Positions 1-64,000 of a DNA stretch of 64,000 nucleotides are shown piece by piece. A program made the translations under genes and the position numbers. The notes under the pieces are model-generated. The model was given only the letters and a program-made list of their open reading frames with translations. It was not told the origin of the DNA and made no database searches. Position 1 is the first letter of the stretch, and every line of letters starts with the position of its first letter. The DNA is from Gloeocapsopsis dulcis (GTDB taxonomy: Bacteria > Cyanobacteriota > Cyanobacteriia > Cyanobacteriales > Chroococcidiopsidaceae). The stretch covers positions 1,597,501-1,661,500 of the forward strand of contig NZ_CP119968.1 in the NCBI RefSeq assembly GCF_032163395.1, in the 5' to 3' direction.

Positions 1-1
1 T

Positions 2-1576
2 CAGCGCTTGCAGTTAGTGATTCTTGAATCATTAGTGATTCGTCGTGACATTGCTGCTGATGCAACTCAAGGTAGTACTCAAACAAGACTTCTTATCGAA
101 GACGGACAAACTATTGAAGCTGGTGCTGTTGTCGCTCGCACAGAAATTCAGTGCAAAGAAGCAGGAGAAATTCGCGGTATTCGTGAGGGAGCAGAGGCAA
201 TTCGCCGGATCTTAGTAGTCAGAACGACAGATCAATTCACTGTCACGATTAAAGAGAAACCTAACGTCAAAGTAGGGAACTTGCTAATTGCGGGTCGTGA
301 AATTGCTCCAGGAGTCGTTATTGAAGAATCTGGTCAAGTACTAGAAATCAGAAACCCTCAAACTGCAAGCCAACAGGAGACAGCGGAAGCGGCTCTAGCT
401 AGTAACAATTATGAAATTGTTCTGCGAGTTGCTCGTCCTTATCGCGTTTCACCAGGAGCTGTCTTACAAGTTGAAGATGGCGGTTTAGTTCAACGCGGCG
501 ATAACTTAGTGCTACTTGTATTTGAGCGAGCTAAGACCGGAGATATTATTCAAGGTTTGCCGCGAATTGAAGAACTATTGGAAGCTCGTAAACCCAAAGA
601 AGCTTGTGTTCTGGCTCGTAGACCAGGAACTGTTGAAGTTGGCAGGTTAGAAGATGAAGCAGTTGCAATTAGAGTTGTAGAAGACTCTGGCGCAGTCACT
701 GAATATCCTATCGGACCTGGACAGAATGCCGTAGTACCAGATGGAGCAACAGTAGAAGTCGGAATGCCGCTGACAGAAGGACCTGCCAATCCTCACGAAA
801 TCTTGGAAATCTTCTTTGAGTATGGTACGCAAAATGGTGCTTATGCTGATGCTTTAGAAGCATTGCAGCAAGTACAAACCTTCTTGGTGAATGAAGTACA
901 AACAGTGTATCAATCTCAAGGAATTGATATTTCTGACAAGCATATTGAAGTTATTGTGCGGCAAATGACCTCTAAGGTACGTGTTGATGATGGTGGCGAC
1001 ACCACAATGCTACCTGGTGAATTAGTCGAACTGCGGCAAATTGAGCAGGTTAACGAAGCGATGAGTATTACTGGAGGTGCCAAAGCGCAGTACACGCCAA
1101 TGCTTCTCGGTATCACCAAGGCATCGCTCAATACAGATAGCTTCATTTCAGCAGCCTCCTTCCAAGAAACTACACGAGTACTGACCGAAGCCGCAATTGA
1201 AGGTAAATCAGACTGGTTACGCGGTTTGAAAGAAAACGTCATTATCGGACGCTTGATTCCTGCTGGAACTGGCTTTAATGCTTATGAGGAACTGACTAGT
1301 CCGATGAGTGAAGATCTCTCTCTTGACTCAGGAAGTGTCTTTGATGATGGAGAAGATTCGCTCGATGTTGTCCTTGATGACCGTACAGCCCGTGCTTACA
1401 ATTTAGACAGTGGTTTAGGAGACAATTTTAGCTTTGATCGTAATTCCTTCATTCAAGATGATGATGAAGACTTGATGATCGGTGATGGGGTCGAGGACTT
1501 TGCCGCTGATGAGGATGAAGAAGATGATTACGACGAAGATGATGATGATGATGATATTGATGAAGACGATCTCTAA
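2..1576 (+). CDS. rpoC2: RNA polymerase beta'' subunit RpoC2, C-terminal part (5' truncated by window edge)
   Basis: The reading frame is open from base 2, so the gene enters the window from the left and only its last ~525 residues are visible. This is the C-terminal part of beta'', the second half of the beta' subunit that is split in cyanobacteria and plastids; it is part of core RNA polymerase. The conserved block near the end of beta' is visible ([19 protein letters not shown], then [18 protein letters not shown] and [18 protein letters not shown]), followed by [17 protein letters not shown]. The protein ends in a very acidic tail of almost uninterrupted Asp and Glu (about residues 490-525 of the visible part), common in cyanobacterial RpoC2. 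A terminator follows at 1604, so it is probably the last gene of an rpo operon. Confidence 0.97.
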
Positions 1577-1603
1577 CTTGAGCTAATCTTCAGATGAAAT
1601 ACT

Positions 1604-1638
1604 CCCTCTAAACTACTCTGGTTTAGGGGGTTTTCTTT
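1604..1638 (+). terminator. Rho-independent terminator after rpoC2
   Basis: CCCTCTAAAC (1604-1613) pairs with GTTTAGGGGG (1621-1630), with one G-T wobble and a 7-base loop. The stem is followed directly by TTTTCTTT. It lies 28 bases after the rpoC2 stop codon. Confidence 0.85.
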
Positions 1639-1675
1639 AATCCTTGAGAACGTAAACTTGCAACATTAGCATTTG

Positions 1676-3079
1676 TCAGTTACGGTTGAGATTGTTGTCA
1701 AGAGCGATCGCTTTGCTCACTACATCGCGGTAGAGGTATGAGTGCGTAAAAGAAATACCTTTCAATAGCTGACTCAACAGATGCTGTTTAGGTACGTTTA
1801 TACTTTGCCAATCATCTTGTAAAATGCCGCCTGTATCATCACTGTTGGGATTCCAACTCCAGTAGGTAAAGCTCAAATGATGCTTCTGAATGTAATTGAC
1901 AAATTGCTGCTGCCAAATACCCTCTTTGGAGATCTTATCTACATAACGACCGCCAAATTCTCCAACTAAAATAGGCGCTAGATTTTGACTAGCAATATAG
2001 TTAAACCCAATTTCCCAACGTTTATAGAGATTGTAGGGAAAAGTTCGCTCAGCAAACCAAGGCTGATTGTAGACTCCAGGACCATATTCGTGTGGGGAAT
2101 AGACCAATTTATTAGGGCGAGATAAACGTACTGGATAACGCCTAACGCCTTCAAGATTACCTCCTTGCCAATGTCCTGATAATCTTTGCCCTGGAACATT
2201 ATTTTCTACGCCTTCCACAACAATTAACCAATGAGGATTTACTGCAAGAATCGCGTTTCCGGCTCGTTCTGCAGCAAGTCGCCAATCGGTTGCTATATCG
2301 CCAGTTCCCCAACTCGCACGCCCGTGAGGTTCATTTTTTAAATCTGCTCCAATCACATTGTCTTGATTTTGGTAACGAATCGCTAACATCCGCCACGTAT
2401 CAATCCAGTCTTGTTCTGTAAATCCATCTCCGTACCACAATTCAGGAATGCGTTGGTCATTTAATCGATGACTATCCAATACAATAAGCAAGCCTTGACG
2501 TTGAGCCTCTTGAATGATGTAGTCCATGACTTCTAAGGGAGTTTTCCCCTGTAGTTCTTGATTTGCACCAAGTTTATAGTCAATTCCACTGACTTTTGGA
2601 GATCTTAGTGATTGTACTGAGTAAGGTAGCCGAATCGTGTTATATCCCAAACTTTTAATTTGTGCTAGCATCTCCTGATAATCCCGACGCCATAAACCAT
2701 GAGGAGCGTGTAACCCTGTTTCTATACCAAACCAGTTAACCCCTCTGAGCAAAACATGATTTCCTCTAGCATCAATAATTTTTGACCCTTGAGTAGATAA
2801 GGGAAGTTGAATTATTGTACTGGCATAGGTTGTTGTGTTTATTCCTTCCAGTAGCCAAGGCGTCACCAATACAGTTGTCACTGCTAACACAAATAAACAC
2901 ATCTGTAAAATCGAAATCTTGGTTAGTCTTTGAGAACGCTTTCTCTTGGGTAAAAACGGCAATGTTTTCTGTGTTTGGCAAAAATAAGTGCTTAGAAGTA
3001 GTAGTTGAACTAACTTTCTCAGTATAAGTACTACTACATGAGTAATATGCGTGTTATAGAATAAAAAAAAAGTAACCAT
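1676..3079 (-). CDS. Membrane-anchored or secreted GH5 cellulase (endoglucanase)
   Basis: This is a glycoside hydrolase family 5 protein, most similar in pattern to endo-beta-1,4-glucanases. Visible GH5 landmarks are RGVNWFGIET (112-121), NTIRLPYS, LDSHR (201-205), the acid/base in LKNEPHG (Glu250), HEYGPG (330-335), and the nucleophile in LVGEFGG (Glu374). A basic stretch (KRKRSQR) and a hydrophobic segment at residues 61-78 form a signal peptide or anchor. No start has a good ribosome site; the first ATG (3079) gives a 60-residue extension before ATG 2902, and a TTG lies between, so the start is uncertain. It points away from the cellulose synthase series that begins 2.6 kb away, and likely trims or releases cellulose; that link is inferred from position. 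Confidence 0.88.
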   Translation of the reverse strand: MVTFFLFYNTHITHVVVLILRKLVQLLLLSTYFCQTQKTLPFLPKRKRSQRLTKISILQMCLFVLAVTTVLVTPWLLEGINTTTYASTIIQLPLSTQGSKIIDARGNHVLLRGVNWFGIETGLHAPHGLWRRDYQEMLAQIKSLGYNTIRLPYSVQSLRSPKVSGIDYKLGANQELQGKTPLEVMDYIIQEAQRQGLLIVLDSHRLNDQRIPELWYGDGFTEQDWIDTWRMLAIRYQNQDNVIGADLKNEPHGRASWGTGDIATDWRLAAERAGNAILAVNPHWLIVVEGVENNVPGQRLSGHWQGGNLEGVRRYPVRLSRPNKLVYSPHEYGPGVYNQPWFAERTFPYNLYKRWEIGFNYIASQNLAPILVGEFGGRYVDKISKEGIWQQQFVNYIQKHHLSFTYWSWNPNSDDTGGILQDDWQSINVPKQHLLSQLLKGISFTHSYLYRDVVSKAIALDNNLNRN

Positions 3080-3611
3080 ATTCGTATCTATATTTGTAGT
3101 AGAAAACTGTTACCCCCTTGAGGTATACAGCTAATTTAAATCACATAGTTAAGCGATCGCGTTTTATAAATATCTATCTGCTAGACTCCATTCATTAGTA
3201 GGCTGCTTGCTTCTATTGAGCATGACACGTGTCAGTATCAAAAAGTGTCTCTACCTTATTAAAGTGAATTGCATCCCTAATCTATTTTTGTCACACCTTA
3301 AATCACTGCAGTACCAATACTTGCAAGCCTTAGCAAAACATACATTACCAAATCTACTAAAAAAACTCACAACAGATTTAAGTATTTCCACGTAACTTCA
3401 TATTTCCTATACAGACAATTGCAATCTCAAAGTTAAACTAAGTATAGAAAGCAACGAGTTAATTACATCTGCATAAATAGAAACAAATTATGGCAATGTC
3501 TTGTTACTAAATACTAATAAGTACCTCTACAAAACTAAAGTAAACTTCTAGGTTTGGTTTAGAAATTCTAATTGTCATAGTTCATCAAGAAATTACTCAT
3601 AAGTATAAAAT
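3080..3611. other. AT-rich divergent intergenic region
   Basis: This is 532 bases between the divergent GH5 gene and the gene at 3612. It is AT-rich, with one HIP1 site near 3153. A 62-codon reading frame at 3207-3395 has no ribosome site and no recognisable features, so I do not call it a gene. The region presumably holds both promoters, but I could not pick out a convincing -35/-10 pair. Confidence 0.5.
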
Positions 3612-4388
3612 ATGACTACTTCTATCTTCAAAAAATTTGTTTTACCACCTGTACTTCTTTCTACAGGAATCTTTGCAACATTAACTTTACCTTTGGCTTT
3701 ACTTGGCTCTAAGTCTGTAGCAATTCAGCTACAAGAAGAACCAGTTTTTCATGGCAAACTAAGAGATGTTGCTACTCCTTATCTTGGCTTAGCAAGCTTA
3801 CTCAGTTTGGGAACAGGAGTTGCTAGTGTCACAGTTGCAGGATGGCAACAATCTTCTCGTAAATCAGCGCAAGTAGAGCAGCAGCTATCTGGTTTGCAAA
3901 AAAGTTTGCAAGAAAAAGAAGAACAATTAGAACAACTTAAACTTTCTGAATCTCGTTTAGCAACTGTTGGATTAAATTCATTCTTAGAAGGTGAAGTATC
4001 TCAAATATCTAATACAGCTTCAGAAACTACTACAACAGCAATACAGCCTGTTGTTATTACGACACCTGTACAAGCTGTTGAGCCTTTAATTGTAATCGCC
4101 CACAAAGCAGAGCCAAGTTTAACAGTTCAAGCAGCTATTGCACAATTTCCTTTAGCGCAAAACTATCTTGCGTATACACAAGCTATTCCTACTCAAAATC
4201 AGCAAGATTCGAGAGATTCTCAGCCAGAATCTGCGCCAGATATGCCTTCAACAGAAGAACTACAAGATCAGTTACAACAAATTATGGCTCAGATGGAGAA
4301 TTTACACAAAGCATTACAAATAAATACAATAGTAAAGTCAGAGCAAGAAGTATCAGCTAGTGCGTCGATGCTTGCCTCTCATTTCTAA
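3612..4388 (+). CDS. Unknown envelope protein: two hydrophobic segments plus coiled coil
   Basis: I do not recognise a named family. The 258-residue product has a hydrophobic N-terminal segment (about 10-31, with PVLLSTGIFATLTLPLALLG), a second one at about 56-74 (YLGLASLLSLGTGVASVTVAG), and then a charged heptad-like stretch (about 82-115: QVEQQLSGLQKSLQEKEEQ). After that comes a Thr/Ser/Gln-rich part, and a second short coiled-coil-like stretch near the C-terminus (TEELQDQLQQIMAQMENLHKAL). The layout suggests an inner-membrane protein whose coiled coil lies in the periplasm or cytoplasm. It sits between a cellulase and the cellulose-export genes, so a part in envelope or polysaccharide assembly is possible but unproven. 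Confidence 0.75.
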   Translation: MTTSIFKKFVLPPVLLSTGIFATLTLPLALLGSKSVAIQLQEEPVFHGKLRDVATPYLGLASLLSLGTGVASVTVAGWQQSSRKSAQVEQQLSGLQKSLQEKEEQLEQLKLSESRLATVGLNSFLEGEVSQISNTASETTTTAIQPVVITTPVQAVEPLIVIAHKAEPSLTVQAAIAQFPLAQNYLAYTQAIPTQNQQDSRDSQPESAPDMPSTEELQDQLQQIMAQMENLHKALQINTIVKSEQEVSASASMLASHF

Positions 4389-4467
4389 AGCTATGTGTGT
4401 AAAACGTAGCCGTTAAATAATAAAGGACTAAAGGTAAAATACTGTTAACGTCTACGTTTGTTCGCGA

Positions 4468-4495
4468 AAAATTCAAAATTCAACATTCATAATTC
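4468..4495. repeat. Heptamer short tandem repeat, AAAATTC type
   Basis: Four consecutive 7-base units (AAAATTC, AAAATTC, AACATTC, ATAATTC). Allowing for phase and strand, this is the same family as the TTTTGAA/TTTTGAG units at 52930. Such heptamers are typical of cyanobacterial gaps. Confidence 0.7.
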
Positions 4496-4504
4496 AGCAC
4501 TTCA

Positions 4505-4546
4505 TAGAGGTGGACTTTGGTTATCTAGCAGCGAATTGATTCACCC
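4505..4546. repeat. Dispersed hairpin element, copy 1 (degenerate)
   Basis: GAGGTGGACTTTGGTTATC is followed by TAGCAGCGAATTGATTC. It matches the elements at 36727 and 51579. Here the left arm of the first hairpin is lost and the second hairpin (GCGAAT..ATTCGC in the others) is imperfect. It lies between the 3' ends of convergent genes 3612-4388 and 4579-5283. Confidence 0.6.
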
Positions 4547-4578
4547 AGTTCTGATTAGTAATTAGAACGTGGTAGCTG

Positions 4579-5283
4579 TTAACGTAAGAGCTCAGCCATA
4601 GAAAGTGGAGCATTGGTTTGGTTTGTCTTAATTGGTTTTGGACGAATCGCAGTCGTAGTAGAAGCATCCAAATTAACTTCTGAGCGATTTCCCCACCCAC
4701 CATTGATTTCTTCTGGTAAAGTTTTAGGAGGAGTCGTTTTTCCAGAAGCTACGGCAATAGGTAATGTTTGACTAGCTTGTACATACTCTTCACCCTCAGC
4801 ACTGAAGCGAACTAGTCTTCCTCGTAATTCTGGAGTTTGTTGCTGTTCAGTTGGTAACTGAGCTGAAGGTTCGTAAGTAGCAATAAAAGTGACAGATGTT
4901 GCCGGTTGTAGCGAGTTTTGCAGTGCTGCTTCTGTCTGCCAAGCTTCTTGAAAACGTCCATCTGTAGCAACGTGCCAAAAATTCACTGTAGTTTGCCATT
5001 TTCCGGCCGATACTGGCACAATTTGCCGCGCCAAGATTGAGTAAGTCTTAGGTTGAGAAATCAGCGATCGCTCAGGTGCTGGATTTAGGTAACGTAACGC
5101 TGTGACGGCAATTCGACTATCATCAGGTAAATTCGTACTGCCTGCAATATTGTAGACTCCTGGACGACTTGCCGCTTTGATCTCGTTAATGTTGAGTTCT
5201 ATGCTTTGTTGGGGTGGCGGCGAACAGCTCATACACAGCAATGATAGTAAACTACAAGCCGTCACAGTCTGAGGCAATTTCAT
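4579..5283 (-). CDS. Unknown predicted lipoprotein or exported protein
   Basis: I do not recognise the family. From the ATG at 5283 the product is 234 residues and starts with a short basic end, a hydrophobic run and a cysteine (MKLPQTVTACSLLSLLCMSC), which resembles a lipoprotein signal although the residues before the Cys are not a canonical lipobox. The mature part has beta-rich stretches (PGVYNIAGSTNLPDDSRIAV, then WQTTVNFWHVATDGRFQEAW) and a Pro/Thr-rich tail. The frame can be extended 20 codons upstream to 5343, but that part looks unlike a signal peptide. It is convergent with the coiled-coil gene at 3612 and lies upstream of the cellulose-export series on the opposite strand. Confidence 0.75.
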   Translation of the reverse strand: MKLPQTVTACSLLSLLCMSCSPPPQQSIELNINEIKAASRPGVYNIAGSTNLPDDSRIAVTALRYLNPAPERSLISQPKTYSILARQIVPVSAGKWQTTVNFWHVATDGRFQEAWQTEAALQNSLQPATSVTFIATYEPSAQLPTEQQQTPELRGRLVRFSAEGEEYVQASQTLPIAVASGKTTPPKTLPEEINGGWGNRSEVNLDASTTTAIRPKPIKTNQTNAPLSMAELLR

Positions 5284-5698
5284 CTTTTGTAGAACAACTT
5301 GATATAAATGGGTAAGTATAGGGCGATCGCAATAAATAAGCATTAAATTTTAAGTATTTTAGTTATAAAGTTGTAAAACAGCACAAAAATCATTAGACAC
5401 CAGTAGGCAAAAGACTTGTCCTTAAAATTCACAAAGCTACTGCTCCAGGATAGTCTTGCTTCTTGAGTTCAACAAGAGATCTTTACTAAGAATTCTTAGA
5501 AAATTTAACTGCATCAAGCCTGTACTTTTATTTACATTTTTTAATCTGCTCATTCTGCAGAATTTACGGTGTTTGCGGCAAGTTAAAACCTTTTACACGA
5601 GAATATTCACCTGCTAGATCTCGTCGATCGGAATAAGGTTTGCTAAAGTGGCGACAGTTTGCCTATGAAGAAATAATCAGCCAAGCAACCAGGGTGTG
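5284..5698. other. Divergent intergenic region before the cellulose-export genes
   Basis: About 415 bases separate the divergent lipoprotein gene from the barrel gene. A weak promoter candidate reads TTGCTA (5640-5645), an 18-base spacer, then TATGAA (5664-5669), about 30 bases before the barrel start. One HIP1 site lies near 5322 at the lipoprotein end. I saw no terminator or riboswitch-like structure. Confidence 0.4.
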
Positions 5699-7888
5699 AT
5701 GAGCCAAACCGTACCTGATTGTCCTATATGCCCATATTTGAATCAATTCAAGCCAGTAAGCTTACTTGGCATGAGTGCGATCGCTGTTTGCCTGCTTGAA
5801 GTTGGTGCTATCCAATCTGCTCAAGCCAATTCTATAGAACACAGTAAACACGTTGCATCTCAATCGCTGAGAGCGCAACTTCCGAGCTTGCCAAATCAAA
5901 ATACTGCTTTACCAAATTTTAATAATATTCAAAGTCCGCAAGTAAATCCTGGAACACCTGCCAACTACAATCAGTATTTGGCAGTTCCTGGTGCTATTCC
6001 ATATGGAGGTTCTCCTCCGCCATTAGTAGCTCCTGTGAGAACATGGCAAGAAGAACTTACACAGAGAGGCAATTACCCAAATCCAGGGATGGCATCACCT
6101 TACCTGCCTCCGGTGGCAACACCACAACCTAACACGTTTGGGACTGGCGCTGCACCTGGGGTTATGGTTCCTTACGGTGTTGTATACCCCTATGTGCCCC
6201 AAGTTCCAGCTAATATACTTTATCCTGGAGCGATCGCACCTTACCCTTATGGTGCAGTTGGACAACCGCCGCCTCCCTACGTCCAAACACCAGTCATGCT
6301 ACTGCCAGTTCCGGCAAGCCCTGGAATTCCTCAACCAAATTCCACAAATGGCAATATGCTACCACCAGCACCAGGAAACAATGTCAATGGGATGATGCCT
6401 TATGCTATGCCAGGGCAACAACCTTACTTAGCACAACCTAATGCACTTGGCATGATGATGGTTCCTTATGCTATGCCAGGTCAACAGCCTTACTTAACAC
6501 AACCTAATGCGATCGGTGGCAATGCTGTACCCTTAGCACCAGGGAATATGATTCCTTATGCTATGCCAGGACAACAGCCTTACTTACCACCAATGCCACA
6601 ACCTAATGTGGGTGGTATGGGTATGATGTACAATCAAGGCGGTGTAACATCATATGCTCCAGTTGTCAACCCCAATGCAGCTATTGGACAACAAGCATTC
6701 CCAGCACCTGGTAATACCTTCAATCCTAACGGCGTACCGTATGCTCCTGTTGGATCTTACTTAGCACCAGCCACAACACAATTACCTCCCCCACTTAATA
6801 CAACACCACCTACCGCGCCCAATCCGAATTTAACTCCAGTACCTCCAACTCCTGTTCCTAACCAAAGTACGATCCAAACACCTACGTTGGATAGTCAACC
6901 TGTAAATAGTTCTGCGTTGCAATTACAAGGTGTCTATTCCTACCAAGGAGATGAGTCTTCAGCACGAGCACGAGTAGGTGCAGTGTATCCTCTCACACCT
7001 CGAATTTTAGTAGGTGCAACAGTCGATTTAACTGATGGCACTGCTTTTGCTGATTCTCGGACTCAGGGATTGAGTCTCAATGAATTCTATTTAGCAACTT
7101 CGTTAGAAAACGTGCCGAACTTGCGGTTTGTGATTGGTCAACTTGATTTAACTTCATACTTTGACCGTAACAGCTTTGCTAAAGATGGAGCATCGCAGTT
7201 TTTTAATCCTGTGTTTCAGACAAATCCAGCTTTGGTAAGTACTGGTGTTAACTCGCGCCCTGGTGCTTTAGTAAATTGGACTGTAACCGACAACATTGAA
7301 GCTAAAGCTGCGATATTTTCCTCTTCGCGGGCAATTGGAGACTTTGCACTCGATGGATTTGCCACAGAAGTAGGAATTCGCTATGGCAATGCGATCATTC
7401 GCGGAACTTATGCCACAGATCGCGATGCTGGAACTCAAGATGGCTTCCAAGAGGCTTTTCAAGTCGCCAGAAGTGATAGTGAAACTGGAATTTTGCGTTC
7501 GGATCGCGAGGAATCATACGGTGTCAACGCAGAAGTTTATATTCCTAATCTTAAAATGGGGCTATTTGGTCGCTATGGTCGCTATGAAAATCGCGATTTA
7601 GAACTAGGGGGAGATACGTACAGTTTAGGTGTGAGCTTTTTAGATGTGTTTTCACCCGATGATAGACTTGGTTTAGCTTATGGTAGAACTTTGTCTAATG
7701 ATAGATTGCGGCGGCAAGCAGGGAATGATAGACCTGATGTCTTAGAGTTGTATTATGATTTCCGCTTTTTATCTAATTTGCGATTGGGTTTTACGTTTCA
7801 AGAGCGTAACGACTTTTCCGAAACAATTTTCGGATTTCGGCTTAAAACCGAGTTTAACGTGACTCCAATCGAGAGTATTATCCGATGA
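5699..7888 (+). CDS. Outer-membrane beta-barrel protein with long Pro-rich N-terminal region (candidate cellulose export pore)
   Basis: The product has a signal-like N-terminus ending near QSAQAN (about residue 44). It then has a ~350-residue low-complexity region rich in Pro, Tyr, Asn and Gln with three copies of PYAMPGQQPYL. From about residue 402 to the end, a ~330-residue domain of alternating polar/apolar strands looks like an outer-membrane barrel (LQLQGVYSYQGDESSARARV, NLRLGFTFQERNDFSETIFG). About 330 residues would fit a barrel the size of the BcsC C-terminal domain (16 strands). The stop overlaps the next start (ATGA), coupling it to the TPR protein. I infer that it is the pore half of a split BcsC; the family could also be an unrelated porin. 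GTG 5696 is an alternative start; AGGG at 5691 serves either. Confidence 0.8.
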   Translation: MSQTVPDCPICPYLNQFKPVSLLGMSAIAVCLLEVGAIQSAQANSIEHSKHVASQSLRAQLPSLPNQNTALPNFNNIQSPQVNPGTPANYNQYLAVPGAIPYGGSPPPLVAPVRTWQEELTQRGNYPNPGMASPYLPPVATPQPNTFGTGAAPGVMVPYGVVYPYVPQVPANILYPGAIAPYPYGAVGQPPPPYVQTPVMLLPVPASPGIPQPNSTNGNMLPPAPGNNVNGMMPYAMPGQQPYLAQPNALGMMMVPYAMPGQQPYLTQPNAIGGNAVPLAPGNMIPYAMPGQQPYLPPMPQPNVGGMGMMYNQGGVTSYAPVVNPNAAIGQQAFPAPGNTFNPNGVPYAPVGSYLAPATTQLPPPLNTTPPTAPNPNLTPVPPTPVPNQSTIQTPTLDSQPVNSSALQLQGVYSYQGDESSARARVGAVYPLTPRILVGATVDLTDGTAFADSRTQGLSLNEFYLATSLENVPNLRFVIGQLDLTSYFDRNSFAKDGASQFFNPVFQTNPALVSTGVNSRPGALVNWTVTDNIEAKAAIFSSSRAIGDFALDGFATEVGIRYGNAIIRGTYATDRDAGTQDGFQEAFQVARSDSETGILRSDREESYGVNAEVYIPNLKMGLFGRYGRYENRDLELGGDTYSLGVSFLDVFSPDDRLGLAYGRTLSNDRLRRQAGNDRPDVLELYYDFRFLSNLRLGFTFQERNDFSETIFGFRLKTEFNVTPIESIIR
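6398..6586 (+). repeat. Intragenic peptide repeat, three copies of PYAMPGQQPYL
   Basis: Three 33-base units at 6398-6430, 6464-6496 and 6554-6586 each encode PYAMPGQQPYL inside the Pro-rich region of the barrel gene (residues about 235-296). Copies differ only at wobble positions, so they reflect recent duplication or selection on the peptide. Confidence 0.85.
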
Positions 7889-10215
7889 GTCAACTGCAAA
7901 AGATCGTGAAAAAAACGGAAACTGGCAAAAGGCAAATTTCCTACTTAATTCCTTTTGCATTAATAGTGGGATTAGTTGGAACTCCGGTGCTAGAGGTTGT
8001 CATGGTTCCTGTGGCTCAAGCACAAACACTGCCAACAGAAGTACGTCGAGGTTATACGCTTTTAGATCAGGGATTGGTTAAAGATGCGATCGCTGCTTTT
8101 CAACAAGCCGTTCGCCGCTATCCGCAGTCTATTCCCGCCAAACTCGGTTTAGCAATTGCCTACAGGCGACAGGGAGAAATTTCTGAGGCGTGGGATATTT
8201 ACCAACAAGTCTTGGCACAAGAACCCAACAATCAACTAGCCCTCAAAAGCGTAGGTGTCCTCGGCGGTTTTCGCCCTGAGTGGCAAGCAAGTGGCATAGA
8301 AGCACTAACAACATTACTCAGTCTTAATCCGAATGACACCGCAGCCCGTGCCCAACGTGCATTACTCTATGGCTATCAAGGACGTTTTGCGGAAGCTTTA
8401 GCAGACTATCAGACCGTTTTAGCAAATAATCCATCTCCAGAAATCTTACTCGGTGCAGCAGAAACTTACACTAATAGCGGTAACTATCGACAAGGATTAG
8501 AGTTATTTAATCGCTACCGTGCAACAGGACAGTCAATCTCTGGCTACGCAGCGATCGCCTATGCCCGAGCTTTGCGGCAAACTGGTAATGCAGCAGCGGC
8601 AATACAAGTACTCGAACCTCAGGTACAAGCTGCCCAAATAGACGATCGTGCAATTCAAGCACGTGCCGAGTTATCTTTAGCCTATTTAGCAAATCAGCAA
8701 TTTACTGAAGCCCTAGCCATTTTAGATCCTTTACAAGGTAGAGTAGATGCCCTCTTACCTTTAGCGCGATCGCTCAATGAAATTCGCTTGCGAGCTAATG
8801 TTGCTGGACTTGCTGAACGAGTCGCAAATCTCTACACTCAAGCATTAGCTCAAGCAGTGACTCCCGATCCGCAACTACTACGCGAGGCGGCTGATGTTTT
8901 TAGCGGTTTACCCCAAGGACAACAAACCGCATTACAGTTGTATCGTCAGTTGGCAACTAGTCAACCAAACGATCCCAGCATTCAAGTACAGCTTTTAGCC
9001 CTCGAACATCAGCTAGGATTAATTTCTCCAGCCGATCTTAAGGGACGACTGTATCAAGTTCTACAAACCTTGCCTACAGAGCCGACTCAACAACAGCAGT
9101 TAGCGCAAGCTTTGGCACAAATTGAACCTCCAGGACTAGAATTTCTGCCTGTTTATCAGAATTTACTACTAGCTGGTGTTAATCAACCGTTTCTTAACTT
9201 CCGCATAGCGCAGATGTTGGTGCAAAGCAACGAGCTAGAAGGTGCAAAACGTGCTTTGGTGGCTTACACAGCGACTCCAGCAGGAGCAGCAGATCTCGCA
9301 CCACAACTACTTGCAGCAGAAATCGAACGACGAGAAGGAAACCTGACGGCTGCACAAGCACGCTATCAAGCATTGATTGCAGCTAATGTTCAGGATGGTG
9401 ATGTTCTTAATGCTGCATTGCAAGGACTTGCAGGAATTTACTTAAGTCAAAATCAACCAGACAACGCTCTTGCACTGTACGATCAGCTTTTAGCGCGGAA
9501 TCCTCAAGATGCAAATGTCCAATTAGGACGTACTAGTATCGCTTATCAAGCAAACAGAATCTCAGAAGCTCAAGCAGAGGCAGTACTCAATAGTTGGCTG
9601 CAAAGTCAACCTACGACTAATGCACCACCCGAGTTATTTAGTTTAGTTGCTGCATTACCTGCAAGTCCTCAGCGGGAAAATTTGTATAATGCCCTTTTGG
9701 CGCTTGATCCAAATAATATCTCTGTACAAACACGCTCTCTTCAATTAATTGCATCGCGAGATCCAGCACTAGCACGCGCGCGAGTTGCTCAAATCGTCGC
9801 GAGTAATCCAAATAATATTGGTGTTTATTTCTTGCAGGGACAGTTAGCACAGGCAATTGGTGATTTAAGTCTTGCCGATCGCGCTTATCAAACGATTTTA
9901 ACTGCACAACCTTACAATGCAGATGCTTTGTCTGCTTTGGGTGGTATTCGGTTTCAGCAGCGACGCTTTAACTCTGCCGAACAGTTATATTCTCAAGTTT
10001 TGGCAGTAAATCCCAATGATTTAGCTATCCGGCGTACGCTAGCCAGCTTGAGTGCAGCGCAAGATAAACCTTTAACTGCACTTGAACAACTTGAGCAGTT
10101 ACAAGTACAACAATCCAATGGACTGTCAGATAGCGATTTATTGCGTCAAAGACAACAATTACAAGAAAATTTTCTGCGACGACGAGGCTTTCAACCTTCT
10201 TGGGAGCGCTACTAA
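7885..10215 (+). CDS. Periplasmic TPR protein, BcsC-like scaffold without a barrel
   Basis: The 776-residue product has a signal peptide (hydrophobic run about 20-40, cleavage near PVAQAQ) and then almost solid tetratricopeptide-type helical repeats. Examples are RRGYTLLDQGLVKDAIAAFQ (about 53-72), AKLGLAIAYRRQGEISEAW, and near the C-terminus SALGGIRFQQRRFNSAEQLY. In proteobacterial BcsC, periplasmic TPR repeats are followed by a C-terminal barrel; here the protein ends right after the repeats, with no barrel. The start ATG overlaps the stop of the barrel gene (ATGA), so the two are translationally coupled. I infer that it guides the glucan from BcsB to the barrel. Alternative: a general TPR scaffold for another exopolysaccharide. 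Confidence 0.85.
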   Translation: MSQLQKIVKKTETGKRQISYLIPFALIVGLVGTPVLEVVMVPVAQAQTLPTEVRRGYTLLDQGLVKDAIAAFQQAVRRYPQSIPAKLGLAIAYRRQGEISEAWDIYQQVLAQEPNNQLALKSVGVLGGFRPEWQASGIEALTTLLSLNPNDTAARAQRALLYGYQGRFAEALADYQTVLANNPSPEILLGAAETYTNSGNYRQGLELFNRYRATGQSISGYAAIAYARALRQTGNAAAAIQVLEPQVQAAQIDDRAIQARAELSLAYLANQQFTEALAILDPLQGRVDALLPLARSLNEIRLRANVAGLAERVANLYTQALAQAVTPDPQLLREAADVFSGLPQGQQTALQLYRQLATSQPNDPSIQVQLLALEHQLGLISPADLKGRLYQVLQTLPTEPTQQQQLAQALAQIEPPGLEFLPVYQNLLLAGVNQPFLNFRIAQMLVQSNELEGAKRALVAYTATPAGAADLAPQLLAAEIERREGNLTAAQARYQALIAANVQDGDVLNAALQGLAGIYLSQNQPDNALALYDQLLARNPQDANVQLGRTSIAYQANRISEAQAEAVLNSWLQSQPTTNAPPELFSLVAALPASPQRENLYNALLALDPNNISVQTRSLQLIASRDPALARARVAQIVASNPNNIGVYFLQGQLAQAIGDLSLADRAYQTILTAQPYNADALSALGGIRFQQRRFNSAEQLYSQVLAVNPNDLAIRRTLASLSAAQDKPLTALEQLEQLQVQQSNGLSDSDLLRQRQQLQENFLRRRGFQPSWERY

Positions 10216-10610
10216 TAGTAGGGTTCACAGGGTGCTAGCGCAGACCTTCGTGTCTTAATTACGAATTAATATAATTCATTGATTTTTTAACTAATCCTAC
10301 CACCGCACAATTACTGAGATTACGTTTCATGCATAAGAAACTATCACAAAACTCTCAGTGGATTTGCGCTTGGTCATTGCTCAATAGTAGAGCTAGATTT
10401 CATTTATATGTTTATAGACAAAACTCCAAAACTTGTTTAGAAATTACAAGTTCTAAATTTGTTTGTATTTCTCAAAGGAGGACAATTTTGCATTTTTATT
10501 ATTGAACAATTTATTGATTAAGCATCATTTTTATTACAGATTAGTATCTTACACAAAATCCAGTTTAAATTCAAATTTTTGTATTTGTATAACCACAGGT
10601 AATCAGCAAG
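10216..10610 (+). other. Gap inside the cellulose series
   Basis: This 395-base AT-rich gap splits the series into a barrel-TPR pair and a GH8-BcsB-BcsA group. It contains a strong ribosome site with a tiny reading frame (10474-10505, listed separately). No clear terminator was found. A second promoter here is likely but not identified. Confidence 0.5.
10474..10505 (+). promoter_or_regulatory. Strong Shine-Dalgarno with 5-codon mini-ORF (possible leader peptide)
   Basis: AAAGGAGG (10474-10481) is followed after a 6-base spacer by TTG CAT TTT TAT TAT TGA (10488-10505), which would encode Met-His-Phe-Tyr-Tyr. It is the best ribosome site in this gap, yet it leads only to this mini-frame, about 105 bases before the GH8 gene. 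It could be a leader peptide or chance. Confidence 0.25.
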
Positions 10611-11897
10611 ATGCAGCAACTAGCTCAAGGTAAAACTCGTAAATATCAAAATACAAACTTTTTACCTTTAAGTCCTTTTGCTGTCACGATCGCTGTACTC
10701 GGTTTAAGTGGTTGTTTATCAAGTTCATCTCTAGGGCAAGCGAATGCACCGCCTCATAACCTAGCAGTTGCAACACAATCTCCTTCGCCTGTTGCGATAC
10801 CAACAACAGAAATCAACTTAGAAGATTTGCTGCAAGAAAGCTGGAATGCGTATCGGCAAAGATTTATTCAAGCCGATGGGCGGGTAATTGATCGCGAAGA
10901 TAGCGATCGCTCAACCTCGGAAGCGCAAGCCTACGCAATGCTGCGGGCGGTGTTTGCGGACGATCCAACAACATTTGCCCGAACGCTGAATTGGAGTGAA
11001 AACAATCTCCAGCGGACAGTAGCAGGTAGTACGGATCAGTTGTGGGCATGGGAATGGGGTCGTGATATCCAAGGAAATTGGGAAATTCGCGATCGCAATT
11101 TTGCGAGTGATGCTGACATTGATGCAATTACTGCACTTATTTTTGCGTCACGCCGTTGGCAACGTCCAGAGTATCTTCAGTTAGCCCAAAGCAAACTAGA
11201 GGACTTATGGAACCTGTCTACAGTTGCCATACCAGATGGTAGGCGTTATCTCATCCCTGGTCCTAGAGAAGCCTTTCAAGTGCGATCGCACATTTTGATT
11301 CTCAATCCTTCTTATTTTGCACCATACGCCTTTCGGATTTTTGCCCAAGTCGATCCTACCCGCGATTGGCAATCGTTGGTAGATAGTAGTTACCAAGTGC
11401 TAGAGAATTCTGCAAAGCTATCAAAGGTTAATTTACCTAGTGACTGGGTAAGTTTAGATACGCAAACTGGTAACTATCAAGCATTACCAGCGTCACACTC
11501 CTTACGAACCGAGTACAGTTTCAACGCTTATCGAGTTTGGTGGCGTTTAGCTTGGGATGCAGTGTGGTTTCAAGAACCACAAGCAACTCAGTTTTTGCGA
11601 CATCACTTAAAGCATTTGCAACAAATGTGGTCTTCCACAAAACGAATTCCAGCACAAATTGATTTGCAAGGGAACCCGTTAGTCAACTACGAGGCGACAT
11701 CACAGTATGCCATGCTGTTTGCTGCCTTTCGCTTAATTGAGCCTGCAATTGCTACTCAAATTTTGCAACAAAAACTCTTACCCCAGTACCGCAGTGGAAT
11801 TTGGGAGCAAGATTCAGCTTACTACACTCAAAACCTTGTGGGATTGGGGTTATTTCCACCCACTGAGTTAACACAACTTTTACATCCTACTAACTAG
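10611..11897 (+). CDS. bcsZ: GH8 endoglucanase lipoprotein (BcsZ-like)
   Basis: This is a glycoside hydrolase family 8 cellulase, the family of BcsZ, which accompanies cellulose synthases and edits nascent cellulose. Landmarks are the catalytic acid in STSEAQAYAM (Glu104), LWAWEWGRD, the ASDADIDA motif (165-172) that carries the conserved Asp, and EYSFNAYRVWWRLAWD, matching the YDAxRxPWR-type block of GH8. The N-terminus has a hydrophobic run ending LSGC (Cys35), a good lipobox, so it is probably membrane-anchored in the periplasm, whereas many BcsZ proteins are simply secreted. It lies 24 bases before bcsB and is co-directional, supporting one transcription unit. Confidence 0.9.
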   Translation: MQQLAQGKTRKYQNTNFLPLSPFAVTIAVLGLSGCLSSSSLGQANAPPHNLAVATQSPSPVAIPTTEINLEDLLQESWNAYRQRFIQADGRVIDREDSDRSTSEAQAYAMLRAVFADDPTTFARTLNWSENNLQRTVAGSTDQLWAWEWGRDIQGNWEIRDRNFASDADIDAITALIFASRRWQRPEYLQLAQSKLEDLWNLSTVAIPDGRRYLIPGPREAFQVRSHILILNPSYFAPYAFRIFAQVDPTRDWQSLVDSSYQVLENSAKLSKVNLPSDWVSLDTQTGNYQALPASHSLRTEYSFNAYRVWWRLAWDAVWFQEPQATQFLRHHLKHLQQMWSSTKRIPAQIDLQGNPLVNYEATSQYAMLFAAFRLIEPAIATQILQQKLLPQYRSGIWEQDSAYYTQNLVGLGLFPPTELTQLLHPTN

Positions 11898-11921
11898 CGT
11901 CGCACTTAATTCTAACCGCTT

Positions 11922-14474
11922 ATGCATAGCTTTCGTCGCGATCGACCTACTCACTCAAAGACTAAAACAAAGTCTCAACTATATAGCCTCCTATCGCCAT
12001 ATCTTTGGCTAATGGTATTAGGCTGCACTGCAGCAGTTCTTGCTTCCACAACAACTTCAATTCAAGCTCAAAGTGAAAGTAAATTGCGCCAAGAGGAACA
12101 GCAATTAATTCAAGAGTATGCGCTGCCTAAAGCACCCTCAAGACCGCCAGTTTATCGACCGCAGCGGGTAAGTCCTGCGCCTGCAAAATCGGCACCACAG
12201 CGATTGCAAAAGCCCGCGCCTCAAGCACCAAGCAAGCCGCCAGCAACTTCTTCGCGACCAGCACCAGCCCGTACTCAATCTGCTACGGCTACAACTCCTC
12301 GTCCGCGTCCAGCAGCAAGCCCTAAGCCTACTATAGTGGCTGCTAATGCTGTACCTCCGAGTCAATATGTTATGGAGTTTAATCGCAGTCCTGTTGTTGG
12401 TAATCGCTTTCGTTTACAAGGCATTTATTCTGAGGGCAGGCTTGGGTTTACGCGCCCGCGTGGTTGGCAAGTGCAATCAGTGAAGGCGTTAATTCGCTTT
12501 CAACATTCACCAGCATTGTTTGCCAATCGCTCTAATTTAACACTACGAGTGAATGGCACAAGTGTTGGTAGCGTTCCTCTCAATCGCAAGCAGTCGCAGA
12601 TCGGGAGTGTGCTGTTTGATATTCCACCAAATTTGATTCAGAACTTCAACGAACTGACAGTGGTGGCGCAGCAGCATAATTCGGCAACTTGTAGCGAAGC
12701 TGACCAAACGCTGTGGACGGAGGTTCTACCAGATTCTAAATTAATTTTTAACTATACTCCACAGCCAGTTCCGATTAACTTAAGTCGCTATCCTTATCCT
12801 TTCTTTGATGAATTGAGTTTGGAACCGAATCAGATTGCTTATTTGCTACCTCAACAAATGAGTGAAACTTGGCTAACGGCAGCGGCTCGTTTTCAGACAT
12901 CCTTGGGTAGGTTTGCCGAGTTTCGCCCGATTGATACAAGTTTAGTCAAAAGTATTGATGCAGTCGAGGGACAGCGGCTAGTTATTATTGGTACGCCGGA
13001 AGAACAACCAGCTTTAAGAAAACTCGATTTACCTTTTGCGATCGCTGGTAATCAAGTGCTTGACGGTAATCAAGATCCGCTGCCTGAAGATGTCGGTGTC
13101 TTGATGGTGACAACAACCAAAGATAGCGGTGTTCCTGTACTTGTTGCTACTGGAAATGGCGCTGATGGCGTGACAAAAGCAGTGCAAGCACTTGTGCAGT
13201 CGCAGAACCGTAAGATTGCCACAGGGCAGGGAATGATTGTTTCTCAATTAACTGAAGCACCTACACCAGGGCTGCGTCAATGGCCGCGTTATCTTCCTGA
13301 AAATAATTCGTTTGCCCTCAAAGACTTAGCAACTAGTAACAGCCAACCATTTCAAGATGTGACAGTACGCGGTTCTGCTGCACCACCAATTGAATTTGAT
13401 TTTCGGGCGTTACCAAACGATCGCTTTAACCGAGGTAATTCGATGTCCTTGCGTTATAGTTATGGTCCACAAGTTAATCCCAGAACTTCAGCAGTAGAAG
13501 TTTTACTTGATGGTGTGTTTATTGGTGGAGAGCGTTTGACCTCAGAACAAGGGGAAGTTAGAAAAACGCTCAATGTTAACTTACCAGAAAATTTGATTAC
13601 ACCTACTTCCAAAATTCAAGTGGCATTCCGCTTGCATTCTAAAGAGGCACCAGATAGGTGTGGTGGAATTGTTGCCGATCAACAACTTTCTGGTACAGTT
13701 CACGCGGATACTAGCTTTCATCTCAATCGCGAAACATCTGTACAAATTCCTGACTTGAAACTTTTGCAAGCTGGTTTTCCCTTTACTGCACCACAGGATC
13801 TTTCAAGTACTGCGATTGTTTTACCTGACACGCCTTCAGAAATCGATTTGCTGACTATGTTGGAGTTTAGCGAGCGTATGGGACGATTGAGTCAAGCTGA
13901 GTCGGTAGCCTTGAAGGTTTACACTGCGGAAAGTTTTCCGATCCAAGAACAGGGCAATTATCATTTGGTAGGAATTGGGACTCGCGAACAGTTTCCTTTT
14001 CCTGAAGTATTTCAAGCAGGTAGCTTCTTCCTCAGTGATGTCTTTTCTCGTGCTTGGGGCGGCAGTACAGTGCAAGCGTTACCTGACGAAGACGGGGTGA
14101 TTAAGGAAATTATTTCGCCTTGGAATCGCGATCGCGTTGTTCTGGCGCTGAGTGCTCAAACTAACAATGGTTTAGAACGAGTCCGTCAAATTCTCGATAA
14201 AGATCCTTGGTTTTTCCAACTCCAAAAAGATACTGTACTGATTTCCAGTAATCAGCAAGATCCTGCGGCTTACGATCCTGAAGGTTATGAACTGAAGTTT
14301 TTTCAAAGTTCTCCACAGCGGCGGATTGAAAATACAAGTTTGTTAAGTAAAGCATCGCGCTTGCTGCAAGAACATTGGTACTTATTGCCCTTGGGGATTT
14401 TAGGTATTGCTGTTGTACTTTATGGCATTACGCAAGCGTATCTGAAGCGGATTACTGTGGAGGATAAGAAGTAG
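11922..14474 (+). CDS. bcsB: Cellulose synthase periplasmic subunit BcsB
   Basis: The 850-residue product matches BcsB, the periplasmic, membrane-anchored partner that guides the glucan chain emerging from BcsA. It has an N-terminal signal segment (about 28-50), a Pro/Ala/Lys-rich linker (about 65-140), then paired carbohydrate-binding-like and flavodoxin-like regions (FNRSPVVGNRFRLQGIY, LTLRVNGTSVGSVPL, NELTVVAQQHNSATC; a second set from ~480 with EFDFRALPNDRFNRGN and RLHSKEAPDRCGG). It ends in a C-terminal membrane helix (HWYLLPLGILGIAVVLYGIT) and a basic tail, as in BcsB, where this helix docks on BcsA. It ends 3 bases before bcsA. Confidence 0.93.
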   Translation: MHSFRRDRPTHSKTKTKSQLYSLLSPYLWLMVLGCTAAVLASTTTSIQAQSESKLRQEEQQLIQEYALPKAPSRPPVYRPQRVSPAPAKSAPQRLQKPAPQAPSKPPATSSRPAPARTQSATATTPRPRPAASPKPTIVAANAVPPSQYVMEFNRSPVVGNRFRLQGIYSEGRLGFTRPRGWQVQSVKALIRFQHSPALFANRSNLTLRVNGTSVGSVPLNRKQSQIGSVLFDIPPNLIQNFNELTVVAQQHNSATCSEADQTLWTEVLPDSKLIFNYTPQPVPINLSRYPYPFFDELSLEPNQIAYLLPQQMSETWLTAAARFQTSLGRFAEFRPIDTSLVKSIDAVEGQRLVIIGTPEEQPALRKLDLPFAIAGNQVLDGNQDPLPEDVGVLMVTTTKDSGVPVLVATGNGADGVTKAVQALVQSQNRKIATGQGMIVSQLTEAPTPGLRQWPRYLPENNSFALKDLATSNSQPFQDVTVRGSAAPPIEFDFRALPNDRFNRGNSMSLRYSYGPQVNPRTSAVEVLLDGVFIGGERLTSEQGEVRKTLNVNLPENLITPTSKIQVAFRLHSKEAPDRCGGIVADQQLSGTVHADTSFHLNRETSVQIPDLKLLQAGFPFTAPQDLSSTAIVLPDTPSEIDLLTMLEFSERMGRLSQAESVALKVYTAESFPIQEQGNYHLVGIGTREQFPFPEVFQAGSFFLSDVFSRAWGGSTVQALPDEDGVIKEIISPWNRDRVVLALSAQTNNGLERVRQILDKDPWFFQLQKDTVLISSNQQDPAAYDPEGYELKFFQSSPQRRIENTSLLSKASRLLQEHWYLLPLGILGIAVVLYGITQAYLKRITVEDKK

Positions 14475-14477
14475 AGT

Positions 14478-17039
14478 ATGGCTTTATTCGATTTAAAGCG
14501 GCAACGCCAAAAACTTTCATTGGCAAATTGGCTAGTTGAAGATCTGCCACAACGGTTTGATCGAGCATTGGAAAAACTAGAAATCCGCCATCTTAAGTGG
14601 CTTATCTTACCACTTTTGCTGTTTTCTGTACCACTAATCACGACACCATTAGAAGTTTGGCAGCAAGGTGTTGTTACAGTTATTTTGATTGCGATCGGTC
14701 AAATTATTGTTCGTGCCGAGCAAAATAACCCCTCAAAATCTCGTAGCGAGTACTTGCACTTGTTTATGGTGTGGCTAAGTCTAGTGACAACGCTACGCTA
14801 TCTTTACTATCGAACTTCTTATACGCTCAATTTTAATAACTGGATTAACGGTATCAGCTGTGTTTTACTTTATGGAGCTGAATTGTACGCAGTTTTGACG
14901 CTGGTTCTTGCTTATTTTCAAACACTTAAAATTAAAGATCGCCAACCAGTAGATCTCAAGACAATTCCTCAGCCACAGTGGTTCACCATTGATATCTATA
15001 TTCCTACCTATAACGAAAGCGTTGATATTGTTCGTAAAACTGCATTAGGTGCTTTAGCCACCGATTATCCAGCAGATAAAAAACGAGTATATATCCTAGA
15101 TGATGGTCGTAAATTTCCGGAACGTCGAGAAGAGTTACGCCAGATGTGCGATGAAATTGGCTGCACGCTACTCACAAGAGAAAATAACGATCATGCTAAG
15201 GCAGGAAATATTAACACCGCCTTTCGCCATACTCAAGGCGATCTAGTGCTTATCTTGGACTGCGATCACGTTCCGGCGCGAGATATTCTCCAGAAAACAA
15301 TTGGCTTTTTCTATAACCCTAAAGTTTCTTTGGTGCAGACACCCCACTGGTTTTACAACCCCGATCCGTTTGAACGGAACTTATTAACAGGGGGCAAAGT
15401 TCCAGTAGGTAATGAACTGTTTTACAAGGTATTGCAAAAGGGTAATGATTTTTGGAATGCTGCGTTTTTCTGCGGTTCAGCAGCGGTGATTCGTAAAGAA
15501 CACGTTATGCAAATTGGTGGGATTGCAGTAGAAACTGTAACCGAAGATTGTCACACATCCTTACGGTTGCATTCTTTGGGGTATGAGACAGTTTACTACG
15601 ACAAAATTATGGTTGCGGGCTTAGCACCAGAGAAGTTGGTAGCTTATGTTGGTCAACAAGTGCGGTGGGCGCGGGGAATGGCACAGATCTTGCGGCTGGA
15701 AAACCCGATGTTTAACCCGAAGTTGAAGTTGACGCTACCACAACGGATTTGTTACTTTTCGGCAACATCGCACTTTTTCTATGGTTTTCCGCGATTGATG
15801 TATGCGATCGCTCCTACACTATTTTTACTGTTTAGCATCAATCCCATTCGCGGCTTAGGATTAGAAACTCTCGCCTATGCTTTACCGCACATTCTTTTAG
15901 GTTTGAATACCAACCACCTGACTTACAAACACGTTCGCTTTTCTTTCTGGAATGAAATCTTTGAGTTCGTGATGTCTTACCAAGCAGGAATTGTCACGTT
16001 TTTAGCACTGATTAACCCTAAACTTGGTTCTTTTAACGTCACAGATAAAGGACAAACTGTTGATAAGCGCACTTTTGATTGGCAATCGATACGTCCATTA
16101 TTAATTGTCACTGCACTTGTTGTAACATCACTGCTTGCTGTTCCGTTCTGGTTATTACTTCGCCCTGAAGATAGTGAAGCTGTTTTGGTAAACGCGTTGT
16201 GGTGTGTTTTTAACTTGATCCTATTAGTAGCTGCTTGCCTTGTTGCTTTTGAACAACCACAGTTACGTTCTGCACACCGCCTACAGCGTCATCTAGGTGC
16301 AGTGATTTACAGTGCAGATCAAAGCGTTCCAGGAATTACAGTGAATATTTCGGAAACTGGGGCACTGATTGCGCTAGATTCATGGGCTAATTTACCGGAT
16401 GAAGTCGAGGTTGAAATTATTGGCGATTACGGGGCGCGAGCATTTCTTAATGGAAAAATTGTTCGCTGGACGCCAGTTGATGACACTCAAATTCATGTTG
16501 TTGTTGATTTTATTAATCCTACCCGCGCTCAGTTGGATAATTTAGTGTTGGTTATCTATTCTGATGTGAAAGAGTGGTACGGGCAAAAGCGGGAAATTGT
16601 CGATCGACCTTTCAATTCGTTTAAGTTTCTCGCAACAAGTCTCATCCGTTCCTTCCGTGATTTTAAACCAGAACGGAGTGTGCAAAAGGTTCGCAAACAA
16701 GTTCAAACGACAGCACAAATATACTGGGAAGGACAATTTTATACCGGAGAAGCAACTGAACTAGGAACTAGCAGTTTAAAACTTGAGTTAGATTACAATT
16801 CTGCATCTTCAGAAAAGCAACTCCAACAGCAGGATATAGAAAAGATGAGGCAACAGCAACCTTTAGTAGGCTTGCTCTTGGAGGGTGACAATTCTGCAAA
16901 TCGTTTTTTGGCTCAAATTACTCATGTAGAAATTTGTGGTAACAGCGATCGCTCATCTGTTGTCATTGAGTTAAGGTTTCCTGAACAGTTTAAACAAAAG
17001 CAAGCAGAGAAGATTAAGGAGTTGTTACAGACTTTGTAG
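14478..17039 (+). CDS. bcsA: Cellulose synthase catalytic subunit BcsA with PilZ domain
   Basis: This GT2 processive synthase polymerises UDP-glucose into beta-1,4-glucan and moves the chain across the inner membrane. N-terminal membrane helices (about 52-145) precede a catalytic domain with LDDGRKF (Asp208-209), LDCDH (Asp261, Asp263), TEDCH (Glu356-Asp357) and QQVRW (Gln393-Trp397), followed by more helices. A PilZ domain follows with RSAHR (from Arg597) and NISETG, the RxxxR and D/NxSxxG signature for cyclic di-GMP, so it is likely activated by that messenger. After PilZ there is an unusual ~160-residue extension (about 690-853), which contains a second PilZ-like strand pattern without the ligand residues. 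It lies 3 bases after bcsB. Confidence 0.96.
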   Translation: MALFDLKRQRQKLSLANWLVEDLPQRFDRALEKLEIRHLKWLILPLLLFSVPLITTPLEVWQQGVVTVILIAIGQIIVRAEQNNPSKSRSEYLHLFMVWLSLVTTLRYLYYRTSYTLNFNNWINGISCVLLYGAELYAVLTLVLAYFQTLKIKDRQPVDLKTIPQPQWFTIDIYIPTYNESVDIVRKTALGALATDYPADKKRVYILDDGRKFPERREELRQMCDEIGCTLLTRENNDHAKAGNINTAFRHTQGDLVLILDCDHVPARDILQKTIGFFYNPKVSLVQTPHWFYNPDPFERNLLTGGKVPVGNELFYKVLQKGNDFWNAAFFCGSAAVIRKEHVMQIGGIAVETVTEDCHTSLRLHSLGYETVYYDKIMVAGLAPEKLVAYVGQQVRWARGMAQILRLENPMFNPKLKLTLPQRICYFSATSHFFYGFPRLMYAIAPTLFLLFSINPIRGLGLETLAYALPHILLGLNTNHLTYKHVRFSFWNEIFEFVMSYQAGIVTFLALINPKLGSFNVTDKGQTVDKRTFDWQSIRPLLIVTALVVTSLLAVPFWLLLRPEDSEAVLVNALWCVFNLILLVAACLVAFEQPQLRSAHRLQRHLGAVIYSADQSVPGITVNISETGALIALDSWANLPDEVEVEIIGDYGARAFLNGKIVRWTPVDDTQIHVVVDFINPTRAQLDNLVLVIYSDVKEWYGQKREIVDRPFNSFKFLATSLIRSFRDFKPERSVQKVRKQVQTTAQIYWEGQFYTGEATELGTSSLKLELDYNSASSEKQLQQQDIEKMRQQQPLVGLLLEGDNSANRFLAQITHVEICGNSDRSSVVIELRFPEQFKQKQAEKIKELLQTL

Positions 17040-17044
17040 CAAAC

Positions 17045-17069
17045 TGGGGGGCAGCCATCCTGCCCCCCA
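17045..17069. terminator. GC-rich hairpin between convergent bcsA and protease gene
   Basis: TGGGGGGCAG (17045-17054) pairs perfectly with CTGCCCCCCA (17060-17069), with loop CCATC. It lies directly after the bcsA stop and 23 bases from the 3' end of the convergent protease gene. There is no strong T-run on either side, so termination is inferred from position and stem strength. Confidence 0.6.
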
Positions 17070-17092
17070 CAGTTGACGTTTGATGACTAATC

Positions 17093-18274
17093 TTAGTAGT
17101 TGTTTTCTAGTTGGCCAGTGCGCACTGAGAGTTGTTGAGTCTTGTTATTACGCTGAACTTTGATTTGTAACTCTTGACCAACTTGACTATTATCTACGAT
17201 ACTTTGCAGTTGCTCAGCAGTAGATATAGGTTGACGGTCAACTTGTACAATAACATCTCCGCGACGCATTCCTCCGGCGGCGGCTGGGGAATTTGGAATA
17301 ACTCGGACTACAAGTACACCACTGATTTCTGGGACATCAATTGGAGAATTAGGATCGCTATTATTTTGCTTAGCTAGCTGTGGAGTCAGAGTGACCATTT
17401 GCACGCCTAAATAAGGATGTGCAATTTTTTCCCCACGCATGAGTTGATCTTTAATTGCTTTGGCTTTATCGATGGGAATGGCAAACCCAATACCCATTGC
17501 ATCTGCACGAATTGCGGTATTAATTCCGATGACTTCACCGCGATCATTTAGCAATGGTCCCCCAGAATTACCAGGATTGATCGCGGCGTCGGTTTGAATA
17601 AACTCTAGGCGTTTATCAAGAATGCCAACTTCACGACTTGAACGCTTTAATGTACTAACGATTCCCAAGGTAACTGTATTATCTAACCCCAAGGGATTAC
17701 CAACAGCAATCGCCCAGTCACCTACTTGTACTGTACTCGAATCGCCTAATGGTGCGACTGGTACATCACCACCAGTATCGATCTTAACTACAGCTAAATC
17801 TGAAACTTCGTCAACACCTTGCACTGTTCCTTCAAAGGTACGCCCGTCTTTGAGTTGTACTGTGACTCGATCCGCTTGGTTGACAACGTGGGCGTTGGTA
17901 AGAATCTCTCCGCTAGGATCTATAATTACGCCTGAACCCAGTCCTCGTAAGGTTTCTGGAGGCATTTGTTGCGAAAAACCATCGCCAAAGAAGCGGCGAA
18001 ATAAGGGATCTTCTAGCAAGGGTTCAGGAACCCGACGTGTCACCGTACGTTCGGTATCGATGCGTACTACAGCAGATCCAACCCGATTGACGGCTGCTGT
18101 GACAAAGCTATTTGATGTAATTGGGGCTTTTGCTTGAATGCTAGGGCTATTTTCAGCAATTGGCGCTGCTTCGGATGGCAACACTCGTATAGTGCTAACT
18201 GCCAAAATGACTCCTAGTGCGATCGCTAGTATGGAAGTACTAACTTGGCGCATTAACGATGATTTCGCATGCAT
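17093..18274 (-). CDS. HtrA/DegP-family serine protease (HhoA/HhoB/HtrA type)
   Basis: This is a trypsin-like protease with a PDZ domain, involved in periplasmic or thylakoid-lumen protein quality control. An N-terminal hydrophobic segment (about 11-28) acts as signal or anchor. The catalytic triad is visible: His129 in LTNAHVV, Asp159 in VSDLAVVKID, Ser237 in NPGNSGGPL. The single PDZ domain covers about 285-385 (GVLVVRVIPNSPAAAGGMRR, GDVIVQVDRQ). Length (393) fits the cyanobacterial HhoA/HhoB/HtrA group, but I cannot tell which of the three. It stands alone, convergent with bcsA. Confidence 0.93.
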   Translation of the reverse strand: MHAKSSLMRQVSTSILAIALGVILAVSTIRVLPSEAAPIAENSPSIQAKAPITSNSFVTAAVNRVGSAVVRIDTERTVTRRVPEPLLEDPLFRRFFGDGFSQQMPPETLRGLGSGVIIDPSGEILTNAHVVNQADRVTVQLKDGRTFEGTVQGVDEVSDLAVVKIDTGGDVPVAPLGDSSTVQVGDWAIAVGNPLGLDNTVTLGIVSTLKRSSREVGILDKRLEFIQTDAAINPGNSGGPLLNDRGEVIGINTAIRADAMGIGFAIPIDKAKAIKDQLMRGEKIAHPYLGVQMVTLTPQLAKQNNSDPNSPIDVPEISGVLVVRVIPNSPAAAGGMRRGDVIVQVDRQPISTAEQLQSIVDNSQVGQELQIKVQRNNKTQQLSVRTGQLENNY

Positions 18275-18621
18275 ACTTGTATCGTTTCAACCAACTCTCT
18301 ATTTTATGACTACTATGTTTTGATTTTGGCTCAAGTTTGAGCCGTTGTGGTATTTTCCTACTTTTGTTTCACATGACTTTGGAGATCTCTAAGCCCAGAC
18401 CTAAAGAAGTTTAAGCTTCAGAGCATAGTTATTACTGCCACTTTTTGGCAAAATCTAATGAAGAGGAAAATTGTGAACTTTTCTGAAACGACTGTGATTT
18501 ATTTTAAATTAATAATAATTAAACATAAGAAATAAACTAGATTTAGTATTATTTTAATAATATCTCCCGTTTTTTTAATATTTATTTCTTGTTTTTTTAG
18601 CTTGATATCGTATTAAATATT
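18275..18621. other. AT-rich divergent intergenic region
   Basis: These 347 bases separate the protease and the ABC permease genes, which diverge. The right half is extremely AT-rich with runs of T and short TTAATAAT motifs. No confident promoter or hairpin could be fixed. Confidence 0.45.
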
Positions 18622-19527
18622 ATGGCATTTAATAAGAGAAATCAACTTTCACACAGCAGAAGTGAAGCGGTTAGTGGATATATATTTATGGCTCCTACAT
18701 TTGTGATTATGGGAGTTTTCTTGATTTTACCCATTACTTTGGCAATGGTTTTTGCATTTTACAGAATTCAACCATTAGGAGATGTAAGTTATACCTTTAG
18801 AGGTTGGCGCAACTTTTTACGAGCATTTAGTGATGAGCGTGTCAGAATTGCTTTAAAAAATACAGCAGAATACGTAGCGATCGTTGTTCCTACACAGACT
18901 CTACTTGCTTTGAGTTTAGCGTTAATTCTAAATACACAGATTAAAGGAAAAAACTTTTTTAGAATTATATTTTTCCTCCCAACAGTAACTTCGTCAGCTG
19001 TTTTAACACTAATTTTTATGTGGATTTGTAATTCAAATGGATTACTTAACCGCTTTCTTGCTTTTGTAGGCTTACCTACATACAACTGGCTTGGCGATCC
19101 TAGTGTTGCGCTTAAAGCAATTATGTTGATGAATATTTGGGCTACTGCTCCCCTGTTTATGGTGATTTACTTAGCAGCAATGCAAGATATTCCAGAAACA
19201 CTTTATGAAGCAGCAACTTTAGATGGAGCAAGTACATGGGACAAGCTGATTTATATTACTTTACCTTTTTTACAACCTGTGACTTTTTTTATTATTGTGA
19301 TGGGAATTGTAGGGACTTTTCAGCTATTTGATCAATCTTATATTTTTTCGCGCGGTTCGGGTGGTCCAAATAATTCAACACTGACGGTTGTTTTACTTAT
19401 TTATCAGTATGCTTTTAGAATCCTTGATATGGGCTATGCAGCAGCTCTTGCACTGATGTTAGCCTTAATTATTATGGTAGTTACTTTAGTTCAACGCTTT
19501 TGGATTAAAGAAGAAAAGTTTAATTAA
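18622..19527 (+). CDS. Sugar ABC transporter permease (MalF/UgpA type)
   Basis: This is a six-helix-type inner-membrane permease of the carbohydrate uptake (CUT1) class. The EAA loop that docks the ATPase is visible as EAATLDGASTWDKLIYITLP (about 194-213). The hydrophobic N-terminal region (SGYIFMAPTFVIMGVFLILP) and helix pattern fit MalF-like permeases without the long MalF insertion. It is followed after 7 bases by its MalG-type partner. No binding protein or ATPase gene lies in the window, so the transporter must use subunits encoded elsewhere. The gene is more AT-rich than its neighbours. The substrate cannot be read from the sequence. Confidence 0.9.
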   Translation: MAFNKRNQLSHSRSEAVSGYIFMAPTFVIMGVFLILPITLAMVFAFYRIQPLGDVSYTFRGWRNFLRAFSDERVRIALKNTAEYVAIVVPTQTLLALSLALILNTQIKGKNFFRIIFFLPTVTSSAVLTLIFMWICNSNGLLNRFLAFVGLPTYNWLGDPSVALKAIMLMNIWATAPLFMVIYLAAMQDIPETLYEAATLDGASTWDKLIYITLPFLQPVTFFIIVMGIVGTFQLFDQSYIFSRGSGGPNNSTLTVVLLIYQYAFRILDMGYAAALALMLALIIMVVTLVQRFWIKEEKFN

Positions 19528-19534
19528 TAATTTT

Positions 19535-20365
19535 ATGACTGCAAAATCGTTTTGGGCTGCACCTATTTTATATACAATTTTAATTTTGTATGCCATTTTA
19601 ACATTTCTACCTTTTGCTTGGGCGTTATCTGCTTCATTCAAGCCATTAGCGGAGATTGTGTCGGGAGTAGATGGTTTAATCCCACAGCAATTTACAACAG
19701 AAAATTACCAGCAAATCTTTGTTCAAGAGCCTTTATTTTTCAGGTGGTTGTTTAATAGCGTATTTGTTGCTGTATGTGTAACATTAGGAAATTTAGTATT
19801 TAACTCTATGGCAGGATATGCCTTAGCCAGAATTCAGTTTCCTGGAAAACAATTATGGTTTTTCATAATACTAGCTGTTTTGATGGTTCCTGGGCAAGTC
19901 ACTTTAATTCCTACTTTTTTAATCTTGAAAAATTTAGGGTGGCTAAATTCATATCAAGGGTTGATTGTTCCTAGCATTGTTAATGCAACATTTATTTTTA
20001 TGATGCGGCAGTTTTTTATCAATTTTCCTAAAGAATTAGAAGAAGCAGCAGCGTTAGATGGATTGGGATATTTAGAAACTTTCTTTCAAGTTGTATTGCC
20101 CTTAGCAAAACCAGCTTTAGCTGCACAAGCAATTTTTATCTTTATGGGTGCATGGAATAACTTTTTAACTCCATTACTGATTTTGTCTGATCCAGAAATG
20201 TTTACTTTACCCCTAGGCTTAAATACATTTAAAGGACAATATATTAGTTATTGGAACTATATTATGGCAGCATCAATGATTTTTACTTTGCCAGCTTTGT
20301 TAATCTATGCCTTTTTTAATCGGTACTTTATTCAAGGAGTAACTTTTACAGGAGGTAAGGGGTAA
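19535..20365 (+). CDS. Sugar ABC transporter permease (MalG/UgpE type)
   Basis: This is the second permease of the CUT1-class pair. The EAA loop reads EAAALDGLGYLETFFQVVLP (about 168-187). It has the typical MalG-like start with a long periplasmic loop (ASFKPLAEIVSG.. PQQFTTENYQQIF) and six predicted helices. It lies 7 bases after the first permease and 45 bases before yebC, so the pair is co-transcribed. As with its partner, the binding protein and ATPase are missing here. Confidence 0.9.
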   Translation: MTAKSFWAAPILYTILILYAILTFLPFAWALSASFKPLAEIVSGVDGLIPQQFTTENYQQIFVQEPLFFRWLFNSVFVAVCVTLGNLVFNSMAGYALARIQFPGKQLWFFIILAVLMVPGQVTLIPTFLILKNLGWLNSYQGLIVPSIVNATFIFMMRQFFINFPKELEEAAALDGLGYLETFFQVVLPLAKPALAAQAIFIFMGAWNNFLTPLLILSDPEMFTLPLGLNTFKGQYISYWNYIMAASMIFTLPALLIYAFFNRYFIQGVTFTGGKG

Positions 20366-20410
20366 TTAGTTGTTTAAACTGAAATTAAGTTGTGAAGATT
20401 CTTTTTCGTT

Positions 20411-21166
20411 ATGGCAGGACATAGTAAATGGGCAAATATTAAGCGACAGAAGGCGCGTGTAGATGCAGTTAAAGGAAAAACTTTTACGCAATTATCGCTT
20501 GCAATTATTGTAGCTGCAAGAAATGGCGTAGCCGATCCCGCAGGTAATTTTCAGCTACGGACAGCAATTGAAAAAGCAAAAGCTGCTGGAATACCGAATG
20601 AAAATATCGAACGGGCGATCGCAAAAGGGGCAGGTACCTACGCAGACGATAATACCCAACTCGAAGAAATTCGCTATGAAGGTTATGGTTCTGGTGGTGT
20701 GGCGATCCTGATTGAAGCATTGACTGATAACCGCAATCGTACCGCTGCTGACTTGAGAGGCGCGTTTAGTAAAAACGGTGGTAATCTTGGTGAAACGGGT
20801 TGTGTTAGTTGGATGTTTACTCAAAAAGGGGTAGTTACAATCTCTGGTGTGGTTGATGAAGAGAAACTGTTAGAAGCAGCCTTAGAAGGTGGTGCTGACT
20901 CGTATGAAGTAACGCAGGATGAAATAGCTGAGGTGTTTACAGATGTAGGTAATTTGGAAAACCTCAGTCAACATCTGAAGAACGAAGGTTTGATTGTAGA
21001 TGAGGTAGAGTTGCGTTGGCTTCCTAATAATACTGTAGAAGTCAGTGATGCGGAACAAGCGCGATCGCTATTGAAATTAATCGATACTCTCGAATCGCTT
21101 GATGATGTGCAAAACGTCACGGCTAACTTTGAGATGGTAGATGAGTTGATGGCGTTAAGCATTTAA
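20411..21166 (+). CDS. yebC: YebC/PmpR-family protein
   Basis: The start MAGHSKWANIKRQKARVDAV is the YebC/PmpR/TACO1 signature. The family includes DNA-binding regulators and proteins reported to help ribosomes at proline-rich stretches. Further conserved blocks are AIEKAKAAGIPNENIERAI, YEGYGSGGVAILIEALTDN, and FSKNGGNLGETGCVSWMF. Length (251) is normal for the family. It is co-directional with the permeases, but there is no functional link visible. Confidence 0.96.
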   Translation: MAGHSKWANIKRQKARVDAVKGKTFTQLSLAIIVAARNGVADPAGNFQLRTAIEKAKAAGIPNENIERAIAKGAGTYADDNTQLEEIRYEGYGSGGVAILIEALTDNRNRTAADLRGAFSKNGGNLGETGCVSWMFTQKGVVTISGVVDEEKLLEAALEGGADSYEVTQDEIAEVFTDVGNLENLSQHLKNEGLIVDEVELRWLPNNTVEVSDAEQARSLLKLIDTLESLDDVQNVTANFEMVDELMALSI

Positions 21167-21242
21167 GCAAATATGCCTTGATTACAGTAGCGCGATCGCG
21201 TAACAATTAAGAAAAGTAAACGATGTGTTAGCGATTTGTACA

Positions 21243-22484
21243 ATGGTGCTGGAGCAGTTGGAACAAACGGTTTGTCCTCAGTTGAACTGTGACTATGACT
21301 TAGCGATCGTTGGTGGTGGTATTGTTGGACTAACGCTGGCGTGTGCGTTGAAAGATTCTGGGTTGCGTGTTGCGGTGATTGAAGCAAAACGGCATTCTGT
21401 CGCAGCAGCTAAAGGACAAGCTTATACTGTTCACCAACTTGCGGCACGAATTTTTGAGGGAATTGGTGTCTGGGATAAGATGTTACCCAACGTTGCTCAT
21501 TATCGCCGAGTGCGCCTTTCTGATGCTGATTATCCTGGTGTTGTTGAATTTCAAACTGAAGATTTAGGAACAGACGTCATTGGTTACGTTGCAGAACACC
21601 AAGCGCTGCTAGCACCTTTACAGGAGTTTATGCAGAGATGCTCTAATGTAAGCTACCTGTGTCCTGTCGAAGTTGTAAAAACACAATATAAGCCGGATTA
21701 TGTTGAAATTTCAGCTTCTGTGAATGGCGAATTACAGACAATTCGCACCAAGTTACTCGTAGCAGCTGATGGGGCGCGATCGCGGATTCGTAATGCCGCA
21801 GGAATCAAAACTCGTGGTTGGCAATACTGGCAATCGTGTATTGTGGCTTTTGTGAAACCAGAAAAGTCTCATAATGATACCGCGTATGAACGTTTCTGGT
21901 CGAGTGGTCCATTTGCGATTTTACCGCTACCAGGAAATCGTTGTCGGATTGTTTGGACAGCACCGCATGAAGAGGCAAAGGCTTTATTGGCGTTGGATGA
22001 CGCGCAGTTTTTGCAGGAGTTGCAACGTCGCTACGGCGATCAGATGGGGAAACTGGAACTCGAAGGCGATCGCTTTATGTTTCCGGTACAGTTGATGCAG
22101 AGCGATCGCTATGTATTACCTCGACTTGCTTTGATTGGTGATGCGGCGCATTGTTGTCATCCGGTGGGTGGTCAAGGCTTGAATTTGGGTGTGCGTGATG
22201 CAGCGGCTTTGGCACAGGTGTTGCGAAATGCGCAAAAGAATAGCCATGATATTGGTAGTATTCAGATATTACAGCAGTATGAACGTTGGCGCAAGCGGGA
22301 AAATCTGACAATTTTGGGTTTTACTGATTTGCTGGATCGGATGTTTTCTAACGATTGGTTGCCGTTGGTGGTGATGCGGCGGTTGGGTTTGTGGATGTTG
22401 CAGTGGATTCGTCCGTTGAGGGTTTATGCGTTGCAGTTGATGATTGGGTTGCGGGGGCGGATACCGCAGTTGGCGCGGAGATAA
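21243..22484 (+). CDS. FAD-dependent aromatic hydroxylase of the UbiH/COQ6 family
   Basis: This is a class A flavin monooxygenase. Visible motifs are the FAD-binding LAIVGGGIVGLTLACAL, the middle block LLVAADGARSRIRNAAG (DG motif), and ALIGDAAHCCHPVGGQGLNL (GD motif with the Pro-rich active-site loop). UbiH/COQ6-like enzymes hydroxylate quinone rings; in cyanobacteria the likely role is in prenylquinone metabolism, though the substrate is not shown by sequence. A GTG at 21225 gives a six-residue longer alternative. A dispersed repeat begins right at its stop codon. Confidence 0.88.
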   Translation: MVLEQLEQTVCPQLNCDYDLAIVGGGIVGLTLACALKDSGLRVAVIEAKRHSVAAAKGQAYTVHQLAARIFEGIGVWDKMLPNVAHYRRVRLSDADYPGVVEFQTEDLGTDVIGYVAEHQALLAPLQEFMQRCSNVSYLCPVEVVKTQYKPDYVEISASVNGELQTIRTKLLVAADGARSRIRNAAGIKTRGWQYWQSCIVAFVKPEKSHNDTAYERFWSSGPFAILPLPGNRCRIVWTAPHEEAKALLALDDAQFLQELQRRYGDQMGKLELEGDRFMFPVQLMQSDRYVLPRLALIGDAAHCCHPVGGQGLNLGVRDAAALAQVLRNAQKNSHDIGSIQILQQYERWRKRENLTILGFTDLLDRMFSNDWLPLVVMRRLGLWMLQWIRPLRVYALQLMIGLRGRIPQLARR

Positions 22485-22487
22485 GAG

Positions 22488-22551
22488 AAACGAACCGCAA
22501 AGACGCGTTCCCCGAAGGGGTTGCCGTTAGGCTAGGGCGCGAAGGAAGAGG
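22488..22551. repeat. Dispersed GGTTCGTT element, copy A, with inserted palindromic module
   Basis: Read on the minus strand it gives CTTCGCGCC, then a 29-base module around CCCCTTCGGGG (22507-22535), then GCGTCTTTGCGGTTCGTTT. The flanks match the elements at 25308, 39597 and 43161. It fills most of the gap between the UbiH-like and DUF72 genes. Confidence 0.65.
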
Positions 22552-22570
22552 ATTAGGAGAAAATTGGGTT

Positions 22571-23419
22571 ATGTTTCGTCTTGGGTGTGCGGTGTGGTCT
22601 TATAAGGGTTGGGTTGGTGATTTTTATCCAGCGGGGAGTCGGGCGAGTGAGTTTTTGCGGCTTTATGGTCGGCGGTTGACGACGGTTGAGGGGAATACGA
22701 CTTTTTATGCTACGCCTGATCCTGAAACGGTAGCGCGGTGGGCTGCGGATACGCTGTCGGGGTTTGAGTTTTGTTTAAAGTTACCGCGAGAGTTAACGCA
22801 TCAAGGATTGTTGGAACCTGCGATTGCTGGGGCTTTGAGTTTTTTAGAACAAATGCGGGGGTTGGGCGATCGCTTAGGACCAATTTTTGCACAGTTACCG
22901 CCGCGCTATGGACCTGAGTTTTGGGAAGATTTGACGACTTTTCTTGGTGCTTGGTCGCAGGAAAATGCAGAGTTAGCGTTAGAAGTACGTCATCCTGACT
23001 GGTTTACGGAACCTTATGCAAGTCAACTAAACGATTTGCTAGAAGAGTTGGGAATTGGGCGTGTTTTGCTTGATTCGCGTCCAATTTATGATACGCCTGA
23101 AGATGTTCAAATTTCCGAACGCCGCAAGCCTCAGTTACCTTTGCAACGGAGTGTGACTGCACCTTTTAGTTTGATTCGGTTTATTAGTCATCCGCAGCGG
23201 GAGTTGAATCAAAGCTTTTTGCAAGAGTGGGTAGGTGTTGTTGATGAATGGTTGCATCAGGGTACACGAGTGTACTTTTTTGTGCATTGTCCGATAGAAG
23301 CGCGATCGCCTGGTACCGCACGGTATTTTCAACGTATGTTGGAACAACAAGGTGTCTCGGTTCCGCCGCTTCCTTGGGATAGTGTTGATGATACTCCTAC
23401 GCAACTCAGTTTATTTTGA
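22571..23419 (+). CDS. DUF72 (YecE-family) protein
   Basis: The product starts MFRLGCAVWSYKGWVGDFYP and matches the DUF72/YecE family, TIM-barrel-like proteins of unknown function. Conserved blocks are TTVEGNTTFYATPDPETVARW, FCLKLPRELTHQ, and near the C-terminus VYFFVHCPIEARSPGTARYF. I chose ATG 22571 because AGGAG lies just upstream (22554-22558); the frame stays open back to 22355, but that part overlaps the previous gene and a repeat. Length is 282 residues. Confidence 0.92.
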   Translation: MFRLGCAVWSYKGWVGDFYPAGSRASEFLRLYGRRLTTVEGNTTFYATPDPETVARWAADTLSGFEFCLKLPRELTHQGLLEPAIAGALSFLEQMRGLGDRLGPIFAQLPPRYGPEFWEDLTTFLGAWSQENAELALEVRHPDWFTEPYASQLNDLLEELGIGRVLLDSRPIYDTPEDVQISERRKPQLPLQRSVTAPFSLIRFISHPQRELNQSFLQEWVGVVDEWLHQGTRVYFFVHCPIEARSPGTARYFQRMLEQQGVSVPPLPWDSVDDTPTQLSLF

Positions 23420-23449
23420 AGTATGGCGATCGCACTTTACCTAAAAAAT

Positions 23450-24160
23450 CTAGCGGATAATTTTTACGACATCGTAGAGACCGTGTTCATTATCAGCATA
23501 AGTTTGCCAGTAGTTGGTTTCTTGATCAAAACCAGGTTGTTGACCGAGTGACTCGAAATCTTCACGACTATTCCAACGGGCGAGTAAAGCAATTGTCGAT
23601 TCATCTGTACTAGGACACATCGCCGCCCACTGCAATCCTGGAATCATTTGCAGTACACTAGGCATTTCTTGAGTGACGATTGTTGCGAGTTCAGATTGAT
23701 CTTTACCTGGTTTCATCTTAAATTGGCTAAACATGATGACATCTCCTTGAGAGAAACTTGGTGATGTCGTTCGCGTTTCAGTATGTTGAACTTTGCAAGC
23801 AAAGGTTTGAGGTGTCTGATCTGTAGAGATATTTAGTACGTGCTCTTTTGCGTATGATTGAAAGCTAGATAAATCTTTTCCTTGCCATTGAGACAGTGCA
23901 ATTACTTGTGTGCCATCTTGTGCTTTGAGAATTGCAGAGTCTTGAAAGCCAGGAGTTTTTGAGAATGTTGGTTCGGCTTGGGAAACCTGCGAGAGAACTT
24001 TTGCTTGATTTGATGTTGTAGCATAAACAGTTACAACATTAACAACTTCGTTGGTAGTGTCTAGAGAAATACCTGTCTCAGCTTGAGCCACATTTGGCAT
24101 TCCTGTGAGAACACCAAGAATTAACAGTGCGATCGCCGCGATCAGATTGAACTTACGCAT
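23450..24160 (-). CDS. Exported protein with tandem ABM-like (dimeric alpha-beta barrel) domains
   Basis: The product has a clear signal peptide (MRKFNLIAAIALLILGVLTG, cleavage near VAQAE). Two antibiotic-biosynthesis-monooxygenase-like halves follow: NVVTVYATTSNQAKVLSQV with TPGFQDSAILKAQDGTQVI, and VIMFSQFKMKPGKDQSELA with IPGLQWAAMCPSTDESTIAL and LLARWNSREDF. Such folds usually bind small hydrophobic or heme-like ligands, and the actual role here is unknown. An alternative ATG lies five codons upstream (24175). The AraC regulator gene sits 95 bases upstream on the same strand and may control it. Confidence 0.75.
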   Translation of the reverse strand: MRKFNLIAAIALLILGVLTGMPNVAQAETGISLDTTNEVVNVVTVYATTSNQAKVLSQVSQAEPTFSKTPGFQDSAILKAQDGTQVIALSQWQGKDLSSFQSYAKEHVLNISTDQTPQTFACKVQHTETRTTSPSFSQGDVIMFSQFKMKPGKDQSELATIVTQEMPSVLQMIPGLQWAAMCPSTDESTIALLARWNSREDFESLGQQPGFDQETNYWQTYADNEHGLYDVVKIIR

Positions 24161-24270
24161 AAATAGACTTAGCATGGTTGCTCAACTGCTTGATATGTGT
24201 TTGAGAATTAAGGTTACAAAGCTTACAATGCCGTTGTATAGTCGTTTTTTGCGATTTTAGAAGATTCTTG

Positions 24271-25134
24271 CTATCTCATTAAAAATTGTTTCGGCGTCAC
24301 TCCGGTAAGGCGCTTGAAATGTCTGCCAAATTGACTTTGGCTGGCAAATCCAACTTGTAAGGCAACATTGGCAATTTGCTGAGTCTGTGTCAGTAATTCT
24401 TGGGCACGTTCAATGCGGCATTTAATCAGGTATTGATAAGGAGAGTAGCCTGTAGACTGTTTGAACAATCGGGCAAAGTAATATTGGCTCATGCCGAGTT
24501 CAGTTGCGATCGCTTTGAGTGATATATCTTCTGCTAAATGAGCTTGAATATAGTCAATTGCTTGTTGTAACTTATGGTTAGGTAAACCATTAGAGTAAAA
24601 GCGAATTATTGGCTTTGCTATAGAGTAGCGCCGTAATACATGAACTGCTAATGCATTTGCCATTGACTCAGCATAGAGGCGATCAAGTCGATTTGCGGTT
24701 AGTTCTGCTTTAAGTGCTAAACCGATTTGTTGAAGTAGTGGATCGCGAATTTTTAGCTGTGGAGTAATTTCGATGTGTTCTAACTCGACAGTTTCATTTA
24801 CAGTAGAAACAAAAATACTTGGTTCGAGGCGAAGCAACAAGAATTCTGCATCAGTATTCCAAGACAATTTACGATGAAGATCGGGAGGCGTAATCATAAT
24901 GTCGCCCTGAGTCAAATGTATGTTACTACGTCGCCCCTCTGCGATTCGTTCTAATAGAATCGGTTGTCCAAGATGAATACTTAAAAGATAATTAGGAAGA
25001 CAACACTCAGACACTCCCTTTACAGGTTGACGATGTTGTTCAACGCGCAGTAAATCGGATACTTCTAAACTTGATAAGATTGGCGATCGCGGTACAATCT
25101 GCAAAGGAGACTTTTTGTTAGTATCTTGATTCAT
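24271..25134 (-). CDS. AraC-family transcriptional regulator
   Basis: The C-terminal ~100 residues form the two helix-turn-helix motifs of AraC/XylS proteins: ISLKAIATELGMSQYYFARL followed by FKQSTGYSPYQYLI, and IANVALQVGFASQSQFGRHF followed by KRLTGVTPKQFL. The N-terminal half (about 1-170) is a cupin-like sensing region (GDIMITPPDLHRKLSWNTDA). No ligand can be named. It lies upstream of, and co-directional with, the exported ABM-like gene. Confidence 0.93.
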   Translation of the reverse strand: MNQDTNKKSPLQIVPRSPILSSLEVSDLLRVEQHRQPVKGVSECCLPNYLLSIHLGQPILLERIAEGRRSNIHLTQGDIMITPPDLHRKLSWNTDAEFLLLRLEPSIFVSTVNETVELEHIEITPQLKIRDPLLQQIGLALKAELTANRLDRLYAESMANALAVHVLRRYSIAKPIIRFYSNGLPNHKLQQAIDYIQAHLAEDISLKAIATELGMSQYYFARLFKQSTGYSPYQYLIKCRIERAQELLTQTQQIANVALQVGFASQSQFGRHFKRLTGVTPKQFLMR

Positions 25135-25455
25135 AAACCTTTGTACGCATTGACAAATTAGCGGTACTCGAACACAAGCGATCGCCTAACTAAATGATAA
25201 ATGTATTTTATTTAGAGTTTTATAATTCAATACTCCAGTAAAAACTAAGAAGCAAAAAACTTACCTGTAGCAATGCTAAATTGTTTGCGAAATACCTATC
25301 CTAATCTCTTTCCTTTGTGACCTTTGCGTCCTACCCTCCGGGAAGGCTTCACCAATGTGGTTCGTTTCAAAGATAGTTTACAACTCAGATAAGATTGCTA
25401 TAGTACTAAAAAATATTAAAACTCGGTGCAACTACTGCAATTTAGAAGGAATCTT
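25135..25455. other. Divergent intergenic region with repeat
   Basis: About 320 bases between the divergent AraC gene and the acyl-CoA ligase. It holds HIP1 near 25178 and a copy of the GGTTCGTT element at 25308-25368. The ligase ribosome site AGAAGGA is at 25445. A promoter was not fixed. Confidence 0.5.
25308..25368. repeat. Dispersed GGTTCGTT element, copy B, with inserted palindromic module
   Basis: TTTCCTTTGTGACCTTTGCG leads into a module around CCCTCCGGGAAGGCTTC (about 25332-25355), then GTGGTTCGTTT. The flanks match copies A, C and D. The module differs from that in copy A and sits at a different point. Confidence 0.65.
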
Positions 25456-26979
25456 ATGACTTCAGTTACTAACAAATCAGTAACATTATTCGATCTCCTG
25501 ACAGGAGAAGAACATCATCCGGCAATAGTTGCACCCAAGAAACCGAGTTTAACTTATGGACAACTCCGTCAACAGATTATAGAACTTGCTGCACAGTTAA
25601 ATAACTTTGGGATTGGACGCAAATCGCGAATTGCGATCGCCATGCCAAACAGCCCTGAAATGATCTTGACATACCTCGCAGCCGCAACGTGTGGTACAGC
25701 AGCCCCACTGAATCCTAAATACAAACAAGAAGAATTTGCGTTTTATTATCAAGACACACAAGCGATCGCCTTAATAGTTCTAGGAGAAGGTATTGCAGCG
25801 GCACAAGCTGCGGTGACTCCTGAGATGATGCTGATTCAAGCAATACCAAAATCTGATGGCACGTTGTCTTTGCAAAAGATTCAAGGTAAAGAATATCCAC
25901 CACGAACCATTGAACGGGCTGAATCAGAAGATGTTGCCATGATTCTACATACCAGTGGTACTACGAGTCGCCCCAAGCGCGTACCAATTAAACATCGCAA
26001 CCTTGCAGCGTCAGCACGGAACATCATTAGTACTTATAACTTGACTGCCAGCGATCGCGCTTTATGTATTATGCCGCTGTTTCACGTCCACGGAATTGTT
26101 GCCTCAATGCTATCTACCTTAGCATCAGGAGGAACCGTGATTTGCCCTACTGGCTTTAATGCGATGGAGTTTTGGCGGATCTTAAGTGAGTTGCAACCAA
26201 CATGGTACTCGGCAGTACCAACAATGCATCAACTACTAATAGCACGGGCTGAACGAAATCAAGAAGCGATCGCTGCAAGTCGTTTACGATTTATTCGTTC
26301 GAGTAGTTCCTCACTACCTCCAATTGTTTTAGAACGCCTGGAAGCTACTTTCAATGCTCCAGTACTAGAAGCATATAGCATGACGGAAGCATCGCACCAA
26401 ATGACTTCTAATCCGCTACCTCCAAGTACGCGCAAACTTGGTAGTGTCGGTTATGGGTTTGGGGTAGAAGTCGGGATTATGGATGAAGATGGTAATTTGC
26501 TATCGTCAGGGCAGTTGGGTGAGGTAGTAGTTAAGGGTGCAAATCTATTTGATGGCTACGAAAATAACCCAGAAGCTAATGCTAAGGCTTTTACCCACGG
26601 TTGGTTTCATACTGGCGATCAAGGCGTGATTGATGCACAGGGCTATCTTTCTTTGACTGGGCGAATCAAAGAGTTGATTAACCGAGGTGGAGAAAAAATT
26701 TCTCCTTTAGAAGTTGATAATGTTTTACTTCGTCATGCTGCTGTTGCGGAAGCGCTTTCTTTTGCTGTACCGCATAAAACTTTGGGAGAAGACATTCACG
26801 CTGCTGTAGTTCTTAAGGATAATACAGTGAGTGAACAGGAATTGCGTAAACATTGCTCAGAACTTCTAGCAGAATTTAAAGTTCCCCGTCAGTTGCATAT
26901 TCTAGAAGAGTTACCACGAGGTGCAACTGGTAAATTGCAACGCTTGAATATGGCAAAGCTGCTGAAACTTGGGGAATAA
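25456..26979 (+). CDS. AMP-forming acyl-CoA ligase, Pcs60/AAE3 (oxalyl-CoA synthetase)-like
   Basis: This adenylate-forming enzyme activates a carboxylic acid with ATP and CoA. The P-loop reads LHTSGTTSRPKRVP, with further motifs AYSMTEASHQMTSNPLPP, GWFHTGDQGVID and LINRGGEKISPLEVD, plus the C-terminal lysine block PRGATGKLQRL. LHTSGTTSRPK and TEASHQMTSN are shared with the yeast Pcs60/plant AAE3 group, which uses oxalate; substrate here is an inference from that. ATG 25456 is chosen because of AGAAGGA just upstream; the frame is open 10 codons further. It is 6 bases from the next gene, so the two are an operon. Confidence 0.9.
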   Translation: MTSVTNKSVTLFDLLTGEEHHPAIVAPKKPSLTYGQLRQQIIELAAQLNNFGIGRKSRIAIAMPNSPEMILTYLAAATCGTAAPLNPKYKQEEFAFYYQDTQAIALIVLGEGIAAAQAAVTPEMMLIQAIPKSDGTLSLQKIQGKEYPPRTIERAESEDVAMILHTSGTTSRPKRVPIKHRNLAASARNIISTYNLTASDRALCIMPLFHVHGIVASMLSTLASGGTVICPTGFNAMEFWRILSELQPTWYSAVPTMHQLLIARAERNQEAIAASRLRFIRSSSSSLPPIVLERLEATFNAPVLEAYSMTEASHQMTSNPLPPSTRKLGSVGYGFGVEVGIMDEDGNLLSSGQLGEVVVKGANLFDGYENNPEANAKAFTHGWFHTGDQGVIDAQGYLSLTGRIKELINRGGEKISPLEVDNVLLRHAAVAEALSFAVPHKTLGEDIHAAVVLKDNTVSEQELRKHCSELLAEFKVPRQLHILEELPRGATGKLQRLNMAKLLKLGE

Positions 26980-26985
26980 GCTGTT

Positions 26986-27960
26986 ATGAAAATTTGTATT
27001 GTTGGTGCAGGTGCAATTGGGGGATACATAGGTGCTAAGTTGGCGCTTGCTGGCGAACAAGTGACTTTAATTGCACGCGGGGCGCATCTTCAAGCCATTC
27101 AGGAACAAGGTTTAAGGCTACGAAGTGCAGATGGTACAGAGGAGTTGATTAAAGTTGTTGCGATGCAAGATATTTCTGCTGCTGGAATTCAGGATGTCGT
27201 CATTGTGGCATTGAAAGCGCAAAGTGTATCAAGTGTTGCGGCTGGCTTACCTGGGTTATATGGTACTGAAACGATTGTTGTTACTGCTCAAAATGGTATT
27301 CCCTGGTGGTATTTTCGCAAGTTAGATAGTCCTTATACTGACTATCAAATTCAGTCGGTCGATCCTCAAGGAATTGTGGAAGCAAATATTCCTGTCGATC
27401 GCGTTATTGGTTGTGTGGTGTATCCCGCTGCTGAACTTGTAGCTCCAGGAATAGTACAACATATCGAGGGCGATCGCTTTTCTTTAGGTGAACTTGATGG
27501 AACTAAAAGTACTCGCATTCAACAACTGTCGCAAAGCTTTCGTCAAGCTGGAATCAAAGCCCCTGTACGCAACCAAATTCGCAATGAGTTATGGATAAAA
27601 ATATGGGGGAATTTGGCTTTTAATCCAATCAGTGCGCTAACTAAATGCACACTAGAAGAAATTTGTCAATATCCGTTAACGCGGGAACTTGCCAGAAATA
27701 TGATGCTTGAAGCCCAGGCGATCGCGGAGAAACTCGGTGTAGAGTTTGGCATTTCCCTAGATCAGCGTATTGAAGGGGCAGAAAAAGTAGGTGCACATAA
27801 AACCTCGATGTTACAAGACATTGAAGCACGTCGTCCGACCGAAGTTGATGCGATTGTTGGCGCAGTTGCAGAACTTGGCAAGTTAACGCAAACCTCCACT
27901 CCTTACATTGATGCTATTTATGCGAGTGTTAAGTTACTCGAAAAATCTTTAACCCGCTAA
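26986..27960 (+). CDS. Ketopantoate reductase family (ApbA/PanE) protein
   Basis: The N-terminus has the NAD(P)-binding KICIVGAGAIGGYIGAKLAL. Later blocks are VIVALKAQSV, TAQNGIPWWYF, RNELWIKIWGNLAFNPISAL (the helix with the conserved Lys and Asn of the family), and HKTSMLQDIEARRPTEVDAI, the typical end block. PanE reduces 2-dehydropantoate for coenzyme A synthesis, but the family has paralogs of other roles. Its place directly after an acyl-CoA ligase suggests a small catabolic or CoA-linked operon. The last 12 bases overlap the convergent gamma-glutamyltransferase gene. Confidence 0.9.
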   Translation: MKICIVGAGAIGGYIGAKLALAGEQVTLIARGAHLQAIQEQGLRLRSADGTEELIKVVAMQDISAAGIQDVVIVALKAQSVSSVAAGLPGLYGTETIVVTAQNGIPWWYFRKLDSPYTDYQIQSVDPQGIVEANIPVDRVIGCVVYPAAELVAPGIVQHIEGDRFSLGELDGTKSTRIQQLSQSFRQAGIKAPVRNQIRNELWIKIWGNLAFNPISALTKCTLEEICQYPLTRELARNMMLEAQAIAEKLGVEFGISLDQRIEGAEKVGAHKTSMLQDIEARRPTEVDAIVGAVAELGKLTQTSTPYIDAIYASVKLLEKSLTR

Positions 27961-29526
27961 TGCAATACCATCTGCACGCGGTTCAGAAGCAGCTACCAAA
28001 GTTTCCCCTTGCCGTATGATGATTTGACCTTTACCAAAGTTGCGTGGGGCGATAATTTGAATATCGTGTCCGCGATCGCCCAACACCAGTGCAACGGAAT
28101 GCGGTACTGTTGGTTCTAATAACACCGTTTTACCTGTAGTGAACTGCCAGCGAGGTGCATCTAAAGCAGCTTGGGGATTCATACCGTAATCTGCTAAGTT
28201 AACAACAACTTGGAGATGTCCTTGTGGTTGCATATGCCCGCCCATAACACCGAATGGTCCTAGTGGGCGATTGTCTTGTGTGAGAAAACCTGGAATAATA
28301 GTATGAAATGGGCGTTTTGCTGGTGCGATTTGATTAGGATGTCCTGGTTGTAAAGTAAAACCTGAACCGCGATTTTGTAAAGCAATGCCTGTTTCAGGAA
28401 CTAAAATTCCACTACCAAAACCCATGTAATTTGATTGAATAAAAGACACCATTAAGTCACGATCGGCGGTGGCAAGATACACAGTTCCGCCTTGGGGTAA
28501 ATCTGATTGTGCAAATATGGCGTGTTCTTTAATTAACTGTCGTCGCTGTGTTGCATAAGTTTTATCTAAGAGGTGATCGCTTGTCAATTGCATATACTCA
28601 GGATCGCCGACATGGGTGTGAACATCCGCAAACGCGAGTTTCATTGCTTCAATTTGCAAATGATAACTTTGTACCGAATCACGTGGGTAAGGCGATAAGT
28701 CAAAACCTTCGAGAATATTTAACGCCATTAAAGCAGCAATGCCTTGCGTGTTTGGGGGAATTTCCCAAACTGTTAAATCGCGATAATTTGTGGAAATTGG
28801 TTGTACCCATTCGGGTTGATGCTGGGCAAAATCGTCTTTTGTGAGGATTCCTCCGGTATCGGCGGCAAAATTGGCTATTTTTGTGGCTAAATCTCCTTTA
28901 TAAAAACTCTCTCCTTCTGTTGCTGCAATTTCACGTAAAGTTTGGGCGTGTGCCAAACTTCCCCAAATTTCACCTGTGTTTGGGGCGCGATCGCCTGGAA
29001 AAAACACTTGTTTAAATGCTTGACATTCTGGGGCGTTGAGTGATAAAAAGTGTGATGCAGCTTGCCATGCGCGTGCGGTTTCAGGAGACACAGGAAACCC
29101 TTGTTCAGCATAGCGAATTGCTGGGGCAAACAATTGCTCAAACGGTAGTTTACCCCAACGTTCCCACAGCGATCGCCACGCGGAAACTGCCCCTGGTACT
29201 GTTACGGTTAACCAACCTATAAGTGGAATTTGCGTTACATCGTCAAGCTGAAGGTTTTGCGGACTTTTACCTGACGCATTCAGCCCATGTAATTTTCCAT
29301 CCCATACTAAGGCAAAGGCATCGGAACCAATGCCATTAGAAGTTGGTTCAACTACTGTGAGTGCGATCGCCATTGCTAACGCCGCATCAACTGCATTACC
29401 CCCAGCCCAAAACATTTCCATTCCGGCAAGAGTTGCTAATGGTTGACTGGTACTAGCAGCATAGTTTTTTCCCAGAATCACCCGCCGTGAGGAAACATAG
29501 GGATATTGAGTTAAGTCGAAAGACAT
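27949..29526 (-). CDS. Gamma-glutamyltransferase family protein (YwrD-like)
   Basis: This Ntn-hydrolase-type enzyme acts on glutathione and other gamma-glutamyl compounds. Visible blocks are GGNAVDAALAMAIALTVVEP (about 38-57), GIGSDAFALVWDG, and the autoprocessing site in GGTVYLATADRD, whose Thr (about residue 346) would be the new N-terminal nucleophile. After it come GSGILVPETGIALQNRG and GVMGGHMQPQGHLQVVVNLA. I see no signal peptide, which fits the cytoplasmic YwrD-like branch. The start codon overlaps the stop of the upstream EcsC-like gene (TAATG), so translation is coupled. Confidence 0.93.
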   Translation of the reverse strand: MSFDLTQYPYVSSRRVILGKNYAASTSQPLATLAGMEMFWAGGNAVDAALAMAIALTVVEPTSNGIGSDAFALVWDGKLHGLNASGKSPQNLQLDDVTQIPLIGWLTVTVPGAVSAWRSLWERWGKLPFEQLFAPAIRYAEQGFPVSPETARAWQAASHFLSLNAPECQAFKQVFFPGDRAPNTGEIWGSLAHAQTLREIAATEGESFYKGDLATKIANFAADTGGILTKDDFAQHQPEWVQPISTNYRDLTVWEIPPNTQGIAALMALNILEGFDLSPYPRDSVQSYHLQIEAMKLAFADVHTHVGDPEYMQLTSDHLLDKTYATQRRQLIKEHAIFAQSDLPQGGTVYLATADRDLMVSFIQSNYMGFGSGILVPETGIALQNRGSGFTLQPGHPNQIAPAKRPFHTIIPGFLTQDNRPLGPFGVMGGHMQPQGHLQVVVNLADYGMNPQAALDAPRWQFTTGKTVLLEPTVPHSVALVLGDRGHDIQIIAPRNFGKGQIIIRQGETLVAASEPRADGIALAG

Positions 29527-30779
29527 TAAGATTGACCTTGGGACTCTACTGTTGATTGAATTGAGTTTAAGTCAAGATCAAACTTATCAGCGATCGCTTC
29601 CATGATTCGTGCTGCTTCGGGTGTGATGATGCCATCTTTTTGAGCAATTCTATAACACTGTGCCAACAAGGGAATCGCAAAATCACGATTAAGTTGGTTC
29701 AAGAGTGTTTCTAGCGGTTGGGGTGATTTGATGTTATTGCCAATACTTTCTAGTGAAGATTCACTGAAATTGAAGTTTTTTAATTCAGGGAGAATTTCTT
29801 CCCACGATTTCTCTGGGTGACTGGCAAGGATCATGTGTACTAAAACTTGATCCATCACAGCTTCTTGGGCGATCGCAGTTTCGGCATAGTGATCGCTTTG
29901 TTCTTTAATATCTGCGAGTGCTTCCTCAGAATTAATTGAGGAATTGCTATCTAACTTAGCTTCATAAAAGCGACAAGCTGCATATCCTACTGAATACATA
30001 ATTGCCGCATTAGAACTTGAACCAATCATTGCCCCAGCAAAGGGAATATTCCGCAGTAAGCCTAAGCCTGCAGTACGCAATAAACGTCCACCACCTAATG
30101 CTAAGCCGAAGATTGCTAAAACTTCACCTTTACGCGCTGGTTCTTTTAAATCAAGTCCGTAAGCAGCCGCAATTTGATATACCATTTCTGCTTGCAAGCG
30201 TGTTGTTGCAGCTAAATCAACCGCAAGCAGGGCTAGTGCTGCCCCAGGAATAATACTACTCGCTAAACCGATGCCACCCGCATACGTTGCTTTTTCTACC
30301 ATGATGCGATGGGCAATTTGGCTGGGTGACTCGTGCGGATACTCTCGTTGTAGCTTTCTGACTTCCTCAGTTGCTTTTTCAACATCAACGTTATCGGTTG
30401 CGCCAACTATCCATTGCAGATTGAGAACGCGAGAAAAGCGACGTACTAACCAGTTATCACCAACAAAGCTAACCGCTTCGCCAGCAGTTTGTGTTGCTTG
30501 AGAAATGAGATCGTGTGTTTGTTTCGTTGCTGCTTCACCAGCTTCTACCGCAGTTTGAGCAAGAGATAAGCCTGTTTGGGCAGCAGTCGTTGCCACTGAT
30601 ACAGTAACATCACCAACTGTTTTGGCAAAGAAATCAAATAAAGATGCTGAATCAGATTTATCCTCTGTCGCTGTGTTTTTTGTAGAAGACGTAGAATTAT
30701 CAGTTTTTGGCGGGAAAATTGTGACTTCTACATCTGATGCATCGGATGCAGATGATTGCTTTTGAGATTGATCTGTCAT
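29526..30779 (-). CDS. EcsC/DUF697-like membrane-associated protein with TerB-like end
   Basis: The first ~90 residues are Ser/Thr/Asp-rich, followed by a helical Ala-rich segment. A hydrophobic, Gly/Ala-rich middle (GGIGLASSIIPGAALALLAV, TTRLQAEMVYQIAAAYGLDL, GRLLRTAGLGLLRNIPFAGA) resembles EcsC or DUF697 proteins. The C-terminal end (LLAQCYRIAQKDGIITPEA..ADKFDLD) resembles TerB-type helical domains. The biochemical role is unknown. It is the first gene of a coupled pair with gamma-glutamyltransferase (TAATG). Confidence 0.7.
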   Translation of the reverse strand: MTDQSQKQSSASDASDVEVTIFPPKTDNSTSSTKNTATEDKSDSASLFDFFAKTVGDVTVSVATTAAQTGLSLAQTAVEAGEAATKQTHDLISQATQTAGEAVSFVGDNWLVRRFSRVLNLQWIVGATDNVDVEKATEEVRKLQREYPHESPSQIAHRIMVEKATYAGGIGLASSIIPGAALALLAVDLAATTRLQAEMVYQIAAAYGLDLKEPARKGEVLAIFGLALGGGRLLRTAGLGLLRNIPFAGAMIGSSSNAAIMYSVGYAACRFYEAKLDSNSSINSEEALADIKEQSDHYAETAIAQEAVMDQVLVHMILASHPEKSWEEILPELKNFNFSESSLESIGNNIKSPQPLETLLNQLNRDFAIPLLAQCYRIAQKDGIITPEAARIMEAIADKFDLDLNSIQSTVESQGQS

Positions 30780-30887
30780 AAGTAAGCGTAATTTAAACCA
30801 ACTTCACCTTCCTTTTAGCGGAAATAGTAAACATAAAACATCTATCTGCGATCGCATTTTAGCTAGTAATAAGAGTGATTTTTTGTT

Positions 30888-31583
30888 TTAACGGGTACTA
30901 CTAACAGGAGTACTTCTATTTGTTTTTGGTTGCAGAAGACGTTGGTCTACTTTAGTTGCGACATCTTGAAGTGATGCTTGTGGTGTGGTGTGATTGAGTG
31001 ACATCACTGCGGTGAATACGCCCACATTTCCCCGCCGAAAGCTACCAACATCTACTTGCGCCCTTTGATTTAATGCACCTATTTCTAGTGTCGCCCCTGC
31101 TGAAGAATTACCCACATTTAGGCGATTTGGTTGGTGTTCGAGTAGATTAGCTGCTACACCAATTTGAGGTTGTAATTTAGCAAATAACTGTTGCCAGTAT
31201 TGTGGTTGTTCGACTTGGCGCAGATTAGCATCGAAGCGTAGTAGGCTCAATGGTTGACTTGGTATTGTTGTCGTAAAGCCCGAAACAACTTCTAAGGTGT
31301 TGCGGTTGACATAGACAAAATAATCGTTGATTTGGAGATTTTGTTTTGTTAAAAGTGGGGCGAATTGACTCACATAAGCTGCAAGTTGTGGTTTATAAGC
31401 TGAAGGAACTTCTTCAAACCCTGCTGGTAAGTCTTCGAGTCTGAGAGTAGCAGGTGAGGCGGCTTGTTGGCCTAATTGAGATAGTGGTGTTGCAGCATGA
31501 AGGTTTGTGTGAGTGGGGATAGTAACTAGGGTAATTGCAGACATTAAAGCAAGCGATCGCTTAAAGATTTTGCTAGTTTTCAT
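30888..31583 (-). CDS. Unknown exported protein
   Basis: I do not recognise the family. The 231-residue product has a signal peptide (FKRSLALMSAITLVTIPTHT, cleavage near LHAAT). The mature part starts with LRLEDLPAGFEEVPSAYKPQ and includes DYFVYVNRNTLEVVSGFTTT and NVGNSSAGATLEIGALNQRA. It probably acts in the periplasm or outside the cell. It sits alone, about 100 bases from the EcsC-like gene and on the same strand, next to the IS200/IS605 element. Confidence 0.7.
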   Translation of the reverse strand: MKTSKIFKRSLALMSAITLVTIPTHTNLHAATPLSQLGQQAASPATLRLEDLPAGFEEVPSAYKPQLAAYVSQFAPLLTKQNLQINDYFVYVNRNTLEVVSGFTTTIPSQPLSLLRFDANLRQVEQPQYWQQLFAKLQPQIGVAANLLEHQPNRLNVGNSSAGATLEIGALNQRAQVDVGSFRRGNVGVFTAVMSLNHTTPQASLQDVATKVDQRLLQPKTNRSTPVSSTR

Positions 31584-31749
31584 TACAAAAAGCGGTTTTC
31601 CTAATCTACAAAAAGTACTGACTTCTACTAGTGTCTCTATAGTTCCTGCACTTTCGGTAAACTGAAATTCAGCACCGCTGAGTAAATTACTGAATCAAAT
31701 GTAAGACTTGAGTGCAAAACAGTACTTCTATAGCACTCTCGCGTGAGAA

Positions 31750-31799
31750 CCCCGTCTCTTCAAAGCGGGGATGAAACGCAGTTGCAGGATTTATCCTGC
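31750..31799. repeat. Left-end hairpins of the IS200/IS605 element
   Basis: Two hairpins lie in tandem. CCCCG (31750-31754) pairs with CGGGG (31766-31770). GCAGGAT (31784-31790) pairs with ATCCTGC (31793-31799) around TT. The first shares its loop with the right-end hairpin and is the likely TnpA recognition structure; the second lies right after the tnpA stop and may also end its transcript. Confidence 0.65.
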
Positions 31800-31802
31800 C
31801 AG

Positions 31803-32219
31803 TCATTTACCCGTTTGACTCTCAATATAACGTCTTACTGTTTCAGTTGAGGCATTGCCAACAGAACTAATAAAGTAACTGGAAGTCCACAAGCTAGGCA
31901 ACCTTAGCAAGTGTGGAAATTCTTTTTTTCTCAAGTGATGAGCAGCTCTACCCTTCACCCAACGAGCCACTTGTGCTGCCGAGTCAGTGGGTTTAACATT
32001 AACCAGCAAGTGTACGTGGTCAGGCATAACTTCTAGTGCAATTAACTTCCACTGGTGTTCGACCACCAACTCGAAAATAATTTCTTGCAACCGTTCTGCA
32101 ACTTGTCCAACTAGTATAGGTTTACGTCTTTTGGGAACAAACACAAAATGAAAATTAACCAGCGAGACTGAATTGCTTTCTCGCCGATACTCTAGATCTT
32201 TGACCGATAACTTAGCCAT
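31803..32219 (-). CDS. tnpA: IS200/IS605 Y1 transposase TnpA
   Basis: This single-strand HUH transposase cuts and joins the hairpin ends of the element. The metal-binding motif is PDHVHLLV (His68-Val-His70) and the nucleophile is the Tyr in VRRYIESQ (Tyr131). Length of 138 residues is normal and both catalytic motifs are intact, so it may be active. It diverges from tnpB. Confidence 0.94.
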   Translation of the reverse strand: MAKLSVKDLEYRRESNSVSLVNFHFVFVPKRRKPILVGQVAERLQEIIFELVVEHQWKLIALEVMPDHVHLLVNVKPTDSAAQVARWVKGRAAHHLRKKEFPHLLRLPSLWTSSYFISSVGNASTETVRRYIESQTGK

Positions 32220-32276
32220 ATCTTTATACTTTAGTTTGTTGTTGTGCTGGATAGTAACAACAAGGAGGCAATAAAG

Positions 32277-33566
32277 ATGTTTGGCTGTCAGCAGGTTTTG
32301 ATAGACGATACAGAGATTCTACCGTACTTAGAGTTCATTTGCTCAGAGGCAAATAAACTCATCAATTGTGGTACATACTACGGAAGACAAGTTTACTTCA
32401 AGACTGGCAAGATTATCAGTAAGTTTGACCTTAACTACGAATACAAAAAGAACTGCCATTATCAGTTTTTATGCGCTCAGGCTGCTCAACAAGTATTGTT
32501 GTCAGTAGCAGAAGCATTTAACTCATTTCGGAAATTAAAAGTCAGCTACAACAAACGTGAGATTGTAGATAAGCCCAAACCTCCCAAGTATCGCAAGAAG
32601 GGTGGACTAGCTTTAATTGCTTATCCAAAACAGGCAATATCTTTGGTTAAAAATAGAGTGAGGTTTCCACTAGGAAAGAAAGTAAAAGCAAGTTTTGGAA
32701 TTGATTCTTTCATCGTACCAATGCCATCAAACCTCAAGTTTGAGGATATTCGGGAAGTTAGAATACTGCCGCGAAATGGTTGCTTTTATGCCGAGTTTGT
32801 TTATCGACAACAGATATTTAAGCCACCCTTGGATAAAGAGCAAGTATTAGGGATAGACCCTGGGGTGAATAACTGGCTGACTTGTGTTAGCAATATCGGC
32901 AAATCTTTCATCATTGATGGACGCAAGCTCAAGAGTCAGAACCAGTGGTACAACAAGCAGATTGCTAGTCTGACAAAGGATAAACCTCAAGGTTTTTGGA
33001 ATGAAGAACTAGCCACCATCACCGAAAAGCGCAACCGACAGATGCGCGATGCCATTAATAAAGCGGCACGATATGTTGTTAACTGGTGTATCTACAACCG
33101 AGTCGGAAGGATTATTTTTGGCTGGAATCAAAGGAACAAAAATGAGATAAATCTAGGCAAGAAAAACAATCAACAGATAGTTCAAATTCCGACAGCTAGA
33201 CTCAAACAAAGGATAGAACAATTATGCGAACAGTATGGGATTGAGTTTGTAGAGACAGAAGAATCATATACATCAATTGCTTCTTATTTAGATGGCGACG
33301 AACTACCTAAATTCGGCGAAAAACCTGAAGGGTGGAAGCCATCTGGTAAAAGGATATTCAGAGGAATGTATCGTAGCGCCAAAGGTTTGTTGACTAATTG
33401 TGACTGTCTGGGTGCTGCGAATATTATCCGCAAAGTAGCGATACAGTTAAGCATTGACTTAACCAAGGTCGGTAGGGCAGTTTTGATCCTGCCAAGAAGG
33501 ATAAACGTTTTTAGGCACGTCTTCAGACTGCCTAAAAGCATCCTTTGTGAATCCCTGTCTCTTTAG
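32277..33566 (+). CDS. tnpB: TnpB RNA-guided nuclease family protein, without the usual zinc ribbon
   Basis: The RuvC-like residues are present: Asp194 in LGIDPGVNNW, Glu329 in VETEESYTS, and Asp376 in LTNCDCLGAANI. TnpB proteins are RNA-guided DNA nucleases that help the element persist. The usual CxxC..CxxC zinc ribbon between the second and third motifs is missing; in its place is YLDGDELPKFGEKPEGWKPS with no cysteines. That is a recurring sequence type in cyanobacteria, so it need not be decay. I chose ATG 32277 because AAGGAGG lies at 32263; the frame is open 11 codons further. The stop lies inside the right-end hairpin. Confidence 0.93.
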   Translation: MFGCQQVLIDDTEILPYLEFICSEANKLINCGTYYGRQVYFKTGKIISKFDLNYEYKKNCHYQFLCAQAAQQVLLSVAEAFNSFRKLKVSYNKREIVDKPKPPKYRKKGGLALIAYPKQAISLVKNRVRFPLGKKVKASFGIDSFIVPMPSNLKFEDIREVRILPRNGCFYAEFVYRQQIFKPPLDKEQVLGIDPGVNNWLTCVSNIGKSFIIDGRKLKSQNQWYNKQIASLTKDKPQGFWNEELATITEKRNRQMRDAINKAARYVVNWCIYNRVGRIIFGWNQRNKNEINLGKKNNQQIVQIPTARLKQRIEQLCEQYGIEFVETEESYTSIASYLDGDELPKFGEKPEGWKPSGKRIFRGMYRSAKGLLTNCDCLGAANIIRKVAIQLSIDLTKVGRAVLILPRRINVFRHVFRLPKSILCESLSL

Positions 33567-33590
33567 AGCAGGGAGAGATCAAGCGTCCCC
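33430..33590 (+). ncRNA. Possible omega-RNA (reRNA) at the right end of the IS
   Basis: In IS200/IS605 elements the guide RNA comes from the 3' end of tnpB plus the right end, finishing at the element border. The TnpB stop codon falls inside the hairpin at 33552-33574, matching that layout. The RNA limits are a guess based on family knowledge. Confidence 0.3.
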
Positions 33591-33667
33591 ATTTCGACAT
33601 AAAATTCTTAAAACAGCTTGACGTTCTCTCCACCACTAGTTTCCTTAACCCATATTCTTAGATCACT

Positions 33668-35257
33668 ATGGCTATTGGCTACGTTGCCCTTGTCCTCCAC
33701 GCCCATCTACCCTTTGTTCGTCATCCTGAAAGCGATTACGTCCTCGAAGAGGAGTGGCTTTATGAAGCCATTACAGAAACTTATATTCCCTTGCTGCAAG
33801 TATTTGAAGGACTCAAGCAAGACGGTATTGACTTCAAGATTACGATGAGTATGACACCGCCGTTGGTGTCGATGTTACAAGATCCGCTATTGCAAGAGCG
33901 GTATGATCACCACTTAGCTATGCTAGAAGAATTAGTTGAGTTGGAAGTTGAACATAACGCACAAAATGGTCATATCCGCTATTTAGCAGAACATTACGCT
34001 AGTGAATTCAACAAAGCGCGTCAGCTATGGGAACGCTATGATGGCGATTTGGTAACAGCATTTAAGCAATTTCAAGATAGTAATAACTTAGAAATTATTA
34101 CCTGTGGTGCCACTCATGGCTATTTGCCATTAATGAAAATGTATCCCCAGGCAGTATGGGCACAAATTCAGGTTGCTTGTGAACACTACGAACAAACTTT
34201 TGGTCGTGCACCTAGAGGTATTTGGCTACCCGAATGCGCTTACTACGAGGGCTTAGAGCGAATGTTAGCCGATGCAGGCTTGCGTTACTTCCTCACCGAT
34301 GGACATGGTATTCTCTACGCCCGTCCGCGCCCGCGCTTTGGCAGTTATGCTCCCATATTTACAGAAACTGGTGTTGCTGCCTTTGGACGCGATCACGAAT
34401 CTTCGCAGCAAGTTTGGTCATCAGAAGTTGGTTATCCTGGTGCAGCAGAATATCGCGAGTTTTACAAAGATCTCGGCTGGGAAGCAGATTACGAATACAT
34501 TAAGCCTTACATCATGCCCAATGGACAGCGGAAAAACACGGGCATCAAATATCATAAAATCACTGGTCGCGGTTTAGGGTTATCGGATAAAGCACTCTAC
34601 GATCCTTATTGGGCGAGAGAAAAAGCCGCCGAACACGCTGGCAACTTCATGTATAATCGCGAACGCCAAGTCGAGCATTTGCATGACATTATGCATCGAC
34701 CGCCAATCATTGTTTCACCTTACGATGCTGAATTATTTGGTCACTGGTGGTATGAAGGTCCTTGGTTTATCGATTACTTATTCCGCAAGTCTTGGTACGA
34801 TCAGGGAACTTATCAAATGACGCACTTGGCAGATTATTTAGTCGCCAACCCAACACAGCAAATTTGTCAACCTTCACAATCAAGTTGGGGTTACAAAGGC
34901 TTTCACGAGTATTGGTTAAATGAAACAAATGCTTGGATTTATCCGCATTTGCACAAAGCTGCGGAACGGATGATTGAACTGTCACGGCGAGAACCTGCAG
35001 ATGAATTAGAATGGCGGGCGTTGAACCAAGCTGCCAGAGAAGTGTTATTAGCACAATCATCGGACTGGGCATTCATTATGCGGACAGGAACGATGGTTCC
35101 CTATGCAGTACGCAGAACGCGATCGCACTTGATGCGTTTTAACAAACTCTACGAAGATATCAATATCGGTAAAATCGATAGCGGCTGGTTGGAAAAAGTA
35201 GAGTCAATGGACAATATTTTCCCTAAAGTCAATTACCGCGTGTATCGTCCGCTTTAA
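33668..35257 (+). CDS. GH57-family 1,4-alpha-glucan branching-type enzyme
   Basis: This 529-residue protein is of the GH57 branching-enzyme type. The nucleophile is the Glu in GIWLPECAYYEG (about Glu183) and the acid is the Asp in SPYDAELFGHWW (about Asp354). Other family blocks are GYVALVLHAHLPFVRHPE at the N-terminus, EIITCGATHGYLPLM, and SSWGYKGFHEYWLNETNAWI. Such enzymes form alpha-1,6 branches in glycogen. The IS200/IS605 right end lies within ~100 bases upstream, so its promoter may be new or inside the IS. A hairpin follows at 35266. Confidence 0.95.
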   Translation: MAIGYVALVLHAHLPFVRHPESDYVLEEEWLYEAITETYIPLLQVFEGLKQDGIDFKITMSMTPPLVSMLQDPLLQERYDHHLAMLEELVELEVEHNAQNGHIRYLAEHYASEFNKARQLWERYDGDLVTAFKQFQDSNNLEIITCGATHGYLPLMKMYPQAVWAQIQVACEHYEQTFGRAPRGIWLPECAYYEGLERMLADAGLRYFLTDGHGILYARPRPRFGSYAPIFTETGVAAFGRDHESSQQVWSSEVGYPGAAEYREFYKDLGWEADYEYIKPYIMPNGQRKNTGIKYHKITGRGLGLSDKALYDPYWAREKAAEHAGNFMYNRERQVEHLHDIMHRPPIIVSPYDAELFGHWWYEGPWFIDYLFRKSWYDQGTYQMTHLADYLVANPTQQICQPSQSSWGYKGFHEYWLNETNAWIYPHLHKAAERMIELSRREPADELEWRALNQAAREVLLAQSSDWAFIMRTGTMVPYAVRRTRSHLMRFNKLYEDINIGKIDSGWLEKVESMDNIFPKVNYRVYRPL

Positions 35258-35265
35258 ACTCGATT

Positions 35266-35293
35266 AGGGTGGGGATTTCCACCCTTCTGTTGT
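35266..35293 (+). terminator. Terminator-like hairpin after the GH57 gene
   Basis: AGGGTGG (35266-35272) pairs perfectly with CCACCCT (35279-35285) around a 6-base loop, followed by TCTGTTGT. It is 8 bases after the stop codon. The T-run is weak. Confidence 0.55.
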
Positions 35294-35470
35294 TGCTCAA
35301 GTTAATTAGGTTACTTCATCCTAGACTTGATTTTGATGAATCAGCATAGCCCATTTTGACACCAGTGGCTCTAATTAAAGCAGATGCGATCGCTGTATAT
35401 CGCAATACAGAAAACCATTGGTTGCCTCAACTTTAATGCGATCGCAGTTAATATTTAGCGATTATTAAAG

Positions 35471-36586
35471 GTGATCAAGCGTTTTTCTAGTTTTCTTCTC
35501 ATTGCCACATCCCTAATGCTATTTTCTGGTTGTGGTTCACCCTCAGCGGATACTCCGGCAAGCAACACAGATAATCCTGCACTTAGCCCTGCTGCAAATA
35601 CAAATCAGAACCTCAAAAACGTCAATGTACAATTAGCTTTCTTGTTTCAAAGCTTAGATGCACCATTAGTTTTAGCAATCAATAAAGGGTATTTTGCTGC
35701 AGAGGGATTGAATGTTACCTACGAACGAGGATTTGGCAACGTAGATACAATTAGTAAGCTTGGTGCAGGCGCATTTGATATTGCCTTTAGCGATATCTAC
35801 AATACGCTGGAATTTAATGATAAAAATCCGAATGACAAAATTATAGCAGTTGCAGTTCCTTTTAATAAAGCACCATTTGCAGTTCTGAGTTTAGATGAAG
35901 CGATCGCCTCACCACAAAATTTAGCAGGTAAAACCCTCGGCGCACCAGCAGGTGATGGTCCACGAAAACTATTTCCATTATTTGCTAAAGAAACTGGAGT
36001 CGATCCCAATTCGGTAACTTGGACAACAATGGAACCAAGACTACGTGAAACATTTCTCCTGCAAGGTAAGGTAGATGCAATCAGTGCTTTTTCTACTTCA
36101 GCTTTACCATCTTTACTTAAAGGTGGAAAAAGCATGGAAGATATTAAAGTTTTTTACTACAATGACTTTGGTTTAGATTTTTATGGCAATGCTATTTTAG
36201 CAAAAGAAAGTTTTGTACAACAGAATCCCGAAGTTCTTCGCGGTTTTGTAAAAGCCTATCTCAAAGGAATGCAAGATACCCTAAGAGATCCCAATGCAGC
36301 ATTAGATGCAGTCGTTGCAGCAGATCAAAGCAAGTTAATTGATCGCGAAGCTGAAAAAGTACGGTTACAAGTAGCACTTAATGACTTAATTATCACTCCA
36401 GAAGCAGAATCGCTTGGTTTAGGTGCAGTTGATCCACAGCGGTTACAAACCTCAATTACACAAACCGTCGAAGGTTTTGGGTTAAATAGTCAACCAACTG
36501 TTGCAGATATCTTTACTGATGAGTTTTTACCACCAAAAGAAGAACGCAATTTACCACCACAAAACGAACGACAACCGTTATCTTAG
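35471..36586 (+). CDS. Orphan ABC substrate-binding lipoprotein (SsuA/TauA/THI5-like)
   Basis: The product starts at GTG with AAAGG just upstream and has a lipoprotein signal ending FSGC (Cys21). The fold family is NMT1/THI5-like, used for sulfonates, nitrate, taurine or pyrimidine precursors: VNVQLAFLFQSLDAPLVLAI, GYFAAEGLNVTYERGFGNVD, FDIAFSDIYNTLEF, and FVKAYLKGMQDTLRDPNAAL. No permease or ATPase gene is next to it, so its partner transporter is elsewhere or lost. Specificity cannot be told. A hairpin cluster follows it. Confidence 0.88.
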   Translation: MIKRFSSFLLIATSLMLFSGCGSPSADTPASNTDNPALSPAANTNQNLKNVNVQLAFLFQSLDAPLVLAINKGYFAAEGLNVTYERGFGNVDTISKLGAGAFDIAFSDIYNTLEFNDKNPNDKIIAVAVPFNKAPFAVLSLDEAIASPQNLAGKTLGAPAGDGPRKLFPLFAKETGVDPNSVTWTTMEPRLRETFLLQGKVDAISAFSTSALPSLLKGGKSMEDIKVFYYNDFGLDFYGNAILAKESFVQQNPEVLRGFVKAYLKGMQDTLRDPNAALDAVVAADQSKLIDREAEKVRLQVALNDLIITPEAESLGLGAVDPQRLQTSITQTVEGFGLNSQPTVADIFTDEFLPPKEERNLPPQNERQPLS

Positions 36587-36643
36587 AATTCCTCAGTGAT
36601 CGCTATTTTCAACACAGGCGATCGTATTTGAAGAATCACACCT

Positions 36644-36773
36644 CCGACTAAAGTCGGGGTTCAAGCAAAGTGTACCTTCGTACACTAAGACAAGATTTTT
36701 GAGGGGGTAAGACATGCCTTACCCGTAGTCCGCGGAGATGGACTTTGTTTATTTAGCAGCGAATTCATTCGCC
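36644..36773. repeat. Hairpin cluster with dispersed element, copy 2
   Basis: Five hairpins follow each other: CCGACT/AGTCGG (36644-36657), AGTGTAC/GTACACT (36669-36686), GGGTAAG/CTTACCC (36705-36724), AGTCC/GGACT (36727-36744) and GCGAAT/ATTCGC (36759-36772). The last two, joined by TTGTTTATTTAGCA, match the elements at 4505 and 51579. The cluster lies between the binding-protein gene and a minus-strand gene relic. Confidence 0.7.
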
Positions 36774-36957
36774 TCTTTAATCAGAGGATTTAAATTATTT
36801 TGCCAAACGTCAATATACAGCTGATCGAAACTATCAAAAAAGCGAGAAGTCGTAAATCAGCGGCAGTACAACTCAATACTTTCTTCGCCGTTGCCGCCGA
36901 AAATTAAGCGCGGGTTGTGTTGGCGTTACTTGATGCGCTGTAAAATGCTTGTGGTTT
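36749..36957 (-). pseudogene. Decayed gene relic of unknown family
   Basis: On the minus strand a readable fragment gives RQHNPRLIFGGNGEESIELY, CR, a stop, FTTSRFFDSFDQLYIDVWQ, then NNLNPLIKEANEFAAK and a stop at 36749-36751. A frameshift near 36930 links it to an upstream piece KTTSILQRIK. The in-frame stop and shift show decay. I do not recognise the parent protein. Its last codons fall within the dispersed hairpin element. Confidence 0.4.
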
Positions 36958-36996
36958 TGGTAATGGGGAATGGGTAATTGGTAATCGGGAATCGGG
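36957..36996. repeat. GGTAAT-type short repeat
   Basis: A run of related units (GGTAATGGGGAATGGG, TAATTGGTAATCGGG). In reverse complement it matches the ATTACCAATCACC-type runs at 40871 and 43241. Confidence 0.5.
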
Positions 36997-37043
36997 TTCA
37001 CGACTCGAATGAATGGTGTCTAATACTCATTTTTATTTTTTAC

Positions 37044-37073
37044 TTGACTTATAACAAACGTTCGATATAAGAT
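37044..37073 (+). promoter_or_regulatory. Promoter with embedded palindrome, likely TetR operator 1
   Basis: TTGACT (37044-37049), an 18-base spacer and TAAGAT (37068-37073) form a good sigma-70-type promoter. The spacer carries the imperfect palindrome ATAACAAACGTTCGATAT (37051-37068; 7 of 9 positions symmetric). A close copy lies at 38934. Its place between -35 and -10, 70 bases before the TetR gene, fits autorepression. Confidence 0.6.
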
Positions 37074-37137
37074 TTGGGACAAGCAAATGTATGCTGCCGA
37101 TTCAATAAAAGACTGGGGTTCGCTTGCTACATAATTT

Positions 37138-37740
37138 ATGCCTAAAATTGTTGACCATGACCAATATCGCAAAGAACTACTCACAAAATGCTTTGATTTA
37201 TTCGCTAACAAGGGGTATGCCTCGGTAACAATGCGCCAAATTGCCCAAGAAATAGGAGTATCGACAGGAACGCTGTATCATTACTTTCCGAGTAAGCAAG
37301 CTTTATTTTGGCAGCTATATGACGAATTTAATGAACGAGACGCAGCAAGTATGAATACTGTATTGAATAGTACTAACACTTTACAGGAACGAATTACAGC
37401 GATATTTGATTATATTGCCCAGAATGAAGATTACTTCTTCAAACAATTTTTGATTACGAGTGACTTTTATCAACAACAAGATCGCACAGAAATTTTGACA
37501 AATGAAACCCTCAAGCGTAACTATGAGTTAAATAGAGATTTTACTGCTAAAGCATTGGGTATCGCCGATCCTGCTTTAGTTAACTTTGCTATTGCTTTAG
37601 TAACAGGAATTATGACTTTACGGCTATTTGAAGGTGATGTCGTTGCGTATGATGAGCAAGCCAAATTATTTAATAAAATGCTGACGCTTTATTTGCAAGA
37701 AGCATCGTTAGATAAGTCTGATGAGTTACCAGTGTCTTAA
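37138..37740 (+). CDS. TetR/AcrR-family repressor
   Basis: The N-terminal helix-turn-helix is typical (CFDLFANKGYASVTMRQIAQ, EIGVSTGTLYHYFPSKQALF). The C-terminal ~140 residues form the variable ligand and dimer domain. It is the first gene of a run with DevB (15 bases later), GNAT, DevC and DevA. This layout, a TetR gene leading a DevBCA-type exporter, suggests that it senses a substrate of the exporter and represses the run through the palindromes at 37051 and 38934. Confidence 0.94.
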   Translation: MPKIVDHDQYRKELLTKCFDLFANKGYASVTMRQIAQEIGVSTGTLYHYFPSKQALFWQLYDEFNERDAASMNTVLNSTNTLQERITAIFDYIAQNEDYFFKQFLITSDFYQQQDRTEILTNETLKRNYELNRDFTAKALGIADPALVNFAIALVTGIMTLRLFEGDVVAYDEQAKLFNKMLTLYLQEASLDKSDELPVS

Positions 37741-37755
37741 AAAGGGAAAAAATCA

Positions 37756-38925
37756 ATGACGCTTGGGTTATTCTCTAAACCAGCAAATCGCAAGTTAATC
37801 GGGTTAATTGTTGCCGCAATGATTACTGGAGGGATTGCGTATTACGGAATTTCTCAGTATGGACAAAGAAAGACACCTCAACCTACTGCAACGGTTCCCG
37901 TCCTCAAAAAAGTAACTGCGCTAGGAAGAATCGAACCTGAAGGTGAAGTCATTCGCTTATCTGCACCCTTGGCGTTAGATGGCGATCGCATTGCCCAAAT
38001 TCTCGTTCAAGAAGGCGATTCCGTGCAAGCAGGTCAAGTTGTGGCAATATTAGATTCACGCGATCGCCTACAAGATGCGTTGCAACAAGCCCAACAACAA
38101 GTTAAAGTCACTCAAGCACGACTCGCACAAGTGAAAGCAGGCGCAAAACGCGGGGAAATTCAAGCCCAGCAAGCAACAATTACTCGACTAGAAGCCGAAT
38201 TAGCAGGTGAAATTGCCGCCCAAAATGCGGCGATCGCTCGTTGGCAATCGGAAGTACGTAACGCCGATGCAGAGTATAATCGCTTTCAACAGTTGTATCG
38301 ACAAGGTGCAATTGCAGCATCTAGTTTAGATAACAAACGTTTAATTGCTGAAACCGCCCAAGCCCAACTTGATGAGGCGCAACAAACCCAAAGTAAAACG
38401 ATAGAATCACTCCAAGCGCAACTAAAAGAAGCACGCGCCACCTTAAATCAAATTGCGGAAGTACGCCCAGTTGATATAGAAGCTGCCCAAAGTGAAGTTG
38501 CAGAAGCGATTGCATCTGTTAAGCGTGCCCAAACTGATTTAGCACAAGCCTACATCAAAGCACCAACATCAGGACAAATTCTCAGGATTCATTCTAGAGT
38601 TGGAGAGAAAATTAGTGATTCTGGGATTGCCGATTTAGCACAAACTGACACAATGCTAGTGGTAGCAGAAGTATATCAAACAGACATCAATAAAGTTAAG
38701 CCAGGACAAACCGCAACAATTACCAGCGAAGCGATCGCCGGAGAACTTCAAGGAGTTGTATCGCACGTAGGTTTACAAGTTGATCGCCAAAATGTTTTCA
38801 GCAATCAACCAGGAGAAAATCTCGATCGTCGCGTTGTTGAAGTCAAAATTCGCCTTAATCCTACCGATAGTAAACAAGTTGCTGGGTTGACAAACTTACA
38901 AGTACAAACAGCAATTCAACTTTAG
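37756..38925 (+). CDS. DevB-like membrane fusion protein of an ABC exporter
   Basis: This is an HlyD-family adaptor linking an inner-membrane ABC exporter to a TolC-type outer channel. One N-terminal helix (about 12-31) is followed by a lipoyl half (ILVQEGDSVQAGQVVAILDS, about 89-108) and a long coiled coil rich in Gln and Ala (about 109-258). A second lipoyl half and beta-barrel follow (QTDINKVKPGQTATITSEAI). In heterocystous cyanobacteria the DevBCA prototype exports envelope glycolipids; here the cargo is unknown. AAAGGGAAAAAATC precedes the start. Confidence 0.9.
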   Translation: MTLGLFSKPANRKLIGLIVAAMITGGIAYYGISQYGQRKTPQPTATVPVLKKVTALGRIEPEGEVIRLSAPLALDGDRIAQILVQEGDSVQAGQVVAILDSRDRLQDALQQAQQQVKVTQARLAQVKAGAKRGEIQAQQATITRLEAELAGEIAAQNAAIARWQSEVRNADAEYNRFQQLYRQGAIAASSLDNKRLIAETAQAQLDEAQQTQSKTIESLQAQLKEARATLNQIAEVRPVDIEAAQSEVAEAIASVKRAQTDLAQAYIKAPTSGQILRIHSRVGEKISDSGIADLAQTDTMLVVAEVYQTDINKVKPGQTATITSEAIAGELQGVVSHVGLQVDRQNVFSNQPGENLDRRVVEVKIRLNPTDSKQVAGLTNLQVQTAIQL

Positions 38926-38933
38926 TTTTATTT

Positions 38934-38951
38934 ATAACGAATGTGCGATAT
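38934..38951 (+). promoter_or_regulatory. Second palindrome, likely TetR operator 2
   Basis: ATAACGAATGTGCGATAT matches the palindrome at 37051 in 15 of 18 positions. It lies 13 bases before the GNAT start codon, between devB and the GNAT gene. It may mark a second regulated promoter inside the operon. Confidence 0.5.
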
Positions 38952-38963
38952 CAGGAGGAGATT

Positions 38964-39578
38964 ATGAGTACAGAAGTTGTGAGTTTAAAGCGATCGCAAA
39001 TTGATGCTGCCAGTGAAGTTCTAGCGCAGGCATTCAACGCCGATCCAATGTTCAGTTACTTTGCTTTAGAAGACGAACCAGCAAGACTCGATCTGATCAA
39101 CTGGGTTGCGAAGACGATATTGCGATACAGCCAACACTATAATCACATCTACACAACGCAACATGACTTAAAAGGAGTTGCAGTATGGCTACCACCGACA
39201 AAATATCCACTCAATAATGTAAGATTTCTACTATCTGGATTATATAGAATCCCTCCCAGACTGCGTTTCGACAGATTCAAACAATTAATTGCTCTATTCT
39301 CCAAACTTGAAGGATACCATCAACAAGATCTGCCAGAAAAACACTGGTATTTATTCATGCTAGGAGTTGCACCCACATATCAAAGCCAAGGAATTGGTAG
39401 TTTACTACTACAACCAATCCTCAAACAAGCAGATCGAGAAAAACTCCCCTGCTACCTAGAAACATCCACCGAAAAAGGCGTACGCTTTTACCAAAGAAAC
39501 GGTTTTGAAGTATTACGATCCGGTACATTTCCAAAAACAAATCTTCAATACTGGACACTCAAACGAGAACCAAGCTAA
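38964..39578 (+). CDS. GNAT-family N-acetyltransferase
   Basis: The acetyl-CoA-binding block is FMLGVAPTYQSQGIGSLLLQ (Q/RxxGxG/A), followed by CYLETSTEKGVRFYQRNGFE typical of GNAT enzymes. I chose ATG 38964 because AGGAGGAG (38953-38960) lies just upstream; a GTG at 38943 overlaps the operator. It is placed between DevB and DevC, which suggests that it modifies the exported compound or detoxifies it. Substrate unknown. Confidence 0.92.
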   Translation: MSTEVVSLKRSQIDAASEVLAQAFNADPMFSYFALEDEPARLDLINWVAKTILRYSQHYNHIYTTQHDLKGVAVWLPPTKYPLNNVRFLLSGLYRIPPRLRFDRFKQLIALFSKLEGYHQQDLPEKHWYLFMLGVAPTYQSQGIGSLLLQPILKQADREKLPCYLETSTEKGVRFYQRNGFEVLRSGTFPKTNLQYWTLKREPS

Positions 39579-39596
39579 CCAATCACATTCGATCTA

Positions 39597-39630
39597 TTCT
39601 TTGCGTCCTTCGTGTCTTCGTGGTTCGTTA
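39597..39630. repeat. Dispersed GGTTCGTT element, copy C (no insert)
   Basis: TTCTTTGCGTCCTTCGTG and TCTTCGTGGTTCGTTA in tandem. It is the simple form of the element at 22488 and 25308, and lies just before the DevC ribosome site. Confidence 0.65.
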
Positions 39631-39646
39631 CCAAAAAGGTATCACT

Positions 39647-40807
39647 ATGCTTCCCAAATGGCTGCGCCGAACGCCTTTAGCATGGCGACAACTCCTCAAA
39701 GAAAAAACCCGCCTACTTGTAGCATTAGCAGGAATAGGCTTTGCAGATATGCTGATATTCGTACAGCTAGGATTACTCGATTCACTTTTCGATTCAGCAA
39801 CCAAATCTCATCAGAACCTGCAAGCAGATCTTGTCTTAATCAATCCACAATTTCAAACGTTATTCTATGTTAAAAACTTTCCGAAAGAACGATTACTACA
39901 GACATTATCTTATGACGGAGTTGCGTCAGTGCGTTCTTTGTATGTCGATACAGCCCAGTGGCGTAGCCCAGAAACACTACTAAGTCGAGGTATTTTAGTA
40001 TGGGGTATCGATCCAGCAAATCCAGCATTTGATTTTCCCGAAGTTAACTCGCATTTAGATCAGTTGAAACAACTAAATCAGATACTATTTGATCGCGCTT
40101 CACGTCCTGAGTATGGACCAATTGCAGATTTACTACAACAAGGAACCCTCACTGCCCAAGTTAACGATCAAACCGTTCAAACTATTGGCTTATTCACATT
40201 AGGTGCTTCTTTTGGTGCTGATGGCAATATTATTACCAGCGATTCGACTTTCTTAAAACTATTTCCCCAACGTCAGCCAAATCAAATTAATGTGGGACTC
40301 ATTCAGTTGCAACCTGGAGTTGATCCACAAACGGTACAAGCTGAATTGCAAGCAGGTTTACCCAATGATGTAAACGTACTCACACCCGAAGAATTTGCGC
40401 AAATTGAAATTAACTACTGGGAAAGTGGCGGGATTGGCTTTATTTTTGGGCTGGGTGTTGTCGTCGGATTCATTGTCGGGATTGTGATTGTTTACCAGAT
40501 TTTGTATTCCGACGTTTCGGATCACTTGCCAGAGTATGCGACATTAAAAGCTATGGGTTACAGCGATCGCTACTTACTCACTGTATTAATGCAAGAAGCT
40601 TTACTTTTAGCCGCGTTAGGTTTTATTCCTGGTTTCCTCTTATCTATAGGGCTGTATCAAATTACTTACATGGCTACACTATTACCAATTGCGATGAAGT
40701 TGGAACGCGCCGCATTTGTGTTGCTACTCACAATTATCATGTGTAGTGTTTCGGGTGCGATCGCGATGCGTAAACTACAATCCGCCGATCCTGCTGATGT
40801 ATTCTAG
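39647..40807 (+). CDS. devC: DevC-like ABC exporter permease
   Basis: This is a DevC-type permease of the MacB/FtsX class. It has one N-terminal helix (about 19-40, LLVALAGIGFADMLIFVQLG), a large periplasmic domain, and three C-terminal helices (FIFGLGVVVGFIVGIVIVYQ, then two more) ending SADPADVF. The start ATG 39647 is preceded by AAAAAGG; a GTG at 39620 falls in a repeat and is less likely. It pairs with DevB upstream and DevA downstream. Confidence 0.93.
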   Translation: MLPKWLRRTPLAWRQLLKEKTRLLVALAGIGFADMLIFVQLGLLDSLFDSATKSHQNLQADLVLINPQFQTLFYVKNFPKERLLQTLSYDGVASVRSLYVDTAQWRSPETLLSRGILVWGIDPANPAFDFPEVNSHLDQLKQLNQILFDRASRPEYGPIADLLQQGTLTAQVNDQTVQTIGLFTLGASFGADGNIITSDSTFLKLFPQRQPNQINVGLIQLQPGVDPQTVQAELQAGLPNDVNVLTPEEFAQIEINYWESGGIGFIFGLGVVVGFIVGIVIVYQILYSDVSDHLPEYATLKAMGYSDRYLLTVLMQEALLLAALGFIPGFLLSIGLYQITYMATLLPIAMKLERAAFVLLLTIIMCSVSGAIAMRKLQSADPADVF

Positions 40808-40870
40808 ATCGTAATTTGCCAAACTCCCGGCTAACCTGTACACATCCAAACTCTCAAAATTAGATCTTCC

Positions 40871-40898
40871 CATTACTAATCACCCATTACCAATCACC
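40871..40898. repeat. ATTACC-type short repeat before devA
   Basis: CATTACTAATCACCC and ATTACCAATCACC follow each other directly before the devA start. Related runs are at 36957 and 43241. Confidence 0.5.
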
Positions 40899-41588
40899 AT
40901 GCAACTCCCCGTTATCTCTATCCACAACCTCAATCATTACTTTGGTGAAGGTACACTACGCAAACAAGTGTTATTTGACATAAATTTAGAGATTCAGGCA
41001 GGCGAAATTGTCATCATGACTGGACCTTCGGGTTCTGGTAAAACAACCTTGCTAACACTTATGGGAGGACTGCGATCTGCACAAGAGGGTAGTTTAAAAA
41101 TACTCGGACAGGAAATGTGTGGTGCGAACAAACGGCAATTAATTGAGATTCGACGCAATGTTGGTTATATTTTTCAAGCACACAACTTAATGACATTTCT
41201 CACTGCAAAACAGAATGTACGGATGTCTTTAGAGTTGCATGATGAGATGATGAATCAAGATTTAGATGCAAAGGCGATCGCCATGTTGGAAGCGGTAGGT
41301 TTAGGCGATCGCGTTGATTATTATCCAGAAAAGCTATCAGGAGGACAGAAGCAAAGAGTTGCGATCGCAAGGGCTTTAATTAGTTATCCGAAAATTGTTT
41401 TAGCTGATGAACCTACTGCTGCACTTGATAAAAAATCTGGACGCGATGTAGTCGAAATTATGCAAAAGTTAGTCAAAGAACAAGGTTCAACAATATTACT
41501 TGTTACCCACGATAACCGCATTTTAGATATTGCGGATCGTATTCTTTATATGGAAGATGGGTGTTTAGTAAATAAGCAGCTTGTGTAA
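40899..41588 (+). CDS. devA: DevA-like ABC exporter ATPase
   Basis: All ATPase motifs are present: Walker A GPSGSGKTTLL, signature LSGGQKQRVAIARAL, Walker B ILADEPTAALD (as VLADEPTAALD), and the switch His in LLVTHDNRI. Length of 229 residues is usual for the DevA/LolD/MacB group. Together with DevB and DevC it would complete a tripartite exporter, lacking only an outer-membrane TolC-type channel. Confidence 0.95.
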   Translation: MQLPVISIHNLNHYFGEGTLRKQVLFDINLEIQAGEIVIMTGPSGSGKTTLLTLMGGLRSAQEGSLKILGQEMCGANKRQLIEIRRNVGYIFQAHNLMTFLTAKQNVRMSLELHDEMMNQDLDAKAIAMLEAVGLGDRVDYYPEKLSGGQKQRVAIARALISYPKIVLADEPTAALDKKSGRDVVEIMQKLVKEQGSTILLVTHDNRILDIADRILYMEDGCLVNKQLV

Positions 41589-41713
41589 ACTTTTCAAAGT
41601 TAATACTCTAACAAAAGAGTGTTACAAATGTTTATGGACTACTCCATTAGGCAAACAATATAAGAAAAAACGATATAATATATAGTTAAATATCTCAAAA
41701 AAGTAGGATAACA

Positions 41714-42274
41714 GTGGAAGTAGATATTACAGAATTTAGGAATTGGCTTACTTTTTCATTAACGTTTTTTGGAGGCTATATTGCTCTCAAAACATATTTA
41801 AATAATCAGAAACAGCGTAAATTAGAGAATAGTTTTCGGATTATCTTAATGTTTAGGAAGTCTTTGCATGAAGGAGATATACAAGCCTGGGAAAAGATTT
41901 TTCATGCAACTTCAGAATCAGTAGGTGCAGAAAGAGGACATTTTGTAGAAATTATTGATGATGAAAGTAGGCAGATACCATTGTCTTATCTCTTTAGCGA
42001 AGGTGCGCCTGATAATGGTGCTGTAGGACGTATGGCTGATTTGTTTGAGTTGATTAGTAGTGAAGTACTTAATAAAACGGTAGAATTTCGAGTAGTATAC
42101 TTCCAATTAGGTCAGCTGATGGATACTACGTACTACTGGTTGAGATTTATAGATAATCCTTACGAAGAATATACTTCTTTCTTGGAGAAACATTATCCTT
42201 GCTTTACTAGATTATATAATAAACATCAAATTGACGAAAAATGGGCAAAAAGAATGTATGCCTATATTGGGTAG
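41714..42274 (+). CDS. Unknown small protein with N-terminal membrane segment
   Basis: I do not recognise the family. The 186-residue product starts at GTG with AGGATAAC just upstream. One N-terminal hydrophobic helix (WLTFSLTFFGGYIALKTYL, about 11-29) is followed by a soluble acidic domain (HEGDIQAWEKIFHATSES, FEFVEIIDDE-like stretch, YYWLRFIDNPYEEYTSFLEK). It stands alone between devA and a gene fragment on the other strand. Confidence 0.65.
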   Translation: MEVDITEFRNWLTFSLTFFGGYIALKTYLNNQKQRKLENSFRIILMFRKSLHEGDIQAWEKIFHATSESVGAERGHFVEIIDDESRQIPLSYLFSEGAPDNGAVGRMADLFELISSEVLNKTVEFRVVYFQLGQLMDTTYYWLRFIDNPYEEYTSFLEKHYPCFTRLYNKHQIDEKWAKRMYAYIG

Positions 42275-42296
42275 AGTTTTTACAAATTTATTAAAA

Positions 42297-42512
42297 TTAT
42301 ATATTATTCCAATACCCTAGATTATAAAAATTCAAGATAGGTGCTAATAATACAAGTAAAATGCTAAATAAACCATTAGCCCACATTAAATATGAACTGT
42401 TACGGTCAGATGAATCTGGTTGAAGGCTAAGCGCTTGTTCTCCTTTTCTTAGTGTCCTCTCTACAATAAAATAACAAGCTATTAAAAAATAAGCTAAGAT
42501 AGTTGTTATCAT
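42297..42512 (-). pseudogene. N-terminal fragment resembling an isoprenylcysteine methyltransferase-like membrane protein
   Basis: The 71-residue frame has two hydrophobic segments and between them YFIVERTLRKGEQALSLQPD and SSDRNSS. This pattern resembles the beginning of ICMT-family membrane methyltransferases, which are normally ~200 residues with a catalytic C-terminal half. That half is absent; the frame stops and the convergent neighbour ends 22 bases later. It could also be a genuine small membrane protein. Confidence 0.4.
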
Positions 42513-42542
42513 TTATCTTACTTGCACTGCTTTACTAAAACA

Positions 42543-43112
42543 CTACCAAATTTCATTGAAATCAAGTACAAATTCTGGTAATACATCTTCTCCAGGTAAA
42601 GAGGTAGGCGATCGCAGTATTTCTAAAGAACCTCCTTGGCGATAAACTTCTACTTGCCGATTTTGCGGATCAATAAGCCAACCTAAGCGAACGCCATTGG
42701 TAATGTACTCTTGCATCTTCTCTTGTAAAGGTTTAAGGCGATCGCTACTAGAGCGTAATTCAATCACAAAATCAGGTGCAAGTGGAGGAAACTTGTCTTG
42801 CTCTTTTTTTGTCAGTCTATTCCAGCGTTCTAAACTAATCCAAGCAGTATCAGGAGAACGAAAAGCACCATTAGGTAACTTAAACTCTGTAGAAGAATCA
42901 AAAACTTTACCTAATTTCTTTTGTTTATTCCAAGCACGGAGTTGATAGTTAATTTCTGAATTGCGATCGCCTGTAATTCCTCCTGTGGGTGGCATAACAA
43001 TCAAAGTACCATACTGATCGAGTTCAAGCTTTAAATCAGGATTATCCTCACAAATTTTAAGATACTGCTCTTCTTGAATAGGAGCGATTGCACTAAGATT
43101 TAATGTCATCAT
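42543..43112 (-). CDS. Uma2-family (DUF820) putative endonuclease
   Basis: The 189-residue product matches the Uma2 family, abundant in cyanobacteria and predicted to have a PD-(D/E)xK nuclease fold. Visible blocks are LIVMPPTGGITGDRNSEINY, FRSPDTAWISLERW, PDFVIELRSSSDRLKPLQEK (the ExK-like core), and GVRLGWLIDPQNRQVEVYR. The biological role of the family is unknown. Confidence 0.92.
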   Translation of the reverse strand: MMTLNLSAIAPIQEEQYLKICEDNPDLKLELDQYGTLIVMPPTGGITGDRNSEINYQLRAWNKQKKLGKVFDSSTEFKLPNGAFRSPDTAWISLERWNRLTKKEQDKFPPLAPDFVIELRSSSDRLKPLQEKMQEYITNGVRLGWLIDPQNRQVEVYRQGGSLEILRSPTSLPGEDVLPEFVLDFNEIW

Positions 43113-43160
43113 TATTCTCTACCATCCTAAATCATTCGTGAAAACCTTTATATATTCTTC

Positions 43161-43194
43161 CCTCTATGTTCTCTGCGTCTGAAGTGGTTCGTTA
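43161..43194. repeat. Dispersed GGTTCGTT element, copy D
   Basis: CCTCTATGTTCTCTGCGTC followed by TGAAGTGGTTCGTTA. It is a diverged simple form of copies A-C, placed upstream of the Uma2 gene. Confidence 0.55.
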
Positions 43195-43240
43195 TATAGA
43201 CATAGATATTGGGTAGTTAGTAAGTAAGCATTTATAACTT

Positions 43241-43260
43241 CACCAATTACCCATTATCAA
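43241..43260. repeat. ATTACC-type short repeat
   Basis: CACCAATTACCCATTATCAA, matching the runs at 36957 and 40871. It lies in the 3' gap of the CrtI-like gene. Confidence 0.45.
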
Positions 43261-43269
43261 TTTTGCCAA

Positions 43270-44769
43270 CTATACAGCAGCCCGCGCCCCTAAATCTTGA
43301 TTCACAAAAAACGTTGCACTCCGTGCTGCTTCTAGAATAGTTAACAACCCACTACCAGGATGAACAGCACCACCAATCCAGTATAAATTCCGGACATTCT
43401 CAGAACGAATAGGAGGACGGAATGGACCTAACTGACGCCATCCATGTCCTAAATTGAAGACTGCGCCTAAGTGAACATAATAGTCATCGCGCCAGGTGTC
43501 CGCTGTGTAGCAAGTCTCGGTGACAATATGCTTTTCTACATCTGCAAAGCCTAAAATTGACATTCGTTGAATAACTAAGTCTCGATACACCTGCTGTTTA
43601 CTCTGCCAATCAACGCCGTAGGATGTATTTGGAATCGGTACTAAAACATACAGTGTACTGTGTCCTGCTGGGGCATTACTAGGATCAACAATTGATGGAT
43701 TGCAGACATAAAACGGAGGATCGGTTTCATCTAATGCAGAATCATCCACCCAAGGGCGTTCGCGTTTACGAATATGTTCAGATAAATACAGTTGATGATG
43801 TGGTAACTCGTAACGGCGATTAATACCCAAGTACAGCATAAACGTCGAACAAGAAAACTGCATTGAGCTAAGTTTCTCATCGGTGTAGCGTCCCCGCGCT
43901 GATTCGGGAAGCAGATGTCGCACGCCATAACCAAAGTCTGCATTCACTACAACTGCATCTGCGGAAATGCGTTCGCCGCTGACTAACTCTACGCCACGAG
44001 TGCGATCGCTTTCGATCCACACCTGTTTAATAGGACAATTCAAGTGAATCTTAACACCTAAATCCTTCGCTGCATGAGCCAAAGCTTGCGCTAATGCACG
44101 GAATCCACCTTCAGGATGCCATACTCCATCAGCAAATTCTAAAAAGGGAATCAAGCTAAATATACTCGAACAAGCCGTAGGGTGCATTCCCAGATACTTC
44201 GATGGATAACTGAGTGCATATACCAAGCGATCGTCTTGAAAAAAGCGCCAAAAATGTTGATAAAGCGTTTCCCAAGGGCGAAAGGACAATCCAGTGGCTA
44301 TCTCATTAGGACGCAGGTATCCTAGAGGCGATCGCACAGGTGAACCTAAATAAGGCTTATAACCTGCCTCATTTTTACGAATATGTTCTGTATACCATCG
44401 ATCAAAGGCTTCTGGTAAATCAGAACGCATTGCTGTCAGTTGTGCTTTAAAAGCATCGAGATCTGAGGTTAAGTCCAACTGACTATCATCCCAGAAACGT
44501 ATTCTGGTATTTGGGTTAAGCTGTTTAAATTGAATGTAGTCTGCTAATCTTAGCCCTGCCTCGGCAAATAATTCCTCGTACACGCGAGGTAGTTGTAAAA
44601 TTGTTGGTCCAGTGTCAAAAGCATAATCTCCATCGACAAACCCCCGCATTCTTCCGCCAACGCGATCCGTAGCTTCAAAGATTTGTACCGAGTACCCTTT
44701 ACTGGCTAGCCGCATCGCTGTTGCTAAGCCACCAGGTCCTGCTCCTACAATAATAATTTGTTCTGACAT
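43270..44769 (-). CDS. CrtI/CrtN-type carotenoid desaturase-like oxidoreductase
   Basis: This FAD-dependent amine-oxidase-fold protein begins EQIIIVGAGPGGLATAMRLA and has VGGRMRGFVDGDYAFDTGPT, the CrtI-like substrate face. It carries FYVCNPSIVDPSNAPAGHST and the C-terminal FAD block NLYWIGGAVHPGSGLLTILE. Length (499) fits CrtI/CrtN. Most cyanobacteria desaturate phytoene with the unrelated-type CrtP/CrtQ pair, so this is either an extra desaturase acting on another carotene or a CrtI-like paralog. AAAGG precedes the start. Confidence 0.85.
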   Translation of the reverse strand: MSEQIIIVGAGPGGLATAMRLASKGYSVQIFEATDRVGGRMRGFVDGDYAFDTGPTILQLPRVYEELFAEAGLRLADYIQFKQLNPNTRIRFWDDSQLDLTSDLDAFKAQLTAMRSDLPEAFDRWYTEHIRKNEAGYKPYLGSPVRSPLGYLRPNEIATGLSFRPWETLYQHFWRFFQDDRLVYALSYPSKYLGMHPTACSSIFSLIPFLEFADGVWHPEGGFRALAQALAHAAKDLGVKIHLNCPIKQVWIESDRTRGVELVSGERISADAVVVNADFGYGVRHLLPESARGRYTDEKLSSMQFSCSTFMLYLGINRRYELPHHQLYLSEHIRKRERPWVDDSALDETDPPFYVCNPSIVDPSNAPAGHSTLYVLVPIPNTSYGVDWQSKQQVYRDLVIQRMSILGFADVEKHIVTETCYTADTWRDDYYVHLGAVFNLGHGWRQLGPFRPPIRSENVRNLYWIGGAVHPGSGLLTILEAARSATFFVNQDLGARAAV

Positions 44770-45177
44770 TACCTAACCTTTATCCGCGCTCACCATGATT
44801 GTTAGCGTAGCGCTATCCGCTCTCTAAAACTCAAAATCTTTAACGCAAAGCGCAATCAATCGTGGCTTTAAGCCTCTTTTCGCAGCAGACTTAATAAACT
44901 ACGATATTTCGAGCAACAAACTGTAAAATCTACGTATTTTGGACTGATTTTTTCGAGCACAGTGTGACATTCTTTTATTTAAGCATTTAATTACGGCATA
45001 CCTATCGACTTATAGTAAATTAATTTATTAAGAAGAAAAGATATACTAAACGAGTTCAATAGCAAATACTTTTAGCCAAAATGGTTCAATATGTAGATTA
45101 AGCAATCTCTTGAAATATCCAGATTTAACAGCTATGGTGTATTGACTACAGCACTTTTAGTGTTAGCAAAAAAATAC
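44770..45177. other. Gap between the CrtI-like gene and the IS6 element
   Basis: About 400 bases without a gene. It holds the palindrome TAGCGTAGCGCTA-like near 44806, a small GGCTT/AAGCC hairpin followed by TCTTTT near 44864, and AT-rich sequence. I saw no continuation of the truncated PAS sensor that lies on the other side of the IS. Confidence 0.5.
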
Positions 45178-46007
45178 GGTTGTGTTGCAAAAACTTGTGA
45201 AGGATAGAAAACTCCTTGAAAAAGGAAGTAAGCTATGCAGCCACTCCAAAGATTTCAGCTATGAATTTAAGGTCAATAACCGCGCCTTTAGCAACTGCTT
45301 GAATTTGCCCTTTTGTGATCATGTTCATAATTTCGTATCCTTTTATTGTTCGTCGTGCCGTGTTGAATGAACCGAATCCCATTCCAGGTTTGACTAATCG
45401 TTTGATGCCTCGATGGTCTTGCTCAACTATATTGTTTAGATACTTTTTCTGTCGTAATTCCACTGTCTGTGGCAACTCTTTCTTGATTTTAAGTTCATCT
45501 ATAGCTTTCGGATAAGCGGCATTTTTATCCACAGTGACGACGCGCGGTTCCTGGTTGTGGGACGCTTTGAGCGCTTTACGAAAAAATCGCTTGGCGGCTT
45601 GGGCATCCCGCTTGGCTGTTAGGAGGAAGTCCAGCGTGTTCCTAGCTGAGTCCACTGCCCGATAAAGATATTTCCATTTCCCTTTGACTTTTACATAGGT
45701 TTCGTCCACGCGCCATAAATCATTTGTGATCTGCAAGTGGGGTCGGCAGCGCTTGTCCAGTTCTGGTCCATACTGCTGTACCCACCGGAAAATTGTCGTG
45801 TGGCTGACTTCCATTCCTCTCTCATTTACCATCTCTGCTACCTGGCGGTAGGAGAGCGGATAGGTCAAGTACCAGCGCACGCAGAGTAGGATGATATTGG
45901 CTTCATAATGTCGCCACTTGAAGAGGTTGGACTTGGACATGGAGAGGGGTGAGACCACAACACAAGCCTCTCAGCTTATCACCTCCCTCAGTTTTTGCAA
46001 CAGAACC
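45178..46007 (-). mobile_element. IS6-family insertion sequence, complete
   Basis: The ends are GGTTGTGTTGCAAAAACT (45178-45195) and, reversed, GGTTCTGTTGCAAAAACT (45990-46007), differing at one base. The element is 830 bases with one transposase gene. IS6 elements normally make 8-base duplications; the flanks here are AAAAATAC on the left and ACATCTGC on the right, so there is none. That fits insertion followed by deletion or IS6-mediated rearrangement. Confidence 0.9.
45233..45940 (-). CDS. IS6-family DDE transposase
   Basis: The product starts MSKSNLFKWRHYEANIILLC, typical of IS6 transposases. The catalytic residues are Asp in WRVDETYVKVKG, Asp in VTVDKNAAYPKAI, and Glu in NNIVEQDHRGIKRLVKPGMG. 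An N-terminal helix-turn-helix is visible (SYRQVAEMVNERGMEVSHTT). The gene looks intact. An ATG six codons upstream (45958) is less likely. Confidence 0.95.
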   Translation of the reverse strand: MSKSNLFKWRHYEANIILLCVRWYLTYPLSYRQVAEMVNERGMEVSHTTIFRWVQQYGPELDKRCRPHLQITNDLWRVDETYVKVKGKWKYLYRAVDSARNTLDFLLTAKRDAQAAKRFFRKALKASHNQEPRVVTVDKNAAYPKAIDELKIKKELPQTVELRQKKYLNNIVEQDHRGIKRLVKPGMGFGSFNTARRTIKGYEIMNMITKGQIQAVAKGAVIDLKFIAEIFGVAA

Positions 46008-47775
46008 ACATCTGCTGGCGATCGCGTTCATCAACCAAGAAGTTGAAGTAAAAATGCAAGTCCAGCTGTGCGGCAAGTTTCTCAAACAAATCATTCATCA
46101 GTGCCAGCGGTTGTTCAGTCGAAAGTAGGGCGCTAGCAGTTTCTGAGAGCAGCTTGAGTCGTTCGCTACGTTCGCGCAGGGCTTTTTCTGCTAGTTTATA
46201 CTCGGTAACATCGCGGCTGATCGCGAGTAGCGACTGCGCCGAACTATCCTGAGCAAACTCAGGTGCAATGCGAGATTGATACGAGCGAGTTCCGTCAGGG
46301 GAGGAAAAATCGAATTCTAGAAAACTGCATTGTCGCGTTGTCAGAACTTCGCGCAGGCTATTGTCCCAAGCGGTAGCTGTTTCGGTCGCAAATCCTAGTT
46401 CTGCGTTGGTTTTGCCCAAAAAGTGTGCTTGTGGTATTCCGGTTGCTTGTTCGATCGCAGGATTAACATAGAGATGACGCAGTTCGAGATTGAATCGGGA
46501 AATAATATCGAGGGAGTTTTCAACTAAAGCGCGAAATTCTTGTTCGCGGCGATGAAGTTCGGCTGCTATCTGCTTGCGCTCAGTAATATCTTCGGCAATT
46601 CCATTAACACACTGTATTTCTCCCGCATCGTTTTTCACCGGATACCCGCGATCGCGCACCCAACGAACCGTACCATCAGGACGCACAATCCGATACTCTT
46701 CGTCGTATTTTCCCCGTAGGATATTTGTAAAGAACGCCTCGCGTACTCGTTCGCGATCATCAGGGTAAATCGTATCGATCCACTCTTGCCAATTTGCTTT
46801 TAGGCTGGCACAACTTCTTCCCCAGATTTTTTCATACGCGGAACTGACATAGAGCGATCGCGCTTGCTGCGGATCGCACATCCAAAAGACATCTTCAATG
46901 CTTTCTGCCAGCTGGCGAAATCGGGTTTCACTCGCTTGCAATGCGGTTAATGCTTGTTTGCGTTGGGTAATATCGCGGATTAACCAGCGCAGTGCCACGA
47001 ATTGTCCCTTACGATCGCCTCCGGCGTTGAGAAAAGCGCAATCGCGTACCACAGCTACTGTTAAAATAACGTCAATTGGGCGACGATCCCACTGTCGTAC
47101 TATACGTACTTCCCACTCGCGTACCCAGTCTCCTGAACGTGGCTCGTTGATTTTAGCGACCAATTCTTGGCGATCGCTGTCTGCGACAAAATTGAGAAAT
47201 GGTAATCCGATCAACAAATGCGATTGCACTCCTAGCATACTTGCCGCTGCACGGTTGGCTTCTAGAATTGTTGCGGCTGCATCTGTCACCAAGTAACTGT
47301 CTGGAGCAAACTCAAACAACTCTTGATAGCGTTGGCGTTCTGCTTCTACTGTCTGACGTGCAACGACTAGAGCCTCTTTTTGCTGGCTCAAATCCTCATT
47401 TTGTCGCGCTAGCTCTTCGTTCTGCGTTTTTAATTCCTCCTCAGCAACTGCGAGTTCTTCCAAAGCCTCTTGGCATTCCGTTTCGCGCTGCTTAACTTTG
47501 CTAATGTCTTCCATTAATCCATCAATCACCGTCACGCCGTCGATGGTATTGAAGGTTTTACTAACTTGCACCCAGATTGTATTGCCATCAACTCGATGTA
47601 GTTGAAATTCGCGATCGCGAATTTGTCCATTTTGCTGCAATTGACTGAGAAGTTGTGCATAGTCTTCGGGCTGGAAATACGGCTCAAGTGTCTGTGTCGC
47701 AGGTGCGATCGCATCGACTCCTAACAATCGTAAAAATGCTGGATTACCTTCTAGCAAAGCGCCATCTTCGCTCAA
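45988..47775 (-). pseudogene. Multi-PAS sensor gene cut by the IS6 element
   Basis: The frame encodes four PAS domains in a row (LLEGNPAFLRLLG; YLVTDAAATILEANRAAASM; the PAS with WQEWIDTIYPDDRERVREAF; and LYVNPAIEQATGIPQAHFLG), with PAC ends such as GIAEDITERKQIA. The start of a GAF domain follows (LDLHFYFNFLVDERDRQQMW) and the frame then stops inside the IS6 end repeat (CCKN). The expected rest of GAF and a histidine kinase core are missing on both sides of the IS. The 5' end is also odd: the first PAS starts without an ATG, and the frame is open only 15 codons further. I therefore call it a sensor kinase remnant. Confidence 0.8.
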
Positions 47776-48319
47776 GCAATAAATGATTATGGAACGGGTC
47801 TTCTTGCTAAAATCAGATAAATATCAAGATAACAAGCGCGATCGCTATATCCTTCTTGCTGCAGCAGGTACAACTAAGCCTTACTATGATTAGTATTCAC
47901 AATTTGCAGCAAATTTGCAATACCAAAGCAGGTATTTAAAGTTTGACAGTTAAATATTTAAAAGCTTTATATTTACTTACTTTGTAATCAAAGAAACAAA
48001 CTTAAAGAATAACTATTCCTTTCAGTTAAGGGAGATCGAGACGTAAGGATGAAGTTGTAATCTTAACGCCGTCATTGAATAGAAAGTGTTTCCTGCTAAA
48101 CACGCTATTTCCTCGCCAGCTCGACGCCATTGCTACAACGGGGGACACCTCCGCACGACACTGGCTCCCCACTTGGGAGACTTTGAAAGGCTTGATCCCG
48201 TCCCCTTTAAGTTCTACCCAATTCTGGGGGAGAAGATCGGGAAAAATATTTGTTTGCGGGGGCTAGGGGGCGATTGGCACTTCATTCTTCAATTTAAAAT
48301 CACATTGGGAGTAGTCGAG
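47776..48319. other. Divergent gap with degraded repeat sequence
   Basis: About 540 bases. The left part is AT-rich. The part at 48110-48260 is GC-rich and looks like degraded repeat material (GGGGGACACC, CCCCTTTAAGTTC, AATTCTGGGGGAG, GGGGGCTAGGGGGCG). The SDR frame is open through it but shows no protein-like signal, so it is not counted as coding. Confidence 0.5.
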
Positions 48320-49321
48320 ATGCAACTCAAGCCAATAGACCAACAAGTCATCGCAGTAGTTGGCGCTTCTAGCGGTATTGGACGAGAAACAGCCCTCAAG
48401 TTAGCAGCAAAAAATGCCAAATTAGTCGTTGCTGCGCGTAGCCAACCAGGGTTAGATTCTTTAGTAGAGGAAATTACTGCGCTTGGTGGTTCGGCAACGG
48501 CTATTGTTGCAGATGTGAGCGAATTTGAGCAGGTAAAAGCGATCGCCGACGCTGCGATCGCCGCCTACGGACGGTTAGACACTTGGGTACACTGCGCGGC
48601 AATTAATCTCTACGCTACGTTTGAACAAACAACCCCAGAAGAATTTCAGCGGGTTATTGATGTTAACTTCGTGGGGCAAGTATACGGTGCAATGGCTGCT
48701 TTACCTCATCTCAAGCGTCAAGGATCAGGCGCGTTAATTCATATTTCTTCAGTAGAAGCAAGACGTGCGTTGCCTTACCACAGCGCCTATGCAGCCGCAA
48801 AGCATGGGATTAAAGGTTTCTTAAAATCCTTGCGAGTTGAGTTACGGCATGAAAAATTGCCCATCAGCGTCACTAATATCATGCCAGCATCGATTAATAC
48901 ACCTTTATTTAATAAAAGTCGGACAAAGTTAGGTGTAAAACCCCAAGGACTACCACCGATTTATCAACCCGCAGCGGTAGCGGATGCGATTCTCTACGCA
49001 ACAGAACATCCGATTCGCGATCTGGTAGTAGGCGGGGCAGGACAGGCAATCAGTTTTGCACAAGCACTTTCACCCTGCTTCATGGATGCTTTGATGCTAC
49101 TTATTGGCTTTCAGTTGCAAAAAACCGATGAACCAAAATCTGAAGAAGCCCCAGACAATTTGTTTGAACCAATTACTGGATTTGATCGGGTTGCAGGGGA
49201 TTTCAGTTCGCGATCGCGCATGAGTTATTCGGCTTGGTTAGCAACTCATCCAATAGCAAAGTGGGGTGTAGCTGCGACTGCGATCAGCATTATGGGGTTG
49301 GCAATTCTAAATGTAACTTAA
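48320..49321 (+). CDS. Short-chain dehydrogenase/reductase with C-terminal membrane segment
   Basis: The NAD(P) site is VIAVVGASSGIGRETALKLA (about 10-29) and the active site is Ser in ALIHISSVEARRA with YHSAYAAAKHGIKG (YxxxK). After the SDR core (~230 residues) there is an extension with a predicted C-terminal hydrophobic helix (GVAATAISIMGLAILNV). The frame continues 78 codons upstream, but that part is repeat-like, so ATG 48320 is chosen. The substrate is unknown. Confidence 0.92.
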   Translation: MQLKPIDQQVIAVVGASSGIGRETALKLAAKNAKLVVAARSQPGLDSLVEEITALGGSATAIVADVSEFEQVKAIADAAIAAYGRLDTWVHCAAINLYATFEQTTPEEFQRVIDVNFVGQVYGAMAALPHLKRQGSGALIHISSVEARRALPYHSAYAAAKHGIKGFLKSLRVELRHEKLPISVTNIMPASINTPLFNKSRTKLGVKPQGLPPIYQPAAVADAILYATEHPIRDLVVGGAGQAISFAQALSPCFMDALMLLIGFQLQKTDEPKSEEAPDNLFEPITGFDRVAGDFSSRSRMSYSAWLATHPIAKWGVAATAISIMGLAILNVT

Positions 49322-49378
49322 GATTGACTATTAACTTTTGTTTGATTGCCCAATGCTAAAAGCTTTCCTATCACCTAC

Positions 49379-49939
49379 CTAATTTAATAAGATGATGTGA
49401 TGCTCGTCATCAACCGAAATCATTCCTTGCTCCCTAAGTTTGTTGAGTTGGCGAGTCGTTGTCACTCGCGTTGCACAACAAGCACTTGCAAGTTCTTCAT
49501 GCGTAAAACGCACACTCAGACGAGTTCCTTGCGGTACAGGTTGACCGATTTCTTGTTTAAGAAATTGTAATAGATAATGCAAACGATGCTTTACCCGTCG
49601 CTGATCCGAAATGTATAAAAGTAACTCAGTTTGACGGAGGCGAGAAGTCAGTTTCGGGACTAGTTTTTGAACTCTGGAAGGACAATTAAGCCAATTGGTT
49701 AAGGGAAAGCGAACTAACTCAACGTTATTTGTCAATGCAGTTGCTTGATAAATATTAAGTGAAGTGATACTTGCCCCGAAGGGCATTGATGAACTTGCTA
49801 ATCCGACAAGAACCTCTTCTCCCGTATCGCTTATGGTACTTAATTTAACAACGCCTTGACAAACTTGGTAAATTTCTTGATAGTTAATGGGAATCAGTTC
49901 CCCTTTGTAGTAGCGATCCTTGAAGCGATCGCTCGTCAT
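49379..49939 (-). CDS. Crp/Fnr-family transcriptional regulator
   Basis: A small cyclic-nucleotide-type sensor half (YKGELIPINYQEIYQVCQGV, GEEVLVGLASSSMPFGASIT) is followed by a winged helix (RLSVRFTHEELASACCATRV, TTTRQLNKLREQGMISVDDE). This is the cyanobacterial Crp/Fnr regulator type. ATG 49939 fits the family length; the frame runs on to a TTG at 50008 and beyond, but that part (GLRWLLREN) looks like the tail of a PAS domain. The ligand is not evident. Confidence 0.9.
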   Translation of the reverse strand: MTSDRFKDRYYKGELIPINYQEIYQVCQGVVKLSTISDTGEEVLVGLASSSMPFGASITSLNIYQATALTNNVELVRFPLTNWLNCPSRVQKLVPKLTSRLRQTELLLYISDQRRVKHRLHYLLQFLKQEIGQPVPQGTRLSVRFTHEELASACCATRVTTTRQLNKLREQGMISVDDEHHIILLN

Positions 49940-49979
49940 TTCATCATCGCTATCTAAAGATAAGATTGATTGTAGCTGT

Positions 49980-50047
49980 AAAGCATTCTCGCGTAGCAGC
50001 CAACGCAAACCAATTATTTGGTCGTGTTCATCACGAATTGCAATATA
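49980..50047 (-). pseudogene. Possible PAS-domain tail relic fused in frame ahead of the Crp/Fnr gene
   Basis: From a TAA at 50048-50050, the minus-strand frame reads YIAIRDEHDQIIGLRWLLRE and continues into the regulator. The motif resembles the end of a PAS domain; the sensor relic at 45988-47775 contains a similar FVALRWLIRDIT. The piece is short, so chance cannot be excluded. Confidence 0.3.
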
Positions 50048-50050
50048 TTA

Positions 50051-50747
50051 TATCCACATTATACAAATGCTTTCCATTGGGTAAACAGAAGTTGACTTTA
50101 AACGGTGAACTTAGTTTAACTCTGAGCTAAGTAACTGAAGAGGTTTAAGTTATCAGTTAACCAGCTAAAAGAATGTTTTTCTCTTGTTTTTTTCTGGCAC
50201 TCAGAAAATTTTACAAACAAATAATACTGCTGAGAAAAAAATTTATCATATTTTTTTTGATTACTGTAGCAATTCTATTTGAGTTGTAAACTCTTTTTTG
50301 AAAACTACCTATATATAGCTTTCCTAGTTTTTTTAGCGTACGCACCAAAGAAATAAAAGAGATGTTCGCGAACAATTTAAAATTGCTATAACTCATAATC
50401 TTTTTTAATTCGATACATAAGATATTACAAGTTTGCCTTGTGGGTTAACGAATTTAACCTAGCTTGAAAGGAAAAGTGGCTTAGGTATTGTATTTTAGTT
50501 TCCAAGCAAAGTTATTATTCTACATCCAATGCTGGAAAGAGATTCTACTGTTGCTAATAGAATCAAGTCGGTTGCTAAATGAAGAGCTTACTGTTGTAGC
50601 AAGAAATACAAAGAAACTTAATACATAGATATCTCAAAGGTTAGAGATGCTGGACAAAACATAGCTATTAATTTAAGAAAACAATAAAAAAGTTAAGTGA
50701 TTTAAGAAGATAGAACAGTACTCAATAGCTTACTTAATTTAAGATTA
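50051..50747. other. Long AT-rich region without genes
   Basis: About 700 bases of AT-rich sequence between the divergent Crp/Fnr gene and a pseudogene. It holds one perfect 12-base palindrome, TGTTCGCGAACA (50363-50374), a possible operator. Otherwise there are T-runs and no convincing gene, hairpin or promoter. Confidence 0.5.
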
Positions 50748-51580
50748 TTGAGCCAATTTTCTGAGGATTTAGGTGCAATAGAGTATGATAGCTCAATTCT
50801 AATAAAGCTTTTGATTACTTTAGTGAGTCAAATCATGATTTTTCGTAAAAATGGTTATAAATCAAGGGCTAAAATTAGAAAACAAGTAGTTGCGAGGAAA
50901 TATACTCAAACTGAGCAGCAACTCAATGCACTCATAAAGTTAGAAGAATTAGATGAACGAATCCAAGCACAACCTTGGATGGTGAATGAGTTTGAGGTAG
51001 TTCTTGACAAGGCAATTGCAGCAGCATATCAATCGACAACAAATAGCACTTTAGCTCAACATTTCTTGCATCGCTTGCTGTATCGCATTAATCGATTAAA
51101 GCTGTTCTGGTATGACAATTTACAGCATTACACAAACGAGAGGTCAATTTACCTGCATTTGTGCCGTGAAAAAATTGAAACTGCTTGGCAACAGTGGGAG
51201 CTGGCACACATTGATGTATTAACACTGCAAACACTAGATGTTCAGAAAAGTCTACTCGAATGGGCTAATTGCGATCGCAACTCCCGTGACACTGAACAAG
51301 AGGATTACTTACAGCAGGAGATGACCTAGTCGCCGCACAACGACTAGGGCTGTCAGCTACCAAAAATTACTGGGAACAGTGCATCACAGAAGATGAATGC
51401 TACGGACGCCGGATGCTAGAAGAAGTGGCTTTACCGCTGGTAGAAAAGTATCCGGCAAGTGCGTGGGAGTTGCTGCTAGGGTATGAACAACAGAAGCACA
51501 TTAGTAAGCGTGCGAGTGCTGCTACAGTAGATTTCTGTCGAGAGGCTCAAAGAAATGATGTAATGTCTAGTGCTAGGTAA
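50748..51580 (+). pseudogene. Broken iron-containing redox enzyme family gene (heme-oxygenase-like fold)
   Basis: The first part (TTG 50748 to TAG 51329) gives 193 residues with HFLHRLLYRINRLKLFWYDN, LQHYTNERSIYLHLCREKIE and the block LLEWANCDRNSRDTEQEDYL before EEM-like QQEMT. In the next frame, from about 51314 to the TAA at 51578, the sequence continues LVAAQRLGLSATKNYWEQCI, TEDECYGRRMLEEVALPLVE and KYPASAWELLLGYEQQ. Both belong to the same family as I remember it, but the central metal-binding part of well over 100 residues is missing and the frame shifts at the junction. So the gene lost its middle. Confidence 0.65.
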
Positions 51581-51632
51581 GTCCACCTCTGTGGACTTTG
51601 TTTGTGTAGCAGCGAATTCATTCGCACTCACT
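51579..51632. repeat. Dispersed hairpin element, copy 3 (best preserved)
   Basis: AAGTCCAC (51579-51586) pairs perfectly with GTGGACTT (51591-51598) around CTCT. Then follow TGTTTGTGTAGCA and the second hairpin GCGAAT/ATTCGC. It matches copies at 4505 and 36727. It starts on the stop codon of the broken gene and ends at the 3' end of the convergent BaeRF gene. Confidence 0.75.
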
Positions 51633-51635
51633 TAG

Positions 51636-52802
51636 TTAATAGCGAAAAATTGCTGCCGCTGGTGATTGTGGTACTTCTTCAGGCTCTACAACGTAAACCA
51701 TCCCACCATTCAATAATGTATGAACAGCAGCAAAATCTAACATATCTTCATCATCCGGTTCTGGTTCTGAGTGTAACTCTACAGCCATTGTATCTGGATC
51801 GAACTGACCCCAAAGTTCCTGCCCTACTGGTACAAATAAAGAATCAATCCTCTGAAAATAAGCGGCTGAAACAATTTCTTTAACATCATTTGAGGTTTTA
51901 CCAGTGCCAGCGCCAGCGAGTTCCTGATAACGTTCCATTGCTTCTTTTTCTGCCTGATGGAATAGAGGTTCAACAATTGGCAAAGCTTTGTCTTGCAATT
52001 CTTCCGGCTTCACGATATCTACATTGACATTAATACCTTCTTCCACTAAATGGAGATACTCATTAGTATCTTTATAAATTGGGAAGAGATACTCGACTCC
52101 TGCTAACACTAAAGGTGCTTTTTGATTCTTCAGTTTCACACACACCACATCATCAATTTGGTGAAAGAATTGCAGGATATCTTTCTGGTGCTCATCTCTA
52201 TCAGGGCTTCCTTGTCCGTGGAATGAACCAGGCTGCACCATAGAATTAGCCGTTCCTCCTCTAGATGTCGCAATCCGAAACTGACCCGATGAAGCAGTTT
52301 CATCATAGTCAAGGGCTGCATCCAGACTCTTGGGCATATTTGGCACCTCTACCTCTTTCACATTGTAAGGCGTGCCTTCAAAGAATCTGATATTATCTTG
52401 ACTCAAAGCTAAGATGTAAAATCGGTTATCGTTGTTAATCAATTGCAGTAGCGGCTTGAGGTGAAATTGCCCGCTAACAACTACCAATTCTGGAAACTCG
52501 ATTGGCAACTGGTAGTAGCGAAAAACTGTTGGCGAGATAAAGATTACCAGTCCGCGATCTTGGTTTTCCCAAAAATCGGCGGTATCAAGTTCATGTGCTT
52601 GTTTAAGAAGTTCCACTGCTTCTGTATGAGGCATCTCGATTGCATCTAACCGTGCCTCAGCCTCACGAATTAAATTTTTGAAACGAATTGGGTTTTCTCT
52701 GACATCTGGCCCTGCTTTCTGCATTGGCATATATAAGGATATACAAGGGCTTTGAGGGGTTTCTACTAAAGCTTTTAATTCATCTATATTCAATAGCGGC
52801 AT
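51636..52802 (-). CDS. BaeRF-type (bacterial archaeo-eukaryotic release factor-like) protein
   Basis: The 388-residue product starts MPLLNIDELKALVETPQSPC followed by ISLYMPMQKAG, with an eRF1-like layout: an N-terminal domain, a middle domain (FYILALSQDNIRFFEGTPYN), and a C-terminal domain (APLVLAGVEYLFPIYKDTNE, then FVPVGQELWGQFD). I recognise it as a bacterial eRF1-like (BaeRF) family protein; such proteins are suspected to act on ribosomes but the role is unproven. AGGAG lies just upstream of the start. It stands alone. Confidence 0.75.
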   Translation of the reverse strand: MPLLNIDELKALVETPQSPCISLYMPMQKAGPDVRENPIRFKNLIREAEARLDAIEMPHTEAVELLKQAHELDTADFWENQDRGLVIFISPTVFRYYQLPIEFPELVVVSGQFHLKPLLQLINNDNRFYILALSQDNIRFFEGTPYNVKEVEVPNMPKSLDAALDYDETASSGQFRIATSRGGTANSMVQPGSFHGQGSPDRDEHQKDILQFFHQIDDVVCVKLKNQKAPLVLAGVEYLFPIYKDTNEYLHLVEEGINVNVDIVKPEELQDKALPIVEPLFHQAEKEAMERYQELAGAGTGKTSNDVKEIVSAAYFQRIDSLFVPVGQELWGQFDPDTMAVELHSEPEPDDEDMLDFAAVHTLLNGGMVYVVEPEEVPQSPAAAIFRY

Positions 52803-53248
52803 ACTTAACTCCTGTCCAAGTTGCTAAAAGCAGATTGCTCTAGATTTATTTCATGCGCAAGTTGACCAGCTTTCATCTTTCTTACGATAAAAATTAGCTA
52901 CTGCCTACCCTGTCTTTAGATATATAAAGTTTTGAATTTTGAGTTTTGAGTTTTGAGTTAACCTCGGATAAAGGTTTGAGATTTGAATTTCGTCTTCAAC
53001 TCATAACTACAGATAGCGAGTATATCCTTGGCAATTTAATACGTTCAGGGTAACGATTTGTTGGGGTGTTGGCAACAACTGATTCAACGATGGAATTCTA
53101 CTTTAAGTTAATGTATATCAATAAACACAAAACCGCGCAAAGTTGAATTATTACTTTTGACGGAGTTTATTTAAAGCCAATATACCACACATTTAGAAGT
53201 AATGAGGGGTTGTCAGTAGCAAATTATTCTCTACCGAAGTCAGGTGAT
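52803..53248. other. Divergent gap with heptamer repeat
   Basis: About 445 bases between the divergent BaeRF and DUF4383 genes. It holds the TTTTGAG heptamers at 52930-52957. I could not fix a promoter. Confidence 0.5.
52930..52957. repeat. Heptamer short tandem repeat, TTTTGAG type
   Basis: Four units, TTTTGAA then TTTTGAG three times. It is the phase- and strand-shifted relative of the AAAATTC run at 4468. Confidence 0.75.
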
Positions 53249-53755
53249 ATGGCTACTAAACAAAATGTTTGGAGTAAACTACAACAAGATCAAAGTGATA
53301 TGACAAAAATCCGTTATTTCGCCTTGATTACAGGAATTCTTTTTCTGCTATTAGGAATAGCGGGCTTCATTCCAGGGCTTGTTACGTTACCAGCAGGTGC
53401 TCCTACAGTCGCAGTTGATGCACCCAGGTTAGCGCTTGATAGTGGATACGGCTACGTACTAGGGTTATTTCCTACTAATTCCTTACATAATGCAGTTCAC
53501 ATCGTCGTGGGGCTGTTAGGAATTGCTGCTTACACCAGTGCTAGTGGGGCGCTAGTGTTTACTCGCGGATATGCGATCGCCTACGCACTCATCGCATTGA
53601 TGGGCTTATTTCCTTTTTCCAACACAACTTTTGGTGTGATGCCCATCTACGGAAATAATGTGTGGTTGAATGGAATTACTGCAGCGATCGCTGCCTATCT
53701 CGGCTTTAGTAAACCAATCGAAACTAGCACTTCATCTACACCAGATAACGTATAA
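53249..53755 (+). CDS. DUF4383 membrane protein
   Basis: The product has four predicted membrane helices: YFALITGILFLLLGIAGFIP, the segment with SLHNAVHIVVGLLGIAAYTS, GYAIAYALIALMGLFPFSNT and the C-terminal VWLNGITAAIAAYLGFS. The HNAVHIVVGLLG block is typical of DUF4383 proteins, whose function is unknown. ATG 53249 is chosen because AGGTG lies just upstream; the frame is open to a TTG at 53210. Confidence 0.85.
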   Translation: MATKQNVWSKLQQDQSDMTKIRYFALITGILFLLLGIAGFIPGLVTLPAGAPTVAVDAPRLALDSGYGYVLGLFPTNSLHNAVHIVVGLLGIAAYTSASGALVFTRGYAIAYALIALMGLFPFSNTTFGVMPIYGNNVWLNGITAAIAAYLGFSKPIETSTSSTPDNV

Positions 53756-53931
53756 AAATCTTCTTCTGGTTCATCACCAGTGTAACTATTGTTTGTCAAT
53801 TGACAGCTATAAAAAGTGATTTTTATCACAAAATTAATAAAATCATACACCTTTTGGTAGCTGTTGTTCAAGAGTAAATATTTTATGGTGAAGGAGTGAA
53901 AAACGCACGATAAAGGTAATCTTCCTCTTTA

Positions 53932-53956
53932 ATTGCCTCAGTTACACTGGGGCAAT
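53932..53956. terminator. Strong hairpin ahead of crtO
   Basis: ATTGCCTCAGT (53932-53942) pairs with ACTGGGGCAAT (53946-53956), one wobble, loop TAC, followed by CTCTATTCTT. It is 176 bases after the DUF4383 gene and 34 bases before crtO. It may end the DUF4383 transcript or act in the crtO leader. Confidence 0.5.
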
Positions 53957-53989
53957 CTCTATTCTTGTAAATAGCTAAAATTTCTTCAA

Positions 53990-55681
53990 ATGCAAGCTTA
54001 CGATGTTATTATTATTGGCGCAGGACATAATGCATTAGTTTGTGCAGCTTATCTTTTAAAAGCAGGGTACAGTGTTTTACTTTTAGAAAAGAACTCGATT
54101 CCAGGAGGCGCGGCTACTACACAAGAAATCATGCCAGAAAATGCTCCTGGCTTCAAATTTAATCCTTGCGCTATTGATCATATTTTTATTCATTTAGGCC
54201 CGATTGTTAGGGAACTAGAACTATATAAATACGGCTTAGAATATCTATTTTGCGACCCGATTGCTTTTTGCCCGCATCCTAATGGCAAATATTTTCTTGC
54301 CCATCGTTCGGTTGAGCAAACTTGTGCTGAAATCGAACGTTTTAGTCCTCGCGATGCCAAACGATACGCAGAGTATATTGATTTTTGGCAGCGGGTAACA
54401 CAAATGATTACTCCGATATTTAATGCCCCACCAAAGTCAATTGTTGATATGGCAGGGAATTACAATGCTACCAAAGTCAAAGATATGTTGTCTTTAATGG
54501 GATCTCCTGATCAAACGTTAAATTTAATGCGATCGCTTTTTACCAGCGCCAAAGATGTCATCGAAGAATATTTTGATGCTGAATTTCTCAAAGCACCATT
54601 AGCCAGAATGGCAGGAGAGTTAAGCACAGCACCTTCTCAAAAAACGAGTGCGATCGGTTCCATTATGATGGCAATGCGCCACAACCCTGGTGTCAGCCGA
54701 CCAAAAGGAGGTACAGGTGCGCTCATCCAATCCTTAGTTGCTGCGGTGAAAAACCTTGGAGGTGACATCCTCACCGACCAACACGTAGAAAAAGTTTTAG
54801 TTGACGAGGGACGCGCAGTCGGAGTTCGGGGTGCAAACAATCAGGAATTTCGTGCCAATCGCGGCGTGATTTCGAGTATTGACGCCAAGCGCTTATTTTT
54901 ACAATTAATCGATAAGAGTGATATTGATGCCGTCGATCCTGAATTATGTTCTGCCTTGTCTCGTCGCATAGTACACAACAACGAGTCCATTCTTAAAATT
55001 GACTGTGCGCTTGCAGAACCTCCCCGCTTTAGTGCGCATAACCACACCGATGACTACTTAGTTGGTTCGGTACTCATTGCTGATTCGGTTAATCATGTCG
55101 AAATTGCGCACACCGACTGTACTGTAGGCAAAATTCCTGATGCAGATCCTTCAATGTATCTCGTTGTCCCAACAGTACTAGACCCCTCAATGGCACCAGA
55201 AGGTAAACATACTTTGTGGATCGAGTTTTTTGCCCCGTATCAAATTGCAGGTGCAGAAGGTACAGGATTAGACGGTACAGGTTGGACAGACGAACTCAAG
55301 CATAAAGTCGCTGATCGCGTACTGGATAAACTCGCAGATTACGCGCCTAACCTTAAGAATGCAATGATCGCCCGTCACGTAGAAAGTCCTGCGGAATTGA
55401 CCAAGCGTCTAGGAGTTTTAGAAGGAAATTACTATCATCTCGATATGACTTTCGACCAAATGATGTTTTTCCGCCCTATCCCAGAACTTGCTAATTATAA
55501 GACTCCAATTGAAGGTTTATTTCTGACAGGTGCAGGAACGCATCCTGGAGGAGCAATTTCAGGAATTCCTGGACGCAACTGTGCGCGTGTCTTTTTGCAT
55601 ACACAACAACCAATAAGACAAACATTAACCGATGCTACTGAGGTACTCAAGTCAAGATTCAAATCCTTTTTTAAATCTTAA
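53990..55681 (+). CDS. crtO: Beta-carotene ketolase CrtO
   Basis: This CrtI-fold ketolase makes echinenone (4-keto) from beta-carotene. The match to cyanobacterial CrtO runs along the whole length: DVIIIGAGHNALVCAAYLLK, GGAATTQEIMPE, NPCAIDHIFIHLGP, GLEYLFCDP, RPKGGTGALIQSLV, TLWIEFFAPYQIAGAEGTGL, and the C-terminal FLTGAGTHPGGAISGIPGRN. CrtO is distinct from the diiron CrtW ketolase. It lies alone, with a strong hairpin 34 bases upstream. Echinenone and related ketocarotenoids protect against light and oxidants and serve the orange carotenoid protein. Confidence 0.95.
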   Translation: MQAYDVIIIGAGHNALVCAAYLLKAGYSVLLLEKNSIPGGAATTQEIMPENAPGFKFNPCAIDHIFIHLGPIVRELELYKYGLEYLFCDPIAFCPHPNGKYFLAHRSVEQTCAEIERFSPRDAKRYAEYIDFWQRVTQMITPIFNAPPKSIVDMAGNYNATKVKDMLSLMGSPDQTLNLMRSLFTSAKDVIEEYFDAEFLKAPLARMAGELSTAPSQKTSAIGSIMMAMRHNPGVSRPKGGTGALIQSLVAAVKNLGGDILTDQHVEKVLVDEGRAVGVRGANNQEFRANRGVISSIDAKRLFLQLIDKSDIDAVDPELCSALSRRIVHNNESILKIDCALAEPPRFSAHNHTDDYLVGSVLIADSVNHVEIAHTDCTVGKIPDADPSMYLVVPTVLDPSMAPEGKHTLWIEFFAPYQIAGAEGTGLDGTGWTDELKHKVADRVLDKLADYAPNLKNAMIARHVESPAELTKRLGVLEGNYYHLDMTFDQMMFFRPIPELANYKTPIEGLFLTGAGTHPGGAISGIPGRNCARVFLHTQQPIRQTLTDATEVLKSRFKSFFKS

Positions 55682-56034
55682 AATTACACCATTTAAAATA
55701 CCTAACAGTCTTTGACAAGGCGCATTTGTATAACTTCTTTTCTCAATATTTTTTACTAAGAACAATCGTATTCGGGGCAGGTTTATTTATAGTTAGTTAA
55801 TTCTTTAGGTATACGGTAATCTATATCTTTAGTAGAAGACAGGAGTAAGAACCAGCCTATATTGTTAGTTTAGAAGATTTTCAAAAAAAGAAGAAATTAG
55901 CAGCGTTAGCGATCAATTGTTTTATGTTGGTTTAACTAGTTTGCAATTCAGTAGATCGGCAAGAGATATTACGGAACTTTCAGTAGAAGCTATCGTAATT
56001 ATAAACTTACATCATTAAAACTTTAATTTGATAT
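55682..56034. other. Gap before the fusion-enzyme pair
   Basis: About 350 bases, AT-rich. A TTGACA occurs at about 55712 but no -10 lies at a proper distance. No gene or hairpin was recognised. Confidence 0.4.
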
Positions 56035-58464
56035 ATGGCAGACAATAACAATCATAGTTCGCATAATAAAAGCAATAATCACACCTCAGCAAATGTTGCT
56101 GAAGGCAGTCTATCGAATTCACTTAAAGCAGAACATTTAAATGCCTCATTCACAAATCTATCTTTAGTAGCTAAAAGCTTCAAACTAGCTACTATAGAAA
56201 CACCAGATCTCGTTTGTTTGTCGCACTTACGTTGGAATTTTGTTTATCAAAGACCGCAACATATACTGACACGCTGCGCTCAAGGACAACGAGTTTTCTT
56301 TATTGAAGAACCAATTTTTAGTTCAGACTTAGGAACAGCGCCAGAATTGGGGAAATTAGATATCAACGTAGACGAAAGTGGAGTTTGGGTTGTTGTTCCG
56401 CACCTCAAGAAGGGTTTGAGTCAAGAAGAGATAAATGCTCGACTCGAAGTCTTGATTGAAACTTTTTTTACCGATCAACAAATTAGTAAATACATTTGTT
56501 GGTACTACACGCCAATGGCGATCGCCTTTACACGTCAGTTGCAACCCTTAGCAATTGTCTATGATTGCATGGATGAGTTATCTGCATTTCAGGACGCACC
56601 GCCTGCTTTAAAAAGCTATGAAGCTGAACTCTTCAGTAGTGCAGACTTAGTATTTACCGGTGGACAAAGCCTTTACGAAAGTAAAGCCAAACAGCATCCC
56701 AATGTTTTTGCATTTCCCAGTAGTGTCGATGTTGCTCACTTTGCCCAAGCGCGAGATATTGTTGAAGAACCCGCACAAGCACATATTCCGCATCCGCGTC
56801 TTGGCTTTTTTGGCGTAATTGACGAACGCATGAATGTGGATTTGCTGGCAGGCATTGCCGATGCGCGTCCCGACTGGCAGTTAGTTATAATTGGTCCTAT
56901 TGTCAAAATTGATCCCACAACTTTGCCCCAACGTGAAAACATTCACTACTTAGGGGCTAAGACTTATAAACAGCTACCTGCGTATGTTGCAGGATGGGAT
57001 CTGGCGATGCTGCCATTTGCCCACAACGAATCAACCCGCTTTATTAGCCCGACTAAGACTCCAGAGTATCTGGCTGCAGGTAAACCTGTTGTATCTACTT
57101 CGATTCGCGACGTGGTGCGTCCTTACGGTGAGACAAGATTGGTGCGCATTGCAGATAGCGTTGAGGAATTTGTCACAGCCACAGAACAGGCAATGCAAGA
57201 AGACACGCCTGCATCAGGGTGGTTAAGTCGCGTTGATGCTTTTTTAGAGCAAATTTCGTGGGATCGCACGTGGGCATCAATGATGAAACTGATCGACTCG
57301 GCGATCGCTGCCAAAAGTAACATGACGGCGACAAATATCCCGCAAGCACCAAGCATTACTACTAGAGACTTTGTCTTCGATTACTTAATTGTCGGGGCGG
57401 GGTTCTCTGGTAGTGCGATCGCCGAACGGTTGGCAAATGATGGCAAAACAGTGCTGATTGTAGACAAGCGCAATCACATCGGCGGCAACGCTTATGATTG
57501 TTATGACGAGCATGGTGTCCTAATTCACAAATACGGTCCGCACATTTTTCACACCAACTCCCGCGAAGTTTTTGAATACCTTTCCCGCTTTACGCAATGG
57601 CGGGCTTACGAACACCGCGTTCTTGCGAGTGTAGACGGACAACTTGTCCCGATTCCGATTAACCTCGACACCATCAACAAGCTGTATGGCATGAACCTCA
57701 CTTCATTTCAAGCGGCAGAATTCTTTAATTCAATTGGGGAACCAAGAGAATACATCCGCACCAGCGAGGATGTCGTAGTGAGTAAAGTCGGCAGGGAGTT
57801 ATACGAAAAATTCTTCCGAGGCTACACTCGCAAACAATGGGGACTCGATCCCTCAGAACTCGATAAATCGGTAATTGCTCGGATTCCTACTCGTACCAAC
57901 CGCGACGATCGTTATTTCACCGACATCTACCAAGCAATGCCTCGGCACGGTTTTACGCGGATGTTCGAGAATATGTTGGCTCATCCCAACATCAAAGTCA
58001 TGTTGAATACGGATTATCGAGAAATTGTCAAAGCGATACCTTGCCGCGAGATGGTTTACACCGGACCCGTTGATGAGTTTTTTGATTTTCGCTATGGTAA
58101 GTTACCGTATCGATCGCTTGATTTTAAACACGAAACGCATCACACTAGCGTGTTTCAACCGGCACCGGTAATTAACTATCCCAACGAACACTTGTATACT
58201 CGTGTCACAGAGTTTAAATATTTGACTGGGCAAGAACACCATAAAACGAGCATTGTTTACGAATTTCCTCAAGAGTCGGGAGATCCTTACTACCCTGTAC
58301 CGCGTCCTGAAAATCAGGAAATCTACAAGCAGTATAAAGCACTCGCTGATACAACAGCAGGAGTATATTTTGTAGGCAGGCTAGCAACGTACAAGTATTA
58401 CAACATGGATCAATGCGTTGCCCAGGCGCTAGCGGTTTATAAGCAAATTGCACTTAAAGCTTGA
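56035..58464 (+). CDS. Fusion of glycosyltransferase (GT4-like) and UDP-galactopyranose mutase
   Basis: Residues 1-50 are Asn/Ser/His-rich and probably disordered. Residues about 58-425 form a TuaH-like or GT-B glycosyltransferase: VCLSHLRWNFVYQRPQHILT at the start, RLGFFGVIDERMNVDLL, and FISPTKTPEYLAAGKPVVST (donor-site Glu344). From about residue 448 a complete UDP-galactopyranose mutase (Glf) follows: FDYLIVGAGFSGSAIAERLA, IGGNAYDCYDEHGVLIHKYG, PHIFHTN, and NMDQCVAQALAVYK at the end. The mutase converts UDP-galactopyranose to the furanose form, so the fused transferase may use galactofuranose. The next gene starts 7 bases later. Confidence 0.92.
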   Translation: MADNNNHSSHNKSNNHTSANVAEGSLSNSLKAEHLNASFTNLSLVAKSFKLATIETPDLVCLSHLRWNFVYQRPQHILTRCAQGQRVFFIEEPIFSSDLGTAPELGKLDINVDESGVWVVVPHLKKGLSQEEINARLEVLIETFFTDQQISKYICWYYTPMAIAFTRQLQPLAIVYDCMDELSAFQDAPPALKSYEAELFSSADLVFTGGQSLYESKAKQHPNVFAFPSSVDVAHFAQARDIVEEPAQAHIPHPRLGFFGVIDERMNVDLLAGIADARPDWQLVIIGPIVKIDPTTLPQRENIHYLGAKTYKQLPAYVAGWDLAMLPFAHNESTRFISPTKTPEYLAAGKPVVSTSIRDVVRPYGETRLVRIADSVEEFVTATEQAMQEDTPASGWLSRVDAFLEQISWDRTWASMMKLIDSAIAAKSNMTATNIPQAPSITTRDFVFDYLIVGAGFSGSAIAERLANDGKTVLIVDKRNHIGGNAYDCYDEHGVLIHKYGPHIFHTNSREVFEYLSRFTQWRAYEHRVLASVDGQLVPIPINLDTINKLYGMNLTSFQAAEFFNSIGEPREYIRTSEDVVVSKVGRELYEKFFRGYTRKQWGLDPSELDKSVIARIPTRTNRDDRYFTDIYQAMPRHGFTRMFENMLAHPNIKVMLNTDYREIVKAIPCREMVYTGPVDEFFDFRYGKLPYRSLDFKHETHHTSVFQPAPVINYPNEHLYTRVTEFKYLTGQEHHKTSIVYEFPQESGDPYYPVPRPENQEIYKQYKALADTTAGVYFVGRLATYKYYNMDQCVAQALAVYKQIALKA

Positions 58465-58471
58465 ATTAGTT

Positions 58472-60667
58472 ATGGTATCAAAACATCCCGTGGAAATTTG
58501 GGCTGGAGTAGAGGGTACAGTTAATCGTGTGGGTGATGAGTATTTCGACCAGTTGCAACGCAACGGTCATGCAACCCGCGTGGATGATTTGGATTTATTT
58601 GCCGAACTGGGGATACGTATGATTCGTTACCCAATTTTGTGGGAACGGATCGCACCCAATGGCATCGAGAATGCTGATTGGACGTGGGCTGATGCACGGC
58701 TAGGTCGATTGCGAGAATTGGGCATTTGTCCAATTGTCGGATTAGTGCATCATGGTAGTGGTCCTAGAAATACCAGCTTGGTAGATCCAAAATTTCCAGA
58801 GAAACTCGCTGCATTTGCGCGTGCAGTTGCCGAACGCTATCCTTGGGTGACACATTACACGCCGATCAATGAGCCGTTAACAACCGCACGATTTAGTGGA
58901 TTATACGGTCACTGGTATCCTCACGGGAAAGATGAAATAACTTTCATCCGCGCATTGTTAGGGCAGATCCGCGCGATCACACTTTCAATGGCAGCGATCC
59001 GAGAAGTCAATCCCCATGCTCAACTCGTGCAAACCGAAGATTTGGGTAAAATTTTCAGTACACCGTTGTTGGCATACCAGGCAGCGTTGGAAAACGAGCG
59101 CCGCTGGCTAAGCTTCGATTTATTGTGTGGTAAGCTGTCTCCAACGTATCCGATGTGGCACTTCTTGCATAAGTGTGGTGTTGATGAAGCTGAACTAGAG
59201 GCATTTTTAGAAAATCCCTGTCCGCCGGACATTATGGGAATTAATCATTACCTAACGAGCGATCGCTTGTTGGACGAGCGGATCGAACGGTATCCGGCTT
59301 GGTCGCATGGAGGTAATGGCAAACACGAGTATGCAGATATCGAGGCAGTACGCGTTTGTGCTGAAGGTATAGCTGGACATCGCCACTTGCTCACAGAAGC
59401 GTGGGAACGCTACAAATTGCCGCTGGCAATTACTGAAGTTCACCTCAACTGCACTCGGGAGGAACAGCTGCGTTGGCTATACGAAGCATGGAATATCGCA
59501 CAGGAATTACGCGATTGTGGTGTGGATGTTCGCGCTGTTACCGCTTGGTCGCTGTTAGGTAGCTATGATTGGAATATCTTGGTAACTCGCTGTGTTGGCT
59601 ATTATGAGCCAGGCGTATTCGATGTTCGTTCGCCGCATCCCCGACCAACAGCGATCGCTAAAATGATCTGCGATCTTGCTGCCGGACGTACTCCACAGCA
59701 CCCATTACTGGCAACACCAGGATGGTGGCATCGGCAAACGCGGCTGTTATTTCCCCCAGTTTCGACTCAGGAGAAAACGTCTTTTGAGCCTCCTTTGGGA
59801 GTTACCTCTAAACCGATTGCGATCGTGGGAGCAACCGGAACTTTGGGTAGAGCTTTTGCGCGCATTTGCGATGTACGGGGGATCTCGTACCAGTTACTGA
59901 CACGCCAAGAGATGGACATTGCCGATCCCATTAGTGTTGATACAGTTCTCACTCAGTTACAGCCGTGGGCAGTTGTCAATGCAGCTGGATACGTACGCGT
60001 AGACGACGCAGAAAACGAACCTGATGTTTGTCTGCTGGTCAATACGCAAGGACCCGCAACTTTAGCCGCTGTTTGCGCTCGGTATAATATCGCATTGCTG
60101 ACTTTTTCATCAGATTTGGTATTTGATGGTGCAATATCCACTCCGTATGTAGAAGACGATCTAGCTACTCCGCTGAATGTGTATGGGCAGAGTAAAGCTT
60201 TAGCCGAAGAGCGAGTATTGCAGGCTTATCCTGCATCTTTGGTAATTCGCACGAGTGCCTTTTTCGGACCCTGGGATGATTACAACTTTGTGACGCTCGC
60301 ATTGCGTGAGTTAGCTGCTGGGCGTACGTTTATTGCCGCAGATGATGCCATCGTGTCACCTACTTATGTCCCCGATCTTGTTCATACGAGCCTTGATTTA
60401 TTAATAGATGGTGAGTGTGGGTTGTGGCATTTGGCGAACAAAAGTGCGATCGCCTGGGCTGACTTGGCACGAATGGCTGCCAAAACAGCGGGCTTGTGTA
60501 CCACTAACGTGATTGCTCGTCCGCTACAAGAACTAGGCTTGATTGCTCCTCGCCCAAATTACAGCGTTCTTGGTAGTAATCGCGGCGATTTGCTTTCTGA
60601 TCTTGACAGTGCGATCGCACGTTACTTCGATGAACTCGAACAAATTGACTTGGGAGTGAAGACTTAA
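58472..60667 (+). CDS. Fusion of GH1-like glycosidase and RmlD-like dTDP-4-dehydrorhamnose reductase
   Basis: Residues 1-~425 are a GH1-like TIM barrel: IWAGVEGTVNRVGDEYFDQL, acid/base Glu134 in PINEPLTTARF, nucleophile Glu322 in AITEVHLNC (most GH1 enzymes have ITENG), and TAWSLLGSYDWN. After a short linker, residues ~446-731 form an RmlD-type SDR: IAIVGATGTLGRAFARICD, NAAGYVRVDDAENEPDVCLL, FSSDLVFDG, and YGQSKALAEE (Tyr571, Lys575). RmlD makes dTDP-L-rhamnose. ATG 58472 is chosen over an in-frame start at 58448 that overlaps the previous gene. It is 7 bases after the transferase-mutase gene, so both act in one polysaccharide pathway. Confidence 0.9.
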   Translation: MVSKHPVEIWAGVEGTVNRVGDEYFDQLQRNGHATRVDDLDLFAELGIRMIRYPILWERIAPNGIENADWTWADARLGRLRELGICPIVGLVHHGSGPRNTSLVDPKFPEKLAAFARAVAERYPWVTHYTPINEPLTTARFSGLYGHWYPHGKDEITFIRALLGQIRAITLSMAAIREVNPHAQLVQTEDLGKIFSTPLLAYQAALENERRWLSFDLLCGKLSPTYPMWHFLHKCGVDEAELEAFLENPCPPDIMGINHYLTSDRLLDERIERYPAWSHGGNGKHEYADIEAVRVCAEGIAGHRHLLTEAWERYKLPLAITEVHLNCTREEQLRWLYEAWNIAQELRDCGVDVRAVTAWSLLGSYDWNILVTRCVGYYEPGVFDVRSPHPRPTAIAKMICDLAAGRTPQHPLLATPGWWHRQTRLLFPPVSTQEKTSFEPPLGVTSKPIAIVGATGTLGRAFARICDVRGISYQLLTRQEMDIADPISVDTVLTQLQPWAVVNAAGYVRVDDAENEPDVCLLVNTQGPATLAAVCARYNIALLTFSSDLVFDGAISTPYVEDDLATPLNVYGQSKALAEERVLQAYPASLVIRTSAFFGPWDDYNFVTLALRELAAGRTFIAADDAIVSPTYVPDLVHTSLDLLIDGECGLWHLANKSAIAWADLARMAAKTAGLCTTNVIARPLQELGLIAPRPNYSVLGSNRGDLLSDLDSAIARYFDELEQIDLGVKT

Positions 60668-60776
60668 TCCAAAGAAAATGCGATCGCCTTTGAGTTGTGA
60701 ACATCTAGTTGGGTTGCTAATTGTTCTTTGCTCTTAGCCAACAGGTTGTTGCGTTCGCAAACCGTTTAGAAACGCT

Positions 60777-61013
60777 CTAAACATTGATAATGCCGTAATA
60801 AGTACCAATAATAAATAAGATAATTCCTATAGCGATCGCTGTAACAGTAATGCGAAATCCCAAGTTAGGCATGTCTTCACGGGTAATTACGCTATCTGCC
60901 TGAACCTGAGTTAATGGCTCTGATTTTGATGCGGGATTATAGTGGGAAGTTGTGTTTTTAGCTACGGGAACATTATTCTCCGTTTTTGGAGCCTGACTTT
61001 CATCTGATTTCAT
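60777..61013 (-). CDS. Unknown small protein with C-terminal membrane anchor
   Basis: The 78-residue product (from ATG 61013) has a hydrophilic, disordered-looking first part (KSDESQAPKTENNVPVAKNT) and one C-terminal hydrophobic helix (FRITVTAIAIGIILFIIGTY). I do not recognise the family. The frame is open upstream to an ATG at 61124; the start is uncertain. It is convergent with the GH1-RmlD fusion. Confidence 0.55.
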   Translation of the reverse strand: MKSDESQAPKTENNVPVAKNTTSHYNPASKSEPLTQVQADSVITREDMPNLGFRITVTAIAIGIILFIIGTYYGIINV

Positions 61014-61164
61014 CAGCTTTTCGTGTACATTACGACGCTTGTGCTGACATAGTTTAAAATAATTGCTCAAAATCACATCTTTAGTGTACGGTGTATCCTG
61101 ATTCTGCTCTGACAGAAGAAGCAATTGACTGCTCTGATTTTTATCCTAAATAAGTAGTTGAACG

Positions 61165-61320
61165 TTAGTTCAGAATACGGTTGAACTCTGCTTGGATAAT
61201 TTTATAACACTCACACGAAGTTGTTTCTAAGCCCTCTTGGTCAAGGATAGTCATCTTGCCCCGAACGTAGTTGATTAGCCCCGCACGTTGATCGGTTAAG
61301 ACTTCTAACCAAAGGTCTAT
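61165..61320 (-). pseudogene. C-terminal relic of an unknown small protein
   Basis: The minus-strand frame reads DLWLEVLTDQRAGLINYVRG, KMTILDQEGLETTSCECYKI, IQAEFNRILN and then stops at 61165-61167. A stop (TAA) lies just upstream at 61321 and there is no ATG before the internal KMTIL, so the 5' part is missing. The sequence looks protein-like (even composition, amphipathic end). I do not know the parent. The remainder of the gap to 61471 shows nothing further. Confidence 0.35.
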
Positions 61321-61471
61321 TTAAATCTAAATACTTCATGTAATTGAGCTAACATATAAAATAAATATTATGTTAGATAACTAACATACCCGTTTGACTT
61401 TCTACACTCCCCAAGCTTTCTACTCGGCGGAGTTTGTCCTGGCTTGCCAGGGTGAATTATCTAAGTAAGAC

Positions 61472-62095
61472 ATGATTAGCCAATACCAACACAAAATTTT
61501 GGCTCACTTCCCCAATGTTGCGTTTAATGTAGTAGCGATCGCGGCTTCTAAAGGTGGACTAAATGCCATCAGCAACATTGTGTCTGCGTTGCCATCAGAC
61601 TTTCCAGCAGCAATTCTAGTAGTGCAACACTTGTCACCGCTTTACCCCAGCTACATGGCTAAGCTCCTCAGCTACCACACAGCTTTACAGGTTAAGAATG
61701 CAAGTTCAGGGGAACTGTTGCGTCCGAGTAAAGTCTATGTTGCCGTTCCCGATTGGCACCTTATGGTCAACTCAAACGGTAAGGTATATCTCTCAAAAGC
61801 AGCAAAAGTAAACTTTGTCCGCCCCTCGGCGAATCTGTTGTTCCAGTCAGTTGCTAGTAGTTACAAAACACGAGCGATCGGTGTAGTTCTGAGTGGGAGA
61901 GGAACTGATGGCGTGCTGGGGGCGCTGACAATTAAAAAACATGGCGGTACAGTCATTGCCCAGGATGAGGCAAGTTGCGAGTGTTTTGAGATGCCTCAGG
62001 CTACGATTAACACTGGAAAGGTAGATTTTGTTCTTCCTCCCAACGCGATCGCTGCTACTTTAATCAGTCTGGTCATGGCAGAACGAGTAGCATAG
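61472..62095 (+). CDS. Stand-alone CheB-type methylesterase domain protein
   Basis: This is a CheB catalytic domain without the receiver domain found in chemotaxis CheB. The triad is visible: Ser26 in AIAASKGGLNA, His53 in VVQHLSP, Asp146 in LSGRGTDGVLGA. Other family blocks are LLRPSKVYVAVPDWHLMVN and AQDEASCECFEMPQATINTG. CheB removes methyl groups from chemoreceptors; stand-alone forms in cyanobacteria often accompany sensory kinases of the CheB/CheR-fusion type, but no such gene is near here. Length is 207 residues. Confidence 0.93.
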   Translation: MISQYQHKILAHFPNVAFNVVAIAASKGGLNAISNIVSALPSDFPAAILVVQHLSPLYPSYMAKLLSYHTALQVKNASSGELLRPSKVYVAVPDWHLMVNSNGKVYLSKAAKVNFVRPSANLLFQSVASSYKTRAIGVVLSGRGTDGVLGALTIKKHGGTVIAQDEASCECFEMPQATINTGKVDFVLPPNAIAATLISLVMAERVA

Positions 62096-62177
62096 CGATC
62101 GCCAGAAATTAAGAGATGTCAGAGACCAGGAGTCAGGGAATTCCCATACTTAAAAGCAGGGAATTTAATACCTGTTA

Positions 62178-63221
62178 CTACATAGACCCTGCAAATTCTT
62201 GTTGGATCTTGCTCTTGGCAGCTTTGAATTCAGTCGCCATTTGCTCCTTTTGCTCGCTGCTGCAGTTGTTGTCAATCGCCGCAAACATTGTGCTCTCTTC
62301 TTGACGAATGTGGTCGCCAACCGCATCCATTAAATCTTTAACTTTTGATCTAAACTCGTCGGCAGCAGCAGGGTCAATAGACTTAATTTCATCTAGCATC
62401 TGCTTCATTTGAGCTTGTTCGTCGTACAGCTCTTGAGTGTTGTCATCGCCGTAGAACGAGCGTACTCTCGGATAGACGACTTCTTCTTCAGCTTGAGCGT
62501 GTGCTAACAAATCTTTGTAAAGCTGCCCGAAATACTCTTCGAGCTTTTGAGGATCTTTCGTGGCTCCAATTTCGGTGAAGATGGTATTTACCTTGTTATG
62601 ATCCAACTGGATTAGCGTCTGGATATTTATATCCTGTTTATCAGTGTTTTGGGTAATCACACTACCAGCTACACCCGATAAGGCAGCGAGTGCATCTTGC
62701 ACTCGTCCCCAGAGTCCTTGCTTAGCCTCTTGACCAGTCATTTCACGAACACCCACCTGTTCGAGTATCCCCTTGAGTTGTTCCTGGTGAGCGCGACCCT
62801 CGAAGTTGACGGTGTTGAGAGGAGTAATTGCCACTTCAATATCAGCCCCTACTACCTGAGCGGCTTTGTGAATCATAATTCCACTCATCGCTTGACCATG
62901 CTTCATCAGTTCATGGTGCATGAGCTTTTGATAAAACGTAAACTCGTCTCCTGACATCATTTGCTCAAATTGCGGAACAAATGTCTTGGTTGCCGCACTA
63001 GGTTCAGCCTGAATGCCGTATTGAACAATGACAGTGTCTATAATACCTATGTTTTTCTGGTCATCAGAAAGCATATTCTGGAGACGTTCGCGAACATCTT
63101 CGTAAGGGCAGGCATCTATGAGTTTTTGCTCGTTAGAGATAATTAAGTTCTGAAATGCTTTTAGGTCTGCTAATCTTTCACCAATCATCAGCCGCTTTGT
63201 ATCATCTAAAGTTGTAACCAT
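62178..63221 (-). CDS. Hemerythrin HHE-domain protein with N-terminal helical domain
   Basis: The C-terminal half (about 200-330) is a hemerythrin-like four-helix domain with His and Glu ligands in IQLDHNKVNTIF, LLAHAQAEEEVVYPRV and AVGDHIRQEESTMFAAID, likely binding a diiron centre for oxygen or NO sensing or scavenging. The N-terminal half (about 1-165) is helical and ferritin-like (LADLKAFQNLIISNEQKLID, FYQKLMHHELMKHGQAMSG). AAGGAG lies right before the ATG. It lies about 180 bases from the VKOR-like gene on the same strand. Confidence 0.88.
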   Translation of the reverse strand: MVTTLDDTKRLMIGERLADLKAFQNLIISNEQKLIDACPYEDVRERLQNMLSDDQKNIGIIDTVIVQYGIQAEPSAATKTFVPQFEQMMSGDEFTFYQKLMHHELMKHGQAMSGIMIHKAAQVVGADIEVAITPLNTVNFEGRAHQEQLKGILEQVGVREMTGQEAKQGLWGRVQDALAALSGVAGSVITQNTDKQDINIQTLIQLDHNKVNTIFTEIGATKDPQKLEEYFGQLYKDLLAHAQAEEEVVYPRVRSFYGDDNTQELYDEQAQMKQMLDEIKSIDPAAADEFRSKVKDLMDAVGDHIRQEESTMFAAIDNNCSSEQKEQMATEFKAAKSKIQQEFAGSM

Positions 63222-63401
63222 CTTTAATTCTCCTTTATAGAAATAATCTGATTGATAACCGAATCACTGCAGAGATAACGTGCCCGAACACGAACGCCCC
63301 AAATATTCCTCATAAAATTTTCAGTGGCGTTGTTCGCGCCTCACTTCGAGAATGTACTTGAACACAATTACTCTGTGATGAAATGGTATATTAACTAACT
63401 C

Positions 63402-63938
63402 TTACTGCGTGCTACTGCCTTCGGTGTTCTGATCGCGACGTCCGAGCAAAGTGCGAACAGCACTAAGAACTTCGGGTACTGCAAGTACTAACGATGCGAG
63501 TGAGCAAACCGTCGCTACCTGGCAGTACTCACACAACGCTTTGTTCTCGCTCCACTCCTCACGAGCTAACTCAAGAGAAACAGCGTTGTCCAACACAATT
63601 TTAATGCCCATTGCAATTGGTAGCAGTGGATTAACCCGTGCGCGTTCCAGACCGCCAGCAGCAGCCAACCAACCAGTGAGGGCGTAATTAAGCACCATTA
63701 TCGGTCCATCAGGTGAATTGAATCGGCTGTAAGCGTAATTAGATGCGTCAACGCGGTCGGCATCGAAAAGCTGCTGTCCTGGAGGATCAGGCAGGTGACT
63801 GACAATCCCAGTTTGATAGAGTGTAACGAGTTGTCCCATCGAACCGCCGAGCATAGACAATCCAATAATCGCTCGCCGCCGACTCATGTCGGGATTCTTG
63901 CCTTCACGCAGTTCTTGACTTAGTTGTTTTGGTTCCAT
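63402..63938 (-). CDS. VKOR-family-like membrane protein with CxxC motif
   Basis: The product has an N-terminal helix (RRAIIGLSMLGGSMGQLVTL), then PDPPGQQLFDADRVDASNYA, and two further hydrophobic segments, with CEYCQVATVCSLASLVLAVP at about 135-154. The CxxC at the start of the last helix and the overall layout resemble vitamin K epoxide reductase-family proteins, which handle disulfide exchange at membranes. I see only a single CxxC and fewer helices than a classical VKOR, so assignment is tentative. ATG 63938 is preferred over TTG 63947. Confidence 0.65.
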   Translation of the reverse strand: MEPKQLSQELREGKNPDMSRRRAIIGLSMLGGSMGQLVTLYQTGIVSHLPDPPGQQLFDADRVDASNYAYSRFNSPDGPIMVLNYALTGWLAAAGGLERARVNPLLPIAMGIKIVLDNAVSLELAREEWSENKALCEYCQVATVCSLASLVLAVPEVLSAVRTLLGRRDQNTEGSSTQ

Positions 63939-64000
63939 AAAGCTCAATTTCTATAACGTATGCGTTAGGTCACTCGCATGTAGGGACTCCCATCCGTGCG

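Follow-up and report, generated by a model that had tools for sequence, protein, structure and literature searches.

The window analyzed here is the whole 64,000-nucleotide stretch of Gloeocapsopsis dulcis DNA (contig NZ_CP119968.1, positions 1,597,501 to 1,661,500, forward strand). It carries a cellulose cluster in which genes for an outer-membrane barrel protein and a periplasmic TPR protein lie ahead of the GH8, BcsB and BcsA genes (Table 1). An earlier note on this DNA had placed the barrel gene first and the TPR gene second, joined by an ATGA overlap, with GH8, BcsB and BcsA downstream on the same strand; the ORF table, the junction sequence (...CCGATGAGT...) and the family matches bear this out. 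The order is also, as that note had it, opposite to that of BcsC, since coordinates and junction place the barrel first and in a gene of its own. In the ORF table, the barrel frame opens with GTG at 5696 and has an in-frame ATG at 5699.

Table 1. Features of the cellulose cluster, in window coordinates
Feature	Position	Strand	Remarks
GH5 cellulase	1676..3079	-	frequent cluster neighbour
Two-TM-helix protein with coiled-coil-like tail	3612..4388	+	read from sequence; nearly confined to cluster genomes
Divergent lipoprotein-like gene	4579..5343	-	in the sample only in cluster genomes
OprB-type outer-membrane barrel protein, 730 aa	5696..7888	+	signal peptide, Pro-rich region, C-terminal barrel of 16 predicted strands
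Pro-rich low-complexity region	5831..6892 (limits approximate)	+	follows signal peptide, precedes barrel; PYAMPGQQPYL repeated three times; not conserved
Barrel domain, 331 aa	6893..7885	+	16 predicted strands; loop after strand 5 most conserved
Periplasmic TPR solenoid protein, 776 aa	7885..10215	+	signal peptide; ~21 helix pairs (model); C-terminal tail RRGFQPxWE
GH8 endoglucanase (BcsZ-like)	10611..11897	+	lipobox-like start LSGC, read from sequence
BcsB	11922..14474	+	Pfam; NCBIfam under cut-off
BcsA cellulose synthase	14478..17039	+	catalytic motifs and PilZ c-di-GMP motifs

The TPR and GH8 genes are separated by 395 bases. Between positions 5340 and 11950, a promoter scan returns 5 sites vs 12.3 in shuffled sequence, and a terminator scan 1 site vs 6.0. 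At the upstream edge of the window, the GH5 gene is preceded by an ORF (8-1576) that looks by eye like the C-terminal end of rpoC2 and has relatives in 12 of the 80 named loci described below.

Synthase genes and candidate accessory parts

Pfam supports the GH8, BcsB and BcsA identities, and NCBIfam gives the same family names. BcsB scores 344 bits in Pfam (cut-off 21). BcsA reaches 696.6 bits against TIGR03030 CelA, just below the cut-off of 699.1, and the NCBIfam equivalog models for BcsB and BcsZ score well below their cut-offs. BcsA contains the catalytic motifs DDG, DCD, TED and QQVRW, and RSAHR/NISETG, which correspond to the RxxxR and NxSxxG motifs of PilZ. Catalytic and PilZ motifs together, with BcsB encoded next door, are what is expected of a BcsA-BcsB cellulose synthase; these motifs therefore make a working, c-di-GMP-responsive synthase plausible.

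Two further genes are candidate parts of the system. The protein encoded at 4579-5343 belongs to a lipoprotein-like family with an invariant Cys. Searches of Pfam and NCBIfam at E≤1 find nothing for it; single members of the family give only stray Pfam matches (0.04-0.09), and the family profile finds 0 PDB sequences at E≤1. At E≤1e-6, the profile has 19 matches, in exactly the 16 cluster genomes among the 386 sampled (see below), one copy in G011 lying away from its clusters. This distribution suggests that the family is probably an unnamed component.

The two-helix membrane protein (3612-4388) is also a probable additional part. Its family occurs in the same 16 genomes and in G286, where the copy is decayed, with three stops in frame. 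In G286 (L051 9629-10181 and L179 about 5176-5484), short bcsB and GH8 remnants lie ~0.95 Mb from the decayed gene. This genome looks as if it had lost the whole system.

Family and fold of the barrel and TPR proteins

The barrel protein belongs to the OprB family. The Pfam model PF04966 scores 42.7 bits over the whole protein and 46.4 bits for the domain (cut-off 22.9), the barrel domain matches at E = 4.7e-12, and 10 of the 16 family barrel domains match at E≤0.1. An AlphaFold2 model from a 16-sequence alignment has 16 strands (mean pLDDT 80, pTM 0.78). Foldseek places OprB of Pseudomonas putida first (E 5e-13), and VIA-align ranks 4gey best (Z 26.1, rmsd 3.1, 299 aligned; next entry 22.9) at a sequence identity of 16%. 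The predicted model is a 16-strand porin fold whose nearest structure is OprB. At the sequence level, the barrel profile finds 0 PDB matches at E≤1, and tblastn of the barrel domain against plasmids returns 6 records, the Allocoleopsis cluster described below and five weak porin matches.

BcsC-type and alginate-type barrels were sought in the same way. A Pfam search finds no BCSC_C (PF05420) match in the window protein or in family members, while E. coli BcsC, the positive control, matches BCSC_C at 4e-120. Aligning the barrel profile to E. coli BcsC with hhalign gives a probability of 0.1% over 11 columns. No BCSC_C match above the cut-off of 23.5 occurs in any of the 16 cluster genomes; one match of 22.7 bits in G338 lies far from the cluster. 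Alginate_exp has no match in the barrel at E≤1. BcsC, PgaA and AlgE are not among the 50 VIA-align matches listed, which is no evidence against a relation.

The most conserved stretch of the barrel is an almost invariant loop of 35 residues after strand 5 (DLTSYFDRNSFAKD...FQTNPAL). Because of its position, we infer that it is the porin constriction loop. A carbohydrate porin of Candidatus Manganitrophus matches residues 53-114 of the barrel query at 42%, a segment that includes part of this loop. The earlier note had set a sugar-uptake porin against its own proposal of export, and this objection is half borne out: OprB is a sugar-uptake family, and the loop stands at the place of a constriction loop.

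The long Pro-rich region described earlier ahead of the barrel is real, with 20% Pro over 409 residues and ~2% charged residues. Neither its sequence nor its length is conserved (median 265, maximum 862 residues in 95 sequences). At least two TFNQ-type motifs occur in 48 of these 95 barrel sequences, a count that includes three whose frame, as read, shows no Pro-rich region (L165 and two lying at the end of a locus) and omits L096, which has no anchor motif. The region occupies the position of the SLH domain in the tested OprB paralogues of the same genome. The source genome gives 13 OprB match rows at ~12 loci, so about 11 besides the barrel gene, which ties with one other locus as the weakest OprB match in the genome (40.1 bits each). 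Eight paralogue loci were considered, and the five on the plus strand were read, the three on the minus strand being left aside; all five carry an N-terminal SLH domain. The barrel protein has no SLH match at E≤1.

By its sequence, the TPR protein begins with an ordinary signal peptide whose last residues are AQAQ. AlphaFold2 models it as a solenoid made entirely of helices (mean pLDDT 85); counted by hand, ~21 helix pairs follow the signal peptide. Foldseek with this model returns mostly eukaryotic TPR or solenoid proteins, with query TM-scores of 0.15-0.35 among the 50 matches listed; at such low scores, the model says only "helical repeat solenoid". The match to BcsC is likewise generic (63 columns, probability 60%). 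Conservation is fairly even beyond the signal peptide, and the C-terminal tail RRGFQPxWE is strongly conserved. The idea that only the two ends of the protein are conserved is unsupported, save for this tail.

E. coli BcsC is predicted to have 19 TPRs; the first of them binds BcsB, and a cello-oligosaccharide seems to be bound close to the last (PMC11379886). The ~21 helix pairs of the modeled TPR protein are near this number. Since the BcsC chain would continue into its barrel at the corresponding point, the RRGFQPxWE tail may, by analogy, dock on the separate barrel.

Distribution of the pair across the phylum

A BcsB search of 386 sampled genomes of the phylum finds matches in 22. Neighborhoods of up to 20 kb were taken around the BcsB matches other than that of the window (n=25). 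The order barrel, TPR, BcsB recurs in 15 of these 25, and GH8 precedes BcsB in 12 of the 15. In the other three (L031, L042, L050), the pair is present with no GH8 gene between TPR and bcsB. The remaining 10 neighborhoods comprise three cut by a contig end, six that are not complete cellulose clusters, and one without a barrel (L041), where TPR-bcsB-bcsA stand with no adjacent barrel; the genome of L041 has another cluster with one.

The pair clearly co-occurs with bcsAB, the association on which the earlier note had let its proposal depend. A barrel-domain profile (A1), built from 16 sequences, finds 19 barrels scoring 444.7-615.3 bits, spread over 16 of the 386 genomes, the next best anywhere scoring 40.1, and the TPR profile has 20 matches at E≤1e-40 in the identical 16 genomes. 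Up to five barrel, two TPR, six lipoprotein-family and six 3612-4388-family candidates were scored per genome. Profiles A1-A4 match their own members by construction; the informative results are the absences elsewhere and the non-members found. The barrels of G005, G118 and G360:C427 lie outside the profile and were found all the same, each with an adjoining TPR gene.

The 16 pair-bearing genomes hold 20 full-length BcsB matches. Outside these 16, full-length BcsB occurs only in G343, a member of the phylum with no closer relationship. It has two adjacent full-length BcsB-type genes (L035 8695-13436), with no BcsA match within the 20 kb taken. Six of the 22 BcsB genomes are not counted as cellulose clusters: G343, G286 with its short remnant (53.4 bits), and G085, G177, G241 and G332 with weak matches of up to 42.2 bits. 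The weak matches (L052-L055) are frames of 664-681 residues, and a 769-residue BcsA-like ORF lies near them in L052 and L055. These four loci are possibly a different glucan system.

Pair-bearing genomes are patchily distributed (14 of 142 genera), a pattern consistent with the genes being gained and lost together. Across 66 loci, and without a neutral control, the pairwise distances of barrel, TPR, BcsB, BcsA, GH8 and lipoprotein show correlations of 0.87-0.95. Barrel and BcsA are about equally slow, with mean distances of 0.26 vs 0.27.

A contig scan gave 194 relatives, of which the best 80 were analyzed, all with cyanobacterial names. Several of these loci are probably genomes of the 386 sample, so the two surveys are not independent. 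The barrel gene is followed by the TPR gene in 75 of the 80; in 58 loci the two share bases at their junction, four in 50 loci, one in 7 and 35 in 1. The same gene order as in the window, which the earlier note proposed to look for, is thus found elsewhere in cyanobacteria, in these best named loci as around BcsB. Three of the five exceptions end at a contig end with or soon after the barrel gene. L100, a MAG locus, lacks the TPR gene and has a BcsA broken in two. In L132 (Tolypothrix campylonemoides), a 453-residue ORF (10156-11517) splits the barrel and TPR genes; that it is of mobile origin is a guess.

Of the 69 named loci in which the contig does not end ahead of bcsB, 68 have a bcsB match downstream. 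The exception, L127, lacks bcsBA beside the pair; a complete cluster, L155, is found on that record as well. The cellulose genes of Allocoleopsis franciscana PCC 7113 (L180) are on the 93-kb plasmid pMIC7113.02. There, the barrel-TPR pair keeps its four-base overlap and stands on the opposite strand to BcsB, ~5 kb apart; the gene beside BcsB, annotated as a family 2 glycosyltransferase, is taken to be BcsA. The pair is also intact though parted from bcsBA in L127 and at G360:C427. Since the pair is kept through rearrangement, barrel-TPR is the tightest bond in the cluster, and the link to bcsAB itself survives rearrangement.

Proposed cellulose export and known systems

The BcsA and BcsB families make glucan and push it into the periplasm, and the BcsA-BcsB proteins encoded here would do the same. 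The TPR solenoid would catch the chain at BcsB and guide it toward the outer membrane, presumably touching both BcsB and the barrel. The OprB-type barrel would be the pore through which the chain leaves the cell, and GH8 would have the polymer-trimming role of BcsZ. Probable extra parts are the lipoprotein, whose role is wholly inferred, and the two-helix membrane protein.

The link of the barrel-TPR pair to cellulose is strong. From gene order, co-occurrence and fold predictions, we put the probability that the barrel and TPR protein replace BcsC as the cyanobacterial cellulose exporter at roughly three in four. Several findings count against export: the OprB family is one of sugar uptake, with a near-invariant loop at the constriction-loop place; L041 lacks an adjacent barrel; the TPR match is generic; NCBIfam scores fall under their cut-offs; and the 395-base gap between TPR and GH8 makes a single transcript less certain.

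The same family and fold would suit a barrel that imports cello-oligosaccharides released by GH8 and GH5, with the polymer leaving elsewhere (e.g. through a TolC-like channel) and the TPR protein serving as a periplasmic scaffold only. Both glycosidases are in the cluster, the loop region is common to a carbohydrate porin outside cyanobacteria, and an XcsAB-TolC model is described for other cyanobacteria (PMC12430437). Uptake is weakened, however, by the three of 15 clusters with no GH8 between TPR and bcsB and by the many other OprB loci of the genome. Moreover, the tight coupling is of the barrel with the TPR gene, no other barrel was identified in the cluster, and the sugar ABC permease genes adjoining the window cluster recur in 1 of 25 neighborhoods, from the window's own genus, most of the 80 named loci stopping too close to bcsA to show this stretch. 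Import is on balance unlikely.

The Pro-rich region bears on a second alternative, in which the pair is a structural module that anchors the outer membrane, with either peptidoglycan or the Bcs complex as its partner, and positions surface cellulose without conducting it. The length of this region, its place where SLH sits in the five tested paralogues and the lack of an SLH match in the barrel protein would agree with anchoring, but it is the supposed anchor that varies, while the barrel is as slow-evolving as BcsA, and we regard anchoring as a poor prospect. It is hardly credible that an ancestral BcsC underwent true fission and a reshuffling of its gene order: the parts list is the same as that of BcsC, the TPR match is generic and the BcsC of an acidobacterium is reported as two gene fragments and regarded as a pseudogene (PMC9693552), yet the barrel matches OprB and not BCSC_C, and open-frame lengths reveal no fusion in any of the 19 barrels or 20 TPR genes.

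The earlier description, a BcsC function split into two genes, is supported in part. The cellulose link and the export-type parts stand; descent from BcsC does not, and is rejected on the hhalign probability of 0.1% and the absence of a BCSC_C match. The OprB match of the barrel, with none to BCSC_C, points to recruitment of a porin and not to the breaking up of BcsC. The name "split BcsC" should be dropped; the data fit a replacement of BcsC by a TPR protein and an OprB-type porin. It is an even call whether cyanobacteria turned an OprB uptake porin into a polymer exporter that, with the TPR protein, the lipoprotein and the two-helix protein, forms a separate, co-inherited exporter class.

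Cellulose passage through the cyanobacterial outer membrane is called poorly defined in a 2025 review (PMC12430437). A 2015 survey of the phylum reports BcsC_C absent from the strains analyzed and BcsB in few, and did not take BcsC, BcsB or BcsZ any further (PMC4594306). BcsC loss is reported in a subset of alphaproteobacteria (PMC7112194). In the open-access literature searched, as far as its texts were available, no description of the barrel-TPR pair was found. If true, a separate class of synthase-dependent exporter would fill the missing export step for BcsB-type cyanobacterial cellulose, and an uptake-type porin fold would have been reused for export. With a defined, co-inherited gene set, the question of cyanobacterial cellulose export becomes directly testable, and the engineering of cellulose-secreting phototrophs gains a compact list of parts.

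Among known systems, E. coli BcsC (Bcs type II) is alike in accompanying BcsA, BcsB and BcsZ and in combining a TPR solenoid with a 16-strand barrel (PMC11379886). It differs in being one chain, TPR first, with a BCSC_C barrel, whereas here there are two genes, barrel first, and the barrel is OprB-type. AlgK-AlgE of the alginate system is a known precedent for a TPR protein and a barrel that are separate; AlgK is, however, a lipoprotein and shorter, with 9.5 TPR motifs in the P. fluorescens structure (PMC9734138). The window pair also departs from AlgE and AlgK in its lack of an Alginate_exp match (E≤1), in the plain signal peptide of its TPR protein and in the polymer.

OprB sugar porins (PDB 4gey, 4gf4) share the Pfam family over cut-off, the predicted fold and the 16 strands of the model; the Pro-rich N-terminal region, the fixed bcsAB link and an identity of 16% set the barrel protein apart from them, and the lack of SLH sets it apart from the SLH-OprB porins of cyanobacteria, as represented by the five paralogues tested. 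The XcsAB-TolC model of Thermosynechococcus and relatives likewise concerns cyanobacterial cellulose secretion. It uses an HlyD-like XcsB and a TolC-like channel, in operons typically without bcsB (PMC12430437), whereas BcsB is present in the cluster of the window.
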